Positions 1 to 64,000 of a DNA stretch of 64,000 nucleotides are shown one piece after another. Made by a program: the position numbers and the translations under genes. The number at the start of each line of letters is the position of its first letter. Positions within the stretch are counted from its first letter, which is position 1. A model generated the notes under the pieces. The model saw only the letters and a list, made by a program, of their open reading frames with translations. It had not been told where the DNA came from and made no database searches. The DNA lies in the NCBI RefSeq assembly GCF_020532825.1, contig NZ_MQTS01000023.1, positions 1 through 64,000 of the forward strand, in the 5' to 3' direction. The DNA is from Arthrobacter sp. SO3. Its GTDB lineage: Bacteria; Actinomycetota; Actinomycetes; Actinomycetales; Micrococcaceae.

Positions 1-234
1 CAGGGTCTCCAAGGCCTTCGCGAACGACGCATCGAGCTTCACCGCGGTCGATACCCCGGTCAGCGCCGGGATCGAGGCCAACGGCTTCGGCTTCTCAGCC
101 GCAGCCGAAGAGGACGCCGAGGACGAGGTGGCCGGAGCGGAGGACGCGGTGTTCGCCGGGCTGCAGGCAGCCAGGGAGAACATGAGCGAACCGGCAGCGG
201 CAACGCCGAGGAAAGTCTTGAGAGATGTACGCAT
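1..234 (-). CDS. Secreted lipoprotein, N-terminal part (cut by window edge)
   Basis: The first 78 codons are present; the 3' end lies outside the window. The protein opens with MRTSLKTFLG, a hydrophobic stretch, then the lipobox LAAC at residues 21-24, so it should be exported and lipid-anchored at Cys24. A Ser/Ala/Thr-rich linker (residues 25-46) follows, as is usual before a folded extracytoplasmic domain. The visible start of that domain (IPALTGVSTAVKLDASF) is not one I can assign to a family. The ATG at 234 has the Shine-Dalgarno AAGGAG about seven bases upstream, which fixes the start. It is transcribed away from the PEP-synthase-like gene. The function is unknown. Confidence 0.75.
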   Translation of the reverse strand, partial: MRTSLKTFLGVAAAGSLMFSLAACSPANTASSAPATSSSASSSAAAEKPKPLASIPALTGVSTAVKLDASFAKALETL

Positions 235-591
235 GGCAGTACTCCTTGAAAATGGTTCAATGGGATGTTCCCGTTCCCGCGGCCGTGAAACACGGCCTGA
301 CATTTTCCAGCGGGTCCGGCTTGGTCTGTCAGGAGTACTTCGGAAACACCCCCCACCCCGGATGGGTCACCCCCCAACCGACACCAACCCGTTACACAAC
401 CACACCGCGGCAACAGCCAGCGGGACCTGCCTCAGGCACCGAAGAAATCAAGTAACCAAGCGGTTGCCAGCAGCGCCGCAGTTCGCACCAGCCGCCCGCG
501 CAGCTATGGCCTCTTCCCTGCGGCAGTGCCAGTATGTTGGGCATCAGGCTCAATGTAGGCGCACCTGCTCCGGGCAGAAGGAGTCATACTC
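235..591. other. Divergent intergenic region, 357 bp
   Basis: This stretch separates the lipoprotein gene (minus) from the PEP-synthase-like gene (plus) and must hold both promoters. I see the two ribosome-binding sites at its edges but no convincing -35/-10 pair. I looked for the 19-bp rifamycin-associated element that precedes rifampin-inactivating genes in actinomycetes (GGGGCTTGCGGCAAGGCCC-like) and found none. Confidence 0.5.
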
Positions 592-3255
592 ATGACCTAC
601 ATCAACAACCTTGGCGATGTGGGACAAGGCGACGTCGCCCTGGCCGGCGGCAAGGGGATCGGCCTGGGCGGCCTCATTCAAGCGGGGCTTCCGGTCCCCG
701 CCGGTTTTGTGCTGAACACCGCGGCCTATGCCGACTTCGTGGAAGCCAACCACCTCGGGCCCGGCATCCAGGCGCTGGCCGCACTTCCGCCTGGGGCGGC
801 ACCGCAGGACTACGAGGATGCCTCGCAGCGGATCCGGGCCCTGTTCGGCGCCGGAACCATGCCGGCCGCGATCGCAGCAGAACTCGGCGCCGCCTACGGG
901 CGCCTCGGCGACGGGGATTCAGCCGTGGCGGTGCGGTCCTCCGCCACGGCCGAGGACCTCCCCTCGGCCAGCTTCGCCGGGCAGCAGGAAACCTACCTCA
1001 ACGTCGTTGGGGAGGGGGCCCTGGCCGCGGCCGCGACGGATTGCTGGGCGTCGCTGTGGACGGCCCGAGCCATGGCGTACCGGGCGCGTGAGGGCATCGC
1101 ACCAGGCACGGTGCGCCTCGCCGTCGTGGTCCAGCGCATGATCAAGGCCGAGGCCGCCGGGGTGATGTTCACCGCCAATCCGGCCAACGGACGCCGCGAC
1201 CAGCTGGTGATCAGTGCGGCGTGGGGCCTGGGCGAGTCCGTTGTCAGCGGAACGGTCAGCACTGATGACATCGTCGTCGAAGCAGGGACGGGCCGTGTGC
1301 TGTCCCGCCGCACAGCGGACAAGGCGACCATGACCGTCTACGCTGACCACGGCACCCGGGAGCAGCCGGTACCGGCGGAGCGCCGTCATCAGCCCGTGCT
1401 GGACGACCGGGCGGCGGCCGAGCTGGCCCGCTATGGAACACGGATCATGGAACATTTCGGCGTACCGCAGGACATCGAATGGGCACGGGCCGGTGACCAG
1501 TTCTTCATCCTGCAGTCCCGGCCCATCACCGCGCTGCCCGAGCCGGCGGCCGACGCCCCGGACACCTGGACGGTGCCCTACCCGAAGGGGCTCTTCTTCC
1601 GGGCGAGTATCGTGGAGCAGCTGCCCGACCCGCTCTCGCCGCTGTTCGCCGACCTCATTGACGGCTCGGTGTCCCGGTCGCTGCGTGCCCTGCTGACCGA
1701 AGCCGTCGGCAAGAACGTCATCCGCGAGAACGACGTGGGGCTGCCCACCATCAACGGCTACGCCTATTACTACTACCGCACCTCGGCATTGTGGCGTGTG
1801 ACGGGCAAGTCCCTGACCGCGGTCCGCTCGCTGGCCCGCGGCAAGGCGCACATGGGAGTAACCGGCTGGCGGGAATTTTCGCACCCCCGCTACGAGCGGG
1901 TGATCCAGGACTGGTCGGCGAAGCCCGTCAGGGAGCTTTCCGGGGACGAGCTGCTGGCAGGGGTGCAGGCGTTGCTGGACGCCGGCACCGTGTACTACAC
2001 GGCCATGCAGTCAATCATTCCGGTCGCGGCCACCAGCGAAATCTCCTTCCGGACGTATTACGACAGGCTCGTGCGTCGGGACGGGGATCCGCCCGCCCAG
2101 ACGTTCCTCCTCGGCTACGACAGCGAACCCATCCAGGCGGAGAAGTCGTTGTACGACCTGGCAGCCTGGGCCCGGGAAGTTCCGGGGCTGGCCCCGGCGA
2201 TCCTCCACGAACCGACGGCGGCACTCGTTGAGTCGCAGCGCACCGGGCTACCGCCGGCCGGGATGGACCCGGCCCTCTGGCAGCAATGGCATCCCCGCTT
2301 CCAGGACCACCTCGGCCGGTTCGGCCATACGGTCTACAACCTGGACTTCCTCACTCCGGTGCCGGCCGACGATCCCTCCCCGCTGCTGGGAACGGTGAAG
2401 TTCTACCTGCGCGGGCAGGGCAACGACCCGCACGAGCGCCAGCGGCTGGCCGCCACCCGCCGGGAGGACCAGACCGGCCGGACGATCGCCCGGCTCGGGC
2501 CGGCCCGCCGGGCCGCGTTCCTCCGGCTGCTCCGGTGGGCCCAACGTGCCGCCCCGATCCGCGAAGACGCCTTGGCCGACGTCGGCCTGGCCTGGCCGCT
2601 ACTGCGGCGGATGCTGTTCGAGCTCGGACGACGGCTGGTGGACTCGCGTGTCATCGCCGAGCCCGGCGACGTGTTCTGGCTGCGCCACCGGGAGCTGCGC
2701 AGCGCCGTCGAGTTCGGGCTCGCGGGGCCGGGGGCCCCGGCTGTGGCAATTACCGGCGCGGACGGGCCCGTCCGCGCCGGCGCCGTGGCGGAGCGCAAGA
2801 TGCTTTGGCGGGGCCAGGCCAAGGCCGCCGCCCCGCAATTGCTGCCCGAGAGCCGGTGGATGGAACGGGCCTTCGGGTCCATGATGCCGGCAGCCCCGCA
2901 GGACCAGCCCGGCGACATCATCAAAGGCGCCGGCGCCAGCTCGGGCCGGGTCAGTGCCCCCGCCCGCGTCCTGAGAGGGCCCGAGGAGTTCGCCCGGATG
3001 ATGCCCGGAGACGTCCTGGTCGCCCGCATCACCACTCCGGCGTGGACGTCGCTGTTCGCGATGGCCTCCGCCGTGGTCACCGACGTCGGCGGCCCGTTGA
3101 GTCACAGCTCCATCGTGGCCCGCGAGTATGGCATCCCCGCCGTGCTCGGCACCGGGGTGGCCACCCAGCGGCTCACCAGCGGCCAGCAGATCCGGGTCGA
3201 CGGCGACGCCGGAACCGTCACGATCGAGCATCCGGGCGTGACGGCCGGGCCGTGA
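592..3255 (+). CDS. PEP synthase-like / rifampin phosphotransferase-like enzyme
   Basis: The 887-residue protein has an N-terminal PPDK/PEP-synthase ATP-grasp domain (about 1-320, with AVRSSATAEDLPSASFAGQQ), a long middle region (about 330-770) and a C-terminal swivelling phosphohistidine domain. The catalytic histidine is His838 in GGPLSH. There is no PEP-binding TIM barrel after it, unlike true PEP synthase. This order and length match rifampin phosphotransferases (about 870 residues, His near 825), which transfer the beta-phosphate of ATP to rifamycins. Many relatives of this architecture have unknown substrates, so rifampin as substrate is only a possibility. The ATG at 592 has AGGAG upstream. 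The gene lies 12 bp before the fused hydrolase gene and is probably co-transcribed with it. Confidence 0.85.
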   Translation: MTYINNLGDVGQGDVALAGGKGIGLGGLIQAGLPVPAGFVLNTAAYADFVEANHLGPGIQALAALPPGAAPQDYEDASQRIRALFGAGTMPAAIAAELGAAYGRLGDGDSAVAVRSSATAEDLPSASFAGQQETYLNVVGEGALAAAATDCWASLWTARAMAYRAREGIAPGTVRLAVVVQRMIKAEAAGVMFTANPANGRRDQLVISAAWGLGESVVSGTVSTDDIVVEAGTGRVLSRRTADKATMTVYADHGTREQPVPAERRHQPVLDDRAAAELARYGTRIMEHFGVPQDIEWARAGDQFFILQSRPITALPEPAADAPDTWTVPYPKGLFFRASIVEQLPDPLSPLFADLIDGSVSRSLRALLTEAVGKNVIRENDVGLPTINGYAYYYYRTSALWRVTGKSLTAVRSLARGKAHMGVTGWREFSHPRYERVIQDWSAKPVRELSGDELLAGVQALLDAGTVYYTAMQSIIPVAATSEISFRTYYDRLVRRDGDPPAQTFLLGYDSEPIQAEKSLYDLAAWAREVPGLAPAILHEPTAALVESQRTGLPPAGMDPALWQQWHPRFQDHLGRFGHTVYNLDFLTPVPADDPSPLLGTVKFYLRGQGNDPHERQRLAATRREDQTGRTIARLGPARRAAFLRLLRWAQRAAPIREDALADVGLAWPLLRRMLFELGRRLVDSRVIAEPGDVFWLRHRELRSAVEFGLAGPGAPAVAITGADGPVRAGAVAERKMLWRGQAKAAAPQLLPESRWMERAFGSMMPAAPQDQPGDIIKGAGASSGRVSAPARVLRGPEEFARMMPGDVLVARITTPAWTSLFAMASAVVTDVGGPLSHSSIVAREYGIPAVLGTGVATQRLTSGQQIRVDGDAGTVTIEHPGVTAGP

Positions 3256-3267
3256 GCGGGAGGATCC

Positions 3268-5097
3268 ATGGACGGCTATGCCGAGCTTCGCGCGTTCCGC
3301 GCCACCCACCCGTACCGGTCGCTGACGGTCGGCGGCGTCGAATGGAAGTACATCGCGGGACCCGCCACCCCGCGCGCCCCGGCTGAAGCAGCAGACGCCG
3401 CACACCCTGCAGCGGAAACCGCCGCGGGGGCGAAGGCAGCGAGGCCGGCACTTCTTATCCTGGGCGGCGGCTTCGCATTCGGTGATTCAGCGTTCCGCAC
3501 CATCACCGCTTTCGAGCCCCGCTTCCGCGTGCTCTCCCCCTCCTATCCCCCGGTGCGGACCATGGCCGAACTCGTGGCAGGGATCGCGGCGATTCTCGAC
3601 GCCGAAGGGATCCGGTCCGCGAATGTCTTCGGCCACTCCCTCGGCGCCGGCGTGGCGCATGCCTTTTCGCGCCGTTATCCGCAGCGGGTGGACAAGCTCA
3701 TCCTGTCCGGGTTCGGTCTCTACACCCCTGGCCACACGCGGTTTGTGGGCGCCTTTGTCCGTCTTTTCTCGATGCTGCCCAAGGCCGCGCTGGCCGCTTT
3801 CTATCGTCCGCGGATCGCGCGCCTTGCCGCTGGGGCCGAAGAAGACGAGCGTGCTTTCCTCACTGCCTACACGGAGGACCTCTTCGCGGCACACACCAGG
3901 GAGTCGGCGCTGGCGCGCCTGGCGGTGCTCCTGGATCTGGCGGCACATCCGGACCGGTACGCCGCGTCAGCGATTTTCGAGCGTGGGGAGGACGTGCTGG
4001 TGATCGCCGCTTCTGATGACCGGGGATTCACGTCGGGCGAACGCGAAGCCTTGCTGGCCGCATATCCCGGTGCCCGGGCCTATGTGTTCGGCCACGGCGG
4101 CCACTGGGCGTCCGCCACCCACCCGACGGAATACGCCGACGTCGTCGGAAGCTTCCTCGAAGGCCGACCCCTTCCCGCGCGAAAGAGCGAAAACCCTGCC
4201 GTCCCGCCACGCCTCCCGGCGTCGACCCGCAGCCAGGCAGAGCCCGCAACCGCGCCGCTTTCGACGCTGGACGCCAGGCTTGCCGCCTTCCGGACCAGCC
4301 ACCGGTACCGCTCGCTCGACGTCGACGGCGTGCGCTGGCGCTACTTTGCCGGCGGCACGGGACGGCAGACCGTGCTTCTGCCCGCCGGCGGGACCAGGGT
4401 GCCGGACATGTACCTGCTGCTGATCGAGGCGCTGGAGCGGGATTTCCGAGTCATCGCCCCGGCTTACCCTGCCGGCGCCGGCATGGCCGGGCTCGCGGAC
4501 GGCCTGGCTGCGATCCTCGACGCCGAGGGAGTGACGCAGGCGGATGTGCTGGGCTCCTCGTTCGGCGGTTTTGTGGCCCAGGTGTTCGCCCGCCGGCATC
4601 CCGAGCGTGTGCGGCGCCTCGTGCTCGCGAACACCGGAAGCCCCTCAGCAGCCCCGCTCCCGCTGCTCCCGCTGCTCATCCGCGTCCTCGCCGTCCTTCC
4701 GGAAAGCGCTGTGCGTTCGGTGACCGGCTGGAATTGGCGCCGCTGGTTTGTCCACGGCGCACGGGACGACGCGGCGTTCTGGAGCATGCTGCTCGCGGAC
4801 ATCCTCGGCCGGCTGCGCAAGGAGGACCTCCTGTCAGCCCTGCGGGAGATGAGGGACTTCGCGCGGCTGCCAGCGGGTGGGACACCAGGGGCGCGCACCT
4901 CCGCGGTTCCGCCGGGTCCGGTGCTGCTGATCGAATCGGAGCGGGATGAAGCGTTTTCCCCGCAGGCGCGTGCGGCCCTCCGCGCCCTCTATCCTGCGGC
5001 GGAGGTCCGTCTTTTCGCGGGCGAAGGCCACGGAGTGATGGCCGCGCGGACCGCGGAGTACGTCGACACCGTGCGGGAGTTCCTGCGCAGACCCTGA
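3268..5097 (+). CDS. Tandem-fused alpha/beta hydrolase (two catalytic domains)
   Basis: The 609-residue protein contains two complete alpha/beta hydrolase domains. Each begins with the same signature (FRATHPYRSLTVGGVEW at about 9-25 and FRTSHRYRSLDVDGVRW near 345-361), so it arose by internal duplication. Domain 1 has the nucleophile elbow GHSLG with Ser124 and a late His in GHGGHW; domain 2 has GSSFG with Ser431 and a late His in GEGHG. Both catalytic sets look intact. A Pro/Ala-rich linker at about 295-330 joins them. GGAGG precedes the ATG, and the gene follows the PEP-synthase-like gene by 12 bp, so the two probably form an operon. The substrate is unknown; an ester or lactone is the default for the family. 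Confidence 0.85.
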   Translation: MDGYAELRAFRATHPYRSLTVGGVEWKYIAGPATPRAPAEAADAAHPAAETAAGAKAARPALLILGGGFAFGDSAFRTITAFEPRFRVLSPSYPPVRTMAELVAGIAAILDAEGIRSANVFGHSLGAGVAHAFSRRYPQRVDKLILSGFGLYTPGHTRFVGAFVRLFSMLPKAALAAFYRPRIARLAAGAEEDERAFLTAYTEDLFAAHTRESALARLAVLLDLAAHPDRYAASAIFERGEDVLVIAASDDRGFTSGEREALLAAYPGARAYVFGHGGHWASATHPTEYADVVGSFLEGRPLPARKSENPAVPPRLPASTRSQAEPATAPLSTLDARLAAFRTSHRYRSLDVDGVRWRYFAGGTGRQTVLLPAGGTRVPDMYLLLIEALERDFRVIAPAYPAGAGMAGLADGLAAILDAEGVTQADVLGSSFGGFVAQVFARRHPERVRRLVLANTGSPSAAPLPLLPLLIRVLAVLPESAVRSVTGWNWRRWFVHGARDDAAFWSMLLADILGRLRKEDLLSALREMRDFARLPAGGTPGARTSAVPPGPVLLIESERDEAFSPQARAALRALYPAAEVRLFAGEGHGVMAARTAEYVDTVREFLRRP

Positions 5098-5106
5098 CAC
5101 GTCGGG

Positions 5107-5154
5107 CCCGGGGTCCTGGGGACAGCGAGCCCCGGGGTCCTGGGGGCAGCGAGC
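5107..5154. repeat. 24-bp tandem direct repeat, two copies
   Basis: Two abutting 24-bp units (5107-5130 and 5131-5154) differ at one base only. Each begins CCCGGGGTCCTGGGG and ends CAGCGAGC. They fill nearly all of the 56-bp gap between two convergent genes, so they lie in the 3' untranslated region of both. Confidence 0.9.
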
Positions 5155-5513
5155 TAACAGTACCTCGGGTCCGCGGAACCGGTTGCGTCCGGCAGGCCGG
5201 CGTCGACCGGGAAAGTCATGAACGCCGGCGTCTCGTACGGATGCACGGACAGTGCGGCGTCAACGACGGCCGTGCGCCGGGAACGCGGGTAGATTGCCTC
5301 GATCCGGGTCTCCGGCACCTCCGCGGGGGAACTGACCGTGCCGATGGCCGGGTGCGCACCCTCCAGCGGGGTGAAGCGCCCGGTGCCCTCGACGCTGAAC
5401 GAGCAGTGCGAGTAGTTGCCCAGCCTGCCCGCCCCGGCGTCGCCAATGGCCCGCCGGACTGCTTCCGCCGCTACGGTCGGGACGTAGATGACCAGACAAT
5501 CCATTGGCTCCAT
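5154..5513 (-). CDS. NIF3-insertion-domain / YqfO-like small protein
   Basis: The approximately 119-residue product resembles the CutA/PII-like insertion domain of NIF3 family proteins, which also occurs alone. Typical residues are the MDCLVIYVP strand, AGRLGNYSHCSFS, TPLEGAHPAIG and the late HPYETPAF motif. The biochemical role of stand-alone members is not established; metal binding has been proposed for the family. The start is uncertain. A GTG at 5582 overlaps the upstream DedA stop as GTGA and would add 23 residues; the ATG at 5513 or 5504 fits the conserved domain better. A strong hairpin covers the two internal starts. Its stop lies against the 24-bp tandem repeat. Confidence 0.7.
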   Translation of the reverse strand: MEPMDCLVIYVPTVAAEAVRRAIGDAGAGRLGNYSHCSFSVEGTGRFTPLEGAHPAIGTVSSPAEVPETRIEAIYPRSRRTAVVDAALSVHPYETPAFMTFPVDAGLPDATGSADPRYC

Positions 5514-5535
5514 GGCAGAAAGTCTGCCATGGAGC
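5507..5535. promoter_or_regulatory. Perfect 13-bp hairpin over the start of the YqfO-like gene
   Basis: The arms are GCTCCATGGCAGA and its exact complement, separated by three bases. In the minus-strand transcript the 3' arm contains GGAG and the ATG at 5513, so folding would hide the translation start. No T-run follows, so a simple terminator after dedA is less likely. It could also be a protein operator. Confidence 0.75.
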
Positions 5536-5578
5536 ACAAATGACGGTGCGATCAGATTTTTCAGCGGCCGATCGATGT

Positions 5579-6235
5579 TCACGGTTCCGCTCTGCCGCCC
5601 GTGGGACCGGAATCAGATGCGCCGCCAGCCACGCGTTCGTCGCGGGATTTGCGGACTTTCCAGGCAACCAAGGCGATCACTACTGCGGCGACGACGACGA
5701 CGGTGATGTCCTGCCCCACAGCTTTGACTACCACTTCATAGGAATTACCGGCAAGGAATCCCAGAAGAACGCATCCTGCACCCCACACCAGGCCGCCGGC
5801 GACGTTGAAGGCCAGAAAAGTCGGGTAGGGCATGCGCGAGGTCCCGGCGAGGGCGGGCATGACTGCGCGGAAGAATGCGACAAACCGTCCCAGAAATACG
5901 GCCAGTCCGCCGCGGCGGCGCAGGAAGTCCTGAGCTTTCTGAAGTTTGGCACGGCGCCTGTTCATAACCTTAAGATTCAAGAACCTGGGACCGAGGTGCT
6001 TGCCGACTTCGTATCCGACCGTGTCCCCGGTGACCGCGGCGAGTACAACGAGGAGCACCATCGACCAGACGGGCACGTTGCCACGGCTGGCCACGACCCC
6101 GCCGAGGACCGCGGCGGTCTCGCCGGGAATTATGAAGCCGACGAAGAGGGCATCCTCGGCGAAGACCAGCAAGCCCACGATCACCAGGGCCAGCAGGGGG
6201 CTGACGTTGAGGATGTTGTCGACAAAACCGCTCAC
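5579..6235 (-). CDS. DedA family membrane protein
   Basis: The 218-residue protein has the DedA/SNARE-associated layout: an N-terminal hydrophobic segment, the re-entrant region around FIIPGETAAVLGG, then GDTVGYEVGK, the conserved FLGRFVAFFRAVMPALAGTSRM motif region and two C-terminal transmembrane segments. DedA proteins act in the inner membrane in lipid-carrier or phospholipid scrambling and in proton-motive-force homeostasis. The start is a GTG at 6235 preceded by CGGGATCCCG, itself palindromic; the ribosome-binding site is weak. The next gene downstream may be translationally coupled through a GTGA overlap. A second DedA gene lies at 38037-38777. Confidence 0.88.
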   Translation of the reverse strand: MSGFVDNILNVSPLLALVIVGLLVFAEDALFVGFIIPGETAAVLGGVVASRGNVPVWSMVLLVVLAAVTGDTVGYEVGKHLGPRFLNLKVMNRRRAKLQKAQDFLRRRGGLAVFLGRFVAFFRAVMPALAGTSRMPYPTFLAFNVAGGLVWGAGCVLLGFLAGNSYEVVVKAVGQDITVVVVAAVVIALVAWKVRKSRDERVAGGASDSGPTGGRAEP

Positions 6236-6462
6236 CGGGATCCCGCACCCTAACCGAACGCTACGGAGTCAACCGGACAGCGGCGCTCCCATGTAACTGA
6301 AGATACATTCGCGCCTGCGACGAAAGAAAGGCCTCTTGGGAGAACCGACCGTCAAGGGGCTGGCTCCAGGCCGAGCCGCGGCCCTGTGGCCGACAACCTG
6401 CCCGGGGAGATCTCGGCTGGCGCAGCCACACGCTCACCACCGGCACATGGAAGTATTCTCTT

Positions 6463-6927
6463 ATGACTACCGACAGTGATGCTGCCAACCTTCCGGCCTT
6501 TAGCGACTCCCACGGCGCAGGCGCCCCGTCTGAAGAAAGCCGAGGCTGGGACCACATCGGGGCCATCATTGTCGATGCCACGCTGCAGCGCCGGCAGAAC
6601 TACCACGAGACCGTCAAGCCGCGCGTTGACGCCCTGGTTGCGGCATGGCCGGATGCCGCCACGACCAGCGGGTTCCGCCAGCGCCTCGATACCGGGAAGC
6701 TCTCGGAAGTCATCGACTGGCCCTCCCCCGGCCGTCTTGCCCAGGTTGAGGACACCACGTGCGTGTTCGAGCGTCTGGGCATCGAGACGCTAACGGAACT
6801 CCGAGGCGCGCTCAGTGACCCCGCCACCAGAACCGCTCTCCGGGAGGCCCTGGCAGCTGTGCGGCACGTCAGTCCCAAAACGCTGGACTACATCGACACC
6901 CTGGCCGGAATCACCATGGGTAGTTAA
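6463..6927 (+). CDS. Conserved hypothetical protein with C-terminal HhH-like segment
   Basis: The 154-residue soluble protein has no signal peptide or membrane segment. The C-terminal segment AVRHVSPKTLDYIDTLAGI resembles a helix-hairpin-helix DNA-contact motif, and the preceding part is mostly helical. The N-terminal 25 residues look disordered. I do not recognise a named family. The gene stands alone between the divergent DedA gene and the convergent DUF3846 gene; the 227 bp upstream are non-coding and should hold its promoter. Confidence 0.7.
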   Translation: MTTDSDAANLPAFSDSHGAGAPSEESRGWDHIGAIIVDATLQRRQNYHETVKPRVDALVAAWPDAATTSGFRQRLDTGKLSEVIDWPSPGRLAQVEDTTCVFERLGIETLTELRGALSDPATRTALREALAAVRHVSPKTLDYIDTLAGITMGS

Positions 6928-6989
6928 GGCCAGCCAGCCACGGGCGATGGCGATTGGCTCCGGGGGGCGCCGCTAGCAGCCCATGCCCG

Positions 6990-7340
6990 CTAGGCCACCA
7001 GCCTCGTGTCAAAGAATTCTTCTGCGAGTCGGATCAGGTGACCGGGAACATCCGCCTCCTCGCCGTGGCCGCCGTGGCCGAGGAAGACGGCGGTGCCCCG
7101 TGCCACGCCCGAAAGATCCAGGCCGCAGTCGTACATCAGCTGGGCGGCACGAAGGTTCAGCGGAAGGTTGCGGATCACGCCTTCAGCGTTGAGGTAGACA
7201 TGCCAGTCACCGCGGGTGACGGTTTCTATGTCTCCGCCGACCAGGTCCTGCAGGGTGCGCAGGCCGGGTTCAATCGTTTCGATCCGGACGGGTTCGCTGA
7301 TCCGGGCCGGGATTATCAGTGCTGTGTATCTGTTGCTCAT
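6990..7340 (-). CDS. DUF3846-type protein
   Basis: The 116-residue product starts MSNRYTALIIPARISEPVRIETI and continues with LQDLVGGDIETV, the pattern of DUF3846. Such proteins occur on actinobacterial chromosomes, plasmids and phages, and their function is unknown. The ATG at 7340 lacks a strong ribosome-binding site, but the conserved domain begins there, and the upstream extension to 7538 looks non-coding. The C-terminal part contains GHGGHGEE, which might bind metal; that is a guess. Confidence 0.7.
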   Translation of the reverse strand: MSNRYTALIIPARISEPVRIETIEPGLRTLQDLVGGDIETVTRGDWHVYLNAEGVIRNLPLNLRAAQLMYDCGLDLSGVARGTAVFLGHGGHGEEADVPGHLIRLAEEFFDTRLVA

Positions 7341-7709
7341 TTTGGTTCTGTGATTAATAACAACGACGTAGTTCCCGGTGTTCCCGGCTCCGCTCCCGCA
7401 CCTCCCCCGGCTGTGATGAGTCTCACCTGCAATAATCGCCATCTGGCTTGAGCCACCGGCCCGGCGCTGTGCATCATAAAAAGGCAAGGCGGGGCCCTCA
7501 AAGTCCCTCCGCATGAGCCCTGACCGTTCGCACACCAAGCGTGCGCAACGGAACGCGGCATAGTTTTACCCATCCTGGTGGACGCAATGAGGCCATACCG
7601 GTGAGCTCGCAGAGCCTGCCACGGTCTCAGGCGTTCCTGGTTGGCCCTACGGCGGCTCCGCATCGGTGCGGCGGCCGGACCTCCGGAATCATGAATGGAA
7701 GCCTGAACA
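7341..7709. other. Intergenic region without a recognised gene, 369 bp
   Basis: No reading frame here has convincing codon bias. It contains a short hairpin CCGCA-TCGG-TGCGG near 7655-7675. It should hold the promoters of the flanking divergent small genes, but I cannot pinpoint them. Confidence 0.4.
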
Positions 7710-7913
7710 ATGACGTTTGAAACTGCCACCTCTGTCACCCACAAGCTCTGGGACCGCTCCAGCATGCACCACGAGCTGGATGCCCTGATTCACGACCTCT
7801 CGGTGCGGCACAACACCCCCAAGAGCAACATCGCGGTCCACGCCAGCGGCCCGAACACCTTCACGCTCAGCCTGAACCACGGCGCAGCGAACCTTGAGTC
7901 GGTCTCCGCCTAG
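7710..7913 (+). CDS. Small hypothetical protein
   Basis: A 67-residue polypeptide (MTFETATSVTHKLWDRSSMH...) with actinobacterial codon usage. It has no signal peptide, membrane segment or motif I recognise. A strong hairpin follows 21 bp after its stop, which supports it being a real, independently terminated transcript. The ribosome-binding site is weak (GGAAGC). Confidence 0.5.
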   Translation: MTFETATSVTHKLWDRSSMHHELDALIHDLSVRHNTPKSNIAVHASGPNTFTLSLNHGAANLESVSA

Positions 7914-7934
7914 CACCACAACGGCGGCGCAACA

Positions 7935-7965
7935 CGACGACGGCGGGACTTTCCCGCCGTCGTCG
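7935..7965. terminator. Hairpin terminator, GACGGCGGGA family copy 1
   Basis: A perfect 14-bp stem (CGACGACGGCGGGA and its complement) closes on the three-base loop CTT. It lies 21 bp after the small hypothetical gene. There is no T-run. Close relatives occur at 20187-20222 and 63073-63106. Confidence 0.75.
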
Positions 7966-8074
7966 ACCCATGTCAGTCCCCGGGACTTTGGACACGGGCC
8001 CAAGCCGCCCCGACCCGCCTAAAATCAAGCATGGCCAGTTCCAGCACGGACACAGAACCGGGCATGGATCCGTC

Positions 8075-9370
8075 ATGGAAGTGACGGTCCTGGCTATTAT
8101 CACCGCGGCCCTGTTCGTATGGGCAGTCGTTTCGGCACGGCTGCAACAGGCGGACCTGACCGCACCCATTGTATTTACCGCTCTCGGCGCAGCCCTGGCC
8201 GTGTCCGGTCTGGTCAACAGCTCCGCGCCCCCGGCAGCTCTGACGCCGATGGTCGAGCTCACCCTGGTGTGGGTGCTCTTCTCCGATGCCGCCCGCCTGC
8301 CCCTCCAGCAGCTGCGCCGGGACGTGGGCCGCTACGTGCGGCTGCTGGGACTCGGCCTGCCGCTGACGATCGTGTTCGGGTGGGCTCTGGCCGCCTGGTT
8401 CTTCCCGCAGCTCGGGCTCTGGCTGGCCCTCCTCGTCGGCGCGGCGCTGGCCCCCACCGACGCCGCCCTCGGAGTCCCCGTGGTGACGAATCCGGCGGTG
8501 CCGTCGCGGATCCGCCAGCTGATCACGGTCGAGAGCGGCCTCAACGACGGCATCGCCACCCCGGTCGTGATGGTCGCGATCGCCGGTGCGGCCGCCGCAG
8601 CAGGCCTGGAGAGCGCCGCGGCTCCCGGCAGCGCGGCCGTCGAGCTGTTGATCGGCGCCGGTGTCGGCGCAGCGGCCGGCGCCCTGGGCGGGTGGCTGCT
8701 GCAGCTCGCCCGCCGGCGCGGGACCGCCCTCGAGGACTTCGCCGGCATCGGAGTCCTCGCCCTGAGCCTGTTCGCCTACACCGCCGCCCTCGCCGTGGGC
8801 GGCAACGGGTTCGTGGCCGCCTTCTGCGGTGGGCTGGCGTTCGGCACGTGCGCCGGTCAGCGGGGGCCGGCCGAACTGGTCTTCATCGAGCAGATGGGCG
8901 GACTGGTCTCACTGCTCGTCTGGCTGGCCTTCGGGGCCGTTGCCATACCGACCATGTTGGCGAACTTCGTCCCCCTGACTCTCGTGTACGCCGTGCTCAG
9001 CCTCACGGTGGTGCGCATGCTGCCGGTGGCGCTGGCGTCAATTGGTGCCGGCCTCAACCGGTCCACCGTCCTGTTTGTGGGCTGGTTCGGTCCGCGCGGC
9101 CTTGCCTCGCTCGTGTTCGCGCTGCTGGCGCTGGAAACGCTCGGGGCCGTGTCCAATGGCGCGGTGGCCGTCATTACATCCACCGTCCTGCTCAGCGTCC
9201 TGGCCCATGGGTTCAGCGCCGCGCCGCTGGCCGCCCGCTACGGACGGGCCGCTGCCGCAGCGGGACCGGAGCCCGGCGGGCCGGTGCCGGTCACTCCCGC
9301 TCCCGCCCGGGGCCTGAGCCGCAGACATCCGCCCGTTCCGCGTTTTCGGCCGAAGCGGGCCCGCCACTAG
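8075..9370 (+). CDS. CPA1-type Na+(K+)/H+ antiporter
   Basis: The 431-residue membrane protein has about 12 hydrophobic segments and the cation/proton exchanger signature AALAPTDAALGVPVV followed by VPSRIRQLITVESGLNDGIATP. The APTDAAL and ESGLND motifs carry the acidic residues expected for ion exchange in the CPA1/NhaP family. It should exchange monovalent cations for protons across the cytoplasmic membrane. The hydrophobic core starts at MEVTVLAIITAALF, so I use the ATG at 8075; the frame is open further upstream to 7970, but that part is Pro/His-rich and overlaps the region after the hairpin. The C-terminal 35 residues are a short basic, Pro-rich tail. Confidence 0.88.
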   Translation: MEVTVLAIITAALFVWAVVSARLQQADLTAPIVFTALGAALAVSGLVNSSAPPAALTPMVELTLVWVLFSDAARLPLQQLRRDVGRYVRLLGLGLPLTIVFGWALAAWFFPQLGLWLALLVGAALAPTDAALGVPVVTNPAVPSRIRQLITVESGLNDGIATPVVMVAIAGAAAAAGLESAAAPGSAAVELLIGAGVGAAAGALGGWLLQLARRRGTALEDFAGIGVLALSLFAYTAALAVGGNGFVAAFCGGLAFGTCAGQRGPAELVFIEQMGGLVSLLVWLAFGAVAIPTMLANFVPLTLVYAVLSLTVVRMLPVALASIGAGLNRSTVLFVGWFGPRGLASLVFALLALETLGAVSNGAVAVITSTVLLSVLAHGFSAAPLAARYGRAAAAAGPEPGGPVPVTPAPARGLSRRHPPVPRFRPKRARH

Positions 9371-9415
9371 CCCGGGCAGAATACGCCCAAATGAGGCAGG
9401 GACTGATCCATCGGT

Positions 9416-9432
9416 CATAGAGCTCATCTATG
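9416..9432. promoter_or_regulatory. LysR-type operator CATAGA-N5-TCTATG upstream of MFS gene
   Basis: A perfect palindrome with six-base arms and a five-base spacer, 127 bp before the MFS transporter start. The same arms and spacing recur at 11787-11803 in front of lysR and mdlC. Further ATCTATT and AATAGAT half sites occur near 9447 and 9490. This is the likely binding site of the adjacent LysR regulator. Confidence 0.75.
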
Positions 9433-9558
9433 CAGAAGGCAATTTTTATCTATTGGACTTGTGGCGCAGGTCTCATCAGACTTGGGGAAATAGATCTTTT
9501 AACAGATCTTGGCCGGGCAAACTAGCGTCCGGCCGTGTAGACCAAGGACGTTCACACC

Positions 9559-10806
9559 ATGCATACTCAGCGAAAATGGGTCGTCATTCTCTGTTGGCTC
9601 ACTGTCGTGTTCGAGGGTTTCGACCTCGTTGCCCTGGGCGCCTCCATCCCCACCCTGCTCGATACGAAGCACGCGGGGATTGACCCGGCCGGCGCCACCT
9701 ACGTCGCCACAATTTCCCTCGTCGGCGTCGGGATCGGCGCTGCCCTGATCGGTCCAATCTCGGACCGCTTCGGCCGGCGGCTGCCCCTGATTACCTGCGT
9801 GGCCGTGTTTTCAGTCTTCACCTTGTTGTTCCCCCTCATGCCAAATGTGGCCATGATGGGCATCCTCCGGCTCCTGGCCGGTCTCGGGCTGGGCGGCTGC
9901 ATGCCCGTAGCCGTAACCGCCATGCAGGAAGCCGCATCCAGCAATGGCAAGGCGCACTCGAGCACCCTGACCATGACCGGTTACCACGTCGGCGCCGTCG
10001 CCGCGTCGCTGCTCGCACTGCTGGTCGGTCGCCAGTGGGAGTGGCTCTTCTACGCAGGCGGCCTTCTCGGCGTCCTTGCCGTCCCCCTCATGTGGGCAAA
10101 GCTGCCCGAGACATCACCCGTCGCCGCAGCCTCGAAGACTGCCGGTGCGCCCGCGCACAAGGTCCGAATCGGCAGCCTGCTCCGTCGGCCGTACCTGCGC
10201 ATCACGCTGGGACTCTGGGTTGCAGCCTTCATGGGCCTCATGCTGGTTTACGGCCTGAACACCTGGCTGCCGCAACTGATGCGGGGCGCCGGCTATAACA
10301 TCGCAGACTCCCTCGGCCTGCTCCTGGTCCTGAATGTCGGCGCAATCGCTGGCCTGCTGGTCGGGGGGCGGGTAGCGGACCTCCGAGGCGTCAAGGGCAC
10401 CACGATGTTCTGGTTCGCCGCCGCCGCCGTGCTGCTGGCCGTGCTGAGCATCAAGATGGAAAACCAACTCGTGCTCAATGGCGTCGTATTCGTCACCGGA
10501 TTCTTTGTTTTCTGCGCCCAGGTGCTCGTCTACGGCTTCGTCGGCTACCTGTACCCACGCCATATCGTCGCCTCCGGCATGGGCTTTGTCTCCGCCGTCG
10601 GTCGCCTCGGTGCGATCGCGGGTCCCTGGATCACCGGCCTGCTGGTGGTTGCCGGCATCGCGTATCCCTTCAGTTTCTATGTCTTCGCAGCAGCGGCGTT
10701 GCTGGGGGTCGCGGCCGTGGCGGTCATCCCGAAGGTCAAGCGTGGGGCGCCGTTCGTTCCGGATGAACCCTCCCTTGGGACCAGCAAGCCAGCGGGCATC
10801 GCCTGA
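9559..10806 (+). CDS. MFS transporter, aromatic acid:H+ symporter type
   Basis: The 415-residue protein has 12 predicted transmembrane segments. TM1 carries FEGFDLVALGASIPTL, the form seen in aromatic-acid/H+ symporters of the BenK/PcaK type, and the loop 2-3 motif is GPISDRFGRR. It likely imports an aryl acid. Its neighbours, a LysR regulator and benzoylformate decarboxylase, together with the shared palindrome upstream, suggest benzoylformate or mandelate as substrate. That substrate is inferred from context. Stop codons of this gene and lysR converge on a perfect hairpin at 10851-10877. Confidence 0.85.
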   Translation: MHTQRKWVVILCWLTVVFEGFDLVALGASIPTLLDTKHAGIDPAGATYVATISLVGVGIGAALIGPISDRFGRRLPLITCVAVFSVFTLLFPLMPNVAMMGILRLLAGLGLGGCMPVAVTAMQEAASSNGKAHSSTLTMTGYHVGAVAASLLALLVGRQWEWLFYAGGLLGVLAVPLMWAKLPETSPVAAASKTAGAPAHKVRIGSLLRRPYLRITLGLWVAAFMGLMLVYGLNTWLPQLMRGAGYNIADSLGLLLVLNVGAIAGLLVGGRVADLRGVKGTTMFWFAAAAVLLAVLSIKMENQLVLNGVVFVTGFFVFCAQVLVYGFVGYLYPRHIVASGMGFVSAVGRLGAIAGPWITGLLVVAGIAYPFSFYVFAAAALLGVAAVAVIPKVKRGAPFVPDEPSLGTSKPAGIA

Positions 10807-10850
10807 GTCCATCAGCCAGGTTCGGACAACTCCTTGCGCTACGGTTCGGT

Positions 10851-10877
10851 GTCCGGCCCCGCCAAGCGGGGCCGGAC
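10851..10877. terminator. Bidirectional hairpin terminator between MFS and lysR
   Basis: A perfect 12-bp stem (GTCCGGCCCCGC and its complement) with loop CAA lies between the two convergent genes, 44 bp after the MFS stop and 4 bp from the lysR stop. Confidence 0.85.
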
Positions 10878-10881
10878 TGCC

Positions 10882-11778
10882 TTATCCATTCGCCTCTCCC
10901 AGCGCCCCGGCCACGAGATCCAGGAACCATTCCGCGGCGCCGGTGGAGGAGACGGTGGCATCCCAGTAGAGGGTCACCTCGAACTGGGGCATGTCGAACG
11001 GCAGCTCACGGATGGCAACGGGCCAGCGCTCCGCCATCCTGGTTGCCATCTGCCGCGGCAGGATGGCGATCATGTCGCAGCCCACCACCACCTCGGCCAG
11101 CGCGGTGAAGTGCGGAACCCGCAAGGCAATGACCCGGTCCACCTGCTGCGCCCGGATAGCCTGTTCCACCTGGTCGTGGCCTGCGGCGGGGTCCATCGCC
11201 ACGTGCTTCAGGGCCAGGAACTCCTCCCAGCCGATCCGCGGACCAGGAGCCGCCGCACCCTGTGGCAGCACACAAACGTAGCGCTCGTCGGCCACGATGG
11301 TGCGGCGGCCGGATACCTCCAGCGGAATGCTCGCGATGGCGCCGTCGATCTCGCCGTGGGCAAGCCAGCTCCGGACCTGGGAAATCTGCATCGGCACGAC
11401 TTCAAGACTGGCTCCGGGGGCCCGCACCACCAGCTGTTTCATGATCCGCGGCAGGAAGGCATTCTCGCCGATGTCCGTCAGGCACAGGCGGAATGTTTTG
11501 CTGGTGCGGGAGGGATCAAAGACATTGTCCGCGTCCACGGCGTCGTCTACGGCGAGCACGGCCTTGCGGAACACGGCAGCCAACGCCGAGGCGCGCACTG
11601 TGGGCTCATACCCGGCCGGGCCGCGGACGAACAGCGGATCGTTCAGGGCCCGCCGCAGCCTGCCGAGGGCATGGCTGACGGTGGGCTGCGTCAGGGACAG
11701 GTCCTGCGCGGCGCGGGTCACCGATCGGTGGTCATAAATGCTCAGGAAAGTTCGGATCAGGTTCAGGTCAAGACTCAC
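10882..11778 (-). CDS. LysR family transcriptional regulator
   Basis: The 298-residue protein has an N-terminal winged helix-turn-helix (about 1-62, with RSVTRAAQDLSLTQPTVSHALGRLRRALNDPLF) and a C-terminal effector-binding domain (about 90-295). It diverges from mdlC, with 113 bp between the starts. The palindrome CATAGA-N5-TCTATG lies 8 bp upstream of its start and also before the MFS gene, so it probably controls both the decarboxylase and the transporter and regulates itself. The effector is presumably benzoylformate, mandelate or a similar aryl acid. Confidence 0.92.
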   Translation of the reverse strand: MSLDLNLIRTFLSIYDHRSVTRAAQDLSLTQPTVSHALGRLRRALNDPLFVRGPAGYEPTVRASALAAVFRKAVLAVDDAVDADNVFDPSRTSKTFRLCLTDIGENAFLPRIMKQLVVRAPGASLEVVPMQISQVRSWLAHGEIDGAIASIPLEVSGRRTIVADERYVCVLPQGAAAPGPRIGWEEFLALKHVAMDPAAGHDQVEQAIRAQQVDRVIALRVPHFTALAEVVVGCDMIAILPRQMATRMAERWPVAIRELPFDMPQFEVTLYWDATVSSTGAAEWFLDLVAGALGEANG

Positions 11779-11786
11779 CCAGTCAT

Positions 11787-11803
11787 CATAGAGATCTTCT
11801 ATG
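11787..11803. promoter_or_regulatory. LysR-type operator CATAGA-N5-TCTATG between lysR and mdlC
   Basis: It has six-base perfect arms and the same sequence and spacing as the copy at 9416-9432; only the five spacer bases differ. It starts 9 bp from the lysR ATG, fitting autorepression, and ends 88 bp before the mdlC ATG, fitting activation. Confidence 0.8.
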
Positions 11804-11879
11804 GGAGAGGGCTGATTTATTTATTTGTCGACACAGGAGTTCGCAGCCTAGCTTTATAGGACCAGCAGCTCCGGGATAG

Positions 11880-14487
<2,608 letters not shown>

Positions 14488-14541
14488 GGCAGCTTCCTTG
14501 CAGGTGGGTGCTGAACGGGGACTGGTTGGTGGCGGCGTGGC

Positions 14542-15603
14542 TCAGCGGCCCGGATAGACCACGGCCTTGAGCTGCCCGGCCTGCTTGCCCGCTTTGAGCG
14601 CTTCCTCGGATTCGGCCAGGGCGAACCTGCCGGTGACCAGGATGTCCAGGTCCACCTTGCCGTCGGCGACCAGCTGGATGGCGAGCGGCCAGGTGTTGGT
14701 GTAGCGGAACACGCCGGAGAGCCAGATTTCGCGGTTCTGGATGTAGGAGACGGGGAGTTCGACGTCGTCGGCCCCGAGCCCCACCAGGATGACCCGGCCG
14801 GCCGGTCCCACGGCTTTGATCCCGGACCGAACGGCCTGCGGGGCGCCGGAGGCGTCGATGAAAGCGTCGACGTCGAGCCCTTCGACGCTGTCGGTCCGGG
14901 CGTTCAGGGCATGGGTGGCGCCGTGTTCCAGGGCGAAAGCGAGCCGGTCGTCGGCGATGTCCGTGATGTAGATTTCGGCGGCGCCGAAAGCGCGGGCGGC
15001 CTGGGCGGCGATGATGCCGATCGGGCCGGCTCCGGCGATCAGGACCCGGCTGCCGGGCTTGATCTGGGCGCGTTCGCAGGCCCAGAGGCCGACCGAGAGC
15101 GGTTCGATGAGGGCAGCCGTCTCGTCGCTGACGCTGTCCGGGATGTCGTAGGCGAAATCGCCCTGGATGGTGACGTATTCGGCGAACGCGCCGTCGATCG
15201 GCGGGGTGGCATAGAACTCGATGTCGGGGCACAGGTTGTACCGTCCGGCTTTGCACTGCTTGCATTTGCGACAGGGCCGCTGGGGCTCGACTGCGACCCG
15301 CCGGCCGATGCGGGCGGGGTCAATGGCGCTTCCGACGGCGGCGATCCGTCCGGAGAGTTCGTGGCCGAGGATCAGCGGGTGGTCCACGACGTAGTCACCG
15401 ATCCGGCCGTGCTCGTAGTAGTGGACGTCGCTGCCGCAGACGCCGACGGCGGCGACCTGGACCAGGACCTGGTCGGGCTCCAGTTGCGGGACGGGCAGGG
15501 TTTCCATGGCCATCTCGCCCTGGCGCTTGAGGACGGCGGCGCGCATTGTGGCGGGTACTTCCGGGGGACCGGAGATGCGGGACTGTGCGGTTGATGTTGT
15601 CAT
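14542..15603 (-). CDS. Zinc-dependent polyol dehydrogenase (sorbitol/xylitol type)
   Basis: The 353-residue medium-chain dehydrogenase has the catalytic zinc site (CGSDVHYYEHG and GHELSGRI), the structural zinc cysteines in CRKCKQCKAGRYNLC and a Rossmann motif GAGPIGIIAAQAARAFG. The acidic residue after the second strand (ITDIAD) favours NAD+ over NADP+. It should oxidise a polyol such as sorbitol, mannitol or xylitol to the ketose, which the downstream kinase would phosphorylate. AAAGGAA lies upstream of the ATG. It follows the permease genes in the same direction. Confidence 0.88.
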   Translation of the reverse strand: MTTSTAQSRISGPPEVPATMRAAVLKRQGEMAMETLPVPQLEPDQVLVQVAAVGVCGSDVHYYEHGRIGDYVVDHPLILGHELSGRIAAVGSAIDPARIGRRVAVEPQRPCRKCKQCKAGRYNLCPDIEFYATPPIDGAFAEYVTIQGDFAYDIPDSVSDETAALIEPLSVGLWACERAQIKPGSRVLIAGAGPIGIIAAQAARAFGAAEIYITDIADDRLAFALEHGATHALNARTDSVEGLDVDAFIDASGAPQAVRSGIKAVGPAGRVILVGLGADDVELPVSYIQNREIWLSGVFRYTNTWPLAIQLVADGKVDLDILVTGRFALAESEEALKAGKQAGQLKAVVYPGR

Positions 15604-15660
15604 CGAAGTATTCCTTTTTCCTATACAGATCGAAGGGGCGGGGCTGGTTACTTGACGGCG

Positions 15661-16578
15661 CTACTTGACGGCGCCGAGGGAGAGGCCCTGGACGAGTTTG
15701 TCCTGGGCGGCGAAGCCGGCGAACAGCACGGGCAGGGAGACCACGACGGCGGCCGCGCAGACCTTGGCGAGGAACAGTCCCTGGCTGGAGACAAAACCGG
15801 TGAGGAAGACGGGGGCGGTGCCGGCCACGACGCCGGTGAGGACCCGGGCCAGGAGGAGTTCGTTCCAGCTGAAGATGAAGCAGATCAGGGCGGTGGCGGC
15901 GATGCCGGGCATCGCCACGGGGGCGACGACCTTCCGGAGCGTCAGCAGCAGGCCCGCGCCGTCGATCTGGGCGGCTTCGAGCATTTCGACCGGCACTTCG
16001 TCGAGGAAGGAGCGCATCATCCAGACGGCGATGGGCAGGTTCATCGAGGTGTACATCAGGCCCAGGAACCAGATGTTATCGAGGGCGCCGGCGTTTTTGG
16101 CGAAGAGGTAGAGCGGCAGGACGGCGGCGACCACCGGCATCATCTTCGTGGAGAGGAAGAAGAACATGACGTCGGTCCACTTCTTCACCGGCCGGATGGA
16201 CAGCGCGTACGCGGCCGGGATGGCCAGCAGCAGCACCAGCACGGTGGAGAAGATGGAGGCGGTGGCGGAGTTGATCAGCGATGGCCACGGGCTGACGCCG
16301 GAGCTTGCCCCGAAGAATTCCTTGTAGGCGTCCAGGGTGAGGCCGGCGGCGATCGAGGGCGGGTTGGTCGCGGCGTCCGTTTCCGAGTGGAACGACGTCA
16401 GGATCATCCACAGGACCGGTACGGCGAACATCAGGGCCAGCAGCCAGGCCGCGATTCCTGCCGCGGTGTTGTTGCGGGTGGGGTCCATGCGGGACTTGCC
16501 CCGGCGCCGTGGCGTGATGTTGAGGGCGGTCGGGCCGGGGACTGATGTCCGGGGTTCGGTGGGGTTCAGCGTGCTCAT
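15661..16578 (-). CDS. CUT1 ABC transporter permease (MalG type), polyol import
   Basis: The 305-residue inner-membrane protein has six hydrophobic segments and the EAA loop EMLEAAQIDGAGLLLTLRKVV, which docks on the ATPase. The N-terminal 40 residues are polar and basic. The gene starts at ATG 16578, four bases inside the upstream permease gene (ATGA overlap), behind GGAGG, so the two are translationally coupled. Together with the binding protein it forms an importer resembling SmoEFG/MtlEFG polyol systems. No ATPase gene is present in the cluster. Confidence 0.88.
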   Translation of the reverse strand: MSTLNPTEPRTSVPGPTALNITPRRRGKSRMDPTRNNTAAGIAAWLLALMFAVPVLWMILTSFHSETDAATNPPSIAAGLTLDAYKEFFGASSGVSPWPSLINSATASIFSTVLVLLLAIPAAYALSIRPVKKWTDVMFFFLSTKMMPVVAAVLPLYLFAKNAGALDNIWFLGLMYTSMNLPIAVWMMRSFLDEVPVEMLEAAQIDGAGLLLTLRKVVAPVAMPGIAATALICFIFSWNELLLARVLTGVVAGTAPVFLTGFVSSQGLFLAKVCAAAVVVSLPVLFAGFAAQDKLVQGLSLGAVK

Positions 16579-17543
16579 CGTGCTGCCTCCTTCTTGAAGA
16601 GCGAGAATACGGTGCGGAGTGCGAAGGTCGCCACGATGATGGTGCCGATGACCACCACGACGCCGGCGGCGGACGCCAGACCATATTCGTTGGCGTAGTA
16701 GAACGTCTCGTAGATGGCGTAGGGCAGATTGGCCGTGCCCAGGCCGCCGGAGGTGAGGGTGAAGACGGCATCGAAGTTCTGCACGATGTAGATCGCTCCC
16801 AGCAGTCCGCCGAGTTCCAGATATTGCCGCAGGTGCGGCAGGGTGAGATGGCGGAATATCGCCCAGGGAGTTGCGCCGTCCATTTGGGCGGCTTCGACCG
16901 TGTCCATGGGACGGGACTGCAGCCCGGCAAGCAGGATGAGCATCATGAACGGCGTCCACTGCCAGACGAGGGAGATGATGATGGCCAGCAGGGGCGCCGA
17001 GGACAGTAGGTCCGTCTGGGGCGGGGTGTCGCTGCCGAACAGCGACCAGATCCAGGTCAGGGTGCCGTTGATCAGGCCGTAGACGGGGTTGAGGATGGCA
17101 TGCTTCCAGATCAGCGCCGCTGCAACCGGCACCACAAGGAACGGTGCGATCAGCAGGGTTCGGGCCAGTCCGCGGCCGATGAACTTCTTGTCCAGCAGCA
17201 GGGCCAGGCCCAGGCCGAGGAGTAGGCTGGCCAGGACCACCGAGACGGTCATGACGATGGTGGTGACGATCGCCTGCAGAAAGTAAGGATCCGTGAGGAC
17301 CTGGACGTAGTTTTCGAACCCGGCAAACCCGGTCGTCTCCGGGCTCAGGCTGTTCCAGTTCATGAACGAAATGGCCAGGGTCACGACGAACGGAAGCTGG
17401 GTGACGATGATGAGGAAGATCAGGGCCGGCAGCAGCGGTGCACGCCGTACCCAGGCCAGAGCCCGTTCCCGTGCCTTGGCGTCCCTGGAAGGTTTGGCTG
17501 TGGTGCTCCCGTGCCGGGAGACGCGCGCCGTTGCGGTAGTCAT
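16575..17543 (-). CDS. CUT1 ABC transporter permease (MalF type), polyol import
   Basis: The 322-residue protein has six transmembrane segments after a basic 36-residue N-terminus. Its EAA motif is VEAAQMDGATPWAIFRHLTLPHL. It pairs with the MalG-type permease (four-base overlap) and lies 23 bp after the binding-protein gene. Energy must come from an ATPase encoded elsewhere, as is common for CUT1 importers in actinobacteria that share an MsiK-type ATPase. Confidence 0.9.
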   Translation of the reverse strand: MTTATARVSRHGSTTAKPSRDAKARERALAWVRRAPLLPALIFLIIVTQLPFVVTLAISFMNWNSLSPETTGFAGFENYVQVLTDPYFLQAIVTTIVMTVSVVLASLLLGLGLALLLDKKFIGRGLARTLLIAPFLVVPVAAALIWKHAILNPVYGLINGTLTWIWSLFGSDTPPQTDLLSSAPLLAIIISLVWQWTPFMMLILLAGLQSRPMDTVEAAQMDGATPWAIFRHLTLPHLRQYLELGGLLGAIYIVQNFDAVFTLTSGGLGTANLPYAIYETFYYANEYGLASAAGVVVVIGTIIVATFALRTVFSLFKKEAAR

Positions 17544-17566
17544 GATGTTCTCCTGCGGTTAGGTGG

Positions 17567-18916
17567 TTACTTCTTGTACTTGTCGCCGACTTTTTGTGCG
17601 GCTTCCTGGCCCTTGGCCAGCGCGTCGGCCACAGTGCCCTGGCCGGCGATGGCGGAGCTGACACCCTGGGACACCCTGGTGCCCAGGGCCGCGAACTCGG
17701 GGATGCCGACAAACTGGATGCCCACAGCCGGCCGCGGCTGGACCCCGGGGTTCTTCGGATCGGCGTTCTCAATGGCGAAGCGTTCGGCTTTGAAGAACGG
17801 CGCGGCCTTCTGGAACTCGGCATTCTCGTACGTGGAGATGCGTTTTCCGGAGGGAACCTTGGCCCAACCCAGCTTGGATGCCACCAGTTCCTCGTACTTC
17901 CTGGAGCTGGCCCAGGCGATGAACTTCCCTGCGGCATCCTGCTTCTTGGAGGCCGCCTGCACGGCCCAGGACCAGGTCCACAGCCAGCCCGAGGACTTGG
18001 TCTCCTTCACGGGGGCCTGGGCGTAGCCGATCTTGCCCTTCACCGGGGAGGCATCGGCTTCCAGGGCGCCGGCCGCGGAGGTTGCGTCGTACCACATGGC
18101 GACTTTGCCCTGGCTCATGTTGTTTAGGCATTCGGCGAACCCGGCCTGGGCGGCGCCGGCTTCGCCGTGGTCGCGGACCAGTTTGGTGTAGAAATCGACC
18201 GCCGCCGTGAATTCCGGAGCGTTGACCTGCGCGTTCCAGTCCTTGTCGAACCAGGTCCCGCCAAACGTGTTCACCACGGTCGTCAGCGGGGCGAAGACCT
18301 GGCCCCAGCCGGGCTGGCCGCGCAGGCAGATGCCCTTCATGCCGGGAGCTGCGCCGTCAACCTTGCCGGCGAGGTCGGCGACCTGGTCCCATGTGGGCGT
18401 CTCCGGCATTGTCAGGCCCTTGGCGTCGAGAATGTCTTTCCGGTACATGAGGAACGAGGATTCTCCGTAGAAGGGTTCGCCATAGAGCTTGCCGTCCTTG
18501 CCGGTCAGCGACGCCGTGTAGGCCGGCAGGATGTCCGCCTGGTTGAACCCGACATCCTTGGCCACGTGGTCCAGCGGTGCCAGCCAGCCGTTGGCTGAGT
18601 AGAACGGGATCTCGTAATTGGACAGTGACGCAACGTCGTACTGGCCAGCCTGGCTCGAGAACTCCTGGCTGATTTTGGCGCGGACGTCGTTTTCCGGCAG
18701 GACCGTGTAGTTGACCCTGATGCCGGTTTCCTTGGTGAAGTTCTCAGCGGTGAGCCGTTGCAGGTCCTCCATCTGGGGGTTGTTCACCATCAGGACATTG
18801 ATGGCGTTCGGGTCTCCTGCGGAGTTGCCTCCGCCGGCACCTGCACAGGCTGTGGCGCTGAGCGCCACGCACAGGGCAGCTGCGGCCAACGAGGCGACGC
18901 GTGTTTTTGCGCGCAT
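17567..18916 (-). CDS. Polyol ABC transporter substrate-binding lipoprotein
   Basis: The 449-residue extracellular binding protein starts with a lipoprotein signal peptide whose lipobox is ATAC (Cys24), followed by a Gly/Ala linker and a family 1 solute-binding fold. It captures the sugar alcohol outside the cell and delivers it to the two permeases. AAAGGAG precedes the ATG. It is the first gene of the operon (binding protein, two permeases, dehydrogenase, kinase) and diverges from the AraC regulator across 285 bp. The substrate (sorbitol, mannitol or similar) is inferred from the dehydrogenase and kinase. Confidence 0.9.
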   Translation of the reverse strand: MRAKTRVASLAAAALCVALSATACAGAGGGNSAGDPNAINVLMVNNPQMEDLQRLTAENFTKETGIRVNYTVLPENDVRAKISQEFSSQAGQYDVASLSNYEIPFYSANGWLAPLDHVAKDVGFNQADILPAYTASLTGKDGKLYGEPFYGESSFLMYRKDILDAKGLTMPETPTWDQVADLAGKVDGAAPGMKGICLRGQPGWGQVFAPLTTVVNTFGGTWFDKDWNAQVNAPEFTAAVDFYTKLVRDHGEAGAAQAGFAECLNNMSQGKVAMWYDATSAAGALEADASPVKGKIGYAQAPVKETKSSGWLWTWSWAVQAASKKQDAAGKFIAWASSRKYEELVASKLGWAKVPSGKRISTYENAEFQKAAPFFKAERFAIENADPKNPGVQPRPAVGIQFVGIPEFAALGTRVSQGVSSAIAGQGTVADALAKGQEAAQKVGDKYKK

Positions 18917-19201
18917 TCAAGGACTCCTTTGTTCTTCAGGGGGTGCAATGCGCCCTGCACTCCGACTGCTGTGTCGGGGTGCGGCGCCGGAAGCGGGACC
19001 GGGGCTGGAAGCTGGGCTTGGAAGCCGGGGTGCCGCGCTGATGTTCCTCAAGATTAGGCCTGTCGCTAGGGCACAACTAGCGCCGTGGTTGCCGGATTCT
19101 GATACTTATTTTCCGCTCCTGCCCCCGGCCGGGCGATACCCTAGGAGAAGACGGCCAAAGGGCTGTCCAAATTTCATAACCCCAACCCACGGAGAACCAC
19201 G

Positions 19202-20125
19202 ATGAACGCGGCGGACCCCAGCGACGGTGCCACGGCCCGGCTTGCAGAGCGCCTACTGGGCATGCGCGCCAACCGGGAGGTCATCCCAGAAGACCCGAGC
19301 CATTCCGTCCGGTGGCACGAGCACGACTACCCCAGCCCGGTGGCACGCTGGAACTACCATCCCGAATACGAGCTGCACCTGATCCGGAAAGGCACCGGGA
19401 AGTTCATTGTGGGAGACCACATCGGCACGTTCGAGGCCGGACACGTGGCCCTGGTGGGACCCGGGCTGCCGCACGACTGGGTCAGCGACCTAGAGGCCGG
19501 GGAAGTCCTCCACGGCAGGGACGCCCTCATCCAGTTCGACGGAAAATGGGTGGAGCAGGCGACGTCGATCATTCCGGAAATGGCCGAGGTCAAACCCCTG
19601 CTGGAGCAGTCCTCCCGCGGGATCGAGTTCCTGGGACGGTCCGCCAAGGCTGCCGCCGCATCCATCGACGCGATGGGCGCCTCAACCGGCTTGGAGCGGC
19701 TGCACCACCTTTTCGAGCTCCTCACGGTCCTGGCCCGCGCTCCCCTGGAGGAACGGCGCTACCTGGCCGACGAATGGTTCAGGCCCCAACTCGACGGGCA
19801 GGCCGCGGCCGTGGTGGACATCGTCCTCGAGTACGTTTTCAGCAACCACGCCGGCAACGTCAAAATGTCCGAGGCTGCCGCGCTGGTCGGAATGTCAGAG
19901 CCGACGTTTTCGAAATACTTCAAACGCGCAACCGGCCAGAACTTCAGTGATCTGGTCCGCAAACTGCGTCTCGCCCATGCCCGCCGCCTGCTGGAACACA
20001 GCGACAACGCCATCTCCGCCATTTGCTACGAGGTGGGCTTCTCGAACCTCTCCAATTTCAACCGGCATTTCCTCAACGACGCCGGCGAAACCCCGCGCGA
20101 CTACCGCCAGCGGGTCCGGGGCTGA
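19202..20125 (+). CDS. AraC family regulator of the polyol operon
   Basis: The 307-residue protein has an N-terminal cupin sensor domain (about 45-110, with YHPEYELHLIRKGTGKF and GPGLPHDW) and two helix-turn-helix motifs at about 215-305 (MSEAAALVGMSEPTFSKYFK and ICYEVGFSNLSNFNRHF). It is transcribed away from the polyol import operon, which it probably activates when the sugar alcohol is present. CGGAGAACCACG precedes the ATG. A hairpin terminator lies 61 bp after the stop. Confidence 0.92.
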   Translation: MNAADPSDGATARLAERLLGMRANREVIPEDPSHSVRWHEHDYPSPVARWNYHPEYELHLIRKGTGKFIVGDHIGTFEAGHVALVGPGLPHDWVSDLEAGEVLHGRDALIQFDGKWVEQATSIIPEMAEVKPLLEQSSRGIEFLGRSAKAAAASIDAMGASTGLERLHHLFELLTVLARAPLEERRYLADEWFRPQLDGQAAAVVDIVLEYVFSNHAGNVKMSEAAALVGMSEPTFSKYFKRATGQNFSDLVRKLRLAHARRLLEHSDNAISAICYEVGFSNLSNFNRHFLNDAGETPRDYRQRVRG

Positions 20126-20186
20126 CCGCCGCTGCGCCGCTGGCGGCCTGGGCGCAGCATCGGCGCCGCTGCCCGGGCCAGCACTG

Positions 20187-20222
20187 AGCGGACGACGGCG
20201 GGACCTCCCGTCGTCGTCCGCT
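20187..20222. terminator. Hairpin terminator, GACGGCGGGA family copy 2
   Basis: A long stem around the core GGACGACGGCGGGA, with one G-U pair, a two-base loop and a short TTT on the plus strand. It lies between the convergent AraC and Gfo/Idh genes and could serve both. It closely matches the hairpins at 7935-7965 and 63073-63106. Confidence 0.85.
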
Positions 20223-20286
20223 TTCGTGTGTAGGGGTGCGGCACCCGTCGCGGTTGCTCTGGCCCGGCCGCTCCGCGGAACGGGCG

Positions 20287-21399
20287 CTACGAGGTGACCG
20301 CCAGGGCAGGCGCCGCAATGGTGGAGAGCTCCACTGGAGCGGGGCGCGCGGCTGTGCTGTCGATCCTGACAGCTGCGCCCGTGTGGGCCGACTCCAGCAA
20401 GGACTCCATCACGTCCAAGGCGTGGAAGGCCAGGGCGCCTCCTGCCCTGGGCTCCTGGCCGGCAGGGGTGCGGACGAGGTCTGCGATGCCGAAGCCCCGC
20501 CCCGAGTCCTCGTAGCCGGCGGAGACGGGAAGGGTTTCCCAGTCATCCGCACCGAGGACGAAGAGCTGCACGTCGCCGGCGAAGTGGTTGGGATCCGGGA
20601 CCGCCAGGGAGCCATGCTCGCCGTGGACTTCGATGTTGGCGCTCTTGGTCTTCACCGCGTCGAAGCTCATCACCAGCGTGGACAAGGCCCCCGAGGCGTG
20701 GACAAGGACGCCTGTAACGTGCGTATCGATCGCCACCGGCACGATCTGGCCTTCGCGCGGGCCCGAGCCGATGGTCCGCTCGTCGCGGGTGTGGCTGGCA
20801 ACCCCGGTCACCGAGACCACCGGACCCAGCAGGGTGACCAGCGCCGAGACGTAGTACGGTCCCATGTCCAGGAGCGGCCCGCCGCCGGGCTGGTAGTAGA
20901 AGTCCGGGTTCGGATGCCAGCGCTCGTGACCGGGAGTGACCATGGTGGCGGTCGCGGAGATGGGTCTGCCGATGAGCCCGTCGTCGATCGCCTTCCGTGC
21001 GGTCTGGATCCCGGTGCCGAGCACGGTGTCCGGGGCACAGCCGACCGCGACGCCGGCTGTCCGCGCGGCGTCCAGCACCTGCCGGGCCTCCGCCGCCGTT
21101 GCCGCGAGGGGCTTCTCGCCGTAGACGGATTTGCCGGCGGCAATGGCGCGCAGGGCGATCTCGGCGTGGGCTGCGGGAATGGTCAGGTTCAGGACGAGCT
21201 CGACGTCGTCGGCGGCCAGGAGCGTGTCGACCGTGAGCGCCCGGACGCCGTCGTACGAGTCGGCCACCGCCTGCGCCCGGGCGGGGTCCAAATCCGCGAC
21301 GGCGACGAGGTTGATGTCCTCGAGACGGCGGAAGTTCGCCAGATACTGGGCGATGATGGCTCCGCAGCCAATGATTCCAATGTTTACCGGCTTGCCCAC
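20287..21399 (-). CDS. Gfo/Idh/MocA family sugar oxidoreductase (last gene of operon)
   Basis: The 370-residue protein has an N-terminal Rossmann domain (NIGIIGCGAIIAQYL at about 5-19), the family motif EKPLAATAAEA with the catalytic Lys, and a C-terminal alpha/beta domain. These enzymes oxidise or reduce sugars or sugar acids with NAD(P). The GTG at 21399 follows AAAGGGG and lies 16 bp inside the upstream ThuA-like gene; frames further upstream look non-coding. It is the last gene of the seven-gene operon. With ThuA nearby it may play the ThuB-like role of oxidising a glycoside at C3, an inference from context. Confidence 0.88.
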   Translation of the reverse strand: MGKPVNIGIIGCGAIIAQYLANFRRLEDINLVAVADLDPARAQAVADSYDGVRALTVDTLLAADDVELVLNLTIPAAHAEIALRAIAAGKSVYGEKPLAATAAEARQVLDAARTAGVAVGCAPDTVLGTGIQTARKAIDDGLIGRPISATATMVTPGHERWHPNPDFYYQPGGGPLLDMGPYYVSALVTLLGPVVSVTGVASHTRDERTIGSGPREGQIVPVAIDTHVTGVLVHASGALSTLVMSFDAVKTKSANIEVHGEHGSLAVPDPNHFAGDVQLFVLGADDWETLPVSAGYEDSGRGFGIADLVRTPAGQEPRAGGALAFHALDVMESLLESAHTGAAVRIDSTAARPAPVELSTIAAPALAVTS

Positions 21400-22085
21400 A
21401 GCAGGCCCCTTTCGATGATGGTGCGGACGTTGCTGTCCTGGAGAATTTCGACGCGGTGTCCGGGGGTGCAGACGAAGATCTTGCCCTTGCCCCATTGCCG
21501 GGTCCAGATCGCCGGCGAGGTGACTTCCCGGTGCCAGGGGTCCCATTCCCGGACTTTCTGGGTGGTGGTGGCCAGGACGTCAATGTAGTCGTCGGCGAGG
21601 ACCCAGTACTGTTCGGTCACCAGGTCGAAGTCACCGAGGCCGGCAGTGATGGGATGGTCCGCTGCCGCCGGGAGCATGTTGACGGTGTGCGGGACGTAGT
21701 TGTCGGGCTGCCCGCCCGTCCGTTCATCCGGGTGCTTGCCCGGGTGGCAGGCAAACTGGCCGCCGATCAGGTGCAGGTAGTCCGAGGTGTCGCGGTAGGA
21801 ATCCGCGATGCCGCCGTGCCAGCCGGCGAGGCCCGTGCCGTTTTCCACGGCGGCGCGCAGGCCCTCAAATTCGTCTTTCTCGATGGTGGACATGGTCATG
21901 CATTGCATAATCAGGTCCACACCGGCCATGTAGGCGGCGTCGGCATAGATTTTGGGCGATTCCTCCACCCGGACCTGGTAGCCGTTGGCTTTCAGGTACG
22001 GGATGAATTCCTCGGTGGCCTCAACGGGCTGGTGCCCGTCCCAGCCGCCGCGGACCACGAGGGCGGTTTTGTGGTTGATTGTCAT
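21384..22085 (-). CDS. ThuA-like protein (trehalose-utilisation domain)
   Basis: The 233-residue protein belongs to the ThuA family, a class I glutamine-amidotransferase-like fold. It shows LVVRGGWDGHQPVEATEEF, a GLAGWHGGIADSYRD segment and the late PAIWTRQWGKGKIFVCTPGH strand. In rhizobia ThuA acts with the oxidoreductase ThuB in trehalose, sucrose and maltitol breakdown through 3-keto sugars. The ATG at 22085 is preceded by AGAGG; an upstream in-frame start near 22148 lies in non-coding-looking sequence. Its end overlaps the next Gfo/Idh gene by 16 bp, so the two are coupled. Confidence 0.85.
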   Translation of the reverse strand: MTINHKTALVVRGGWDGHQPVEATEEFIPYLKANGYQVRVEESPKIYADAAYMAGVDLIMQCMTMSTIEKDEFEGLRAAVENGTGLAGWHGGIADSYRDTSDYLHLIGGQFACHPGKHPDERTGGQPDNYVPHTVNMLPAAADHPITAGLGDFDLVTEQYWVLADDYIDVLATTTQKVREWDPWHREVTSPAIWTRQWGKGKIFVCTPGHRVEILQDSNVRTIIERGLLWASR

Positions 22086-22125
22086 GGGGTTCCTCTGTTG
22101 TTGGTTTGTGATGGCCGTGCCCGGC

Positions 22126-23130
22126 TCAACGGGCGGCGAAGGCCGCATCGAACGCGGCCGCGGGTGGTGTGATCGTGGCTAGATCCTTGACCAGTGCAAG
22201 GGCCTGCGGCGCGCCGACCAGACGGTCCATGCCGGCGTCTTCCCATTCGATGCTGGTGGGTCCCTGATATCCAATGGCGTTAAGGGTTCGGAAAATCGGC
22301 TCCCAATTGACGTCGCCATGACCGGCCGTGACGAAGTCCCACCCGCGGCGCGGGTCGGCCCAGGGAAGGTGGGACCCGAGCCGGCCATTGCGGCCGTTGA
22401 GCTGACGGACGGACTCCTTGACGTGAACGTGGAAGATCTTCTCGGCGAAGTCCTGGAGGAATATGACAGGGTCCAAGTCCTGCCAGATGAAGTGCGAGGG
22501 GTCGAAGTTCAGGCCGAAGTTCTCCCGGTGCCCGATGGCCTCGAGGGTGCGTTTGGCGGTCCAGTAGTCGTAGGCGATTTCGGACGGGTGGACCTCAAGG
22601 GCAAATCGGACCCCTTCCTCGTCGAAGACGTCGAGGATCGGGTTCCAGCGGTCGGCGAAGTCCTGGTAACCGCGTTCGATCATTGCGTCCGGGGGAGGCG
22701 GGAACATGGCGACACATTTCCAGATCGAGGATCCGGTGAAGCCGGTGACGGTGTTGACGCCAAGTCTGGCGGCCGCACGTGCCGTGGTCTTCATGGCCTC
22801 GGCGGCACGGAGGCGGACCCCTTCAGCGTCGCCGTCCCCCCACACGGAGGCTGGAAGAATGCCTTCGTGGCGTTCGTCGATCGGGTCGTCACAGACGGCC
22901 TGTCCGGTGAGATGGTTGGCGATTGCGTGGACCTTGAGCCGGTGCTTGTCCAGGATGTCCAGCCGGTTCTGGACGTAGGCGTCGTCCTCGACGGCTCGCT
23001 GCGGGTCCAGGTGGTCGCCCCAGCAGGCGATCTCCAGGCCGTCGAAGCCCCACTCGCCGGCGAGCCTCGCCACCTCTTCGAAGGGCAGGTCGGCCCACTG
23101 GCCGGTGAAGAGGGTGATGGGTCGTGTCAT
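22126..23130 (-). CDS. Sugar phosphate isomerase/epimerase-like TIM barrel (IolE/xylose-isomerase-like)
   Basis: The 334-residue AP-endonuclease-2-type TIM barrel carries the usual metal-site residues: Glu in [10 protein letters not shown], Asp/His in [11 protein letters not shown], His in FHVHVKE and the late Glu in SIEWED. Members isomerise, epimerise or dehydrate sugars and keto-inositols. GAGGT precedes the ATG at 23130, and the gene lies 11 bp after the preceding Gfo/Idh gene. In this operon it may act on the keto sugar made by the oxidoreductases; the exact reaction is unknown. Confidence 0.87.
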
Positions 23131-23141
23131 GGTGTTACCTC

Positions 23142-24347
23142 TCAGACGGTGTGCCAGCGGCTGTCGGCGTGGGCGCTGGCTTCGACGGCGGCGAGGACCT
23201 TTTGGACCTGGAGTGCGTCGGCGAAGGATGGTGCCGGGGGCTGGCTGCCGGCGATGGCGTGGATAAGGTCGACCACCTGGTGGGTGAAGAGGTGTTCGTA
23301 GCCCAGTCCGTGGCCGGTGGGCCACCAGTTCCCGGCGTAGGGGTGTTGGGGTTCGGTAACGAGTATCTTGCGGAAGCCGGCGTCGGAGCCGTCGGCGGCG
23401 TCGTAGACGGACAGTGCGTTCATGTCCTCGAAGTCGAAGGCCAGCGAGCCGGCAGTTCCGTTAATTTCCAGGCGCATGGCGTTCTTCCGGCCGAGGGCGA
23501 AGCGGGTGGCCTCGAATACTCCGATCGGCCCTGCGGCGGACCCATTGCCGTTGCCGTTGCCGGCGAAGCGTGCGCTGAAGATGGCGGCGTCGTCCACGCT
23601 TACAGGCCCCCGCACGGTGTCGGCGCCGGTGGCGCCGTGCCCGCCGAGGCCCACGAGGTCTCCGGCAATGGGGCGTTCGGCGACGAAGGTCTCCAGCAGG
23701 GCCGAAACACCGGTGATGTTGAGCCCGGTGATCCACTGGGCGGCGTCGATGCTGTGGGCGCCGATGTCCCCGAGCGCGCCGGAGCCGGACTTGGACTTGT
23801 CCAGCCGCCAGGTCAGCGGCGCGTCGGCATCGCTGAGCCAGTCCTGCAGGTACTGGGCCCGGACATGCCGGATCTGCCCTAGCCGGCCCTCGCCGACCAT
23901 CCGCCGGGCCAGGGCCAGTGCCGGGGTGCGGCGGTAGCTGAAGCCGCACATCGAGTACACCCCCCGGGCCGCCGCAGCGTCCGCGGCAGCCGCCATCCGC
24001 TCGGCCTCGTCCACCGAGTTGGCCAGCGGCTTCTCGCACAGGACATGCTTGCCGGCCTCGAGCGCGGCGATGGCGATCTCGGCATGCGTGTTGCCCGGGG
24101 TGCAGATGTCGATCAGGTCGATGTCGTCCCGCTCGATCAAGCGCCGCCAGTCCGTCTCGGCGGACTCCCACCCCATCTTCTGCGCGGCGGCCCGCACGCC
24201 CTCCTCGTTCCGGCCCGCGATCGCGGTCAGTTCAGGCCGCAGCGGCAGATCAAAGAACCGCGGCGCGGTCCGCCACGCGTGGGAATGGGCGGCCCCCATA
24301 AACGCATAGCCCACCATCCCCACACGCAGGGTCGTCGGGTCAGTCAT
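23142..24347 (-). CDS. Gfo/Idh/MocA family oxidoreductase
   Basis: The 401-residue protein has a Rossmann domain starting [19 protein letters not shown], the motif [14 protein letters not shown] with the catalytic Lys, and [17 protein letters not shown] in the C-terminal domain, where the His is usually catalytic. It is distinct from the shorter Gfo/Idh protein at the end of the operon, so two different oxidation or reduction steps are likely. GGAAAGGATTACCG precedes the ATG. It lies 62 bp after the second permease gene. Confidence 0.9.
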
Positions 24348-24409
24348 CGGTAATCCTTTCCAAATGGATTGAGATCGGTTGCGCGGCCCAAGGCACGCGG
24401 CTCGCTACA

Positions 24410-25312
24410 CTACTTGCTGAAGCCGGCGGTGAGGCCGCTGAGCAGCTGGCGCCGGGCGACCACATAGACCAGCAGCAGCGGCAGCGTGGCGAGCACGACG
24501 GCAGCCAAGACGGCCGGGATGTTCACACTGAACTCGCCCTGGAACGTCCACAGGGACAGCGGCAGCACCCGGGTCTCCGGGCTCTGCGTCAGGATCAGCG
24601 GGAACAGGAAACCGTTCCATACTCCGAGGGCGTTGTAGATGCCGACGGTCACCACGGCGGGTTTGGTCATGGGCAGCGCGAGGTGCCACATCATGGACCA
24701 GTCGGAGCAGCCATCCAGCCGCATTGATTCGAAGAGCTCGTTAGGGACGTCCCGCATGAAGTTGGACAGGATCAGCACGGAGATCGGGATGGCGAAAGCG
24801 ATGGAGGGCAGGATCAGGGCGAGCAGGGTGTCATACAGGTGGGCACGGGTGATCATCCAGTAGATGGGGATGATTGTGGCGTGCAGCGGTATCGCGAGGC
24901 CCAGCAGGAACAGGTTGTTTGTCCAGTTGAGGAACTTGCTCTTTCCGCGGACGATCGCGTATGCGGCCATGAAGGACACCAGGAGCGCCGGTATAACGCT
25001 GCCCACTGTGACGATGAGGCTGTTGGCAAAGTATTTGGCGAAGTCGTTCTCCAGGACCAGCTTGTAGTTGTCCAAGGTGGGTTCTGTGGGGGGCAACATC
25101 GGGTTGGAGGTGAAGAAGCCAGCCTGGTTCTTCAGGCTCGTCACCACCACGTAGTAAACCGGGACGATGATGATGGCCAGCCAAAGCCAGCCGCCGAGGC
25201 CGGCGAGAAAGTTTGGCCGGGTCCGTCCCGGCCCCTTGGTCCGCGAACGGGGACCGACGGCAGGTCGGACGGGCGCCGAGGGCGGGACGGGGAGCTGGGT
25301 AAGGGAAGCCAT
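24410..25312 (-). CDS. CUT1 ABC transporter permease (MalG type)
   Basis: The 300-residue inner-membrane permease has six hydrophobic segments and the EAA loop ELFESMRLDGCSDWSMMWHLALP. Its ATG shares one base with the stop of the MalF-type gene (TGATG), so translation is coupled. It forms the import channel with the upstream permease and the binding protein at 26219-27550. The N-terminal 35 residues are Pro/Arg-rich and cytoplasmic. Confidence 0.9.
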   Translation of the reverse strand: MASLTQLPVPPSAPVRPAVGPRSRTKGPGRTRPNFLAGLGGWLWLAIIIVPVYYVVVTSLKNQAGFFTSNPMLPPTEPTLDNYKLVLENDFAKYFANSLIVTVGSVIPALLVSFMAAYAIVRGKSKFLNWTNNLFLLGLAIPLHATIIPIYWMITRAHLYDTLLALILPSIAFAIPISVLILSNFMRDVPNELFESMRLDGCSDWSMMWHLALPMTKPAVVTVGIYNALGVWNGFLFPLILTQSPETRVLPLSLWTFQGEFSVNIPAVLAAVVLATLPLLLVYVVARRQLLSGLTAGFSK

Positions 25313-26214
25313 CAGGCACCTTCCATTTGGCTTGCGTTGCGGTTTTTTCCGCCCAGTCTCTGTAGCAGAAGGGCGAGCGCCAGACCGATCACGACGAGCA
25401 TGACGCCGAGGGCACTCGCGGCACCCATGTCGTTGGCTTTGAACCCGGTGAGGTACATGTGCAGCGGGAGCAGCCGGGTGGCGTAGCCGGGACCGCCGCC
25501 GGTGAGGACAAAGACGAGGTCAAAGTACGCCAGCGATCCGACCACCATGAGCGTGGAGGAAGTGATGATGGTGTATTTCATCTGGGGCAGCGTGATGTTG
25601 AAGAACTGCTGGACCCGCCCGGCACCGTCGATCTGCGCGGCCTCGTAGAGCGACGCGGGGATCTGGCGCACACCGCCTTGATAGATGAGCGTGTGGAACG
25701 GGACAAACTGCCAGGCGATCACGAAGACCACGACGAACAGCACGAGGTCGGAATCGCCCAGCCAGTCCCGGGCCAGGAACGGCAGTCCAAGCCCGGCGCC
25801 CAGGCCGAAGTTGGGGTCCAGCAGGGCTTTGAACGCGATGGCGACGGCAGCCGAGGACAGCAGCAGCGGCACGAAGTAGAGGACAGCCAATGCGGCACGG
25901 TATTTCTGGCCCGCCGCGGTGAAGACACCCAGCAGGAGACTGATCGGGGCCTGGACGATGAACGAGAAGAACATGATCTTCGCCGTGACCAGCAGTGCGT
26001 TCCCGGTGACCGGGTCCGTCAGGACTGTTGTCCAACTGGACAGACCGTCCAGCTTGATCTCGCCCAGGCCGTCCCAGGAGGTGAAGCTCAGGAACAAGAC
26101 GCCGAAAAGCGGAATGATGGCGAACAGCACGAAGAAGGCAAGGGCTGGCGCGGCCAGCCACCCCGACGGGCCCGTTTTGAGGGCCCGCCGGGAGGAACCG
26201 GATGTGGTGGACAC
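25312..26214 (-). CDS. CUT1 ABC transporter permease (MalF type)
   Basis: The 300-residue permease has six hydrophobic segments and the EAA loop LYEAAQIDGAGRVQQFFNITLPQM. It lies 4 bp after the binding-protein gene and overlaps the next permease by one base. As in the polyol operon, no ATPase gene is nearby, so a shared ATPase must power it. Confidence 0.9.
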   Translation of the reverse strand: MSTTSGSSRRALKTGPSGWLAAPALAFFVLFAIIPLFGVLFLSFTSWDGLGEIKLDGLSSWTTVLTDPVTGNALLVTAKIMFFSFIVQAPISLLLGVFTAAGQKYRAALAVLYFVPLLLSSAAVAIAFKALLDPNFGLGAGLGLPFLARDWLGDSDLVLFVVVFVIAWQFVPFHTLIYQGGVRQIPASLYEAAQIDGAGRVQQFFNITLPQMKYTIITSSTLMVVGSLAYFDLVFVLTGGGPGYATRLLPLHMYLTGFKANDMGAASALGVMLVVIGLALALLLQRLGGKNRNASQMEGA

Positions 26215-26218
26215 TGGA

Positions 26219-27550
26219 TTACTTCCCGATCGTCGCGTTCATCGTGTCGACGAACTGCTCCGGGGTGATCTTCTTCAGGAAGATCTGGTCGAGGTTTGCC
26301 AGCATGGCGTCACCCTGCGCCGGGCTGAGGGCCTGGTCCCAGGAGAGCGTGAAACTCGGTGCGTTCTTTGCCATGCCATACACATAGGACAGGAAGTCCT
26401 TGTCCGGGGACGCGGCGAGCTTGCTCTCGATGCCCTTGACCACCGGCACGGCTCCCGAGTCGATCAGGCCCTGGATGTTGCTGTCCGAGAACATGCCGTT
26501 CTTCACATACTCGAGGGCGGCTTTCTTCTGTCCCTCAGTGGCCTTCGCGGAGACGGACCAGAAGTTGGAGGGGTTGCCCACCACGTTGGCCGGGTCTCCC
26601 TTGCCGCCGGAAACTGTGGGGAAGGTGGTGAAGCCGAGCTTGCCGCCCTTGACGAAGTCTGCTGCGTCCTTCTTCATGCTCTGGTAGATCCAGCCGCCCT
26701 GCAGGATCATGGCCGCCTTGCCGGTGTACATAAGCGCTTGGTCGGCGTTGCTGTCCGCCGCGATGGACGAGAAGCCGTTGGCGAAGCCGCCGGCATCCAC
26801 GAGCTGCTGGATCTTGGTGAGCGACTCGGTGACAGCGGGGTCGGACCACGCGTTGGGCTTATTGGCTGCAATATTGGCGAAGACCTCCGGGCCGCCGATG
26901 CGTTCCACGAGGTACTCCAGCCACATCAGGTCCGGCCACCTGGACTGGCCGCCGAGCGAGAACGGAGCGATGCCGGCATCCTTGAACTTCGGTACCAGGG
27001 TCATCAGCTCGTCCCACGTCTTGGGGGCCTCGGCGCCCACCTTGGCGAACACATCCTTGTTGAAGTACAGCACTACAGGCTGCACGTTGTTGTTGGGCAA
27101 GGCGTAGGTCTTGCCGTCGATGACGCCGTTCTTGAGTACTGCCGGAAGGTAGCGGTCCTTGACGTCGGGGTTGTCCTTGAGGTATCCGGAGAGATCATCC
27201 ACCTGTCCGGCGTCGACGTAGGACTTCAGAACGCCGCCGCCCCAGCCGTAGATGAAGGTCGGGCCCTGGCCGGCGCCGACGGCGGTACGTACCTTGGTCT
27301 TGTATGCGTCGTTCGCAAAGAAATCCAGCTTGATGGTCGAATCCGGGTGCGCGGAGTTCCAGTCAGTAACGGACTTCTGCAGCACGGGCTGGTTGCCGCC
27401 GGTCAGCCCCCACATGGAGGCCGAGTCTGCGCTTGCGGCAGTGCCTGCCGGGCCGCTGGAGCCGCATGCGGCCAGGCTGATCGATATTGCGGCGGCGGAG
27501 AAGGCTATAGCGGCACTGCGAAACGTACGATTTTTCATCTGGGGTTCCAT
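26219..27550 (-). CDS. ABC transporter sugar-binding lipoprotein
   Basis: The 443-residue protein has a lipoprotein signal peptide with lipobox LAAC (Cys29) and a family 1 solute-binding domain. It is the first gene of the seven-gene operon and should bind the imported glycoside or sugar. Two ATGs lie 12 bp apart; the first (27550) has GGAGG at good spacing and is used here. Upstream are a -35/-10 pair (TTGACT, TACTTT), a CRP-like site inside it and a LacI-type operator downstream of it. The substrate is unknown. Confidence 0.9.
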   Translation of the reverse strand: MEPQMKNRTFRSAAIAFSAAAISISLAACGSSGPAGTAASADSASMWGLTGGNQPVLQKSVTDWNSAHPDSTIKLDFFANDAYKTKVRTAVGAGQGPTFIYGWGGGVLKSYVDAGQVDDLSGYLKDNPDVKDRYLPAVLKNGVIDGKTYALPNNNVQPVVLYFNKDVFAKVGAEAPKTWDELMTLVPKFKDAGIAPFSLGGQSRWPDLMWLEYLVERIGGPEVFANIAANKPNAWSDPAVTESLTKIQQLVDAGGFANGFSSIAADSNADQALMYTGKAAMILQGGWIYQSMKKDAADFVKGGKLGFTTFPTVSGGKGDPANVVGNPSNFWSVSAKATEGQKKAALEYVKNGMFSDSNIQGLIDSGAVPVVKGIESKLAASPDKDFLSYVYGMAKNAPSFTLSWDQALSPAQGDAMLANLDQIFLKKITPEQFVDTMNATIGK

Positions 27551-27653
27551 TCGTCCTCCGGGTTCTGCGCTGAGGCCCGGTTGTGAGAGCCAGCAGCCTG
27601 ACCCTCACGAGGAAGGCTGCGCTGCCGATGCTGATGGGGTGAAGCTAAAATTC

Positions 27654-27665
27654 CGAAAAGTTTCG
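27654..27665. promoter_or_regulatory. LacI-type operator CGAAA-NN-TTTCG, site 1
   Basis: Palindrome CGAAAAGTTTCG between the divergent binding-protein and lacI genes. It lies about 25 bp downstream of the -10 of the binding-protein promoter, a position that would block transcription. The same arms and spacing recur at 27796-27807. Confidence 0.75.
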
Positions 27666-27689
27666 TAAAAGTCTGGGACTTGTAAACTC

Positions 27690-27718
27690 AAAGTAGTGGT
27701 GACATCAGTCACAGTCAA
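27690..27718 (-). promoter_or_regulatory. Promoter of the seven-gene operon
   Basis: On the minus strand, TTGACT (27718-27713) and TACTTT (27695-27690) are separated by 17 bp, close to the sigma-70-type consensus. The transcription start should be near 27683, about 130 bp before the binding-protein ATG. Confidence 0.65.
27698..27713. promoter_or_regulatory. CRP/GlxR-like site inside the operon promoter
   Basis: GGTGACATCAGTCACA matches TGTGA-N6-TCACA at nine of ten positions. It occupies the spacer between the -35 and -10 elements. A cAMP-responsive regulator bound here would compete with RNA polymerase, or act upstream of a different start. Confidence 0.55.
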
Positions 27719-27758
27719 GGGGTAGTGCCGAAAATTTGTTTCTAAATATCGAAAGAAC

Positions 27759-27787
27759 TTGACGCATCAGGGAAACAGGGTCAAACT
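27759..27787 (+). promoter_or_regulatory. Candidate promoter of lacI
   Basis: TTGACG (27759-27764) and CAAACT (27782-27787) with a 17-bp spacer. The operator at 27795-27808 would lie at the transcription start, fitting autorepression. The -10 is imperfect. Confidence 0.45.
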
Positions 27788-27794
27788 TTTGTTA

Positions 27795-27808
27795 TCGAAA
27801 TATTTCGA
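27795..27808. promoter_or_regulatory. LacI-type operator, site 2 (14-bp perfect palindrome)
   Basis: TCGAAATATTTCGA, containing CGAAA-TA-TTTCG, 17 bp before the lacI start. It has the same half-sites and two-base spacer as site 1. A degenerate third copy (CGAAA then TTGTT) lies at 27729-27740. Confidence 0.8.
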
Positions 27809-27824
27809 AAGTACAGGAGTCATC

Positions 27825-28892
27825 GTGTCAGTAGTCCAGGGTGTCGGCCGGCCAACGCTGGCCGCCGTCGCGAGGGAAGCGGGCGTTTCCTCACCCACGG
27901 TCTCAAAGGTCATCAACGGGCGGGCGGACGTAGCGGAGAGCACGCGCACCAAGGTCCTGGCGGCGCTCGAACAGCTGGGCTACCAGTCACCGCAACAGCG
28001 CAAGCAGGCCGAGGGCCGGACTGCCATCGTGGAAGTGGTGTTCGATTCGCTGTATTCGGCCTACGCCGTCGAGGTCCTGAACGGAGTGCTGGAGCAGGCC
28101 GCCTCGGTTGACGTCGAGATCCTGATCGACGTGACCGGGCACGCGCCCGCCACGACGCTCAGCCCCGAGCGGCGCGCCCAGCGGATTTTGGATGAAGGCC
28201 GGCTCGGATTGATTGTGGTGACTTCCGGCTTCAGCACGGCGCAGTTGAGTGCCTTCCGCCGGCGGCACATTCCGGTCGTGGTGATCGATCCACTCAACCC
28301 GCCGCCGTCGGAGGTTGTTAGCGTCGGTGCCACCAACTGGGCCGGGGGCAAGGAAGCCACGGAGCATCTGCTCGGCCTCGGCCACCGGCGGATCGCGTAC
28401 ATCGGCGGACCCGAATCGGCGGAATGCAATCAGGCGCGGCTCCATGGCTACATGGCGGCACTCATGGCCGACGGGGTCCAGGTGCGGCCCGACTACGTCC
28501 TGCTGGACAAATTCCGCCCGGAACACGGAATTCGCGGCCTCCAGACCCTTATGGCCCTGCACGAGCCCCCGACAGCCATCTTCGCGGGAAGTGACAGCAT
28601 CGGCCTCGGCGTCCTGGCCGAAGCCCGGAGGCACGGACTGCGGATCCCCGAGGACTTGAGCCTGGTGGGCTTCGACGGCACGTACCAGGCGGAGCAGTCC
28701 ATCCCCGCCTTGACCACCGTGACGCAGCCGCTGCAGGAGATGGGCCGCGCCGCCCTGCGCGCCGTCCTCCGTCAGGCCAACGGCGAAGAGCTCGACTCGC
28801 GTCGGGTCGAACTCGCCACCCATCTTGTCGTCCGGGAATCGACGGCCCCTCCTGCGGCCGGGAAACCGGAACCGGACAGGCCGCTGCACTAG
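27825..28892 (+). CDS. LacI family repressor of the seven-gene operon
   Basis: The 355-residue protein has the LacI DNA-binding headpiece (RPTLAAVAREAGVSSPTVSKVINGRADVAEST), a hinge helix (TRTKVLAALEQLGY region) and a periplasmic-binding-protein-like effector domain. The GTG at 27825 follows CAGGAG; the frame is open further upstream, but that segment covers promoter and operator sequence. It diverges from the binding-protein gene, and paired CGAAA-NN-TTTCG palindromes flank both promoters. It probably represses the operon and itself until the sugar is present. Confidence 0.9.
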   Translation: MSVVQGVGRPTLAAVAREAGVSSPTVSKVINGRADVAESTRTKVLAALEQLGYQSPQQRKQAEGRTAIVEVVFDSLYSAYAVEVLNGVLEQAASVDVEILIDVTGHAPATTLSPERRAQRILDEGRLGLIVVTSGFSTAQLSAFRRRHIPVVVIDPLNPPPSEVVSVGATNWAGGKEATEHLLGLGHRRIAYIGGPESAECNQARLHGYMAALMADGVQVRPDYVLLDKFRPEHGIRGLQTLMALHEPPTAIFAGSDSIGLGVLAEARRHGLRIPEDLSLVGFDGTYQAEQSIPALTTVTQPLQEMGRAALRAVLRQANGEELDSRRVELATHLVVRESTAPPAAGKPEPDRPLH

Positions 28893-29373
28893 TCGATGCA
28901 CTGGCTGCCGCTCGTGTGTACTGGGCGCCGGTCCATTCCCTGTACCGGGTCGGAGGGGTAGGTGATTCCAGCCTGCCGCCGGGCTTCATCGAGCAGCGAC
29001 ATGACCAACAGTGTGTCGGCCAGCGGCATGGTTGGACTCTCGGTCAAACCGAGTTGAAGGCAACGACGTACACGATGTCGAAGTCGGGGTCCTGGATCAG
29101 CCGCAGGTACCCCGAAAGGCTGTCGTCGTCGCCGTAGGCGCGGCGGAAGCCGTGCCTGGCCGCGAATTCCTCCGCGCCGGCGCGGGACCTGGAACTGACG
29201 GCGTGCAGGATCGCGTCCGGCAGCAGTGCCAGATCGCCTGCGACGATGGACGCGATCCTGCCGGTGGAGACCACGCCCCAGCGGACAGGATTGCCGGAGG
29301 CACGGAGCGGATCCTGGGGGTCGTCCGCAAGCAGCGGGGTTCGGGCAAGCAGCGGCTCAGTTGCCGGGATCAA
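28889..29373 (-). pseudogene. Gfo/Idh/MocA oxidoreductase remnant with middle deleted
   Basis: The 5' part encodes a Rossmann half-domain (VRWGVVSTGRIASIVAGDL to DFDIVYVV) and stops after 109 codons at 29044. Immediately after, in a shifted frame, the sequence reads ESPTMPLADTLLVMSLLDEA then RRQAGITYPSD, which is the usual C-terminus of this family, ending at a TAG at 28891-28889. About 200 internal residues, including the EKP motif and the catalytic domain, are missing. The upstream TTG start overlaps the 3' end of xylB. The family normally has 330-400 residues, so this cannot be functional. Confidence 0.8.
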
Positions 29374-30913
29374 TGTGGCTGCTCGCCCTCAGGTAGTTCT
29401 GCCGGATGATCGGGTGGAAATCCTGGGCCGGTGCGGCGTCCACCGCGATGGGCCATGCCGGCCGGTTGCCGCTGTGTGCCCAGGCCGCCTGGACAGCCGC
29501 ACCGCGGGCCACGTACTCCCCGGGGCTGGGGATCACGACCGGCAGATCGAAGACCTGGGCCGCGATGGCCTGCACCGCGGGGTTTTGCACGGCGCCGCCG
29601 ATCAACAAGAGGCGTGTTGCCGGGCTGCCCTGCGTGCGGAGCGAATCCAGCCCGCCGGACAGTCCGCACAGCATGCCCTCGATGGCGGCCCGGGCCAGGT
29701 TGCTCCGGGTGCTGGAGGCAATGCTGAGCCCGTGGAAGCTGGCTTTGGCGTGGGGCAGGTTGGGCGTGCGCTCACCTTCGAAGTACGGCACGAGCACCAC
29801 GCCCCCGGCGCCGGGTTCTGCTTCTAGGGCAAGGCGCGACAGTTCGTCGAAGTCCACGCCCAGGAGGCCGGCCACGGAGCTGAGCACCCGCGCGGCATTG
29901 AGTGTGACGGCGATGGGCAGGTATGCACCGCTGGCGTCCGCGAACCCTGCCACCGTCCCGCTGGGATCGGCAGCGGCCCGCGATGACACGGAAAAAACCG
30001 TGCCGCTGGTGCCCACGGAGACCACCACGTCGCCGGGCTCCGCCCCCAATCCAAGAGCGGCGGCCGCGTTGTCCCCGGCGCCGGCACCGAGCAGGATCCG
30101 TGGTCCCGATTCCGCCAGGCCGGTTCCAGCAGAACCGGTTCCAGCAGAACCGGGCAGTCCGGCGCCGGATCCGAAGCAGCCGGGGTGGATTTCCCCGGCA
30201 GCGTCGCCGGGGCCCAGCACCCGGGGCAGCACCACGGTTCCGGCGTCCCCCGGCCCGGCGTACCCGGTGGCATCCCTGGCGTCCCGGCCGAAGGCGGTCT
30301 TGAACAGCTCGAGATCGTACTCACCGGCCGAGGGGCTCCAATAGCCCGTTCCGCTGGCATCCGAGCGGTCCGTCGTGAGCTGTTCCAGGTCCGGGCCCAG
30401 GGCGCTGGAGGCCGCCGGGCCGTAGCCTCGGAGCCGCCAGGTCAGCCAGTCATGGGGCAGGGCGACGGCCGCCACCCGGTCCGCCAGTTCGGGTTCGTGC
30501 TCCCGGACCCAGCGGACCTTCGTGATGGTGAAGGAGGCCACCGGGACCAGCCCGGTCCTGCGTGCGAAGTCGTCCGCCCCCACCTCGTCCGTGAGTGCGG
30601 CCGCGGCCGCCGCCGAGCGGGTGTCATTCCACAGCAGCGCCGGCCGCACCACGTCACCGGCGTGATCCAGCAGCACCATGCCGTGCTGCTGGCCCCCCAC
30701 CGACAGCGCGCTGACGTCCGCCAGCCCGCCGGCGTCCTCGATTGCCTCGGACAAAGCCCGCCACCAGTGGTCCGGGTGGACCTCCGTTCCGTCCGGGTGC
30801 CCGGCCCGGCCCTCGCGGACCAGGGTGCCGCTGCCTGCGTCCAGGACCACCACCTTGCAGCTTTGGGTGGAGGAGTCGACGCCGGCAACAAGGGTCATGG
30901 GAGCAACCGCCAC
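29357..30913 (-). CDS. xylB: Xylulokinase
   Basis: The 518-residue FGGY-family kinase phosphorylates D-xylulose to xylulose 5-phosphate. It shows the N-terminal [16 protein letters not shown] phosphate loop, [20 protein letters not shown], the catalytic Asp in [13 protein letters not shown] and the [13 protein letters not shown]-site motif. It follows xylA by 4 bp. The start is the GTG at 30913 or the ATG at 30898; neither has a strong ribosome-binding site, so coupling to xylA is likely. Residues around 250-262 contain a GSAGT repeat caused by a 15-bp tandem duplication. The 3' end overlaps the Gfo/Idh remnant. Confidence 0.92.
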
Positions 30914-30917
30914 GGGA

Positions 30918-32108
30918 TCAGCGGGCGCCGAGCAGGTGCTCGATGAAGAGCTGCTGCAGCTTCACGAAACCGAAGCCCTTGCCGCCGAAGTAGGCGTCGG
31001 CGTCGAAGTCCTCGTAGGAGGCGCGGTCGGCGCGGAGCTGTTCATACCCTTCGCCCGGGTTGAGCGTGGGTTCGTTGATTTCCGCCACGCGCGAGGCCTG
31101 CAGCGCGGCCTGGACCTCGGGATCGGCACGGAAAGCCTTTGCACGTTCCTTGAGCAGCAGGTAGGTCTGCATGTTCGCTGCCGCCGAGTCCCACACGCCG
31201 TCAATGTCCTCGGTGCGGCTGGGCTTGTAGTCGAAGTGGCGCGGGCCGTGGTACGCGGGGCCGCCGTCGGGTCCGCCGTTTTCGAGCAGGTCCACCAGGG
31301 AGAACGCGTTCTGCAGGTCGCCGTGGCCGAACACCAGGTCCTGGTCGAATTTGATGCTGCGCTGGCCGTTGAGGTCGATGTGGAAGAGCTTGCCCTGGTA
31401 AAGCGCCTGGGCGATGCCGTGGGTGAAGTTCAGGCCGGCCATCTGCTCGTGGCCGGTTTCCGGGTTGATGCCCACCAGTTCGGGGCGCTCCAGCGTTTCG
31501 ATGAACGCCAGGGCGTGGCCCAGGGTGGGGAGGAGGATGTCGCCGCGGGGTTCGTTGGGCTTGGGCTCGATGGCGAACCGGATGTTGTAACCCTTGTCCG
31601 TGACGTAGTCGCCCAGCAGGTTCACGGCCTCACGGTAGCGTTCCAGGGCGCCGCGGATGTCCTTGGCGGCGTCGTATTCGCTGCCTTCGCGGCCGCCCCA
31701 CATGACGAACGTTTCGGCACCGAGCTCGGCGGCGAGGTCGATGTTGTCCAGTACCTTCCGCAGGGCGAAGCGCCGGACGCCGCGGTCGTTGCTGGTGAAC
31801 CCGCCGTCCTTGAAGACCGGGTGGCTGAACAGGTTGGTGGTGATCATCGGGACGATCATCCCGGTGGCCTTCAGCGCGCCCGTCAGCCGGTCGATTTCGC
31901 GCTGGCGGTCAGCGGCGGAGCAGCCGAAGGGAAAGAGGTCGTTGTCGTGGAAGGTGATGCCGTAGGCGCCGAGGTCACTGAGGCGGTTGATGGCCTCGAC
32001 AGTGTCCAGCGGCGGCCGGGTGGCCGAGCCGAACTGGTCCTGGGCCTCCCAGCCCACCGTCCAAAGGCCGAAGGAGAACTTGTCTTCACGGGTGGGCTGA
32101 ATCGCCAT
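30918..32108 (-). CDS. xylA: Xylose isomerase
   Basis: The 396-residue class I xylose isomerase interconverts D-xylose and D-xylulose. Active-site residues sit at the classical actinobacterial numbers: His54 and Asp57 ([11 protein letters not shown]), and metal ligand Glu181 and Lys183 in [15 protein letters not shown] precedes the ATG at 32108, so the extra four codons further upstream are excluded. It is first in the xylA-xylB operon, divergent from the alditol oxidase and ROK regulator genes. A good -35/-10 pair lies upstream at 32188-32215. Confidence 0.96.
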
Positions 32109-32187
32109 TGAGAGCTCCAAGCGTAGGTGTGGTTGTTGAATCGGGATGGTTGTTGAGCCGGGTCCAAGTTAAATTGTTCTAGACACA

Positions 32188-32215
32188 AACATATTATGGA
32201 TTTTCGTGATGTCAA
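32188..32215 (-). promoter_or_regulatory. xylA promoter
   Basis: On the minus strand, TTGACA (32215-32210, perfect -35) and TATGTT (32193-32188) are 16 bp apart. A TTGT-N7-ACAA inverted repeat near 32173-32187, at the expected transcription start, may be a repressor site. A partial CRP-like sequence overlaps the -35. Confidence 0.65.
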
Positions 32216-32281
32216 CCACGTGCTTCCTGAGCGCTTGCGCCAAGTTACTTGCACCGTAGCGGTTTGTGTTGACGGCTGTTA

Positions 32282-32295
32282 TGTTGTGAACAACA
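32282..32295. promoter_or_regulatory. Palindrome TGTTGT-GA-ACAACA before the alditol oxidase gene
   Basis: Perfect six-base arms with a two-base spacer, 8 bp downstream of a possible -35 (TTGACG, 32269-32274) and 48 bp before the alditol oxidase start. Its TTGT/ACAA halves resemble the imperfect repeat near the xylA start. It is a likely operator for the ROK regulator encoded two genes on. Confidence 0.65.
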
Positions 32296-32343
32296 GCAAA
32301 TAACGCCGCCGATCTGCCGCCAGCCCGGCAAAGAGGCCCCCAC

Positions 32344-33630
32344 GTGAAGGATTCAACCGTGATCGATCAGATGGTGACCGAACGCAACTGGGCGGGAAAC
32401 TACGGTTACCGGGCGCCGCGGATCGCGCATCCGGCGAGCATGGCGGAATTGCAGGACCTGGTAGCCGGCGCCGGGAAGGTCAGCGCGCTGGGATCCCGCC
32501 ATTCCTTCAATGACATTGCTGACACCCCCGGGACCTTGGTGGTGCTGGACATGCTCGACGTCGGCATCAGCGTCGACACGCAGAACATGACCGTCACCGT
32601 CAGTGGCGGCACGCGCTACGGCACGCTCGCGGCCGAGCTGCAGCGCCGGGGCTTCGCCCTCCACAACCTTGCCTCGCTGCCGCACATCTCGGTGGCCGGA
32701 GCCGTCGCCACCGCCACTCATGGCTCCGGCGACGGTAACGGCAACCTCGCCACCGCCGTGGTGGCCCTTGAGCTGGTCACCGCCGATGGCACCGTGGTCA
32801 CAGCCCGGCGCGGCGACGCCGACTTCGCCGGCATGGTGGTGGGACTGGGGGCCCTGGGCATCGTCAGCCGGCTGACCCTGGACATTGAGCCAAGCTTCGA
32901 CGTCGCCCAGACTGTCTTTGAAGGCCTCGGCTGGGAACAGATCCTGGAAAGCTTCGACGCCCTGACGCCCTCGGCCTACAGCCTGAGTCTGTTCACCGAC
33001 TGGAGCGGTCCGACCGCTGGTCAGGCATGGCTCAAGAACCGCACGGACCAGGCCGTCCTGCCCGGCGGGTTACCGGAGTTCTTCTCCGGCGCGCCCGCCA
33101 CCGAGGCCCGGCACCCGCTTCCCGGAGTGTCGGGAAGCAACTGCACCCAGCAGCTCGGCGTTCCCGGACCATGGTCCGACAGGCTCGCCCATTTCCGGAT
33201 GGAGTTCACCCCGAGCAAGGGCGAGGAGCTGCAGAGCGAATACCTGATCCCACGCGAGCATGCCGTGGAGGCCCTCCGCACCATGCGGAGCCTCTCCGGA
33301 ATGGTCACTCCCCTGCTACTGATCGGGGAAATCCGGACCATCGCGGCAGACCAGCTGTGGCTCAGCCCCAACTACGGCCGGGATGGGATCGGCTTGCACT
33401 TCACCTGGCGCCAGGACGAGCCGGCGGTCAAAGCCATCCTGCCGCTCCTGGAAGCGGAGCTGGCCCCGTTCAGCGCCAGGCCGCACTGGGGCAAACTGTT
33501 CCATGGCACTGAGGCCAGCCTCGCCCCGCTGTACCCCCGATTCTCCGACTTCACCGCACTGGCCGGCCGACTGGATCCGGCCGGAAAGTTCCGCAACGCA
33601 TTCCTCGACCGCACGGTGTTCGGCCGCTGA
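32344..33630 (+). CDS. Alditol (xylitol/sorbitol) oxidase
   Basis: The 428-residue flavoprotein closely follows the Streptomyces AldO pattern. It has the covalent-FAD histidine at about residue 53 (LGSRHSFNDIAD), the FAD motif LPHISVAGAVATATHGSG, SLFTDW, NCTQQLGVPGPW, the catalytic EIRTIAADQLWLSP segment and the C-terminal ARPHWGKLF lysine. AldO oxidises xylitol or sorbitol at C1 with O2, giving the aldose and H2O2. The start is a GTG at 32344 with AGAGG upstream; an ATG at 32371 is possible. Next to xylA-xylB it would feed xylose from xylitol into the xylose pathway. Confidence 0.9.
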   Translation: MKDSTVIDQMVTERNWAGNYGYRAPRIAHPASMAELQDLVAGAGKVSALGSRHSFNDIADTPGTLVVLDMLDVGISVDTQNMTVTVSGGTRYGTLAAELQRRGFALHNLASLPHISVAGAVATATHGSGDGNGNLATAVVALELVTADGTVVTARRGDADFAGMVVGLGALGIVSRLTLDIEPSFDVAQTVFEGLGWEQILESFDALTPSAYSLSLFTDWSGPTAGQAWLKNRTDQAVLPGGLPEFFSGAPATEARHPLPGVSGSNCTQQLGVPGPWSDRLAHFRMEFTPSKGEELQSEYLIPREHAVEALRTMRSLSGMVTPLLLIGEIRTIAADQLWLSPNYGRDGIGLHFTWRQDEPAVKAILPLLEAELAPFSARPHWGKLFHGTEASLAPLYPRFSDFTALAGRLDPAGKFRNAFLDRTVFGR

Positions 33631-33640
33631 TAGTCTCACG

Positions 33641-34873
33641 ATGATGCCTCCACGTACCCCTGCTTCCGCCGCGACGAGCGAGCCGGATCCCTCACGCCGG
33701 AACAATCTGTCGCTGCTGACCTCCCTAGTCCACCATCACCGCGTCCTCAGCCGCGCCCAACTGACCCGGCACACGGGGCTGAACCGCTCCACCGTCGGGA
33801 CGCTGATCGGACAGCTCATCTCCTTGGGCGTGGTCTATGAGACGGCGCCCTCCGGCGAGGGGCAGGTGGGCCGGCCCAGCCCGGATGTCCATTCCAGTCC
33901 GTCGATTGCGGCGTTGGCCGTCAATCCGGAAATCGACGCCGTCACCATCGGCCTGGTCGGCCTTGGCGGAAAGGTTCACAAGAAGATCCGCTTTGAAACC
34001 GAACGGATTCCGAGCGCCCGGGAAGCCGTGAATATCGCAGCGGCTGTTATCGCCGGGATGCGGTCCGAGCTGGATGCCTCCTACCGGATCACCGGCATCG
34101 GCATGGCCGTGCCCGGCCTGGTTAATCGCGACGACGGCGTCGTGCGGCACGCACCACACCTGGGCTGGCGCAATGAACCGGTCGCCCGGTTGCTGAGCGA
34201 GGCCACCGGATACCCGTGCCAGGCCGCCAACGACGCCTCACTGGGCGCCGAGGCTGAGCTGATTTTCGGCGCCGGCGCCGGGCAGAAGAACCTGATCTAC
34301 CTCAACGGCGGCCCCAGCGGCATCGGCGGCGGAGTCATCGCAGACGGACAACTGCTCCGGGGGGTCTCCGGCTACGCCGGGGAACTCGGCCACACATTCG
34401 TCCGCTCCGAAGGCTCCACCTGCCACTGCGGTGCCACGGGCTGCCTGGAAACCGAAGTCTCCCAGTCCCGCCTCCTCGGCCTGGCCGGCTTGAGCAGCGG
34501 CGACACCGCCGACCTCGAACGGGCGCTCGGAAACCGCAACAGCTCCGCGGTGAACGACGAAGTAGCCCGACAGCTCACGTATCTGGGCATCACCTTGCGC
34601 AATGCCGTGAACATCTTCAACCCCGAGGCAATCGTCCTCGACGGTTTCCTGGGAACACTGCATGCGCTCGCCCCGGCGTCACTGGACGGAATACTGCACG
34701 CCCAGGCAATGGAGGGCCCCGCCGGCCAGGTCAAGATCTACCGCGCGGCGCTCGGTTCCGACCTGATGATGATCGGAGCCGCGGAGCTGGCCTTCACCCC
34801 GTTCCTGGCCGATCCCGCTGGTCTCGGAACAACCGCTGGCACCGTGCCCGCCCCCACATCACAGACAGGCTGA
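33641..34873 (+). CDS. ROK family transcriptional repressor (XylR-like)
   Basis: The 410-residue protein has an N-terminal winged helix-turn-helix (LSRAQLTRHTGLNRSTVGTL) and a ROK domain with GIGMAVPGLV, NDASLGAEAE and the zinc signature GHTFV...CHCGATGCLE. This layout is that of NagC/XylR regulators. Two ATGs (33641, 33644) are possible; upstream sequence in this frame belongs to the alditol oxidase gene in another frame and is excluded. It lies 10 bp after the oxidase gene and 2 bp before the epimerase gene. It probably represses the divergent xyl operons in the absence of xylose. Confidence 0.88.
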   Translation: MMPPRTPASAATSEPDPSRRNNLSLLTSLVHHHRVLSRAQLTRHTGLNRSTVGTLIGQLISLGVVYETAPSGEGQVGRPSPDVHSSPSIAALAVNPEIDAVTIGLVGLGGKVHKKIRFETERIPSAREAVNIAAAVIAGMRSELDASYRITGIGMAVPGLVNRDDGVVRHAPHLGWRNEPVARLLSEATGYPCQAANDASLGAEAELIFGAGAGQKNLIYLNGGPSGIGGGVIADGQLLRGVSGYAGELGHTFVRSEGSTCHCGATGCLETEVSQSRLLGLAGLSSGDTADLERALGNRNSSAVNDEVARQLTYLGITLRNAVNIFNPEAIVLDGFLGTLHALAPASLDGILHAQAMEGPAGQVKIYRAALGSDLMMIGAAELAFTPFLADPAGLGTTAGTVPAPTSQTG

Positions 34874-34875
34874 AC

Positions 34876-35835
34876 ATGCAGAACGGAACGGTGCAGAACC
34901 AGTCCTGCTCACCGATGGGCGAGCACTACGAACTGCAAGCCACACTGGGTGGCCGCATCCAAAGAGCCGTCGTGACAGAGGTCGCCGCCAGCCTGCGCGC
35001 CCTCGAAATCGACGGAGTCGCCCTCCTGCAGGACTACCCCGCCGAGTCCGGACCGCCGTCGTGCGCGGGCTGGGTCCTGGTGCCGTGGCCCAACCGGGTG
35101 GCCGGCGGCAAGTGGACCTACGACGGCGCCTCGCAGCAGCTGGAGATCACCGAACCCGCCAACGGCAATGCCCTGCACGGGCTGCTGTCCGGCGCCTCGT
35201 ACACAGTCGCGAACAGGACGTCGGACAGCATCACGCTGGCTGCCGATGTCAAGGCCGAGCCGGGCTACCCCTTTGAACTCGCGACGGCAGTCCGCTACCG
35301 ACTGATGGAGGACGGGCTGCTTGTCAACCACAGCCTGACAAACACGGGCAGCCGGGACGCCCCGGTCGCGCTGGGCGCGCACCCCTTTCTCAGATTGGGT
35401 GCCGTTCCGACGGAAGACCTGACGCTCGTCATCAATGCCGACACCCACATCGAGGTCGACGACCGGCTGAACCCGAGTGGTGTCACCACGGATGTTCGCG
35501 GGACCCGGCACGATTTCCGGACCGGGCAACGTGTTGGCGCCGTGGCCCTCGATGATGCGTGGGGCAACGTTCGCCGGGAACCGGACGGCAGCTCGCTGCA
35601 CTATCTGAAGGCCCCGGACGGCAGCCAGGTACAACTGTTCATGGACGCGTCCTTTGGCTATATCCAAGCCTTCACCACCCACGTATTTCCAAGCGAAGGC
35701 GGCCTGGTCACAGCGGTAGCAGTGGAACCGATGACGGCCCCGGCCGATGCCTTCAACAGCGGCGAGGGACTGCGCTGGCTTGCCCCCGGCGAGACGTGGC
35801 ACCTCACCTGGGGTATCCGGTACCAGCTGCCCTGA
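34876..35835 (+). CDS. Aldose 1-epimerase (mutarotase) family protein
   Basis: The 319-residue protein has the galactose-mutarotase-like fold, with GWVLVPWPNRVAGGKWTYDG, the catalytic-region NALHG and the ALGAHPFLRLG motif containing the second His. It should interconvert alpha and beta anomers of an aldose such as xylose or glucose in the cytoplasm, supplying the anomer used by xylose isomerase. It starts 2 bp after the ROK gene; an ATG at 34918 (MGEHYELQ) is an alternative. It ends the aldO-xylR-epimerase operon. Confidence 0.87.
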   Translation: MQNGTVQNQSCSPMGEHYELQATLGGRIQRAVVTEVAASLRALEIDGVALLQDYPAESGPPSCAGWVLVPWPNRVAGGKWTYDGASQQLEITEPANGNALHGLLSGASYTVANRTSDSITLAADVKAEPGYPFELATAVRYRLMEDGLLVNHSLTNTGSRDAPVALGAHPFLRLGAVPTEDLTLVINADTHIEVDDRLNPSGVTTDVRGTRHDFRTGQRVGAVALDDAWGNVRREPDGSSLHYLKAPDGSQVQLFMDASFGYIQAFTTHVFPSEGGLVTAVAVEPMTAPADAFNSGEGLRWLAPGETWHLTWGIRYQLP

Positions 35836-36362
35836 CGGCGGAAGCCGCAGACCACCGGCCTGAAGCCCGCACGACTTCGCCGGAGACCTGCCCGCTCGCC
35901 GGGACTTCGGTATATGTCAAGCTGTGGGTGACGGTTCGATGCCCAGGGACCGGGCCAGGTCCAAGGTGGTGCCGGCCCTCATCGGGGCGCCGTTGTCGGC
36001 ATGCAGCACGGCGGGGCGCTGTTGGTTGACGGCCGCGGCGTACCTGACGAGAGCGGCGGCGAGGGCGGCCGTTTCGGTGTGTTCGACCCGATGCCCGACG
36101 ATCTTGCGGGAGAACACATCCATCATGGCGCAGAGCCGGTAGATGTGTTGGCCGGAGCCGTGGAGCATCATGATGTCCCAGTGACCCGCGTCCAGGATCC
36201 GGTTATAGGCCTAGGTGACTGAGAGGTGCCCGAGCTCTGGTAGCTGCGCATGCCCCATCTCCAGCCACCGGATGCCCATTCGCACTGGCTGAATCGGTAC
36301 GGAACAACCCGGCGACCAGAGACACCACGCAGCCGTGCCGGCCTGCCGGTCCGGCGGCCCCC
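35836..36362. other. 527-bp gap with IS3 remnant only
   Basis: Between the epimerase gene and the histidine kinase gene the only recognisable content is the IS3 remnant at 35917-36214. The flanks (35836-35916 and 36215-36362) show no gene, repeat or terminator that I can support. Confidence 0.5.
35917..36214 (-). pseudogene. IS3 family transposase (OrfB) remnant
   Basis: The frame encodes part of an integrase-type catalytic domain: GHWDIMMLHGSG, YRLCAMMDVFSRKIVGHRVEH with the first Asp, and VLHADNGAPM with the second Asp. It then runs SLGIEPSPTA and stops, before the final Glu of the DDE triad. The N-terminal half of OrfB and all of OrfA are missing, and a TAG sits directly before the recognisable part. 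No terminal inverted repeats are visible, so this is a decayed fragment, not a mobile element. Confidence 0.8.
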
Positions 36363-37364
36363 TCAGGGCCGGGCCAGAGGAAGCGTCAGCCTCATCGTTG
36401 TACCTTCCGGCCCGGTCCGGGCCACCTCGACGCCGCCGCCGGCTGCCGTGGCGATTTCACGGACCAGCGCCAGGCCAATGCCGAAGCTTCGCTGGCCCCC
36501 GGTTCCTTCCGGGCTGGGCGTCCGGACGAAGCGGTCAAAGATCCGGGCCTGGTCCACGCCCGTGATTCCGGACCCTGTGTCCGCCACGCAGACCACTGCG
36601 CGGGTGCCCTCGACCCCGGTGCTGATGGCGATGCTTCCACCGGGCCGCGTGTGGGCCAGGGCATTGTCTGCCAACGCAAGCACGGCCCGCCGCAGGGAGT
36701 TCCGGTCGATGCGCGCCAGCGGCCGGCTACCGTCGTCGGAAAAGGAGAGCCGGATGTCCCGCCTCGCCGCAAGTTCCTGCAGGCTCTCGGCGACGGACCC
36801 GGCAACGCCGGCCAGCTCCACCGGTTCAGCGGAGGGATCCGGGGCGGCCCCGGTTGCCGCCAGCAGGAGTTCGTTAACGATCCCGGTCAGGGTGGCCGCA
36901 TCTTCCCGGATCCTGCCCAGGGCCTGGGCCGCTTTAGAGCCAGGCACGGCGCCGCGCTGGGCCAGCTGGATGCGCGCGTCCAGGATGGCCAGGGGCGTGC
37001 GCAGTTCATGGCTGGCATCCTGGACGAACCGCCGCTGCAGGGCCAGCGCTTCCCCGAGCGGCCGGATGGCGCTGCGAGCGCTGAACCAACCGACGACGCC
37101 CGCCAGCACGATTCCCGCCACCCCGGCGATAATCATCGCCTCGATCAGATCCTTGGAATCGAGATAGGTGTAAGCCTTACCGGCCGCCGCGGAGCCGGGC
37201 AGATCGGGGTGCGCCAGCTTGTTCATCAGGTAAACGGTCGCGGCGGCGAGGAGGCAAAGGACCAGCACCGCGCAGGCGGCGCTGATCCGCAACGCGACCT
37301 TGAGCGAGGCCCGCCGGAGGGTGTCCCGGTCCGGTTCGCCTGCCACGGAAGACGTCCTGTTCAT
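36363..37364 (-). CDS. Sensor histidine kinase
   Basis: The 333-residue membrane kinase has two transmembrane segments (about 24-47 and 77-95) around a short external loop, no HAMP domain that I can define, and a dimerisation domain with the phospho-acceptor His119 (ASHELRTPLAILDARI). The catalytic domain shows N box LADNALAHT, G1 DTGSGI and G2 FGIGLALV. The loop of only about 30 residues suggests sensing within the membrane. Its ATG overlaps the response-regulator stop (ATGA). It is the last gene of a four-gene operon with PAP2 and DedA genes. Confidence 0.92.
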   Translation of the reverse strand: MNRTSSVAGEPDRDTLRRASLKVALRISAACAVLVLCLLAAATVYLMNKLAHPDLPGSAAAGKAYTYLDSKDLIEAMIIAGVAGIVLAGVVGWFSARSAIRPLGEALALQRRFVQDASHELRTPLAILDARIQLAQRGAVPGSKAAQALGRIREDAATLTGIVNELLLAATGAAPDPSAEPVELAGVAGSVAESLQELAARRDIRLSFSDDGSRPLARIDRNSLRRAVLALADNALAHTRPGGSIAISTGVEGTRAVVCVADTGSGITGVDQARIFDRFVRTPSPEGTGGQRSFGIGLALVREIATAAGGGVEVARTGPEGTTMRLTLPLARP

Positions 37365-38035
37365 GGGGCATCGCCGATCTGGTATCCGACGCCGTGGACC
37401 GTGCGGACCACGGACTTGGCTATCTTCCGCCGGAGGTGGTGAACATACGTGTCGATCACGCCGGGCTGATCGGCGGCCTGGAAATGTTCGCTGAGCAACT
37501 CTTCCCGGGTGAAAACCCTGCCGGGTTCGGTAGCCAGGGCGCCCAGCAGCTCGGCCTCCTTGGCCGTAAGGGATACCAGCGGCCCGTAGACCGAGCGCAC
37601 GGAACGCGACGCCATATCGAGTTCCCAGTCGCCGATGATCACGGGCGCGGCGGCCGACGTGAAGGTGCGTGTCAGGGCACGCAGGCGCGCGGCGAGCTCT
37701 CCGGCGTCGAACGGTTTGGTCATGTAGTCATTGGCGCCCGCATCGAGGCCCCTGACTTTTTCGTCCGTGGCCCCGAGGGCCGTGAGGATCAGGATCGGCG
37801 TCGAAACCCCCTTGGACCTCAGCGCGGCGATCAAGGCGATGCCGTCCATAACGGGCAGGCCGCGGTCGATCACCATGGCGTCCCAGGTCTGGGTCAGCGC
37901 CAGGTGCAGGCCGTCCCGGCCGTTGGCGGCCAGCGTGATCCGGTAGTCCGGTTCCAGCAGCTCGGCGATGAGCGGTCCCAGGACGGCGTCGTCCTCCACC
38001 AGCAGCAGGGACGGCCGGCTGTACGCGGTTGTCAT
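37361..38035 (-). CDS. OmpR family response regulator
   Basis: The 224-residue protein has a receiver domain (acidic pocket Glu15-Asp16-Asp17 region, phospho-acceptor Asp57 in VIDRGLPVMDG, Lys107 in TKPF) and a C-terminal winged helix DNA-binding domain ending in HHLRRKIAKSVVRTVHGVGYQI. It pairs with the overlapping histidine kinase. It starts one base after the DedA stop, so it is co-transcribed with the PAP2 and DedA genes and may control them. Confidence 0.93.
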   Translation of the reverse strand: MTTAYSRPSLLLVEDDAVLGPLIAELLEPDYRITLAANGRDGLHLALTQTWDAMVIDRGLPVMDGIALIAALRSKGVSTPILILTALGATDEKVRGLDAGANDYMTKPFDAGELAARLRALTRTFTSAAAPVIIGDWELDMASRSVRSVYGPLVSLTAKEAELLGALATEPGRVFTREELLSEHFQAADQPGVIDTYVHHLRRKIAKSVVRTVHGVGYQIGDAP

Positions 38036-38036
38036 G

Positions 38037-38777
38037 TCACCTATTCTCCTGCGTTACGCCTTCCGCGGGCAGTTCACTGACAGTGTCGTCGCCAAAGTCA
38101 TCTGCGGGTTCGGCAGCGGAGCCGCGGTTCTGGCGGCGACGTTTGAGGAGCTGGATGCCCCAGGGCAGCACCGAGACGAGCACCATAACGACAGCGATGA
38201 CGTCGATGTTCTTGGCGATGATCTCATAGTGGCCGAGCCACGATCCCAGCAGCGTCACGGACGTGCCCCAGGCCAGCGCCCCGGCGAAGTTCCAGAGCGT
38301 GAAGGACTTGTACCCGTAGCGGGCGATGCCGGCGCTCAGTGGTGCGAACGTCCGGACCATGGGCACGAAACGGGCCAGCACCACCGCGGCACCGCCGTGG
38401 CGGCGGAAGAAATCCTCGGTGGTGGTCAGGTGCGCCGTCTTGAGGATCCGCGCGTCGTCCTTGAACCACCGGCGCCCGAATTTACGTCCGATCATGTAGC
38501 CCACCTGATCGCCGGCCACCGCCGCGGCGGTGACGACGCCGATGAGCACCGGCAGCGTCAGCTGCAGCTGCTGATGCAGCAGTCCTGCGGTGAAGAGCAG
38601 CGAGTCCCCGGGCAGGAAGGGGAACAGCACACCGGATTCGATGAACACCATCAGTGAGATGACGCCGAGCGCCGCCGGGCCGAGACCCTCGAGCAGGCTC
38701 GCAGGGTCAAGGAGCGGCGGGATTCCGGCCGCGGCGGACAGTGCCGGGGCAAGCCCCGACGCGTAAATGCCGTGCAT
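38037..38777 (-). CDS. DedA family membrane protein
   Basis: The 246-residue protein shows the DedA core: FIESGVLFPFLPGDSLLFTAGLL, GDQVGYMIGRKFGRRWF, ARFVPMVRTFAPLSAGIARYGY and WGTSVTLLGSWLGHY, with about five hydrophobic segments. Members include the UptA-type undecaprenyl-phosphate translocases. The ATG at 38777 is preceded by AAGGA; upstream sequence in this frame belongs to the PAP2 gene. The 10-bp gap from the PAP2 gene and 1-bp gap to the response regulator show a single transcription unit. The charged C-terminal tail (about 30 residues) is cytoplasmic. Confidence 0.9.
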   Translation of the reverse strand: MHGIYASGLAPALSAAAGIPPLLDPASLLEGLGPAALGVISLMVFIESGVLFPFLPGDSLLFTAGLLHQQLQLTLPVLIGVVTAAAVAGDQVGYMIGRKFGRRWFKDDARILKTAHLTTTEDFFRRHGGAAVVLARFVPMVRTFAPLSAGIARYGYKSFTLWNFAGALAWGTSVTLLGSWLGHYEIIAKNIDVIAVVMVLVSVLPWGIQLLKRRRQNRGSAAEPADDFGDDTVSELPAEGVTQENR

Positions 38778-38787
38778 GGTCACGTCC

Positions 38788-39552
38788 TTAGGATCGGGTT
38801 GACCGGAGCGGGACTGCGGCCGGCAGGCGGTCCAGGATGCGCGGCGCGAAACGGTTCCACAGCCCGGCAAGCAGCAACACTGCCGCACTCGCCGCGAGGA
38901 AGGAGGCCGCCACATCGGTGGGGTAATGGACCCCGATATACAGCCGCGACCAGGCCACCACCAGGGCCACCAGCACGGCGGCGACGGCGGTGATCCTGGA
39001 CCAGCGGGTTCCGCGGGCCAGGAAGTACAAGGCGAATCCCAACGCGACCGCGAAGGAAACGTGCCCGCTTGGGAAGCTGTTGGAACCCGTTTCGGGCGAG
39101 AGCGGGTCGAACAGCAGGGCCGGGTTGGGCCGCTGGCGGGCGATGATGAGCTTGAAGAACTCACTGGCCACCCAGCCGGAGCAGGCGACGAGGCCGAACG
39201 CGACGGCCTTCACCAGGGACCGACGGACCACCCAGAGATACAGCGCGACGGCGGCAACCAGGACGACGCCGGCCGCCGGGCCGAACACCACGTTCAGGAC
39301 CATCGCCACGCCGGTCAGGAGCGCGGCATGGTGCTGGCTGAGATCCTGGTCCACGCCGAGTTCGGCGGCGCTGCCACCGGGCACAAGCTGTGCCGTCAGG
39401 CCGAGGGCGAGGACTGCCACGCACAGCAGCGCGGCCCACAGCAGCCAGTGGCGGGCCTGCGGGATGGCCGCGAACTGCAGTCTGGCTGCCGGGCGGGTGC
39501 CGGCAGGGTCATGGGGCGCTGTATCGCGGTCAACAGGGGCTGGTCCAGGCAT
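38788..39552 (-). CDS. PAP2 family membrane phosphatase
   Basis: The 254-residue protein has six hydrophobic segments and the three PAP2 signatures: KLIIARQRP, SFPSGH and SRLYIGVHYPTDV, with both catalytic His residues present. Bacterial members dephosphorylate undecaprenyl pyrophosphate or phosphatidylglycerol phosphate on the outer face of the membrane. GGAGG before the ATG at 39552 sets the start. As first gene of the PAP2-DedA-regulator-kinase operon it suggests a lipid-carrier recycling role. Confidence 0.9.
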   Translation of the reverse strand: MPGPAPVDRDTAPHDPAGTRPAARLQFAAIPQARHWLLWAALLCVAVLALGLTAQLVPGGSAAELGVDQDLSQHHAALLTGVAMVLNVVFGPAAGVVLVAAVALYLWVVRRSLVKAVAFGLVACSGWVASEFFKLIIARQRPNPALLFDPLSPETGSNSFPSGHVSFAVALGFALYFLARGTRWSRITAVAAVLVALVVAWSRLYIGVHYPTDVAASFLAASAAVLLLAGLWNRFAPRILDRLPAAVPLRSTRS

Positions 39553-39687
39553 GGAGTCCTCCGGGTCGGGGCAGGGGCGCTGTCCGGCGCCTCCCTCAAC
39601 TCTCCCGTGCCGCACTTAAGAAAGGCTTAAGAAGTGCCGGGGCCGGACCCTCGGCACTCCCCGCAGCATGGCGGTACTGTGAGGCGC

Positions 39688-40089
39688 ATGGAGATGCGCC
39701 TTGAAGTTGTGCAGGTGCCGGTAGCGGATGTCGACCGGTCAAAGTCCTTCTATACGGAGAAGCTGGGGTTTGTCCTTGACCACGATGTTGAGCACATTCC
39801 CGGGATGAGGGTGGTGCAGCTGACACCGCCGGGTTCGGCTGCCTCGATCGTCATTGGTACCGGCATGACCGGCATGACACCCGGCAGCCTCGAGGGGCTG
39901 CAGCTCGTCGTGCCTGATATACGCGCGGCGCGCGCCGAGCTCCTGGGCCGGGGCGCCGATATCAGTGAGGCCCAGGAGATGGGTGGCGTGCAGTTTGCCT
40001 TCTTCGCTGACCCGGATGGCAACCGCTGGGTGATCCAGGGCGCCACGCCTTCTGAGGTCAGGGACGCGCATCTGGAGGGGTCCGCGTAG
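39688..40089 (+). CDS. VOC/glyoxalase superfamily protein
   Basis: The 133-residue protein has the two beta-alpha-beta-beta-beta units of the vicinal-oxygen-chelate fold: LEVVQVPVADVDRSKSFYTEKLGF and the closing FFADPDGNRWVIQ. Members include glyoxalase I, dioxygenases and fosfomycin- or bleomycin-resistance proteins; the substrate cannot be told here. The ATG at 39688 has TGAGG upstream. The gene stands alone, divergent from the PAP2 operon and convergent with the phosphoesterase gene. Confidence 0.85.
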   Translation: MEMRLEVVQVPVADVDRSKSFYTEKLGFVLDHDVEHIPGMRVVQLTPPGSAASIVIGTGMTGMTPGSLEGLQLVVPDIRAARAELLGRGADISEAQEMGGVQFAFFADPDGNRWVIQGATPSEVRDAHLEGSA

Positions 40090-40148
40090 CGTCGCCGGCC
40101 ATGCTGTCCGCTGCCGTCTGAAGACGCTGCCGTCTGCAACCGGTGGCG

Positions 40149-41828
40149 TCAGTAGGTGGTTGCGTTCTGCAGGATCAGGGGCGGCAGGGGTGCCTGATTG
40201 AAGTCGAAGGATTTGGACAGGTCGCCCAGAAGCGGACTGTTTTCCCGGACTCCGGGGCGGGGATCAGGGCGTCCGTCGGTGGCCGGATCGATGCGCTGGC
40301 CGTGCAGGAAATCGTCCTCGATGAACTTGATGTAGGCGTCATGGCTCAGCGTCTGGTGGTCGATGAAGCCCTTTCTGGCATACGGGCTGATGACCAGGCC
40401 CGGGACGCGGAAGCCGTAGCCGTTGGCGTCGGCCGCGGGCGGCGCCACATGGTCGTAGAACCCGCCCCAGTCGTCCCACGTGAGGAAAATGGCTGTGCTC
40501 TTCCAGTCGGGGCCGCTCATAATGGCGTTGACGAGCCCGGCCACGTAGGCCTGGCCGGTGCTGATTTTGGCCGGGGCATGTTCGCTGACCCTGTCGGTCG
40601 GCGCCACCCAGCTGACGGCCGGAAGGGTGCCCCGGCGGGCGGCGTCATAGAAGTTCTTCTGGGATTGGATGTTGCCCAGTTCGCCGTCCTCCTTGACGGT
40701 GTCGAAGTACAGGAGGGGATTCCACAGCCCGGGGGTTTTCGCGTTCTGCTTCACAGGGGCGCAGGTGGCGGCGTCGTTGCGGCAGTCGGGTTCCGTGCCG
40801 TCGAAGACGTAGTAAGCCCATGGGACGTGCTGCTGGTGGAGCAGGTACGTCAGGTCGGTCCAGGCGTAGTCGGGCAGTTCAAGTTTTTTGGCGGCCTCGG
40901 TGAGTTTTTTCTTCAACTCGGCCGGGACCGGTGCGGCGTCGACGGCGGCCTGGCAGGTGGGGTAGGAATCCGAGGGTTTGCAGCTGGCGCTGATGAGCTG
41001 ATCAATCTCCCTGGCGAGATCAGGGCTGATGCCCGCGGCTTGCAGGGCGTCCTGGCACGGCTGGAGATCGAGGCCGGCCTGGCATTTGCCGATCAGGGTG
41101 TTGTGAATGACTTCGGGGTCCGGGCCGGCGGCGGGATTCTGCAGGGCGTTGACACAGGACGAGGGGTCGCCCGCTTTTGCGCATTTGGCTGACCATTCCG
41201 AGACCAGGTACAGGTGGGCCGGCAGGCTCCAGGCAGCTGCGGCTGAGAACAGGTGGTCCTGGAGGGTGAAATTCTTCGCGTAGGCCCAGTAGTTGGGCAG
41301 GTCACTCCCGTCGTGGTAGCCCATCACGTCGGTCTGGTCCGGGCCGTAGTGACAGTTGGTGTCTTGCGGTTTGCAGCCGGCCAGGCCCTTTTCTGCCTGG
41401 GCAACAAAACCGTCCATGGCGCCATTGCCGGCGTCCGCGATCTCGTCAGAATGGCTGTGCGGACCCCCTGCGTTGCTGTCTGCAGAATTGTGGAACGGTC
41501 GGGCACAGCTATCGTTTGCCGGATCCGGGAGGCACGCCGCGGGCACCCCGCCCTGCATCGCGATCCCGTCAGCCCCGGGGTACGTCCCGAAGTAGCTGTC
41601 AAAAGAGCGGTTCTCCTGCATGATGATCACGACGTGCTTGATCTTCGAGATGCCCTCGGCGGGCGCCACGGACGGCCCCTGGCCGGACGGAACCACGGCC
41701 AGCAGCAACAGGACGAGGAGTGACATGGCAGCCGCCACGGGGCGGCGGCGTCGTCTGGTATGTGGCTGTGGGGCGCCGGCACCGGGCCGAATGCCGGCAC
41801 TTCCCTCGCCTGCGCGCATAACCCACAC
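40149..41828 (-). CDS. Exported phosphoesterase (phospholipase C/acid phosphatase family)
   Basis: The 559-residue protein belongs to the PLC-type phosphoesterase family. The start motif [23 protein letters not shown] carries the metal-binding Glu-Asn and the catalytic region, and later motifs are [16 protein letters not shown] and [23 protein letters not shown]. An N-terminal basic stretch and hydrophobic segment (about 30-55) act as a signal peptide or anchor. An insertion at about 215-300 with several paired cysteines suggests disulphides outside the cell. The start is a GTG at 41828; an ATG at 41819 is possible. It lies 9 bp after another phosphoesterase gene. Confidence 0.87.
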
Positions 41829-41837
41829 GTTCGTACC

Positions 41838-42941
41838 CTACGACCCGGCCCGATAAACGTCCGCGCCAAAGGTGTTGACTCCCGGTTCCCCGGCGCCGGC
41901 GAGGCGGGAGAGGGAGAAGAAATTCTCCATGCTGGCCAGCAGGCTGTAGTGGTTGTACTGCCGGTCCGAGGTTGTTCCGGGCGCCGTAAACGGCGAGATG
42001 ACCAGGGCGCCGACTTTGCCCCCGGCCGTACCGCCCGCGACGCCGGCGGCGGGGCCCTCGGCGCCGCCGTCGGCCTCGTCGAAGGTAATCACCAGCATCC
42101 CGTCGTGGCGAAACGCCGGTGAGGCCAGAATCGCCGGCACCTGCTCGCTGAGCCATTTATCGGCGGTCCCCAGCCCGCCGGGGCTCCCGTCAACGCAGGG
42201 GCTGTCGTGCCCGTCGTGGCAAAGGTTCGGAGTGATGTAGGAAAGGTTCGGTGTGGTGTCCACTGATTTCAGGTCCTGCTGTAGGGCCGAAAAGTTGACG
42301 ACGTTCTTACTGCAGTCAGGCGATGAGGTGACGGATTGGAAATAGACAAAGGGGTTATGGCGGGTGGCGTACTGGTCCCCGGGGGCAGCCTTCAGGTGCT
42401 CATCCACGGCGCCGAGGCCCGGGTGCTGGCAGGGCGACGGCATGTCTTCCATGTAGCCCCGCCACGACTTGCCAGCGGCTACCAGCTGGCCGGCCAGGGT
42501 GGGAACATCCGCCGGGAAGACGCACCCGTCTCCCAGGAGCCGGCCCTGTGAGTCGGTGCCGGATGGCTTAAAGGGCGTGTATGTATGGCAGTCCCGGCGG
42601 GTGCTGTCGTTGGGAGGTTGACCGGAGATCTGGGCCAGGTAGTTCGGCAGCGAATTATGGGAGATGCCGTAGTAGTTCGTGAGCAGCACCCCCTGTGACC
42701 GCAGTGACCCGGTGAGATAGGGGGCGGCGGACCCGGTATCCCACACCCGGCCGTATCCCTTGTTCTCGAGGTTGATCACAAACACATGCCCGGGGGTGCC
42801 AGACCGGGACGGGACCTGTCCAGGCTGGCAGGCTGCGGTGGTGGCCAAAAGCAGGGCCAGACTAAGAAATATACCGGACAGGCGCCACCTGGACCGCCGC
42901 TTTCGGGACTCTGCTTTGCTCAACCGCGCTTGGAAGTACAA
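41838..42941 (-). CDS. Phosphoesterase family lipoprotein
   Basis: The 367-residue protein has a lipobox TAAC in LLLATTAACQPG and a metallophosphoesterase-like PLC/acid phosphatase domain: HVFVINLENKGYGRVW, GISHNSLPNYLAQISGQ, VITFDEADGG and ALVISPFTAPGTTSD with YNHYSLLASMENFF. It is predicted to be surface-anchored. The start is a TTG at 42941 with AGGAG seven bases upstream, an unusual but well-supported start. It is the middle gene of a three-gene set with a calpain-like protease and a larger phosphoesterase. Confidence 0.85.
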   Translation of the reverse strand: MYFQARLSKAESRKRRSRWRLSGIFLSLALLLATTAACQPGQVPSRSGTPGHVFVINLENKGYGRVWDTGSAAPYLTGSLRSQGVLLTNYYGISHNSLPNYLAQISGQPPNDSTRRDCHTYTPFKPSGTDSQGRLLGDGCVFPADVPTLAGQLVAAGKSWRGYMEDMPSPCQHPGLGAVDEHLKAAPGDQYATRHNPFVYFQSVTSSPDCSKNVVNFSALQQDLKSVDTTPNLSYITPNLCHDGHDSPCVDGSPGGLGTADKWLSEQVPAILASPAFRHDGMLVITFDEADGGAEGPAAGVAGGTAGGKVGALVISPFTAPGTTSDRQYNHYSLLASMENFFSLSRLAGAGEPGVNTFGADVYRAGS

Positions 42942-43006
42942 GGGAATGCTCCTGACTGCCGGGCGGCAGCGTCATTCCATGCCAGCCGCCCGGGACCTTC
43001 TGGTTC

Positions 43007-43918
43007 TCAAGGATAGGTCGGTATCGCGATGTACTGGTTGATGTTTGTGGACTGGAAGGCCGCAAACGTCAGCGTGGATTGGCCGCCCTCCGGATTCCCT
43101 ACCACTACGGTCTTGTCGGAGGAGTTCACTCCGAGCAATGCGTAGGAATGATTGGATACCAGCTTGCCGTCGGAGTTGGAGGTCCCCAGGGTTACCAGGC
43201 CATTCATGAAATCCTGCTGCACCTGCGCAAAGCTCACTCCCGTCATGGGGCCGCCGGGGTTGCGGTCGACGCCCACCTTGCCGGTGATGGCATAGAGGGC
43301 GTTGTGCACATCGTGGTCCTGGGCGTTACTGAGGTCGGTGCCGTCGATGCCCTTGTAGCTGTTGCCATTCGCGGACGCCCACGCTTTCTCGATGATGGCT
43401 GCCCAGGAAACGTTCTTGCCGCCGATGTTTTCGACGCCGTTTTCGAAGGGTTTGCCGCGGCGGTATGGAAGGTCACCGTTGACCGTCACCTTCACCGGGT
43501 TGGGTTTCCCGTCGTACTTGCTATGGAAGGAAACGGTGTAGGTGCCGTCTGCGTTGTCGTGAACCATGTTCACGATGGTGTCGGGTGCCCGGGCGGCGAC
43601 CGTGAGCATGGCTGCCAGAAAATAGCAGTCCCCCGCGTCGCCCTGCGCGATATTCGTGAGGTTTCCGGAAATGTCCGGTTTGCCTGCGCTATCAAGGGCG
43701 AAGAGGACCTGATTCGGGATTTTCTGGAAAGTCGCGCTTTTCACCGAGGGATTGCTCACCGGAGGCACAGCCCCTCCCGCGTTCGGGTCCGGGTCCGGCA
43801 GGAACGTCGCCCGTGCATTGAAGAGTGTCAAAATTCCAATAACTGCCAGCACGGCAATCAGTAAGTAGATGCCGATGGCGCGGTAGCTGGGCCGCCGAGG
43901 TTCTGCACGTTTCAACAT
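43007..43918 (-). CDS. Membrane-anchored calpain-like (C2) cysteine protease
   Basis: The 303-residue protein has one N-terminal transmembrane segment (about 14-33) after a basic tail and an extracytoplasmic C2 peptidase domain. The Cys-His-Asn triad is visible: Cys98 in QGDAGDCYFLAAM, His257 in SNHSYALLGV and Asn275 in VVGNPEGG. Animal calpains act in the cytosol with calcium; exported bacterial forms are poorly studied. GGGAGG at good spacing supports the ATG at 43918. It lies 65 bp upstream of the phosphoesterase lipoprotein gene in the same direction. Confidence 0.85.
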   Translation of the reverse strand: MLKRAEPRRPSYRAIGIYLLIAVLAVIGILTLFNARATFLPDPDPNAGGAVPPVSNPSVKSATFQKIPNQVLFALDSAGKPDISGNLTNIAQGDAGDCYFLAAMLTVAARAPDTIVNMVHDNADGTYTVSFHSKYDGKPNPVKVTVNGDLPYRRGKPFENGVENIGGKNVSWAAIIEKAWASANGNSYKGIDGTDLSNAQDHDVHNALYAITGKVGVDRNPGGPMTGVSFAQVQQDFMNGLVTLGTSNSDGKLVSNHSYALLGVNSSDKTVVVGNPEGGQSTLTFAAFQSTNINQYIAIPTYP

Positions 43919-44225
43919 ATGCGTCCTCCCGTTCTGCGGGCAGTTGCAGGGCATCGGCATCGCCAGGGCAACCGCCGACGGCACCCTTGCCGTCCGGTGT
44001 TGATCTATTCACCTCGTCACCAACAGCTTGTCGCAGGCAACCAGACTCGTGCAAGAACGGGCGGACGATTCACAGGCAAAACAGGGGGAAGTCACAGCCA
44101 GGATGGGGCTCCGCAAGGCGCTGCCGGGGTCGTCCGCGCACGGTTCGTGCTGATGCGGGGTAAGCGGCGCGACGCCGCAGCGTCACATCTGGTCCCTCCC
44201 GGGTTCTTGCTGGCACACTGAGCCG
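43919..44225. other. Divergent intergenic region, 307 bp
   Basis: This separates the calpain-like protease gene (minus) from the NYN gene (plus). Apart from the GGGAGG ribosome-binding site of the protease gene I find no clear promoter, palindrome or small gene. Confidence 0.4.
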
Positions 44226-45458
44226 ATGAGTGATCCTCTCGCCCGGTCCGGGCGGCCCGGCATCCGCGCCGCAATGTTCGTTGACTTCGACAACGTCTAC
44301 ACCGGCCTGATGGCCCTGGACCCGGCCGCTGCCAAACGGTTCGCTGAGGATCCCAAGCATTGGACGGAAGCTCTGGCCGACGGCGGCACCGGCGAGGAGT
44401 CCCGGCGCTTCCTGATCCGCAACTGTTATCTCAACCCGGTGGTGTACTCGAAGTACCGCACTTACTGGACCCGGGCAGGGTTCCGGGTGATCGACTGCCC
44501 GTCGCTGACGCAGCGGGGAAAGAGCAGCACGGACATCAACCTGGTGCTTGATGCAATGGATGCACTTTCCGGCAGCGGTGGCATCGACGAGTTCTTCATC
44601 GCCTCCGCCGACGCCGACTTCACGTCCCTGATCCAGCGGTTCCGGGCCGCTGACCGGATGACCACAGTCATCGCGGCCGGCGCCGTCGCCTTCGCCTACC
44701 GGGAGATGGCGGACCACGTGGTGGAGTCCCACGACTTCGTCGCAATCCTCAACGGCACAACGGTGGAACCACTGCACACCCTTGCATCCCCGAAGCCGCA
44801 GCACGTCCCGGCCGCGGCGGCGTCGAAATCCAAAGCAGCCTCGCCCGCGGTCCGTGAGGTCCTGGAGTTCGTCCGCAAGGCTCCGGGACCGGTGGTCGGC
44901 GCGATGGTGGCGCACCGGGCCCTCACAGCAGACCCGTCCCTGAAGACAGACTGGGGCGGCTTCGGAAAGTTTGGGACGTGGGTGGCGCAGATCGGCCAGA
45001 GCATCGAATACTCCCCGGCACAGGGCGGTTGGGTCTGGGACGCCAAGCGGTTTTCGAGCGAGGACCTGCCGGCCCCCGCTGACCTGCAGCCCGGCATCGA
45101 GGAGCAGGTCACCAGGGTGACGGATGTTCCGGCACTTTCCGCTGACCAGTTCCGGCAGGTGTTCCTGGCCATGGCGGCCAGGCTTCGTGAGCATCCGCTC
45201 AACCGCAGCGACTTGTCCCGGCTTGTCCGGGATGATTGCGTCAGCGCGGGCCAGCCGGTCTCCCGCAACGCCGTGAACTTTGTCCTTCAAGGCCTCGCCT
45301 ACGCCAATTTCCAGCTCAACGATGAGGCGACTGCGGCAGGCCTGGCAGCAGCCTGGACCGCCAACGTGGAAGAACTCTGCCGGGTGGCGTTGCTGGAGTT
45401 CGACGCCGCCGAGAAGCTCGCGGTGCGTCGCTGGGCCAGCGGCGGGCTTCTGGAGTAG
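44226..45458 (+). CDS. NYN-domain (PIN-like) putative nuclease
   Basis: The 410-residue protein begins with a NYN/LabA-like PIN-fold domain. Acidic active-site residues are Asp20 and Asp22 (MFVDFDNVYTG), Asp103 (STDINLVLDAMDAL) and Asp129/Asp131 (ASADADFTSLI). Two further regions (about 205-265 and 305-370) look like winged-helix LOTUS/OST-HTH-type modules that bind RNA in relatives. The family cleaves RNA or single-stranded nucleic acid. No partner antitoxin is adjacent, and it is followed by an unrelated TetR gene. The RNA target is unknown. Confidence 0.82.
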   Translation: MSDPLARSGRPGIRAAMFVDFDNVYTGLMALDPAAAKRFAEDPKHWTEALADGGTGEESRRFLIRNCYLNPVVYSKYRTYWTRAGFRVIDCPSLTQRGKSSTDINLVLDAMDALSGSGGIDEFFIASADADFTSLIQRFRAADRMTTVIAAGAVAFAYREMADHVVESHDFVAILNGTTVEPLHTLASPKPQHVPAAAASKSKAASPAVREVLEFVRKAPGPVVGAMVAHRALTADPSLKTDWGGFGKFGTWVAQIGQSIEYSPAQGGWVWDAKRFSSEDLPAPADLQPGIEEQVTRVTDVPALSADQFRQVFLAMAARLREHPLNRSDLSRLVRDDCVSAGQPVSRNAVNFVLQGLAYANFQLNDEATAAGLAAAWTANVEELCRVALLEFDAAEKLAVRRWASGGLLE

Positions 45459-45515
45459 CACCCGGGGACCGCTTGGCGCGAAGCCTGCACCAGCGGTTGT
45501 GCTACATTTCGGCGC

Positions 45516-46226
45516 ATGATCTCGCACGCGACAAGCCACGATGCCGACCGGCCCGCCGCCGCCGCCATCGGGCTGCTGGCCAGGCAGGGCTACGACGCAA
45601 CGTCGGTTGACGACCTCGCGGACGCGGCGGGCATGAGCCGCAGCACCTTCTTCCGGAAGTTCGGGTCAAAGGAGGACGTGGTTTTCGCGGACCACGAGCG
45701 GATCCTGCGGCAGGTGACGGAGCGGCTGGCGGAAACGATGCAGGAACCACTCGCAGCGATCGAGGACGCGGCGCTGCTGGTCTTTAATCACCACCTGCGC
45801 AACCCGGAAACGTCCCGGGCGCGCTACGAGCTGATGCAGGCCGTGCCGGCACTCCGGGACCGGGAACTGGTCACCTCGCACCGGTACGAGAGGGCGTTCC
45901 TGCTGCACCTGCTGGATAAACTCCCTGACGTCGAGCACCGGGAATACAGCGCCGTCTCCTTCGCCGCAGCCGCGGTCGCCGTGCATAACGCCTTCCTCCG
46001 GCGGTGGCTCCGTTCCGCACCCGCGCCCCGTGAATCAGGGACGGCTGACCGGGACGAATCAGCCGCGCTCGCGAATGAGCTTCGGGCCCTCTCGGAGATC
46101 TTCCGGCCGGCGCTGTTCGGCCCCGGCACCCCAGCGCAGGCCGCCCCGGCCGTCGTCGTGACCGTCCTGGCCGCGGGCGCCGACAAGGACGCAATAGTGC
46201 AGGCGGTCCGGGACGCCCTGCCCTGA
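45516..46226 (+). CDS. TetR family regulator of acyl-CoA operon
   Basis: The 236-residue protein has an N-terminal helix-turn-helix (YDATSVDDLADAAGMSRSTFFRKFGSKEDVVF) and a helical ligand-binding domain. It is followed after 127 bp by the acyl-CoA dehydrogenase operon, and a palindrome GAAACT-C-AGTTTC lies 16 bp past its stop, before that operon. It probably represses the operon and responds to an acyl-CoA. Its own promoter is within the 57 bp after the NYN gene or further upstream. Confidence 0.9.
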   Translation: MISHATSHDADRPAAAAIGLLARQGYDATSVDDLADAAGMSRSTFFRKFGSKEDVVFADHERILRQVTERLAETMQEPLAAIEDAALLVFNHHLRNPETSRARYELMQAVPALRDRELVTSHRYERAFLLHLLDKLPDVEHREYSAVSFAAAAVAVHNAFLRRWLRSAPAPRESGTADRDESAALANELRALSEIFRPALFGPGTPAQAAPAVVVTVLAAGADKDAIVQAVRDALP

Positions 46227-46242
46227 CGGCGACCCGATTTTT

Positions 46243-46255
46243 GAAACTCAGTTTC
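46243..46255. promoter_or_regulatory. TetR-type operator GAAACT-C-AGTTTC
   Basis: A 13-bp palindrome with perfect six-base arms, directly followed by TTGACG (46256-46261), a likely -35 of the acyl-CoA dehydrogenase operon. A half-site GTTTCA recurs at 46271-46276. Confidence 0.75.
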
Positions 46256-46353
46256 TTGACGTGGGACCGCGTTTCAATGCATCCTTAGTCGGTGTGGTGT
46301 GAGCCACAGCACGCGGGCCGCCAGGTCCCGACGCCGAGACAGAGGACAAACAG

Positions 46354-47610
46354 ATGACGACGACGTCGACCGCTTCCGGGTTCACCGCTACCGGGGCCGG
46401 GGCTGAATTTCCAGTCGGCACCGTGGAACCCGACTATGTCCTGACCGAGGCCCTCGGTACGGACCCCGCGTCCGTGTTTGCCGGTATCGGCGACGGTGAC
46501 CGCGAGTACTGGGACCGAGCCCGCCGCTTCGTCCAGGACGAGGTGCTTCCCGTCATCGACAGCTACTGGGAGCGCGCCGATTACCCGGTGCACCTGGTCG
46601 GGCGCCTGGGTGAGCTGGATCTGCTCCGGGATGGAGTCCAGGTGGACGGATTCCCCACGATGAGCAGGATGGCAGCCGGCCTGGTGAACATGGAAATCAG
46701 CCGCGGCGACGGCTCTGTGGCGACCATGATCGCGGTCCAGGGCGGTCTCGCCCTGCGCTCCATAGCCGAGTGCGGGTCTGCCGAACAGCAGCAGCGCTGG
46801 CTCCCCGCGGTCGCCGCGGGCAAGGAATTCGCTGCCTTCGCGCTGACGGAGCCCACCCACGGCTCGGACGCGGTGGCCCTGGAATCCACGGCCACCAGCA
46901 CGGCCGGAGGCTTCCTGCTCAACGGCGAGAAGAAATGGATCGGCAACGGCTCCGTCGGCGGGGTTTGCGTGGTCTGGGCCAGGGGCGAGGACGGCCAGGT
47001 GCACGGCTATCTGGTGCCGCAGGACTCCCCCGGCTACTCCGCGACGAAAATTGAAGGCAAGCTGGCCCTGCGTGCCATCTGGCAGGCCCACATCCGGCTG
47101 GAGAACGTCTTTGTCCCGCAGGAAAATGTACTGCCAGGGGCGCGGACCTTCAAGGACACCGCACGGGTGCTGCTGGCCACCCGGCTGGGGGTCGCCTGGT
47201 CCGCCGTCGGGCATGCCACCGCCTGCTACGAAACCGCCGTGCAGTACGCCAAGCAGCGTATGCAGTTCGGCCGGCCGCTGGCCGCCTCCCAGATCGTGCA
47301 GGAACGACTGGCCCGGATGCTCAGCGAACTGGCCACCATGCAGCTGATGGTGGTCCAGATGACCCGCCTCGACGAAGAAGGGGCGCTCACCCCCGAACAG
47401 GCGTCACTCGCGAAGTACACCTGCACCCGCATCGCCCGCGGCATTGCCTCCAACGCCCGCGACCTCCTCGGCGGCAACGGCATCCTGCTGGCAAACCGCG
47501 TCGCCCGGCACCTCGCCGACATCGAGGCCATCCACACCTATGAAGGCACCGAGACGATGCAGGCGCTCATCATCGGGCGCGGGATCACCGGAATCTCTGC
47601 CTTCGCGTAA
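46354..47610 (+). CDS. Acyl-CoA dehydrogenase
   Basis: The 418-residue flavoenzyme has the acyl-CoA dehydrogenase domains in order: helical N-terminus, FALTEPTHGSDAVALESTA in the FAD-binding middle, and a C-terminal helical domain with LLGGNGILL and the catalytic-base Glu in IHTYEGTETMQ. The position of that Glu and the overall pattern resemble the glutaryl-CoA-dehydrogenase branch. It introduces a 2,3-double bond into an acyl-CoA. It is first in an operon with a thiolase and an acyl-CoA ligase, under the TetR-type operator upstream. Confidence 0.9.
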   Translation: MTTTSTASGFTATGAGAEFPVGTVEPDYVLTEALGTDPASVFAGIGDGDREYWDRARRFVQDEVLPVIDSYWERADYPVHLVGRLGELDLLRDGVQVDGFPTMSRMAAGLVNMEISRGDGSVATMIAVQGGLALRSIAECGSAEQQQRWLPAVAAGKEFAAFALTEPTHGSDAVALESTATSTAGGFLLNGEKKWIGNGSVGGVCVVWARGEDGQVHGYLVPQDSPGYSATKIEGKLALRAIWQAHIRLENVFVPQENVLPGARTFKDTARVLLATRLGVAWSAVGHATACYETAVQYAKQRMQFGRPLAASQIVQERLARMLSELATMQLMVVQMTRLDEEGALTPEQASLAKYTCTRIARGIASNARDLLGGNGILLANRVARHLADIEAIHTYEGTETMQALIIGRGITGISAFA

Positions 47611-47645
47611 TCCACGTCGTACCTGCCAACCCCGAAAGGACTCTC

Positions 47646-48842
47646 TTGAACCAGAACGCCAACATCCCCGTCATCCTCGGCGGCGCCCGGACACCCTTCG
47701 GCCGCTTCCGCGGCGGCCTCACGCCCTTCTCCTCGAGTGAACTGGGTGCGCACGCCATCCGCGCCGCGCTGGACCGCGCCGGGGTCGCCCCCGAACAGAT
47801 CGATGCCGTCATCGTCGGCCAGGTCATCCAGGCCGGGGCAGGCCAGGGCCCCGCGCGGCAGGCCAGCCTGGCCGCCGGAATCGGCTGGGACGTGCCCACC
47901 GTGACCATCAACAAGCTCTGCCTTTCCGGCCTGACCGCCGTGATTGACGCAGCCCGGATGATCCGCGCTGGGGAAGCCGACTTCATCGTTGCCGCCGGCC
48001 AGGAATCCATGACCAACGCACCACACCTGGTTCCCGGGCTCCGGGCCGGCGTCGTCATCGGGGATGCCCCGATGCTGGACTCGCTGAACCGGGACGGGCT
48101 GCAGGATCCGGTCAGCGGACAGCTGATGGGCGAGGCCACGGATGCCGGGAACGCCGAACGCGGCATCACCCGGTCCGGGCAGGACGCCGTCGCGGCCCGG
48201 TCCCACCAGCGGGCCGAAGCGGCACGCGCCGCCGGCGTCTACGCCGAGGAGATCGCCCCGATCGACGTTCCCCAGCGCAAGGGGCCCGCGCTGACGCTCG
48301 AGCACGACGAGGGTATCCGCCCGGAGACCACCGTTGAATCCCTGGCACTGCTCCGTCCTGCGTTCTCAAAGGACGCCACGGCGACCATTACCGCGGGGTC
48401 CTCCTCCCCGCTCTCCGATGGTGCCGCCGCCCTGGTGATCGCCAGCAAAGCCGCAGCCGAAGCGGCAGGGCTCGAATGGATCGCCGAAATCGGCGCCCAC
48501 GGCCAGACGGCCGGACCCGACGGATCGCTGCATTCCCAACCCGCCCGCGCCATTGAACTCGCCCTCAAACGGGAGGGCCTCAGCGCGCAGGACCTGGATC
48601 TCATCGAGATCAACGAAGCCTTCGCGTCCGTGCTCATCCAGTCCGCCAAGGACCTGGGCATCGAGCCGGAGGACATCAACGCCGAGGGCGGCGCCATCGC
48701 CCTCGGGCATCCGGTAGGGGCTTCGGGCGCGCGCCTGGTCCTGCACCAGGCCCTGGCGCTGAAGCGCCGGGGCGGAGGCACCGGCGTCGTCGCGCTCTGC
48801 GGCGGCGGCGGCCAGGGCGACGCCCTGATCCTGAAGGCATGA
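47646..48842 (+). CDS. Acetyl-CoA acyltransferase (thiolase)
   Basis: The 398-residue thiolase has the nucleophilic Cys92 in TINKLCLSGLTAV (the usual form is NKVCGSG), the catalytic His in GHPVGASGARL and the second Cys in ALCGGGGQGD. It cleaves 3-ketoacyl-CoA or condenses acetyl-CoA. The start is a TTG at 47646 behind AAAGGA at proper spacing; no ATG or GTG fits. Its stop overlaps the acyl-CoA ligase start by four bases (ATGA). Confidence 0.9.
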   Translation: MNQNANIPVILGGARTPFGRFRGGLTPFSSSELGAHAIRAALDRAGVAPEQIDAVIVGQVIQAGAGQGPARQASLAAGIGWDVPTVTINKLCLSGLTAVIDAARMIRAGEADFIVAAGQESMTNAPHLVPGLRAGVVIGDAPMLDSLNRDGLQDPVSGQLMGEATDAGNAERGITRSGQDAVAARSHQRAEAARAAGVYAEEIAPIDVPQRKGPALTLEHDEGIRPETTVESLALLRPAFSKDATATITAGSSSPLSDGAAALVIASKAAAEAAGLEWIAEIGAHGQTAGPDGSLHSQPARAIELALKREGLSAQDLDLIEINEAFASVLIQSAKDLGIEPEDINAEGGAIALGHPVGASGARLVLHQALALKRRGGGTGVVALCGGGGQGDALILKA

Positions 48843-50428
48843 CCATCCCTACGAAGAAGCAGGCCATGAATACCAACAATCCCGAAGAGGGCTTCGGAAC
48901 CATCTCCGTCGCAGCCATCCTGGCCGAGTCCGCTCGAAGGACCCCGGACCGCACCGCACTGATCGTCGGTGAGGAGGAAACCAGCTACGGCAACCTCTGG
49001 CGTGAGACCCGCGCCTACGCCGGGGCACTGCGGGCGCGCGGCATCGGCCCCGGCGATGCCGTTGCCGTACTGATCCCCAATGTTGCGGACTTCGCCCGCG
49101 TCTATTTCGCGGTCCTGTCGCTGGGGGCCATTGTGGTTCCGGTGCACGCCCTGCTCAAGGCACGCGAAATCGAATATGTACTCCAGGACAGCGGCGCCAC
49201 GATGCTGATCTGCGCCGCCCCGCTCCTGAAGGAGGGCGCCGCCGGTGCCTCCGCAACCGGGACCGATCTGCTGACCGTGATGGCGCCCGACGACGGCGGG
49301 CTGCCGCGGCTCGAAGCCGAGGCCGCCGCGGCCGAGCCCATCCGCACGTACGTCCCGTGCCGGCCCTCGGACACCGCCACCATCCTGTACACCTCCGGCA
49401 CCACCGGCAAACCAAAGGGCGCCCTCGGCACCCACTTCGCCCTGGTGGAACAGACTTCCGTCATTCTGACGTCCGTCATGGACTTCCAGCCGGGCGACGT
49501 CCTCTTCGGCGGGCTGCCGCTCTTCCACACCTTCGGCCAGACGGTCGTTCTCAACGCGGGGCTGCGGGCGGGCGCCACGATCGTCATGATGCCCCGCTTC
49601 AGCGGCGAGGGCGCCCTGCAGCTGATGGCCCGGCACAACGTCAACATCTTCCTCGGGGTGCCCACCATGTATGTGGCGCTTATCGAGGCGGCCAAGGCCA
49701 CTGATGTCCGGCCGGCAGCCCTCCGCTACGGCATCTCCGGCGGCGCGTCCCTCCCGCTGGCGGTGATGGACAAGTTCCGCGATGTCTTCGGGGTGGAAAT
49801 CCACGAGGGCTACGGCCTGACCGAAACCTCCCCGGTCGCCGCGTTCAACCACGTCGGCACCCCGCCGCGGCCCGGCACCATCGGGGTCGCCATTTGGGGC
49901 GTCGACATCGAAATTGCCCGCGCCGAAACGGTCGAGAGCATCGAGCTGCTACCCCCGGGCGAGCTGGGCGAGCTTGTCATCCGCGGACACCTGCTGATGA
50001 AGGGCTACCTCAACCGGCCGGAGGCCACCGCCGAGGCGATCGTCGACGGCTGGTTCCGCACCGGCGACCTCGGCACGAAGGACGACGACGGCTACCTGAG
50101 AATCGTTGACCGCAAAAAGGACATGATCATCCGCAACGGCTACAACGTTTATCCCCGCGAGGTCGAGGAAATCCTCCTGACCCACCCGGAGGTCGTCAGC
50201 GCCGCCGTCTACGGAATCCCGCACGACGTCCACGGCCAGGAAGTTGCGGCCGCGATCGTGCTCGACGCGGGAGCCACCGCCACCGCGGCGGAGCTGATGG
50301 AATTCGCCAGCGCCCAGCTCGCCGCGTACAAGTATCCGCGCGTCATCAGGTTGCTCTCGGAGCTCCCCCTCGGGCCCAGCGGAAAAATCCTCAAGCGAAA
50401 CCTGGCGACCGAGCCCGTCGGACCCTGA
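48839..50428 (+). CDS. Long-chain-fatty-acid-CoA ligase-like AMP-forming enzyme
   Basis: The 529-residue protein is an ANL adenylating enzyme with the P-loop-like ILYTSGTTGKPKGAL, the GYGLTETSP motif, WFRTGDLG, the hinge RKKDMIIRNGYNVYPREVEE and the C-terminal catalytic Lys in GKILKRNL. It activates a carboxylic acid to its CoA ester, feeding the acyl-CoA dehydrogenase and thiolase encoded upstream. ATGA overlap with the thiolase gene gives translational coupling; an ATG nine codons later is possible. Confidence 0.9.
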   Translation: MTIPTKKQAMNTNNPEEGFGTISVAAILAESARRTPDRTALIVGEEETSYGNLWRETRAYAGALRARGIGPGDAVAVLIPNVADFARVYFAVLSLGAIVVPVHALLKAREIEYVLQDSGATMLICAAPLLKEGAAGASATGTDLLTVMAPDDGGLPRLEAEAAAAEPIRTYVPCRPSDTATILYTSGTTGKPKGALGTHFALVEQTSVILTSVMDFQPGDVLFGGLPLFHTFGQTVVLNAGLRAGATIVMMPRFSGEGALQLMARHNVNIFLGVPTMYVALIEAAKATDVRPAALRYGISGGASLPLAVMDKFRDVFGVEIHEGYGLTETSPVAAFNHVGTPPRPGTIGVAIWGVDIEIARAETVESIELLPPGELGELVIRGHLLMKGYLNRPEATAEAIVDGWFRTGDLGTKDDDGYLRIVDRKKDMIIRNGYNVYPREVEEILLTHPEVVSAAVYGIPHDVHGQEVAAAIVLDAGATATAAELMEFASAQLAAYKYPRVIRLLSELPLGPSGKILKRNLATEPVGP

Positions 50429-50502
50429 AGGCCGGCGCCGGCCCCCTACCGAAACGCCGGGCCGACGCTTAGTGTCGAAGCAGCCAACGCAGGGGGATAT
50501 AC

Positions 50503-51006
50503 GTGATGGAGAAAACAACCAGCCCAAGCCGGATCAAGGCATTGCCGGCCTCTCGTACCGGTCCGATCCTTTCCATCGTTGCCGCCTTGGCCGGACCCCT
50601 GGGCGTCATCTTCCTGACCGGATATTTAACGATCCAGTTGCAGCTATCGGAGATTAACGCTCCGCTTCTTGCTTTCGACGCGCGTCCGATCCCCGTTGCG
50701 GGTGAATGGGTGCCGTACCTAGTGCGGGCCGCATTCGTGCTCCTCGCCGTGGCCGCGGTTCTGGGATACCGGGTGGCGGCCCGCACTGGGGCGGCGCGGG
50801 TTGTGACTCTCGTTGTCCTGATCGCGGCTGTCTTCGCTGGCGCCAACGCTCTTCGGCCTGTCCCGATGGATGGGGAGCCGCAGCCGATCGCTTTGTTCAG
50901 TCTCATCAACGGTGCTGCCTCACCGTTCACCCTTGCACTGATCGGAGCAGTCATTGCCGACCTGGTCTCCGTCCGCGGCCGAAACAATCCGGCTACTCCC
51001 GGTTGA
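50503..51006 (+). CDS. Small integral membrane protein, unknown function
   Basis: The 167-residue protein has four hydrophobic segments (about 20-45, 67-87, 95-113 and 130-155). I do not recognise a family. AGGGGG lies upstream of GTG 50503 and ATG 50506; either may be used. It is downstream of the acyl-CoA operon and convergent with the GOLPH3-like gene. Confidence 0.65.
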   Translation: MMEKTTSPSRIKALPASRTGPILSIVAALAGPLGVIFLTGYLTIQLQLSEINAPLLAFDARPIPVAGEWVPYLVRAAFVLLAVAAVLGYRVAARTGAARVVTLVVLIAAVFAGANALRPVPMDGEPQPIALFSLINGAASPFTLALIGAVIADLVSVRGRNNPATPG

Positions 51007-51060
51007 TCCACTATCTGAGCCGGGCCCCTATCCTTTCCGGAGATTGGTTTTCGGGCGGCA

Positions 51061-51867
51061 TCACAAGGTTGCTGCTTCTTCCTGGGCCAGTCTGATCATC
51101 CGAAGTTCGTCCTCCACGGCGCGGGTAGGCCAGTAGTCCTTCGCCAGCTCCCCGGCGCGGGTTCGATCTGCTGCCGGGAAGAGCTTGCCGAACAGCCCTG
51201 CTGCGTGGAGCAGGGCGATCAGAGCCGTGGTCCTGGCGTCGGGCCCGTTGGTAACGGACGCCTTGGCATCCGGGTCGTTGGGTTCAGGGGCATTGGTCTC
51301 AGGCGCCCCGGCTCCGGGCGTCTGCGCATCGGGCACCCCGGCAACGGGCGTCTGGGCCACGGGCGTCTGGGCCACGGGCGTCTGGGCATCGCTCGTCGCG
51401 GGTTCCGACGGGGCACCGCTGAATGCCGCCTGGAGCTTTTCCAGGAGCGCAGCTTTTGGGCCGTGCTCCTTCTCCGGGTACCGCGTGGACTTGAACAGAC
51501 CAAGGTGTTTTTCGCCGGCACGTTCTACAATCCCCAGTGAAGCCATCCCCTCGTAGACACGCTGCACTTCGGCGCGGCCTTCCAGCATGGAGACCCACCG
51601 CTTGGGAGTGTGGGGCCGAGATTTGCCACGGATGAGTTCCAGTTCGTGCTGGAATTCCGTTGGCGGGGCGGCGCCGGTGGCCCTGACACGCTTACCCTGC
51701 AGCCCGATCGCACCAAGCAGTTCCAACTCGGCCAGTATTGCCCCTGCCAAAGTGGTCCTGAGTGCGAACACCGGCACTTCCGGGGTGCCGTCCAAGTCGT
51801 TCGTTGCCAACAGCAGGAAGGCCTGGGGAAGGCTCAGTTCCGCCGCCTTAGTTGTTTCAGCATCCAT
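51061..51867 (-). CDS. GOLPH3/VPS74 (GPP34) family protein
   Basis: The 268-residue protein has the GOLPH3-like helical core: LPQAFLLLATNDLDGTPEV, LAGAILAELELLGAIGLQGKRV and a C-terminal LIALLHAAGLFGKLFP. In eukaryotes the family binds PI4P and Golgi enzymes; the role of bacterial GPP34 proteins is unknown. Between about 145 and 205 lies a low-complexity Pro/Ala/Thr insertion, partly built from three 15-bp DNA repeats. The start at 51867 is set by the domain border; there is no clear ribosome-binding site. Confidence 0.8.
   Translation of the reverse strand: MDAETTKAAELSLPQAFLLLATNDLDGTPEVPVFALRTTLAGAILAELELLGAIGLQGKRVRATGAAPPTEFQHELELIRGKSRPHTPKRWVSMLEGRAEVQRVYEGMASLGIVERAGEKHLGLFKSTRYPEKEHGPKAALLEKLQAAFSGAPSEPATSDAQTPVAQTPVAQTPVAGVPDAQTPGAGAPETNAPEPNDPDAKASVTNGPDARTTALIALLHAAGLFGKLFPAADRTRAGELAKDYWPTRAVEDELRMIRLAQEEAATL
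51344..51388. repeat. Three 15-bp tandem repeats inside the GOLPH3-like gene
   Basis: Unit ACGGGCGTCTGGGCC occurs at 51344, 51359 and 51374, the last with one mismatch. It encodes in-frame Ala-Gln-Thr-Pro-Val repeats in the linker, so copy-number changes would keep the frame. Confidence 0.9.
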
Positions 51868-51925
51868 ACGATCATGGTGGCCCAGTTGCGCCGCCACCAC
51901 AACGGCTCCCGACCGACGTGCCACT

Positions 51926-52452
51926 AGAGGGGTCCTGACACGACCGGCGACCAGCACGGAACGGATTACACAATTACGTGCCCAGGGCGCCGAGGTGATC
52001 CAGACGGGATAGGACGATCCGGCTGGCCTCCGAGGAGCCTGCACGGGGATGGACTGCGTGGTCTCCGCTATCAACGGTCCCGACAGCGCAATCGTCGGTG
52101 CCCAATCGCGTTTGCTGGAGGCGGCGGCCGCGGCGGGCGCGCCGCGTTTCATCCCGTCCGATTTCTCCATCGATTACCGTGGTATCCGGCCCCGAAGCAA
52201 CCGGAACCTGCTGCTCCGCAGAGACTTCGCACAGCGTCTGGACGCCACCAAAATCCGGGCCACGTCGATCCTCAACGGCGGCTTCACCGACATGCTCTCC
52301 GGGCACGGACCCTGGCCTCCACCATGTCCGAACTGACCGGGACGCAGTTCCGGCTCCTCTACGCGGGCAGCGTTGGTTCCCTGACTGCTATGAGCCGTGC
52401 AGTCAAGGCCCCTCATGCCGTCCTCCGACGAGCCCACCGGCAGCAGGGCTGA
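51926..52452 (+). pseudogene. NmrA-like NAD(P)-binding protein remnant
   Basis: The frame gives RGVLTRPATSTERITQLRAQ followed by GAEVIQTG, then an in-frame TAG at 52010, then DDPAGLRGACTGMDCVVSAI and FIPSDFSIDYRGI up to LNGGFTDMLSGHGPW. After a break the other frame continues MSELTGTQFRLLYAGSVGSL, the family C-terminus, to a stop at 52452. The N-terminal glycine-rich Rossmann motif, a stretch before the C-terminus and the reading frame are lost. Intact NmrA-like reductases have about 300 residues. Confidence 0.75.
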
Positions 52453-52506
52453 CTGCACAGCACACTACGGTCAGGTGCTCCCGGCCAGGTTCGGTAAGGT
52501 CAGATC

Positions 52507-53424
52507 ATGATCGAATCTGCGGCCGTGCCGGCGCTGGCGTCCTATCACTTGCTTGGCATCCCGATCGCCGCCGCCGGGGCGGTCCTGCTCGCGCTCGGAA
52601 CACTCCTCCAGCACAAAAGCATCGAAGACCAGGGTGCGGTACCCGGGCGGGCCGCGGGAAGCATGGGTGGAGGACGCCTGCAGGCCCTCCTGCGAAAACC
52701 AGTATGGCTGGGCGGCACAGCCATGCTCGGTGTGGCGATTCTCCTGCAGCTGACAAGCCTGAGGTTCTCCCCCCTGATCGTCGTGCAGCCCATCGGCGCG
52801 ATCGCCTTGGTCGTAACCACGTTGGCCACCGCCCGGACGACCCGCAGGTCCCCGGGCCGCCGGGCACTGGCAGCCGTGGCCTTGTGTGTCGGCGGAGTAG
52901 GGGTGTTCGTTGCCATCGCAGCCGCGTCCGCTCAGGACGTTGAGATCAGCGACCGGCACCTCATCACGATTCTCGCCCTGCTGGGCATCGTCCTCGCCGC
53001 CCTCGGCATGGGTTTTGGTCTCTGGCGGCACCGGTGGGGCGCCATCGTCTTCACCAGCGGTGCCGGGATCCTGTTCGGGTTCGTCGCGGCCCTGGCAAAA
53101 ACCGTCATCGCCCGGTTGTTCCAGGGCGACTTCGAATGGCTGTCCTTGACCTGCCTGGCGGGGCTGGTCATTGCCGCACTGTCCGGAACGTTCCTGGTGC
53201 AAAACGCGCACACCCGCGGCACACCGGAACTCGTCGTCGCCGGGCTGACGGTCATCGATCCCCTCGTTGCCGTCACCATCGGCATCCTCATCCTCGGAGA
53301 AGCCGACACCGCCCCGCTGATGGCAATCGTCGCCTTCATCCTGGCTGGCGCAACAGCGGTCGCTGGAGTCATTCTCCTCGCCACCGTGAAAAAGACTCGG
53401 GCTGCAACGCCGGCCCTGAGATGA
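52507..53424 (+). CDS. DMT superfamily-like membrane transporter
   Basis: The 305-residue protein has about nine to ten hydrophobic segments in two halves, as in EamA/DMT and magnesium-transporter-like NIPA relatives. The first half contains LTSLRFSPLIVVQPIGAIALV and the second GTPELVVAGLTVIDPLVAVTIGILILGE, the duplicated motif. The substrate is unknown. It starts 54 bp after the NmrA-like remnant; the ribosome-binding site is weak (GGTAAGGTC). Confidence 0.75.
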   Translation: MIESAAVPALASYHLLGIPIAAAGAVLLALGTLLQHKSIEDQGAVPGRAAGSMGGGRLQALLRKPVWLGGTAMLGVAILLQLTSLRFSPLIVVQPIGAIALVVTTLATARTTRRSPGRRALAAVALCVGGVGVFVAIAAASAQDVEISDRHLITILALLGIVLAALGMGFGLWRHRWGAIVFTSGAGILFGFVAALAKTVIARLFQGDFEWLSLTCLAGLVIAALSGTFLVQNAHTRGTPELVVAGLTVIDPLVAVTIGILILGEADTAPLMAIVAFILAGATAVAGVILLATVKKTRAATPALR

Positions 53425-53570
53425 GCTCACAAACATAAACCGCTTGCGTAATTCGGCCGCGCCGGTCTCTACTTTCCGTAAGCCCTCCTCAGGCGGGCCC
53501 ACTGACCGAAGTTTCCTCGGCAGCTCACACGTATGCGTCCCCGGGACCGGACAAGGGAACGGAGTATTGT

Positions 53571-54635
53571 ATGGAATCTTTGCCTCTGGGGCTCCTCGTG
53601 CTTATCTTCGCTGCTGCCGCGGCAGTGATCTGGGTGGCTGGAATCCAGTTGTCCAAACGAACAGATGTCATTGATGCCCGTTTTCACCTGGGCTCCGCCA
53701 TGGGCGGCCTAATTCTCTTGGCGGTCGCGACGAACCTGCCGGAAATTGCCATCACATTCAGTGCGGCCTCTACCGGAAACGTCGGAGTAGCAGTCGGCAA
53801 CATTCTCGGTGGCATCGCCATCCAGACAGTAGTGCTCGTTATCTTGGATGTTTTCGGGAACAAGGGCAAAGAACCTCTCAGTTACCGGGCTGCGTCGCTT
53901 TCCCTGGTCATTGAGGCCATCACCGTGATTGGTGTGCTCGGCGTTGTCATCGCCGGGAGCCAGATGCCGCCGGACCTGGTCCTGTTGCGGCTCACTCCCG
54001 CAGCGGTGCTGATCGTGCTGATCTGGGTGCTGGGCCTTTTCCTGGTGCAACGGTCACAGAAGTCCCTCCCCTGGCACGAGCAGGGCCACGCTCCCGACAG
54101 CCAGTCCAAACCTCAAGGACATAGCAAGACCCCCAAGTCGGGCGACGAGAAGTCACCCGGCACAGGCATGTCAATCCTGATCTTCCTGGTCGCGGCAGCC
54201 GCGACCCTCGGCGCAGGCGTGGCCCTGGAACGTACTGGTGAAGCCATCGCGGGAGACATCGGGCTCTCAGGCGTCCTCTTCGGCGCGACCTTCCTGGCAA
54301 TGGCAACAGCCCTGCCGGAAATATCCACCGGCCTGACATCGGTGAAACATGGTGACTACAAACTCGCCTTCAGCGACATTTTCGGCGGCAACGCCTTCCT
54401 CCCCGTGCTCTTCCTCGCAGCCGTGCTGATATCGGGAAAACCTGTGCTGCCACAAGCGCACGCGACGGATATCTACCTCACCGCCGTCGCGATCCTTTTG
54501 ACCCTCGTGTACATGCTGGGGCTGATTTTCCGCCCACGCCGAAAGATTCTGGGCATGGGCGTTGACTCGCTCGTGGTCCTGGTTCTCTACCTGCTCGGCG
54601 TCGCCGGACTTTTCGCCGTTGCCACAGCGGCGTAA
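53571..54635 (+). CDS. Sodium/calcium exchanger (CaCA) family protein
   Basis: The 354-residue protein has two Na_Ca_ex domains with inverted repeats. Alpha-1 is LAVATNLPEIAITFSAASTG with GNILGGIAIQ; alpha-2 is LAMATALPEISTGLTSVKHG with SDIFGGNAFLP. Acidic Glu residues in both repeats are the ion ligands. A hydrophilic loop of about 45 residues (about 155-200) joins the halves. It probably exchanges Ca2+ or another cation for Na+ or H+. GGAACGGAG precedes the ATG. Confidence 0.87.
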   Translation: MESLPLGLLVLIFAAAAAVIWVAGIQLSKRTDVIDARFHLGSAMGGLILLAVATNLPEIAITFSAASTGNVGVAVGNILGGIAIQTVVLVILDVFGNKGKEPLSYRAASLSLVIEAITVIGVLGVVIAGSQMPPDLVLLRLTPAAVLIVLIWVLGLFLVQRSQKSLPWHEQGHAPDSQSKPQGHSKTPKSGDEKSPGTGMSILIFLVAAAATLGAGVALERTGEAIAGDIGLSGVLFGATFLAMATALPEISTGLTSVKHGDYKLAFSDIFGGNAFLPVLFLAAVLISGKPVLPQAHATDIYLTAVAILLTLVYMLGLIFRPRRKILGMGVDSLVVLVLYLLGVAGLFAVATAA

Positions 54636-54726
54636 CTTCCGGCAACTTATTAGCGAAGTCGCCCACGAAAAGGCGCCCGCGGCGGTCGTTCTGAGGTCAA
54701 CGCGCCGGAGGGGCCAGAATGGCAGT

Positions 54727-55620
54727 ATGAGCTTTACATCCTTCGGCCGCATCGAAACCCCCGTCCTGGACATCGGATACGAGTCCGCGGGTGATCCGGG
54801 CGGGACCCCGGTCATCCTCCTACACGGGTTCCCGTACGACGTCCGGGCCTTTGACGACGTCGCTCCGATCCTCGCCGGCCAGGGCGCCTTCGTGCTCGCG
54901 CCGTACCTGCGCGGCTTCGGTCCGACTCGTTTCCTCGATCACACAACGATCCGCTCCGGACAACAAGCCGCCCTCGGGCAGGATCTCCTCGACTTCATGG
55001 ATGCCCTCAACGTCGAGCAGGCAGTCGTTGCCGGCTACGACTGGGGCGGCCGGGCGGCGTGCATTGTGGCGGCACTGGACCCCGGACGCGTCGCCGGACT
55101 CGTCTCGGTCGGCGGCTACAACATGCACAACCTCGCACGCTCCGGCGAACCTGCCGTCCCGGAATGGGAGCGAAGCTACTGGTACCAGTACTACTTCCAC
55201 TCGGAGCGTGGGCGCCGCGGGCTGGAACAAAACCGTGACGAACTGTGCCAGCTGCTATGGCGCACCTGGTCGCCCGGCTGGGACGGCGCACGCCAGGCAT
55301 TTCCCGCCAGCGCGCCGAGCCTGCACAACCCTGACTTCGTCGACGTCGTCATCCACTCCTACCGCCACCGGTACGGACTGGCCGACGGCGACCCCCGCTA
55401 CCAGCGGTTCGAGGACCTGATCGCCCTGGAGCCGAGCATCACCGTCCCGACAGTGGTGCTCGAAAGCGGGGACGACGGCGTCGGCGGCCCCGCGGCGATA
55501 GCAGGCAGAGACCACTTCACCGGCCCCTACAGCCAACGCGTCCTGCCGGGCATTGGACACAACGTTCCGCAAGAGAATCCGGACGCGTTCGCACAATCAG
55601 TGCTGAGCCTGCTCCACTAG
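54727..55620 (+). CDS. Alpha/beta hydrolase, epoxide hydrolase/dehalogenase type
   Basis: The 297-residue enzyme has the oxyanion motif LLHGFPY and the nucleophile elbow AGYDWGGRA with Asp105 in place of Ser, as in epoxide hydrolases and haloalkane dehalogenases. The catalytic His is His278 in GIGHNVPQE. It should open an epoxide or remove a halide, but relatives with other substrates exist. The start at 54727 fits the domain border; the ribosome-binding site is weak. A decayed copy of its 3' end lies at 58680-58767. Confidence 0.85.
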   Translation: MSFTSFGRIETPVLDIGYESAGDPGGTPVILLHGFPYDVRAFDDVAPILAGQGAFVLAPYLRGFGPTRFLDHTTIRSGQQAALGQDLLDFMDALNVEQAVVAGYDWGGRAACIVAALDPGRVAGLVSVGGYNMHNLARSGEPAVPEWERSYWYQYYFHSERGRRGLEQNRDELCQLLWRTWSPGWDGARQAFPASAPSLHNPDFVDVVIHSYRHRYGLADGDPRYQRFEDLIALEPSITVPTVVLESGDDGVGGPAAIAGRDHFTGPYSQRVLPGIGHNVPQENPDAFAQSVLSLLH

Positions 55621-55656
55621 GTGCTTCGCCGCGGTCCGCCAACAGGTGCTAGAGAG

Positions 55657-56199
55657 CTAGTCTGGCGACCGGTGGAGGACAAAGATGCCGCCGTATGCGG
55701 GCTGGTCCGATCTCTGCCGATCACTGTCGGTGTATTCGCTCAGCACAGCATAGATGCGCGTGGTGAGGTCCTCAGCGTCTGCTTTGGAGAGGTGCAGCAC
55801 GAAGCGTGAGAGGCTGGCAAGCGCATCCGGCCCTGCTTCGGACAGCTCTTCCCGGAACGCCTCGACCGGTGCCAGCGGACCGCCCGGTCCAGCTTCACGC
55901 AGTGCGGTGTCCAGACTCCAGGACCGCCCCGTGGAACGATACGGCTTCTCCAGCGCACCGCTCTCGCCCGTGCGGACCTCGGCGGGTTCCAGGAATCCAG
56001 TCGAGAGCAATTGCCGCACGTGGTAGAGCATCGTCCCCGGGTCCTGGCCCAGCCGGTCGGCGAGCTGCTTATTGGTCAGTTCGTGGAGCCCGCACAGACG
56101 CAGGATCCTCAGGCGCAACGGATGGGCCAGCGCCTTAATTTCGCGGGCGCTTGCTGCGGGTTTTTTCCCGTCCGCGCTGGTCTGTTCTGCGTCCGTCAT
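55657..56199 (-). CDS. ArsR-like winged-helix regulator
   Basis: The 180-residue protein has an N-terminal winged helix (EIKALAHPLRLRILRLCGLHELTNKQLADRLGQDPGTMLYHVRQLLSTGFLEP) and a C-terminal helical region of about 90 residues. This shape is common in regulators of adjacent MFS exporters. It is divergent from the MFS gene, with 75 bp between starts, and probably represses it. Possible binding sites are the CATCC-N7-GGATG repeat at 56205-56221 and the palindrome at 56259-56273. Confidence 0.87.
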   Translation of the reverse strand: MTDAEQTSADGKKPAASAREIKALAHPLRLRILRLCGLHELTNKQLADRLGQDPGTMLYHVRQLLSTGFLEPAEVRTGESGALEKPYRSTGRSWSLDTALREAGPGGPLAPVEAFREELSEAGPDALASLSRFVLHLSKADAEDLTTRIYAVLSEYTDSDRQRSDQPAYGGIFVLHRSPD

Positions 56200-56204
56200 G
56201 TACT

Positions 56205-56221
56205 CATCCTACAAACGGATG
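56205..56221. promoter_or_regulatory. Inverted repeat CATCC-N7-GGATG near the wHTH start
   Basis: Five-base arms, with partly symmetric GTAC flanks, 6 bp upstream of the regulator ATG. It is short, so this is a tentative autoregulatory site. Confidence 0.45.
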
Positions 56222-56258
56222 TACTGGATTCAAGCCCCCTTGAATTTTCTCAATCAAT

Positions 56259-56273
56259 GGTGAATGGTTCACC
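56259..56273. promoter_or_regulatory. Palindrome GGTGAA-TGG-TTCACC directly before MFS start
   Basis: Perfect six-base arms with a three-base spacer, ending one base before the MFS ATG at 56275. It may be an operator or an RNA hairpin that limits ribosome access, since no other ribosome-binding site is evident. Confidence 0.65.
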
Positions 56274-56274
56274 T

Positions 56275-57525
56275 ATGACTGATCAAACCGCGCAGGTGAA
56301 AGAACGGCATCGTGCGCCGCTGGGTGTGTCCTACTGGAAGCTGTGGACCTCATCCGGGCTGTCCAACCTCGCGGACGGCGTCTTCAAGATCGCGCTGCCG
56401 CTGCTGGCCATTCAGCTCACCCAGTCACCCACGCTGATTGCCGGGCTGAGCGTCGCAGCGACGCTCCCGTGGCTTCTCTTCGCCCTGACTGCCGGAGCCC
56501 TGGCCGACCGGCTTGACCGGCGCAAGCTCATGTTGTGGGCCAACCTCAGCCGCGCGTTCCTCCCCGCCGTGCTGATCGCCGTCATCTTGCTGGATTTCGG
56601 CTCCATCTGGGCTCTGTACGTTGTCGCCCTGATGGTGGGCGTGGCTGAAACGCTCTACGACACCTCCGCGCAGTCGATCATGCCCCAGGTGGTGCACCGG
56701 GATCAGCTGTCGCGCGCCAACGGCCGGCTCTACGCCGTCGAACTCACCGCCAACCAGTTCGTGGGTCCCCCACTGGGTGGGCTGCTGGTGGCCATCGGCG
56801 TCACTGCGGGCCTTGCCGTGCCGGCGGCACTGTGGCTTGCGGCCGTCGGTGGCCTGCTCCTGGTCCCAGGGGCTTTCCGCACGGAACGGGAGCAGAAGAC
56901 CACACTGCGATTCGACATCGGTGAGGGGTTGCGGTTCCTCTGGAACCAGAAAATACTTCGCACCCTCGCGGTAATGACCGGAGTATTCAACTTCGCATCC
57001 AGCGCGGCATTCGCGGTCCTGGTGCTGTTTGCCGTGGGCCCGGCGTCAGAAATGAAGCTGTCCGAAGTGGGGTTCGGCCTGCTCTTGACCACCTCCGCTC
57101 TTGGCGCCTTCGTTGGCTCCCTTATCTCCGAATGGGCGGAGGCCCGGCTGGGCCGTTCGAAGTCCCTCGCGCTCACGATCTTTGGGAGCGCGCTGTTAGT
57201 AGGTGCGCCCGCCGTGACCCACAACCCCTACATTCTTGGCCCCATCCTCTTTGTGGGCGGCATGCTGATCATGCTGTGGAACGTCATCACCGTCTCCCTG
57301 CGCCAGCGCATTGCTCCCAACCGCTTGCTGGGCAGAGTCAACAGCGCCTACCGCCTGCTGGCGTGGGGCACCATGCCGCTCGGTGCGGCAGCGGGCGGTC
57401 TGCTGGCCCAATGGCTGGGCCTGCAGGCCATGTTCGGCATCATGGGGGTCCTGACCCTCGCGCTGCTGGGGATGATGCCGATCCTCACGGACAAGGCGAT
57501 CGCCGCGGCCGACGTCGAATCCTGA
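56275..57525 (+). CDS. MFS transporter, probable drug exporter
   Basis: The 416-residue protein has 12 predicted transmembrane segments and MFS motif GALADRLDRRKLM after TM2. SLRQRIAPNRLLGRVNSAYR in the second half is typical of the MFS_3/enterobactin-exporter-like group, which includes macrolide and siderophore exporters. Its divergent winged-helix partner suggests induced export of a toxic compound. Start at ATG 56275; an upstream ATG at 56257 would include the palindrome. Confidence 0.87.
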   Translation: MTDQTAQVKERHRAPLGVSYWKLWTSSGLSNLADGVFKIALPLLAIQLTQSPTLIAGLSVAATLPWLLFALTAGALADRLDRRKLMLWANLSRAFLPAVLIAVILLDFGSIWALYVVALMVGVAETLYDTSAQSIMPQVVHRDQLSRANGRLYAVELTANQFVGPPLGGLLVAIGVTAGLAVPAALWLAAVGGLLLVPGAFRTEREQKTTLRFDIGEGLRFLWNQKILRTLAVMTGVFNFASSAAFAVLVLFAVGPASEMKLSEVGFGLLLTTSALGAFVGSLISEWAEARLGRSKSLALTIFGSALLVGAPAVTHNPYILGPILFVGGMLIMLWNVITVSLRQRIAPNRLLGRVNSAYRLLAWGTMPLGAAAGGLLAQWLGLQAMFGIMGVLTLALLGMMPILTDKAIAAADVES

Positions 57526-57695
57526 ATTGCGCTGGCCCTTTCCGGCTTCCGCGCGGCCGTTGCGAGGGGCCGGACCGTTCATTATTCCCCGCTACCGCTG
57601 CCTTCGAGGCCGTGGTACGTTCAGCGTGATCAGGATGTCCTAACAGGCCCCTATCCAGCCCGGCTCCTGGCACAACCCAGAAAGCAGAGGCAACG

Positions 57696-57956
57696 ATGCC
57701 AACATTAATGATCTTCCACGAAGTCGACGACGTTGAGCACTGGCTCAGCTCAACAAAAAGGCAAGACCTGTTCGGGCCGCTGGGCATCACGGTTCGACCA
57801 TTCATCGACCCGGCAAAGAGCCACCGTGTAGGCCTGATCGTCCAAGTCCCCGACATGGAAACCTTCCAGCGAATCATGGAGTCCGAAGAGGCAGCCGAAG
57901 CGATGAAATTCGACGGCGTCCGTCCGGACACAATCCTGACGCTGGTCGAGCCCTAG
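57696..57956 (+). CDS. Small conserved hypothetical protein
   Basis: The 86-residue soluble protein (MPTLMIFHEVDDVEHWLSST...) has an alternating strand/helix pattern like small dimeric alpha/beta-barrel proteins. I cannot assign a function. AGAGG precedes the ATG. It stands alone between the MFS exporter and the histidine phosphatase gene. Confidence 0.7.
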   Translation: MPTLMIFHEVDDVEHWLSSTKRQDLFGPLGITVRPFIDPAKSHRVGLIVQVPDMETFQRIMESEEAAEAMKFDGVRPDTILTLVEP

Positions 57957-58081
57957 GCACCGCCGGGCCCGGCCCTGGTTCCGGTTGCAAGGATGTCCCG
58001 GCGGAGTTCCCGGCCGTTCGGGGGCGGTTGGTGGGACCTCGTAACAACGCCGCCGCCGGGATCCAGTGGAGAATGGAACGC

Positions 58082-58666
58082 ATGACCCTCACGACGTTCG
58101 CCCTTGTCCGCCATGGCCAGACGGACTGGAACGCTCAGCGCCGGCTGCAGGGGTCCACCAACATTCCACTGAACGACGTCGGCCGCGGCCAGTCGCGCGA
58201 CGCCGTCGCCGTCCTGGCCGGCTACGAGTGGGACGCGATTGTGTCGTCGCCGCTGATCCGTGCCGCGGAAACCGCCGACCTCATTGCGGCAGGCCTGGGA
58301 CTCGGCCTCGTCCGCCGCGTACCTGAGCTCACCGAACGCAGCTTTGGACCCGCCGAGGGCCTGCAGGACGGCCCCGAACTGGACGCGCTGCGCATCCCCG
58401 GCGGATTCCGTGGCGCAGAAAGCGAGGACGGTGCAGGCCGCCGCGGGTTGGCCGCGCTCGACGCCCTCGCCGAGGAGTACCGCGGTCGCCGCGTCCTGGT
58501 GGTGGCCCACGGCTCCCTTATCCGTGTGAGCCTCAGCCGTGCTATTGGCCGCACCCTGCAAAGCATCGACAACGCCGCGCTCAACCTGGCCCACCACCAT
58601 CCCGTTGACGGCTGGCAGCTCGAGTACTTCAACGGCGAGCGGATTGTCGCCGGCATTCCGGGCTAA
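58082..58666 (+). CDS. Histidine phosphatase family protein (phosphoglycerate mutase-like)
   Basis: The 194-residue enzyme has the catalytic LVRHGQTDWN motif, with the phospho-accepting His early in the chain, and the second His in VVAHGSLIRV. The short length and PELTERSFGPAEG segment fit the broad-specificity phosphatase branch more than glycolytic mutases. ATGs at 58073 and 58082 are possible; I use the second by motif spacing. Its stop overlaps the convergent GNAT stop. Confidence 0.87.
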   Translation: MTLTTFALVRHGQTDWNAQRRLQGSTNIPLNDVGRGQSRDAVAVLAGYEWDAIVSSPLIRAAETADLIAAGLGLGLVRRVPELTERSFGPAEGLQDGPELDALRIPGGFRGAESEDGAGRRGLAALDALAEEYRGRRVLVVAHGSLIRVSLSRAIGRTLQSIDNAALNLAHHHPVDGWQLEYFNGERIVAGIPG

Positions 58667-59268
58667 TCCGCACTGTCACCTGCAGCCAAAGCGTCCCACC
58701 GGGTGTTGGACACAACGTTCCGCAGGAGAGTCCGAACGCGTTCGCACAGGCCATGGTGAGTCTCTTCGGCAAGGTGTTTCGACGGTGGCCTTTCAGAGCC
58801 CACGTGTGATGCCTCGAAGCCCAGACGCTGATAGAACCGGTGCGCGGCGACCCTGGACCCGTCGGACGTGAGCTGGACCAACTGCGCACCGCGCCGGCGG
58901 CCTTCGTTGATCGCCCAGGTGATCATGGCGCCTCCGAGGCCGTTGCTCCGCAGGTCCGACCGAACGCGCACCGCTTCAATCTGCAGCCTTGTGGCCCCGC
59001 CCCGGGCGAGCCCGGGAATGAATGTCAGCTGCATGGTCGCAACAACCTCATCTGCCGCCGTGACGACGGCGACAAGCAGCTGGGCAGGATCGGCCTCCAT
59101 TGCCTGAAAGGCACGGGTATAGGGATCCCGGTCCTCGATCGCTGCCGGGTCGACGGAGGACCGAAGGGAGTCAGCAGCCATAAGCCCCACGATCGGACCC
59201 ACGTCAGATGCTTCGGCGTTCCGAAGCGTGAACGGACCGCCCGGGAGATCAAGTTCAGCGAGAGTCAT
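58663..59268 (-). CDS. GNAT acetyltransferase with acquired C-terminal tail
   Basis: The 201-residue protein has a GNAT core with the acetyl-CoA loop VRSDLRSNGLGGAMITWAI and the family end RFYQRLGFEASHVG. It should acetylate a small molecule or protein. After this normal end, 44 more residues follow (from SERPPSKHL to DSAD). Most of that tail is encoded by the antisense of a decayed alpha/beta hydrolase 3' end (58680-58767), so the original stop was probably lost and the frame ran into the relic. The start at ATG 59268 has GGGG close upstream. Confidence 0.8.
   Translation of the reverse strand: MTLAELDLPGGPFTLRNAEASDVGPIVGLMAADSLRSSVDPAAIEDRDPYTRAFQAMEADPAQLLVAVVTAADEVVATMQLTFIPGLARGGATRLQIEAVRVRSDLRSNGLGGAMITWAINEGRRRGAQLVQLTSDGSRVAAHRFYQRLGFEASHVGSERPPSKHLAEETHHGLCERVRTLLRNVVSNTRWDALAAGDSAD
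58680..58767 (+). pseudogene. Relic of alpha/beta hydrolase 3' end
   Basis: On the plus strand this reads VPPGVGHNVPQESPNAFAQA and MVSLF, closely matching the C-terminus of the hydrolase at 54727-55620 (VLPGIGHNVPQENPDAFAQS). The DNA match over 58690-58767 is high, by eye above 80%. The rest of the gene is gone. It lies 14 bp after the histidine phosphatase stop and within the GNAT gene on the other strand. Confidence 0.8.
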
Positions 59269-59382
59269 TTCCCCAGTATTCCAGCCACCGGCACGACGGC
59301 TTCGCAGCACTTCAGCCTCTGGTTGTTCGGTGCTCCCTGACACTGAGGCCAGCGCGGGACAGAATCCCTTGGACCTCCTCTG

Positions 59383-59967
59383 TCATGAGGGCTTGGGCCG
59401 CGCGCGTACGTGCATACGCTCTCCCTGCTGTCCAAACAGACTGATGAACTCGACGGGTCTGCCGTCAGCGCTGGCAAACCAGTGCGGTGTGTGGGTGTCG
59501 AATTCCGCAGCTTCGCCGGGGCGAAGTTCAAAGTCCTTGTCGCCCAGCACCAGCCGCAGTCGTCCGTTGAGGATGTAAACCCATTCGTAGCCCTCGTGAA
59601 CGCGCGGGTCGGGCTCTGCCCCGCGGGCATCACCGTCGAGCACCATCTTGAAGGCCTGCAGTCCACCGGGGCGGCGTGTGAGAGGAACAGCCGTCATGCC
59701 GGCATGGGTGATGGGCTGCAGGTGAATTCTCGGATCCCCGGTGGGCGGCGCGCCGACCAGATCATCGAGGGGAACACCGTACAACCTCGCGAGGGGCAAC
59801 AGGATTTCGAGGTTGGGCCTGCGTTGGCCGGATTCCAGGCGGGACAGTGTGCTCACCGATACTCCGGATGCAGAGGACACATCTCCGAGGGTGAGGTTCC
59901 GTTCCGTACGGAGTGCCCGAAGCCGGGGGCCGACCGCCCCAAGAACATCGTCAAGCTCAGTTTCCAT
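59383..59967 (-). CDS. XRE-family regulator with cupin domain
   Basis: The 194-residue protein has an N-terminal XRE helix-turn-helix (LTLGDVSSASGVSVSTLSRLESGQRRPNLEIL) and a C-terminal cupin (VHEGYEWVYILNGRLRLVLGDKDFELRPGEAAEF). GGGGAT precedes ATG 59967; the ATG eight codons upstream lacks a ribosome-binding site. It is divergent from the thioredoxin-reductase-like and methyltransferase genes, an arrangement frequent in actinobacteria, and probably represses them. Confidence 0.9.
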   Translation of the reverse strand: METELDDVLGAVGPRLRALRTERNLTLGDVSSASGVSVSTLSRLESGQRRPNLEILLPLARLYGVPLDDLVGAPPTGDPRIHLQPITHAGMTAVPLTRRPGGLQAFKMVLDGDARGAEPDPRVHEGYEWVYILNGRLRLVLGDKDFELRPGEAAEFDTHTPHWFASADGRPVEFISLFGQQGERMHVRARPKPS

Positions 59968-59974
59968 ATCCCCA

Positions 59975-60006
59975 TTTTGCCATAACGGCAATCATGTTTG
60001 TCAAAA
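59975..60006. promoter_or_regulatory. Candidate XRE operator region
   Basis: Inverted TTTTGNCA (59975-59982) and TGNCAAAA (59999-60006), with an inner TTGCC-N5-GGCAA repeat at 59977-59991. It lies 8 bp from the regulator start and 84 bp before the oxidoreductase start. The AT-rich context fits a promoter. Confidence 0.55.
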
Positions 60007-60089
60007 GTGGTTTATGCGATGGAAGCTGATGTAACCGCCCCAGGACTCCGGCGGCGAAACTTTCAGGACGCGCAGAAGGACAAATCTGT

Positions 60090-61154
60090 ATGGACACCAC
60101 ACGGTATGACGTTGTAATTGTTGGTGGCGGCGCGGCGGGACTCAGCGCCGCCACGACGCTGGGCCGGGCGCTTCGCTCGGTGCTGGTCATCGATTCCGGA
60201 ACTCCACGCAACGGGCCCGCGGCAGGTGTACACGGTTATCTTTCGAGGGACGGCATGAACCCCGGGGAGCTCCTGTCCATCGGACGCAGCGAAGTGCTCT
60301 CCTATGGAGGTACGGTCATTGACGGCGAAGCCGTTTCGGCACGGCGTACCCCCGATGGATTCGAGGTGATACTCGGAGATAGCCGCCGGTTCTCCGGCAG
60401 ACGCCTCCTGGTCACCACCGGCCTGACGGACGAGCTGCCTCCCATCGACGGGCTGCGGGAGCAATGGGGCAACGGCGTTGTGCACTGCCCCTACTGCCAT
60501 GGCTGGGAAATCCGCGGGCAACGGATTGGAGTGCTGGGCACGGGCCCGCTGTCCGTCCATCAGACACTGTTGTTCAGGCAGTGGTCCCCGGACATCACGC
60601 TCTTCCTCAACGACACCGTGGAACCCACCGACGAGGAGTGGGACAAGCTCGCTGCCCGGTCCGTAAGGGTCGTTGACGGTGCCGTGGCTTCTGTCGACGC
60701 TGTCGGTGGTGTCCTCACAGGGCTCACGCTCCGCCAGGGGTCCTCGTTCGACGTACAGGCTCTGGCTGTCGGAACACGGATGGAGGCCAGATCCGAGCTG
60801 CTGGAATCACTCGGGCTAAGTTCCCAGGTGCACCCGTCGGGGGCCGGACGGTTTATCGAGACCGACGCCATGGGCGCGACGGCCGTCCGCGGAGTGTATG
60901 CGGCCGGCAATGTCTCCAACCTAATGGCTCAGGTGATCACCGCGGCGGCCGAGGGTGTCATGAGCGGCGCACGGATCAACGCCGACCTCATCGAGGAGGA
61001 AACCCTGTGGGCCGTTGAGGGGCACTTCGGCCCCTTCTCGGCCGCCTCGGAGGCAGCCGTCTCTAAGATCGTGCTGGGTCACCGACGCCATGGCTTTGAT
61101 GATGGTCGGAAAGCCGCCGGCCTGGGCCCTGCGGCCACAGTAGAAAGACGATGA
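60090..61154 (+). CDS. Thioredoxin reductase-like FAD oxidoreductase
   Basis: The 354-residue flavoprotein has the FAD motif VVIVGGGAAGLSAA (8-21), the redox-active pair Cys133-Cys136 in HCPYCHGWE, an NAD(P)-binding GVLGTGPLSVHQ and the closing GVYAAGNVSN. It resembles thioredoxin reductase but has the CPYC/HGWE form of stand-alone family members that often sit next to XRE regulators and methyltransferases. The physiological electron acceptor is unknown. Its stop overlaps the methyltransferase start (ATGA). Confidence 0.88.
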   Translation: MDTTRYDVVIVGGGAAGLSAATTLGRALRSVLVIDSGTPRNGPAAGVHGYLSRDGMNPGELLSIGRSEVLSYGGTVIDGEAVSARRTPDGFEVILGDSRRFSGRRLLVTTGLTDELPPIDGLREQWGNGVVHCPYCHGWEIRGQRIGVLGTGPLSVHQTLLFRQWSPDITLFLNDTVEPTDEEWDKLAARSVRVVDGAVASVDAVGGVLTGLTLRQGSSFDVQALAVGTRMEARSELLESLGLSSQVHPSGAGRFIETDAMGATAVRGVYAAGNVSNLMAQVITAAAEGVMSGARINADLIEEETLWAVEGHFGPFSAASEAAVSKIVLGHRRHGFDDGRKAAGLGPAATVERR

Positions 61155-61945
61155 ACATGGATCACCAGCACCACCAGCGATCTGCCAGCCATGACCAGCA
61201 CCGCGTCCTCGACCTCGATGCCGAGGTGTTCGGCGACCACCTCGCTGCAGTCCTGGACTTGACCGGGGTGCCTGCCGCGCGCAGCGTCGTTGACCTCGGC
61301 GCCGGCACCGGCGCAGGTAGTCGGCTGCTTCGCCAGCGGTACCCCGACGCCGCGGTGACGTGCGTCGACAACGACCCGCAGATGCTCGAGCTGCTGCGCG
61401 GACAGGGCTTCACCGTGGTCGAGGCCGACCTCGACGACGGCTTCCCTGCCCTGGCCGGCCCCTTGATCGCGGCGGATGCAGCGGCCGAGGCGCCCGTTGA
61501 CCTGGTGTGGGCATCGTCCTCGCTGCACCACGTTGCCCACCCCGCACGGCTGCTGTCGGGGGTCCGCCGGGCACTGGCGCAGGGCGGGGTCCTGGCCGTC
61601 GTCGAGCTCGCCGGTCTGCCCCGCTTCCTGAGCCATACGCGCGGGGCGCTGCTGGAGCAGCGCTGCCATGCCGCTGCGGAGGCCGAGGGGTGGAACCACC
61701 ACCCGGACTGGACGCGGGTCATCGAGGCCGCAGGGTTCGATGTCACCATGTCCGAGGTGACGGCCGTCGCACCCGTGACTCCGGCTGCACGGGAGTACGC
61801 CCAGCAATGGTTCGCGCGCTTCTCGGACCTGGCGGCTCTGACCGCGGACGACCGCGACGCCTTGGAAGAGCTGCTGGAGCGGTTCTCCGACATCGAGCTG
61901 GAACCCCGCGCCACCCGGACCGTCTGGGTGGCCACCCCCGACTAG
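61151..61945 (+). CDS. Class I SAM-dependent methyltransferase
   Basis: The 264-residue protein has SAM motif I VVDLGAGTGAGSRLL, the acidic loop CVDNDPQML and a post-motif LVWASSSLHHVAHPARLL. The His-rich N-terminus (MNMDHQHHQRSASHDQH) is unusual and could bind metal. It is translationally coupled to the FAD oxidoreductase by a four-base overlap. The substrate is unknown. Confidence 0.88.
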   Translation: MNMDHQHHQRSASHDQHRVLDLDAEVFGDHLAAVLDLTGVPAARSVVDLGAGTGAGSRLLRQRYPDAAVTCVDNDPQMLELLRGQGFTVVEADLDDGFPALAGPLIAADAAAEAPVDLVWASSSLHHVAHPARLLSGVRRALAQGGVLAVVELAGLPRFLSHTRGALLEQRCHAAAEAEGWNHHPDWTRVIEAAGFDVTMSEVTAVAPVTPAAREYAQQWFARFSDLAALTADDRDALEELLERFSDIELEPRATRTVWVATPD

Positions 61946-62107
61946 AACCAGGAGCTGCCCTGAGCGAGCACGTCCCGAAGCAGAACCGTCCCAGAAGGCT
62001 CTCCGGCCTTGGGTTTCACATGCAAAAAGTCGCAGCTGGTGTAATCGAAGTATTGTTCGAGGACGGACGCCAGCACGGCTAGCAGGGGTCGGGTGCTTGT
62101 TTGTCGG

Positions 62108-62713
62108 CTACTTCTCGCAGCCGACCCCGTCGCCGTCGCGGTCCAGGCTGCGGCTGTAGCCTGGCTGGCCGGCGTAGATCGGAGCTGCTCCGGCCGCTTT
62201 CACGGCGGTGCAGTTCGCGTAGAACGCTGCGGGTGCCGGTGCGGGGGCCACGTAGGGCGCAGGTGCGGGTGCCGGGGCCACGTAGGGCGCGGGCACGGCA
62301 GCGGGTGCCGGGGCCACGTAGGGGGCCGGGGCAGCAACTACTGGTGCGGGTTCCGCAGTCGTTGGGGTCGGGGTTGGCGTCGGCGTGGCTTCCGTGAGGT
62401 GCCTGACGCCGAGGTTTACGGTGGTTCCCTTGGCCACTTGGGCACCTTCGTTAGGGTCCTGGGAAGTGACCTGCCAGTTCTTCTTGGCAATGATCGACTT
62501 GCCGTCGGTAGTGTCCACAGCTTCGACTCTGAGCCCCAGGTCCTTTAACTGATCGGTGGCTTTATCGAGCGTCAAGCCCATCACGCCTGGAACCGTTACG
62601 GTATCCGCGGCTGCCGGGACAGCAGTCGCGGTCGGCTGCGTCGCAGCTTGCTTGCCGCCGCATCCGGTCAGCATGAGGCCGGCCAGCACAACCAATGTCA
62701 GTGTCTTCTTCAA
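62108..62713 (-). CDS. PASTA-excalibur lipoprotein
   Basis: The 201-residue protein has a lipobox LTGC (Cys18), one PASTA domain (about 38-105, with TVTVPGVMGLTLDKATDQLKDLG), a Pro/Ala/Thr linker with repeated APAPYVAP units (about 107-163) and a C-terminal excalibur domain ending DRDGDGVGCEK, a calcium-binding-like loop. PASTA domains bind peptidoglycan fragments. It is probably anchored outside the membrane and touches the cell wall. The repeats are encoded by three GGGGCCACGTAGGG units in the plus strand. Confidence 0.88.
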   Translation of the reverse strand: MKKTLTLVVLAGLMLTGCGGKQAATQPTATAVPAAADTVTVPGVMGLTLDKATDQLKDLGLRVEAVDTTDGKSIIAKKNWQVTSQDPNEGAQVAKGTTVNLGVRHLTEATPTPTPTPTTAEPAPVVAAPAPYVAPAPAAVPAPYVAPAPAPAPYVAPAPAPAAFYANCTAVKAAGAAPIYAGQPGYSRSLDRDGDGVGCEK

Positions 62714-62902
62714 TTTTCCCCCTGCCGGGTTGCCCCGGTGAACTATGGCGCTGCCGGAACTGTCAGGAAGGGCGTGAATGCCAGAAGCTTCCGAAGGGCT
62801 CGCTGGGCAACAAGCTATCAGTTGAAGGGGCAGGCGGGGGCGGACATGCCCGATTACAACGTTTGCCGAGCTATTTCACCGGTGAGGAATTCCGAGCTTG
62901 CT

Positions 62903-63067
62903 TTAGTTGACGGCTGTTCTGGAGAGCCTCCGCGCGATCAGAAGCTCGTTCGCAGCGCAAGTGTTCATCGCCTTCTGCACCAGCACCTCGGTGCGGCTCT
63001 CCACCGAGCTCGTGGCCTCGTCCGGGATCAGTACGGATGGGCGGGCCAGGAACGCCCGGGCGATGTT
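62903..63067 (-). pseudogene. ABC exporter ATPase remnant (Walker B to H-loop)
   Basis: The minus strand reads [20 protein letters not shown] then [16 protein letters not shown] and LLIARRLS, then stops. This is the Walker B/D-loop/H-loop segment of an ABC exporter ATPase. The Walker A and signature motifs are absent, Leu before the Walker B Asp is now Pro and the switch His is lost. It is a decayed fragment of about 55 codons. Confidence 0.75.
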
Positions 63068-63072
63068 GTCCG

Positions 63073-63106
63073 GTGTCGGACGGCGGGACTTCCCGCCGTC
63101 CTACAC
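63073..63106. terminator. Hairpin terminator, GACGGCGGGA family copy 3
   Basis: A 15-bp stem with one mismatch around core GGACGGCGGGA, loop CT. It lies beside the ABC remnant, about 250 bp past the glutamate decarboxylase stop. It has the same core as the hairpins at 7935-7965 and 20187-20222. Confidence 0.7.
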
Positions 63107-63358
63107 TTGCGTTGTGTGCCCCCTGGCAGGTATTCCATGAATCGTCAGCGGCACCGGCCGCCACCGCGGACACGGCGCCGCACGTATAGTCCGGCAGCTC
63201 GGCGCCCATCATGAAATGCAAACGGGATGAAACCCGCTGCGCGCTCTACCTCATCCTCGCCGCTGACGCCTCCAGGCCGGGGAACACGGTAGATGTGATC
63301 CCCTTCCCGCATCAGCCCGGTCGGGATGTGCCGGAGCCGGAGTCACCGTTGCACTGAA

Positions 63359-64000
63359 TCAATGGCCGGGTCCGGTAACGATCTTCCTTCGTTCGGATTC
63401 GTGCGCGCCGCCCTTCTTCGCCAGCGTTGCGCACGCCTCTTCGATGTCTCGGGCGAGTGTGTCGACATGCTCGCGGCTCAACGTTTCCTTGACCAGGGCC
63501 CGCATGATTGTCACGTTTTGGGCGTTCGGCGGCAGGGTGTATGCCGGCACCATCCAGCCGCGCTCGGCCGCGAGCTGCCAGGCAATGTCGAACTCGTCGT
63601 ACCCGGGGTCGGCGGCGAGCCGGAACGCGACCAGGGGAAGGTGTTCCTCGGCGGCGCCGATGATCTCGAACCGGCCCATGGCGTCCAGCTTCTCGGCGAG
63701 GACGCCGGCGTTGGTCTGCATGTTCTGCATGATGTAGGTGTAACCGGCGCGGCCATAGCGCACGAAGTTGTAGTACTGGGCGAGGACCATCGCCGAGCCG
63801 GTGGAGAAGTTCAGGGTGAAGGTCGAATCGGTCTTGCCGAGGTAGTTCTCCTCGAAGACGAGGTCCTTGGCCAGGTCGGCCTTCTCCCGGAAGATCAGCC
63901 AGCCGATGCCCGGATAGACCAGTCCGAACTTGTGCCCGGAGACATTGATCGAGCGGACCTGTTCGAGCCGGAAATCCCACTCGGAGTCCGGGTAGAGGAA
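63359..64000 (-). CDS. gadB: Glutamate decarboxylase, C-terminal part (cut by window edge)
   Basis: The 213 visible residues match the C-terminal half of PLP-dependent glutamate decarboxylase. They include the PLP-binding Lys in SINVSGHKFGLVYPG and the following WLIFREKADLAKDLVFEENYLG, STFTLNFSTGSAMVLAQYYNF and RGWMVPAYTLPPNAQNV. The enzyme converts glutamate to GABA and CO2, consuming a proton, often for acid resistance. The 5' part is outside the window. The reading frame is intact to its TGA. Confidence 0.92.
   Translation of the reverse strand, partial: FLYPDSEWDFRLEQVRSINVSGHKFGLVYPGIGWLIFREKADLAKDLVFEENYLGKTDSTFTLNFSTGSAMVLAQYYNFVRYGRAGYTYIMQNMQTNAGVLAEKLDAMGRFEIIGAAEEHLPLVAFRLAADPGYDEFDIAWQLAAERGWMVPAYTLPPNAQNVTIMRALVKETLSREHVDTLARDIEEACATLAKKGGAHESERRKIVTGPGH

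Follow-up and report, generated by a model that had tools for sequence, protein, structure and literature searches.

A GNAT acetyltransferase gene of Arthrobacter sp. SO3 that runs on through the antisense strand of a hydrolase remnant

When a gene loses its stop codon and its reading frame continues through the opposite strand of a decaying neighbor, has the protein gained a new part, or has it only lost its old end? The question is raised by a GNAT acetyltransferase gene in the 64,000-nucleotide window, by which we mean the whole stretch of Arthrobacter sp. SO3 DNA analyzed here. The GNAT frame (59268-58663, minus strand) continues for 44 codons past the normal GNAT body. A sequence-only reading had placed this tail at 58663-58797, which a codon map confirmed exactly, and had called it a new coding tail made from the antisense of a dead alpha/beta hydrolase. 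The antisense origin held up. A gain for the protein is less well supported, because the conserved C-terminal end of the GNAT was lost along with its stop, and the tail is predicted to fold with low confidence.

Anatomy of the extended reading frame

The tail consists of GNAT codons 158-201 (58797-58666), followed by a TAG stop at 58665-58663. Behind the eight codons that descend from the region of the old GNAT end (Table 1), codons 166-199 read the remnant of the hydrolase in antisense, codon on codon. The last two codons and the stop lie in the flank of the phosphatase gene, and codon 199 sits on the junction. The former hydrolase stop is now AAG (58771-58773), which the GNAT frame reads as CTT, codon 166. 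The frame ends at a TAG that arises where the phosphatase stop (TAA, 58664-58666, plus strand) is read on the reverse strand. As a result, the two genes overlap by four bases, CTAA, with both stops included.

Table 1. Coordinates of the features discussed, numbered from the first base of the window
Feature	Position	Strand	Evidence
GNAT acetyltransferase, 201 codons	58666..59268	-	Pfam Acetyltransf_1 2.1e-13, residues 46-151
C-terminal extension, 44 codons and TAG stop	58663..58797	-	Codon map; TGA of relatives at the old end
Tail codons 158-165, from the surroundings of the old stop and the former GNAT/hydrolase spacer	58774..58797	-	Alignments to G069, G030 and G215
3'-end remnant of alpha/beta hydrolase, ~34 codons	58671..58773	+	blastn; codon-position pattern without constraint
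Host flank, left edge of the replaced block	58663..58673	.	Homology to G080 ends at 58673
Histidine phosphatase (phosphoglycerate-mutase-like), convergent with GNAT	58082..58666	+	Pfam His_Phos_1 1e-39 (58070-58666)
Block in the place of 829 bp in G080	58674..63225	.	blastn of the G080 region against the window
Intact alpha/beta hydrolase, comparison gene	54727..55620	+	Syntenic G080 orthologue, 94% identical

Three relatives from the genus (G069, G030 and G215) carry homologous DNA behind the TGA of their GNAT gene, which identifies the event in the window as a stop loss. Aligned to G069, the window shows a single clean 12-bp gap that deletes the conserved GNAT end and the stop. Aligned to G030 and G215, it shows a 13-bp gap and one extra base at the old GNAT end, and in this type of alignment only, the old TGA is kept one base out of frame (58795-58793). 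The net loss of 12 bp is sited within the stretch of codons 158-165. Missing from the window protein are the last five residues of its close relatives (FKLLL, FKLSL or FKLML) and then the TGA. The earlier description of a frame that continues after the normal end was therefore right about the run-on of 44 codons and needs amending as to the end itself, which is gone.

The body of the gene is that of an ordinary GNAT. Its profile score for PF00583 was 51 bits (curated cut-off, 20.7), and the acetyl-CoA loop of the superfamily, which we take to be R/Q-x-x-G-x-G/A, is present as R107-S-N-G-L-G112. Among 42 sequences, G112 was invariant, and R107 and G110 were found in at least 90%. A longer frame from a GTG at 59343 is also available, but comparison with the relatives favors the ATG at 59268. 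Directly before this ATG lies GCTGGAATACTGGGGAA (59269-59285), a sequence common to G069 and partly to G030 and G215, which may contain a putative -10 element close to the GNAT start. The sole promoter-like site near the junction (59337-59365) is on the plus strand and does not point into the GNAT gene. No terminators were found near the junction; since 0.5 would be expected by chance, nothing follows from their absence.

The dN/dS ratio of the GNAT body was 0.20 in comparison with G069 and 0.12 to 0.16 in comparison with six other orthologues. Pairs of orthologues that exclude the window gene gave 0.11 to 0.14, and the near-identical pair G030/G215 gave 0.19. These low values argue for constraint on the body over most of its history, and the gene may be working still, tail included.

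GNAT relatives and the former convergent partner

We searched 206 genomes of the genus, one genome per species. Unbroken close orthologues of the GNAT were present in eight of them (the genome of the window itself, G069, G087, G219, G215, G030, G084 and G139), marking it as an accessory gene. Seven of the eight end in FKLLL, FKLSL or FKLML and then TGA at the old end, with the genome of the window as the sole exception. The GNAT of Arthrobacter sp. H16F315 has the same end as that of G215. The gene is broken in G117 too (L139 9311-9666), where the match to the orthologue was limited to residues 1-80 and 120-157 and was split between two frames.

The lost end is also conserved in wider sets of relatives. 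A lysine corresponding to K159 was kept in 41 of 41 other relatives, which were picked by hand for spread. A [SATGD]HxGxK motif with three to nine residues after it occurred in 88 of 93 distinct proteins from 109 loci, the five proteins without it being distant or partial matches; 23 loci were excluded from this count (six window-place copies, 12 long regions and five cassette loci). The window protein lacks the C-terminal HxG[FM]K or similar motif and, in its predicted structure, the last beta strand that mark the close 1z4e-like GNAT group.

An intact alpha/beta hydrolase gene stands tail to tail with the GNAT in G030 and G215, with 18 bp between its stop and the GNAT stop, TGA. The facing hydrolases have 88 to 89% protein identity to the intact hydrolase of the window. 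In G069, the GNAT stop is normal and the spacing is the same 18 bp, and about 15 of the last hydrolase codons are kept with their TAG. Because the truncation point differs between G069 and the window, the two hydrolase truncations were probably independent. No hydrolase was found directly after the close GNAT in G087, G219, G084 or G139.

Elsewhere, a hydrolase gene lies about 5 kb from the GNAT in G139 and about 10 kb from it in G069 (L138, L135, L146, L143). Its distance from the gene for an 86-residue protein is about 0.7 to 2.1 kb in G069, G080 and the window, and 10 kb in G212. Given these varying places, the hydrolase seems to be a moving accessory gene. The 86-residue protein (window 57696-57956) is 86 to 93% identical in G069, G080 and G212 and has no Pfam or NCBIfam match at E ≤0.001.

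The remnant itself was readily identified. The plus strand at 58671-58784 is identical to 55518-55631, which spans the 3' end of the intact hydrolase gene and the first flanking bases, at 89 of 114 positions (78%, blastn E 3e-23). The local alignment score was 57, whereas the best of 500 single-base shuffles reached 17. At E ≤0.001, the remnant and the intact gene were the only two such places in the genome. That the relic is dead, as had been proposed, is borne out by the pattern of its changes. Against nine intact hydrolases, its differences at codon positions 1:2:3 were 61:49:73 (32 codons), whereas the intact genes differed among themselves in the ratio 170:90:369 (33 codons); the sequences behind these counts are related and enter more than once, so that the figures serve only as description. 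At columns invariant in the nine hydrolases, the remnant carried seven changes, 3:4:0 at the three hydrolase positions, whereas an intact hydrolase left out in turn showed between 0 and 5 changes at otherwise invariant columns. Because the remnant has changed at all three codon positions, unlike the intact genes, the constraint of a hydrolase has been lost.

The start of the remnant, at 58671, coincides with the left edge of a block that occupies the place of other DNA in a syntenic relative. The relative G080 is syntenic with the window over the hydrolase, an ArsR-like gene, an MFS gene, the 86-residue protein and the phosphatase (92 to 96% protein identity; 92% for the phosphatase). Its DNA homology stops at window position 58673 and restarts at 63226, first with 37 bp, so that 4.55 kb of the window stands in place of 829 bp. 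The 829 bp of G080 (L143 12830-13658) hold a reading frame that, by eye, resembles a PadR-type regulator. The block contains the remnant, the GNAT and, among further genes, an XRE-like regulator, a thioredoxin-reductase-like gene and a methyltransferase-like gene, all three named from matches below curated cut-offs. The latter three (59383-61945), which adjoin the GNAT in the window, recur together within the genus as a cassette of about 2.4 to 2.6 kb with 80 to 90% DNA identity, for example in G115 (90% over 2.6 kb), G031, G095, G132, G035, G060 and G208. Since this right-hand part is found as a unit in other genomes of the genus, the block seems to be composite.

Origin, distribution and fate of the tail

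We evaluated how unusual an open tail of this length is. The triplets that give antisense stops in codon register (TTA, CTA and TCA) made up 0.6% of 71,657 codons, so a stretch of 34 codons would stay open with a probability of 0.81. If stops were lost, 27 of 53 genes with a convergent neighbor would gain at least 44 codons. The null sample was made up of called open reading frames no shorter than 150 residues, 194 genes in all, drawn from the window and 12 regions; for 181 of them the run-on ended inside the stretch. The open length of 44 codons is thus unremarkable.

Among the genomes searched, the open tail is confined to one. With two candidates scored per genome, it was found in none of the 206 genus genomes other than its own, and a GNAT that carries the tail beside no remnant, which would speak against the proposed origin, did not occur among the searched genomes. 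The tail was also absent from 59 relatives, a set that largely repeats another set of relatives, and from 42 contig-scan loci, searched with patterns that included one tail peptide and possibly without near records of the window's own genome. Among the matches listed for 395 genomes of the family at E ≤1e-15, only G030, apart from the window's own genome, passed query base 494, and it has its stop. No orthologous open tail was found for a rate calculation. A match in G169, from another family, reached residue 194 with one TGA. The GNAT there ends in GFKYAVPRG and then TGA, no hydrolase match was found at E <0.01 within 8 kb around it, and the extra stretch looks like a chance match.

AlphaFold2 models of the G069 and window proteins differ at the C terminus. 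The G069 model (mean pLDDT 91.8) ends in a last strand at 158-161. In the window model, this strand is absent, the blocks of the tail average pLDDT values of 35 to 59, and residues 171-188 are predicted to form a weak helix, within blocks averaging 56 and 52. Both models match 1z4e best, from which the core fold is predicted to survive despite the tail.

Taken together, these observations are best explained by the following history, which we consider likely. In the ancestral state, the GNAT and hydrolase genes would have converged on each other, their stops 18 bp apart. In the lineage of the window's genome, the hydrolase would then have been cut to approximately its last 34 codons as the segment was brought next to the phosphatase gene, and the net loss of 12 bp would have taken the last GNAT residues and the stop. 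The GNAT frame would have stayed in the codon register of the hydrolase, where antisense stops are rare in GC-rich DNA, and would have run on to the first stop, that on the reverse strand of the phosphatase stop. The tail itself would be neutral or harmful, a by-product left in an accessory gene and not a selected part of it.

The identity of the remnant bears on this history. The sequence-only reading had matched it to the intact gene at 54727-55620, and it might be a decayed duplicate of that gene placed beside the GNAT. The two lie within 4 kb of each other and match at 78%, and a hydrolase tree sets the remnant beside the hydrolases of the window, G080 and G060 (support, 0.66), not beside those of G030 and G215, which are on a long branch and to which the remnant is 72% identical. 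Its blastn identity to the hydrolases of the window, G080, G193, G069, G139, G060 and G212 ranged from 77.5 to 86%; it is nearer to G193 (86%), the other copy of G069 (84%) and G080 (82%) than to the local gene, and its position, orientation and spacing to the GNAT are those seen in G030, G215 and G069. We therefore regard a local duplication as unlikely. The match stands. The position of the remnant, its spacing and its start at the block edge make it most likely that it is what was left of the gene that once converged on the GNAT, although its roughly 100 bases are too short to settle which copy was its source. It is appreciably less probable still that the fusion was made by an assembly or base-count error, for example an extra A in GAAAGG after a true 13-bp deletion: a deletion of 13 bp is unusual as a base-calling error, and the alignment to G069 needs only one clean 12-bp gap. 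An error would fit the extra base in the alignments to G030 and G215, themselves a near-identical pair, and the state of the source genome, a single draft assembly of 248 contigs. A published survey, moreover, attributed 124 of 178 long convergent overlaps to a 3' end lengthened either by error or by mutation of the stop (PMC2478687).

What the run-on means for the protein can be read in opposite ways. The GNAT may be a first-stage pseudogene, killed by the loss of its last strand and conserved lysine, with the tail as the visible trace. This reading is a sharper form of the preferred history and compatible with it, and it draws on the loss of K159 and on the accessory nature of a gene that is broken in G117. 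The body is intact, however, with the stretch before the start and the RSNGLG loop both kept, and dN/dS is raised only slightly; we hold a dead GNAT to be possible rather than probable. At the other extreme, the tail could be a working new part kept by selection, with the helix at 171-188 serving, for example, in folding or binding. The frame that stayed open for 44 codons, the purifying selection on the body and the helix prediction would agree with such a role. Against it, the open tail occurs in one of the genomes searched, whereas a de novo gain under selection would be expected in more than one lineage, with constraint in the new frame; chance alone predicts a tail this long; the helix falls in low-confidence blocks; and the seven changes in the remnant show no sparing of GNAT codon positions 1 and 2, a number too small to decide. 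A working tail is improbable, and slightly more so the specific proposal that a functional segment, derived from the in-register antisense of the dead hydrolase, has taken the place of the ancestral last strand of the GNAT. The by-product history thus remains the one we prefer.

Implications and comparison with known systems

The locus and its relatives form a natural series for antisense-derived tails, from a full facing neighbor (G030, G215) through a shortened one (G069) to the open tail of the window. Because stops are scarce in antisense frames read in codon register, GC-rich DNA yields such tails at little cost, and the window tail warns that open length alone is no evidence of function. 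No long-standing question depends on the tail unless it is proven to be expressed and needed. If the functional-segment reading were true, the locus would show antisense sequence caught in the act of becoming part of a domain, a step eased by how open in-register antisense frames are in GC-rich genomes.

A tail acquired by stop loss is a known kind of event, and the window offers a new, well-documented instance. A narrow literature search found no publication on the exact case, which is weak evidence of its absence from print. Compensating indel pairs have been described in animals (PMC8935012). Among structures, 1z4e, a GNAT of Bacillus halodurans with a 153-residue chain, was the best match to a profile of 41 relatives (3.2e-53) and ranked first by fold for both the window and G069 models. 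It ends in SHEGLKMH like the relatives, whereas the window protein is without that end and has 44 other residues instead.

Recent de novo C termini formed by stop-codon loss have been reported in yeast and fly, where they are polymorphic within species (Andreatta et al. 2015, PMC4494051). As in those cases, an existing protein of the window acquired a tail from formerly noncoding sequence after stop loss; unlike them, it drew this tail from the strand opposite a gene remnant and also lost conserved residues at its end. Convergent overlaps in prokaryotes likewise arise by stop-codon movement (PMC4161906, PMC2478687) and are often confused with errors (PMC2478687). The window resembles such pairs in that loss of a stop let a gene grow at its 3' end across the reverse strand of its convergent neighbor. 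It differs in that the neighbor is already a remnant, and most of the tail overlaps no second gene. Finally, the antisense overprinting genes of Escherichia coli, which are reported as separate genes with expression data (PMC4683798, PMC5810103, PMC5960689), likewise owe their coding sequence to the other strand, or to a different frame, of a gene, whereas the tail described here is known from sequence alone and is an old gene extended over a dead one.
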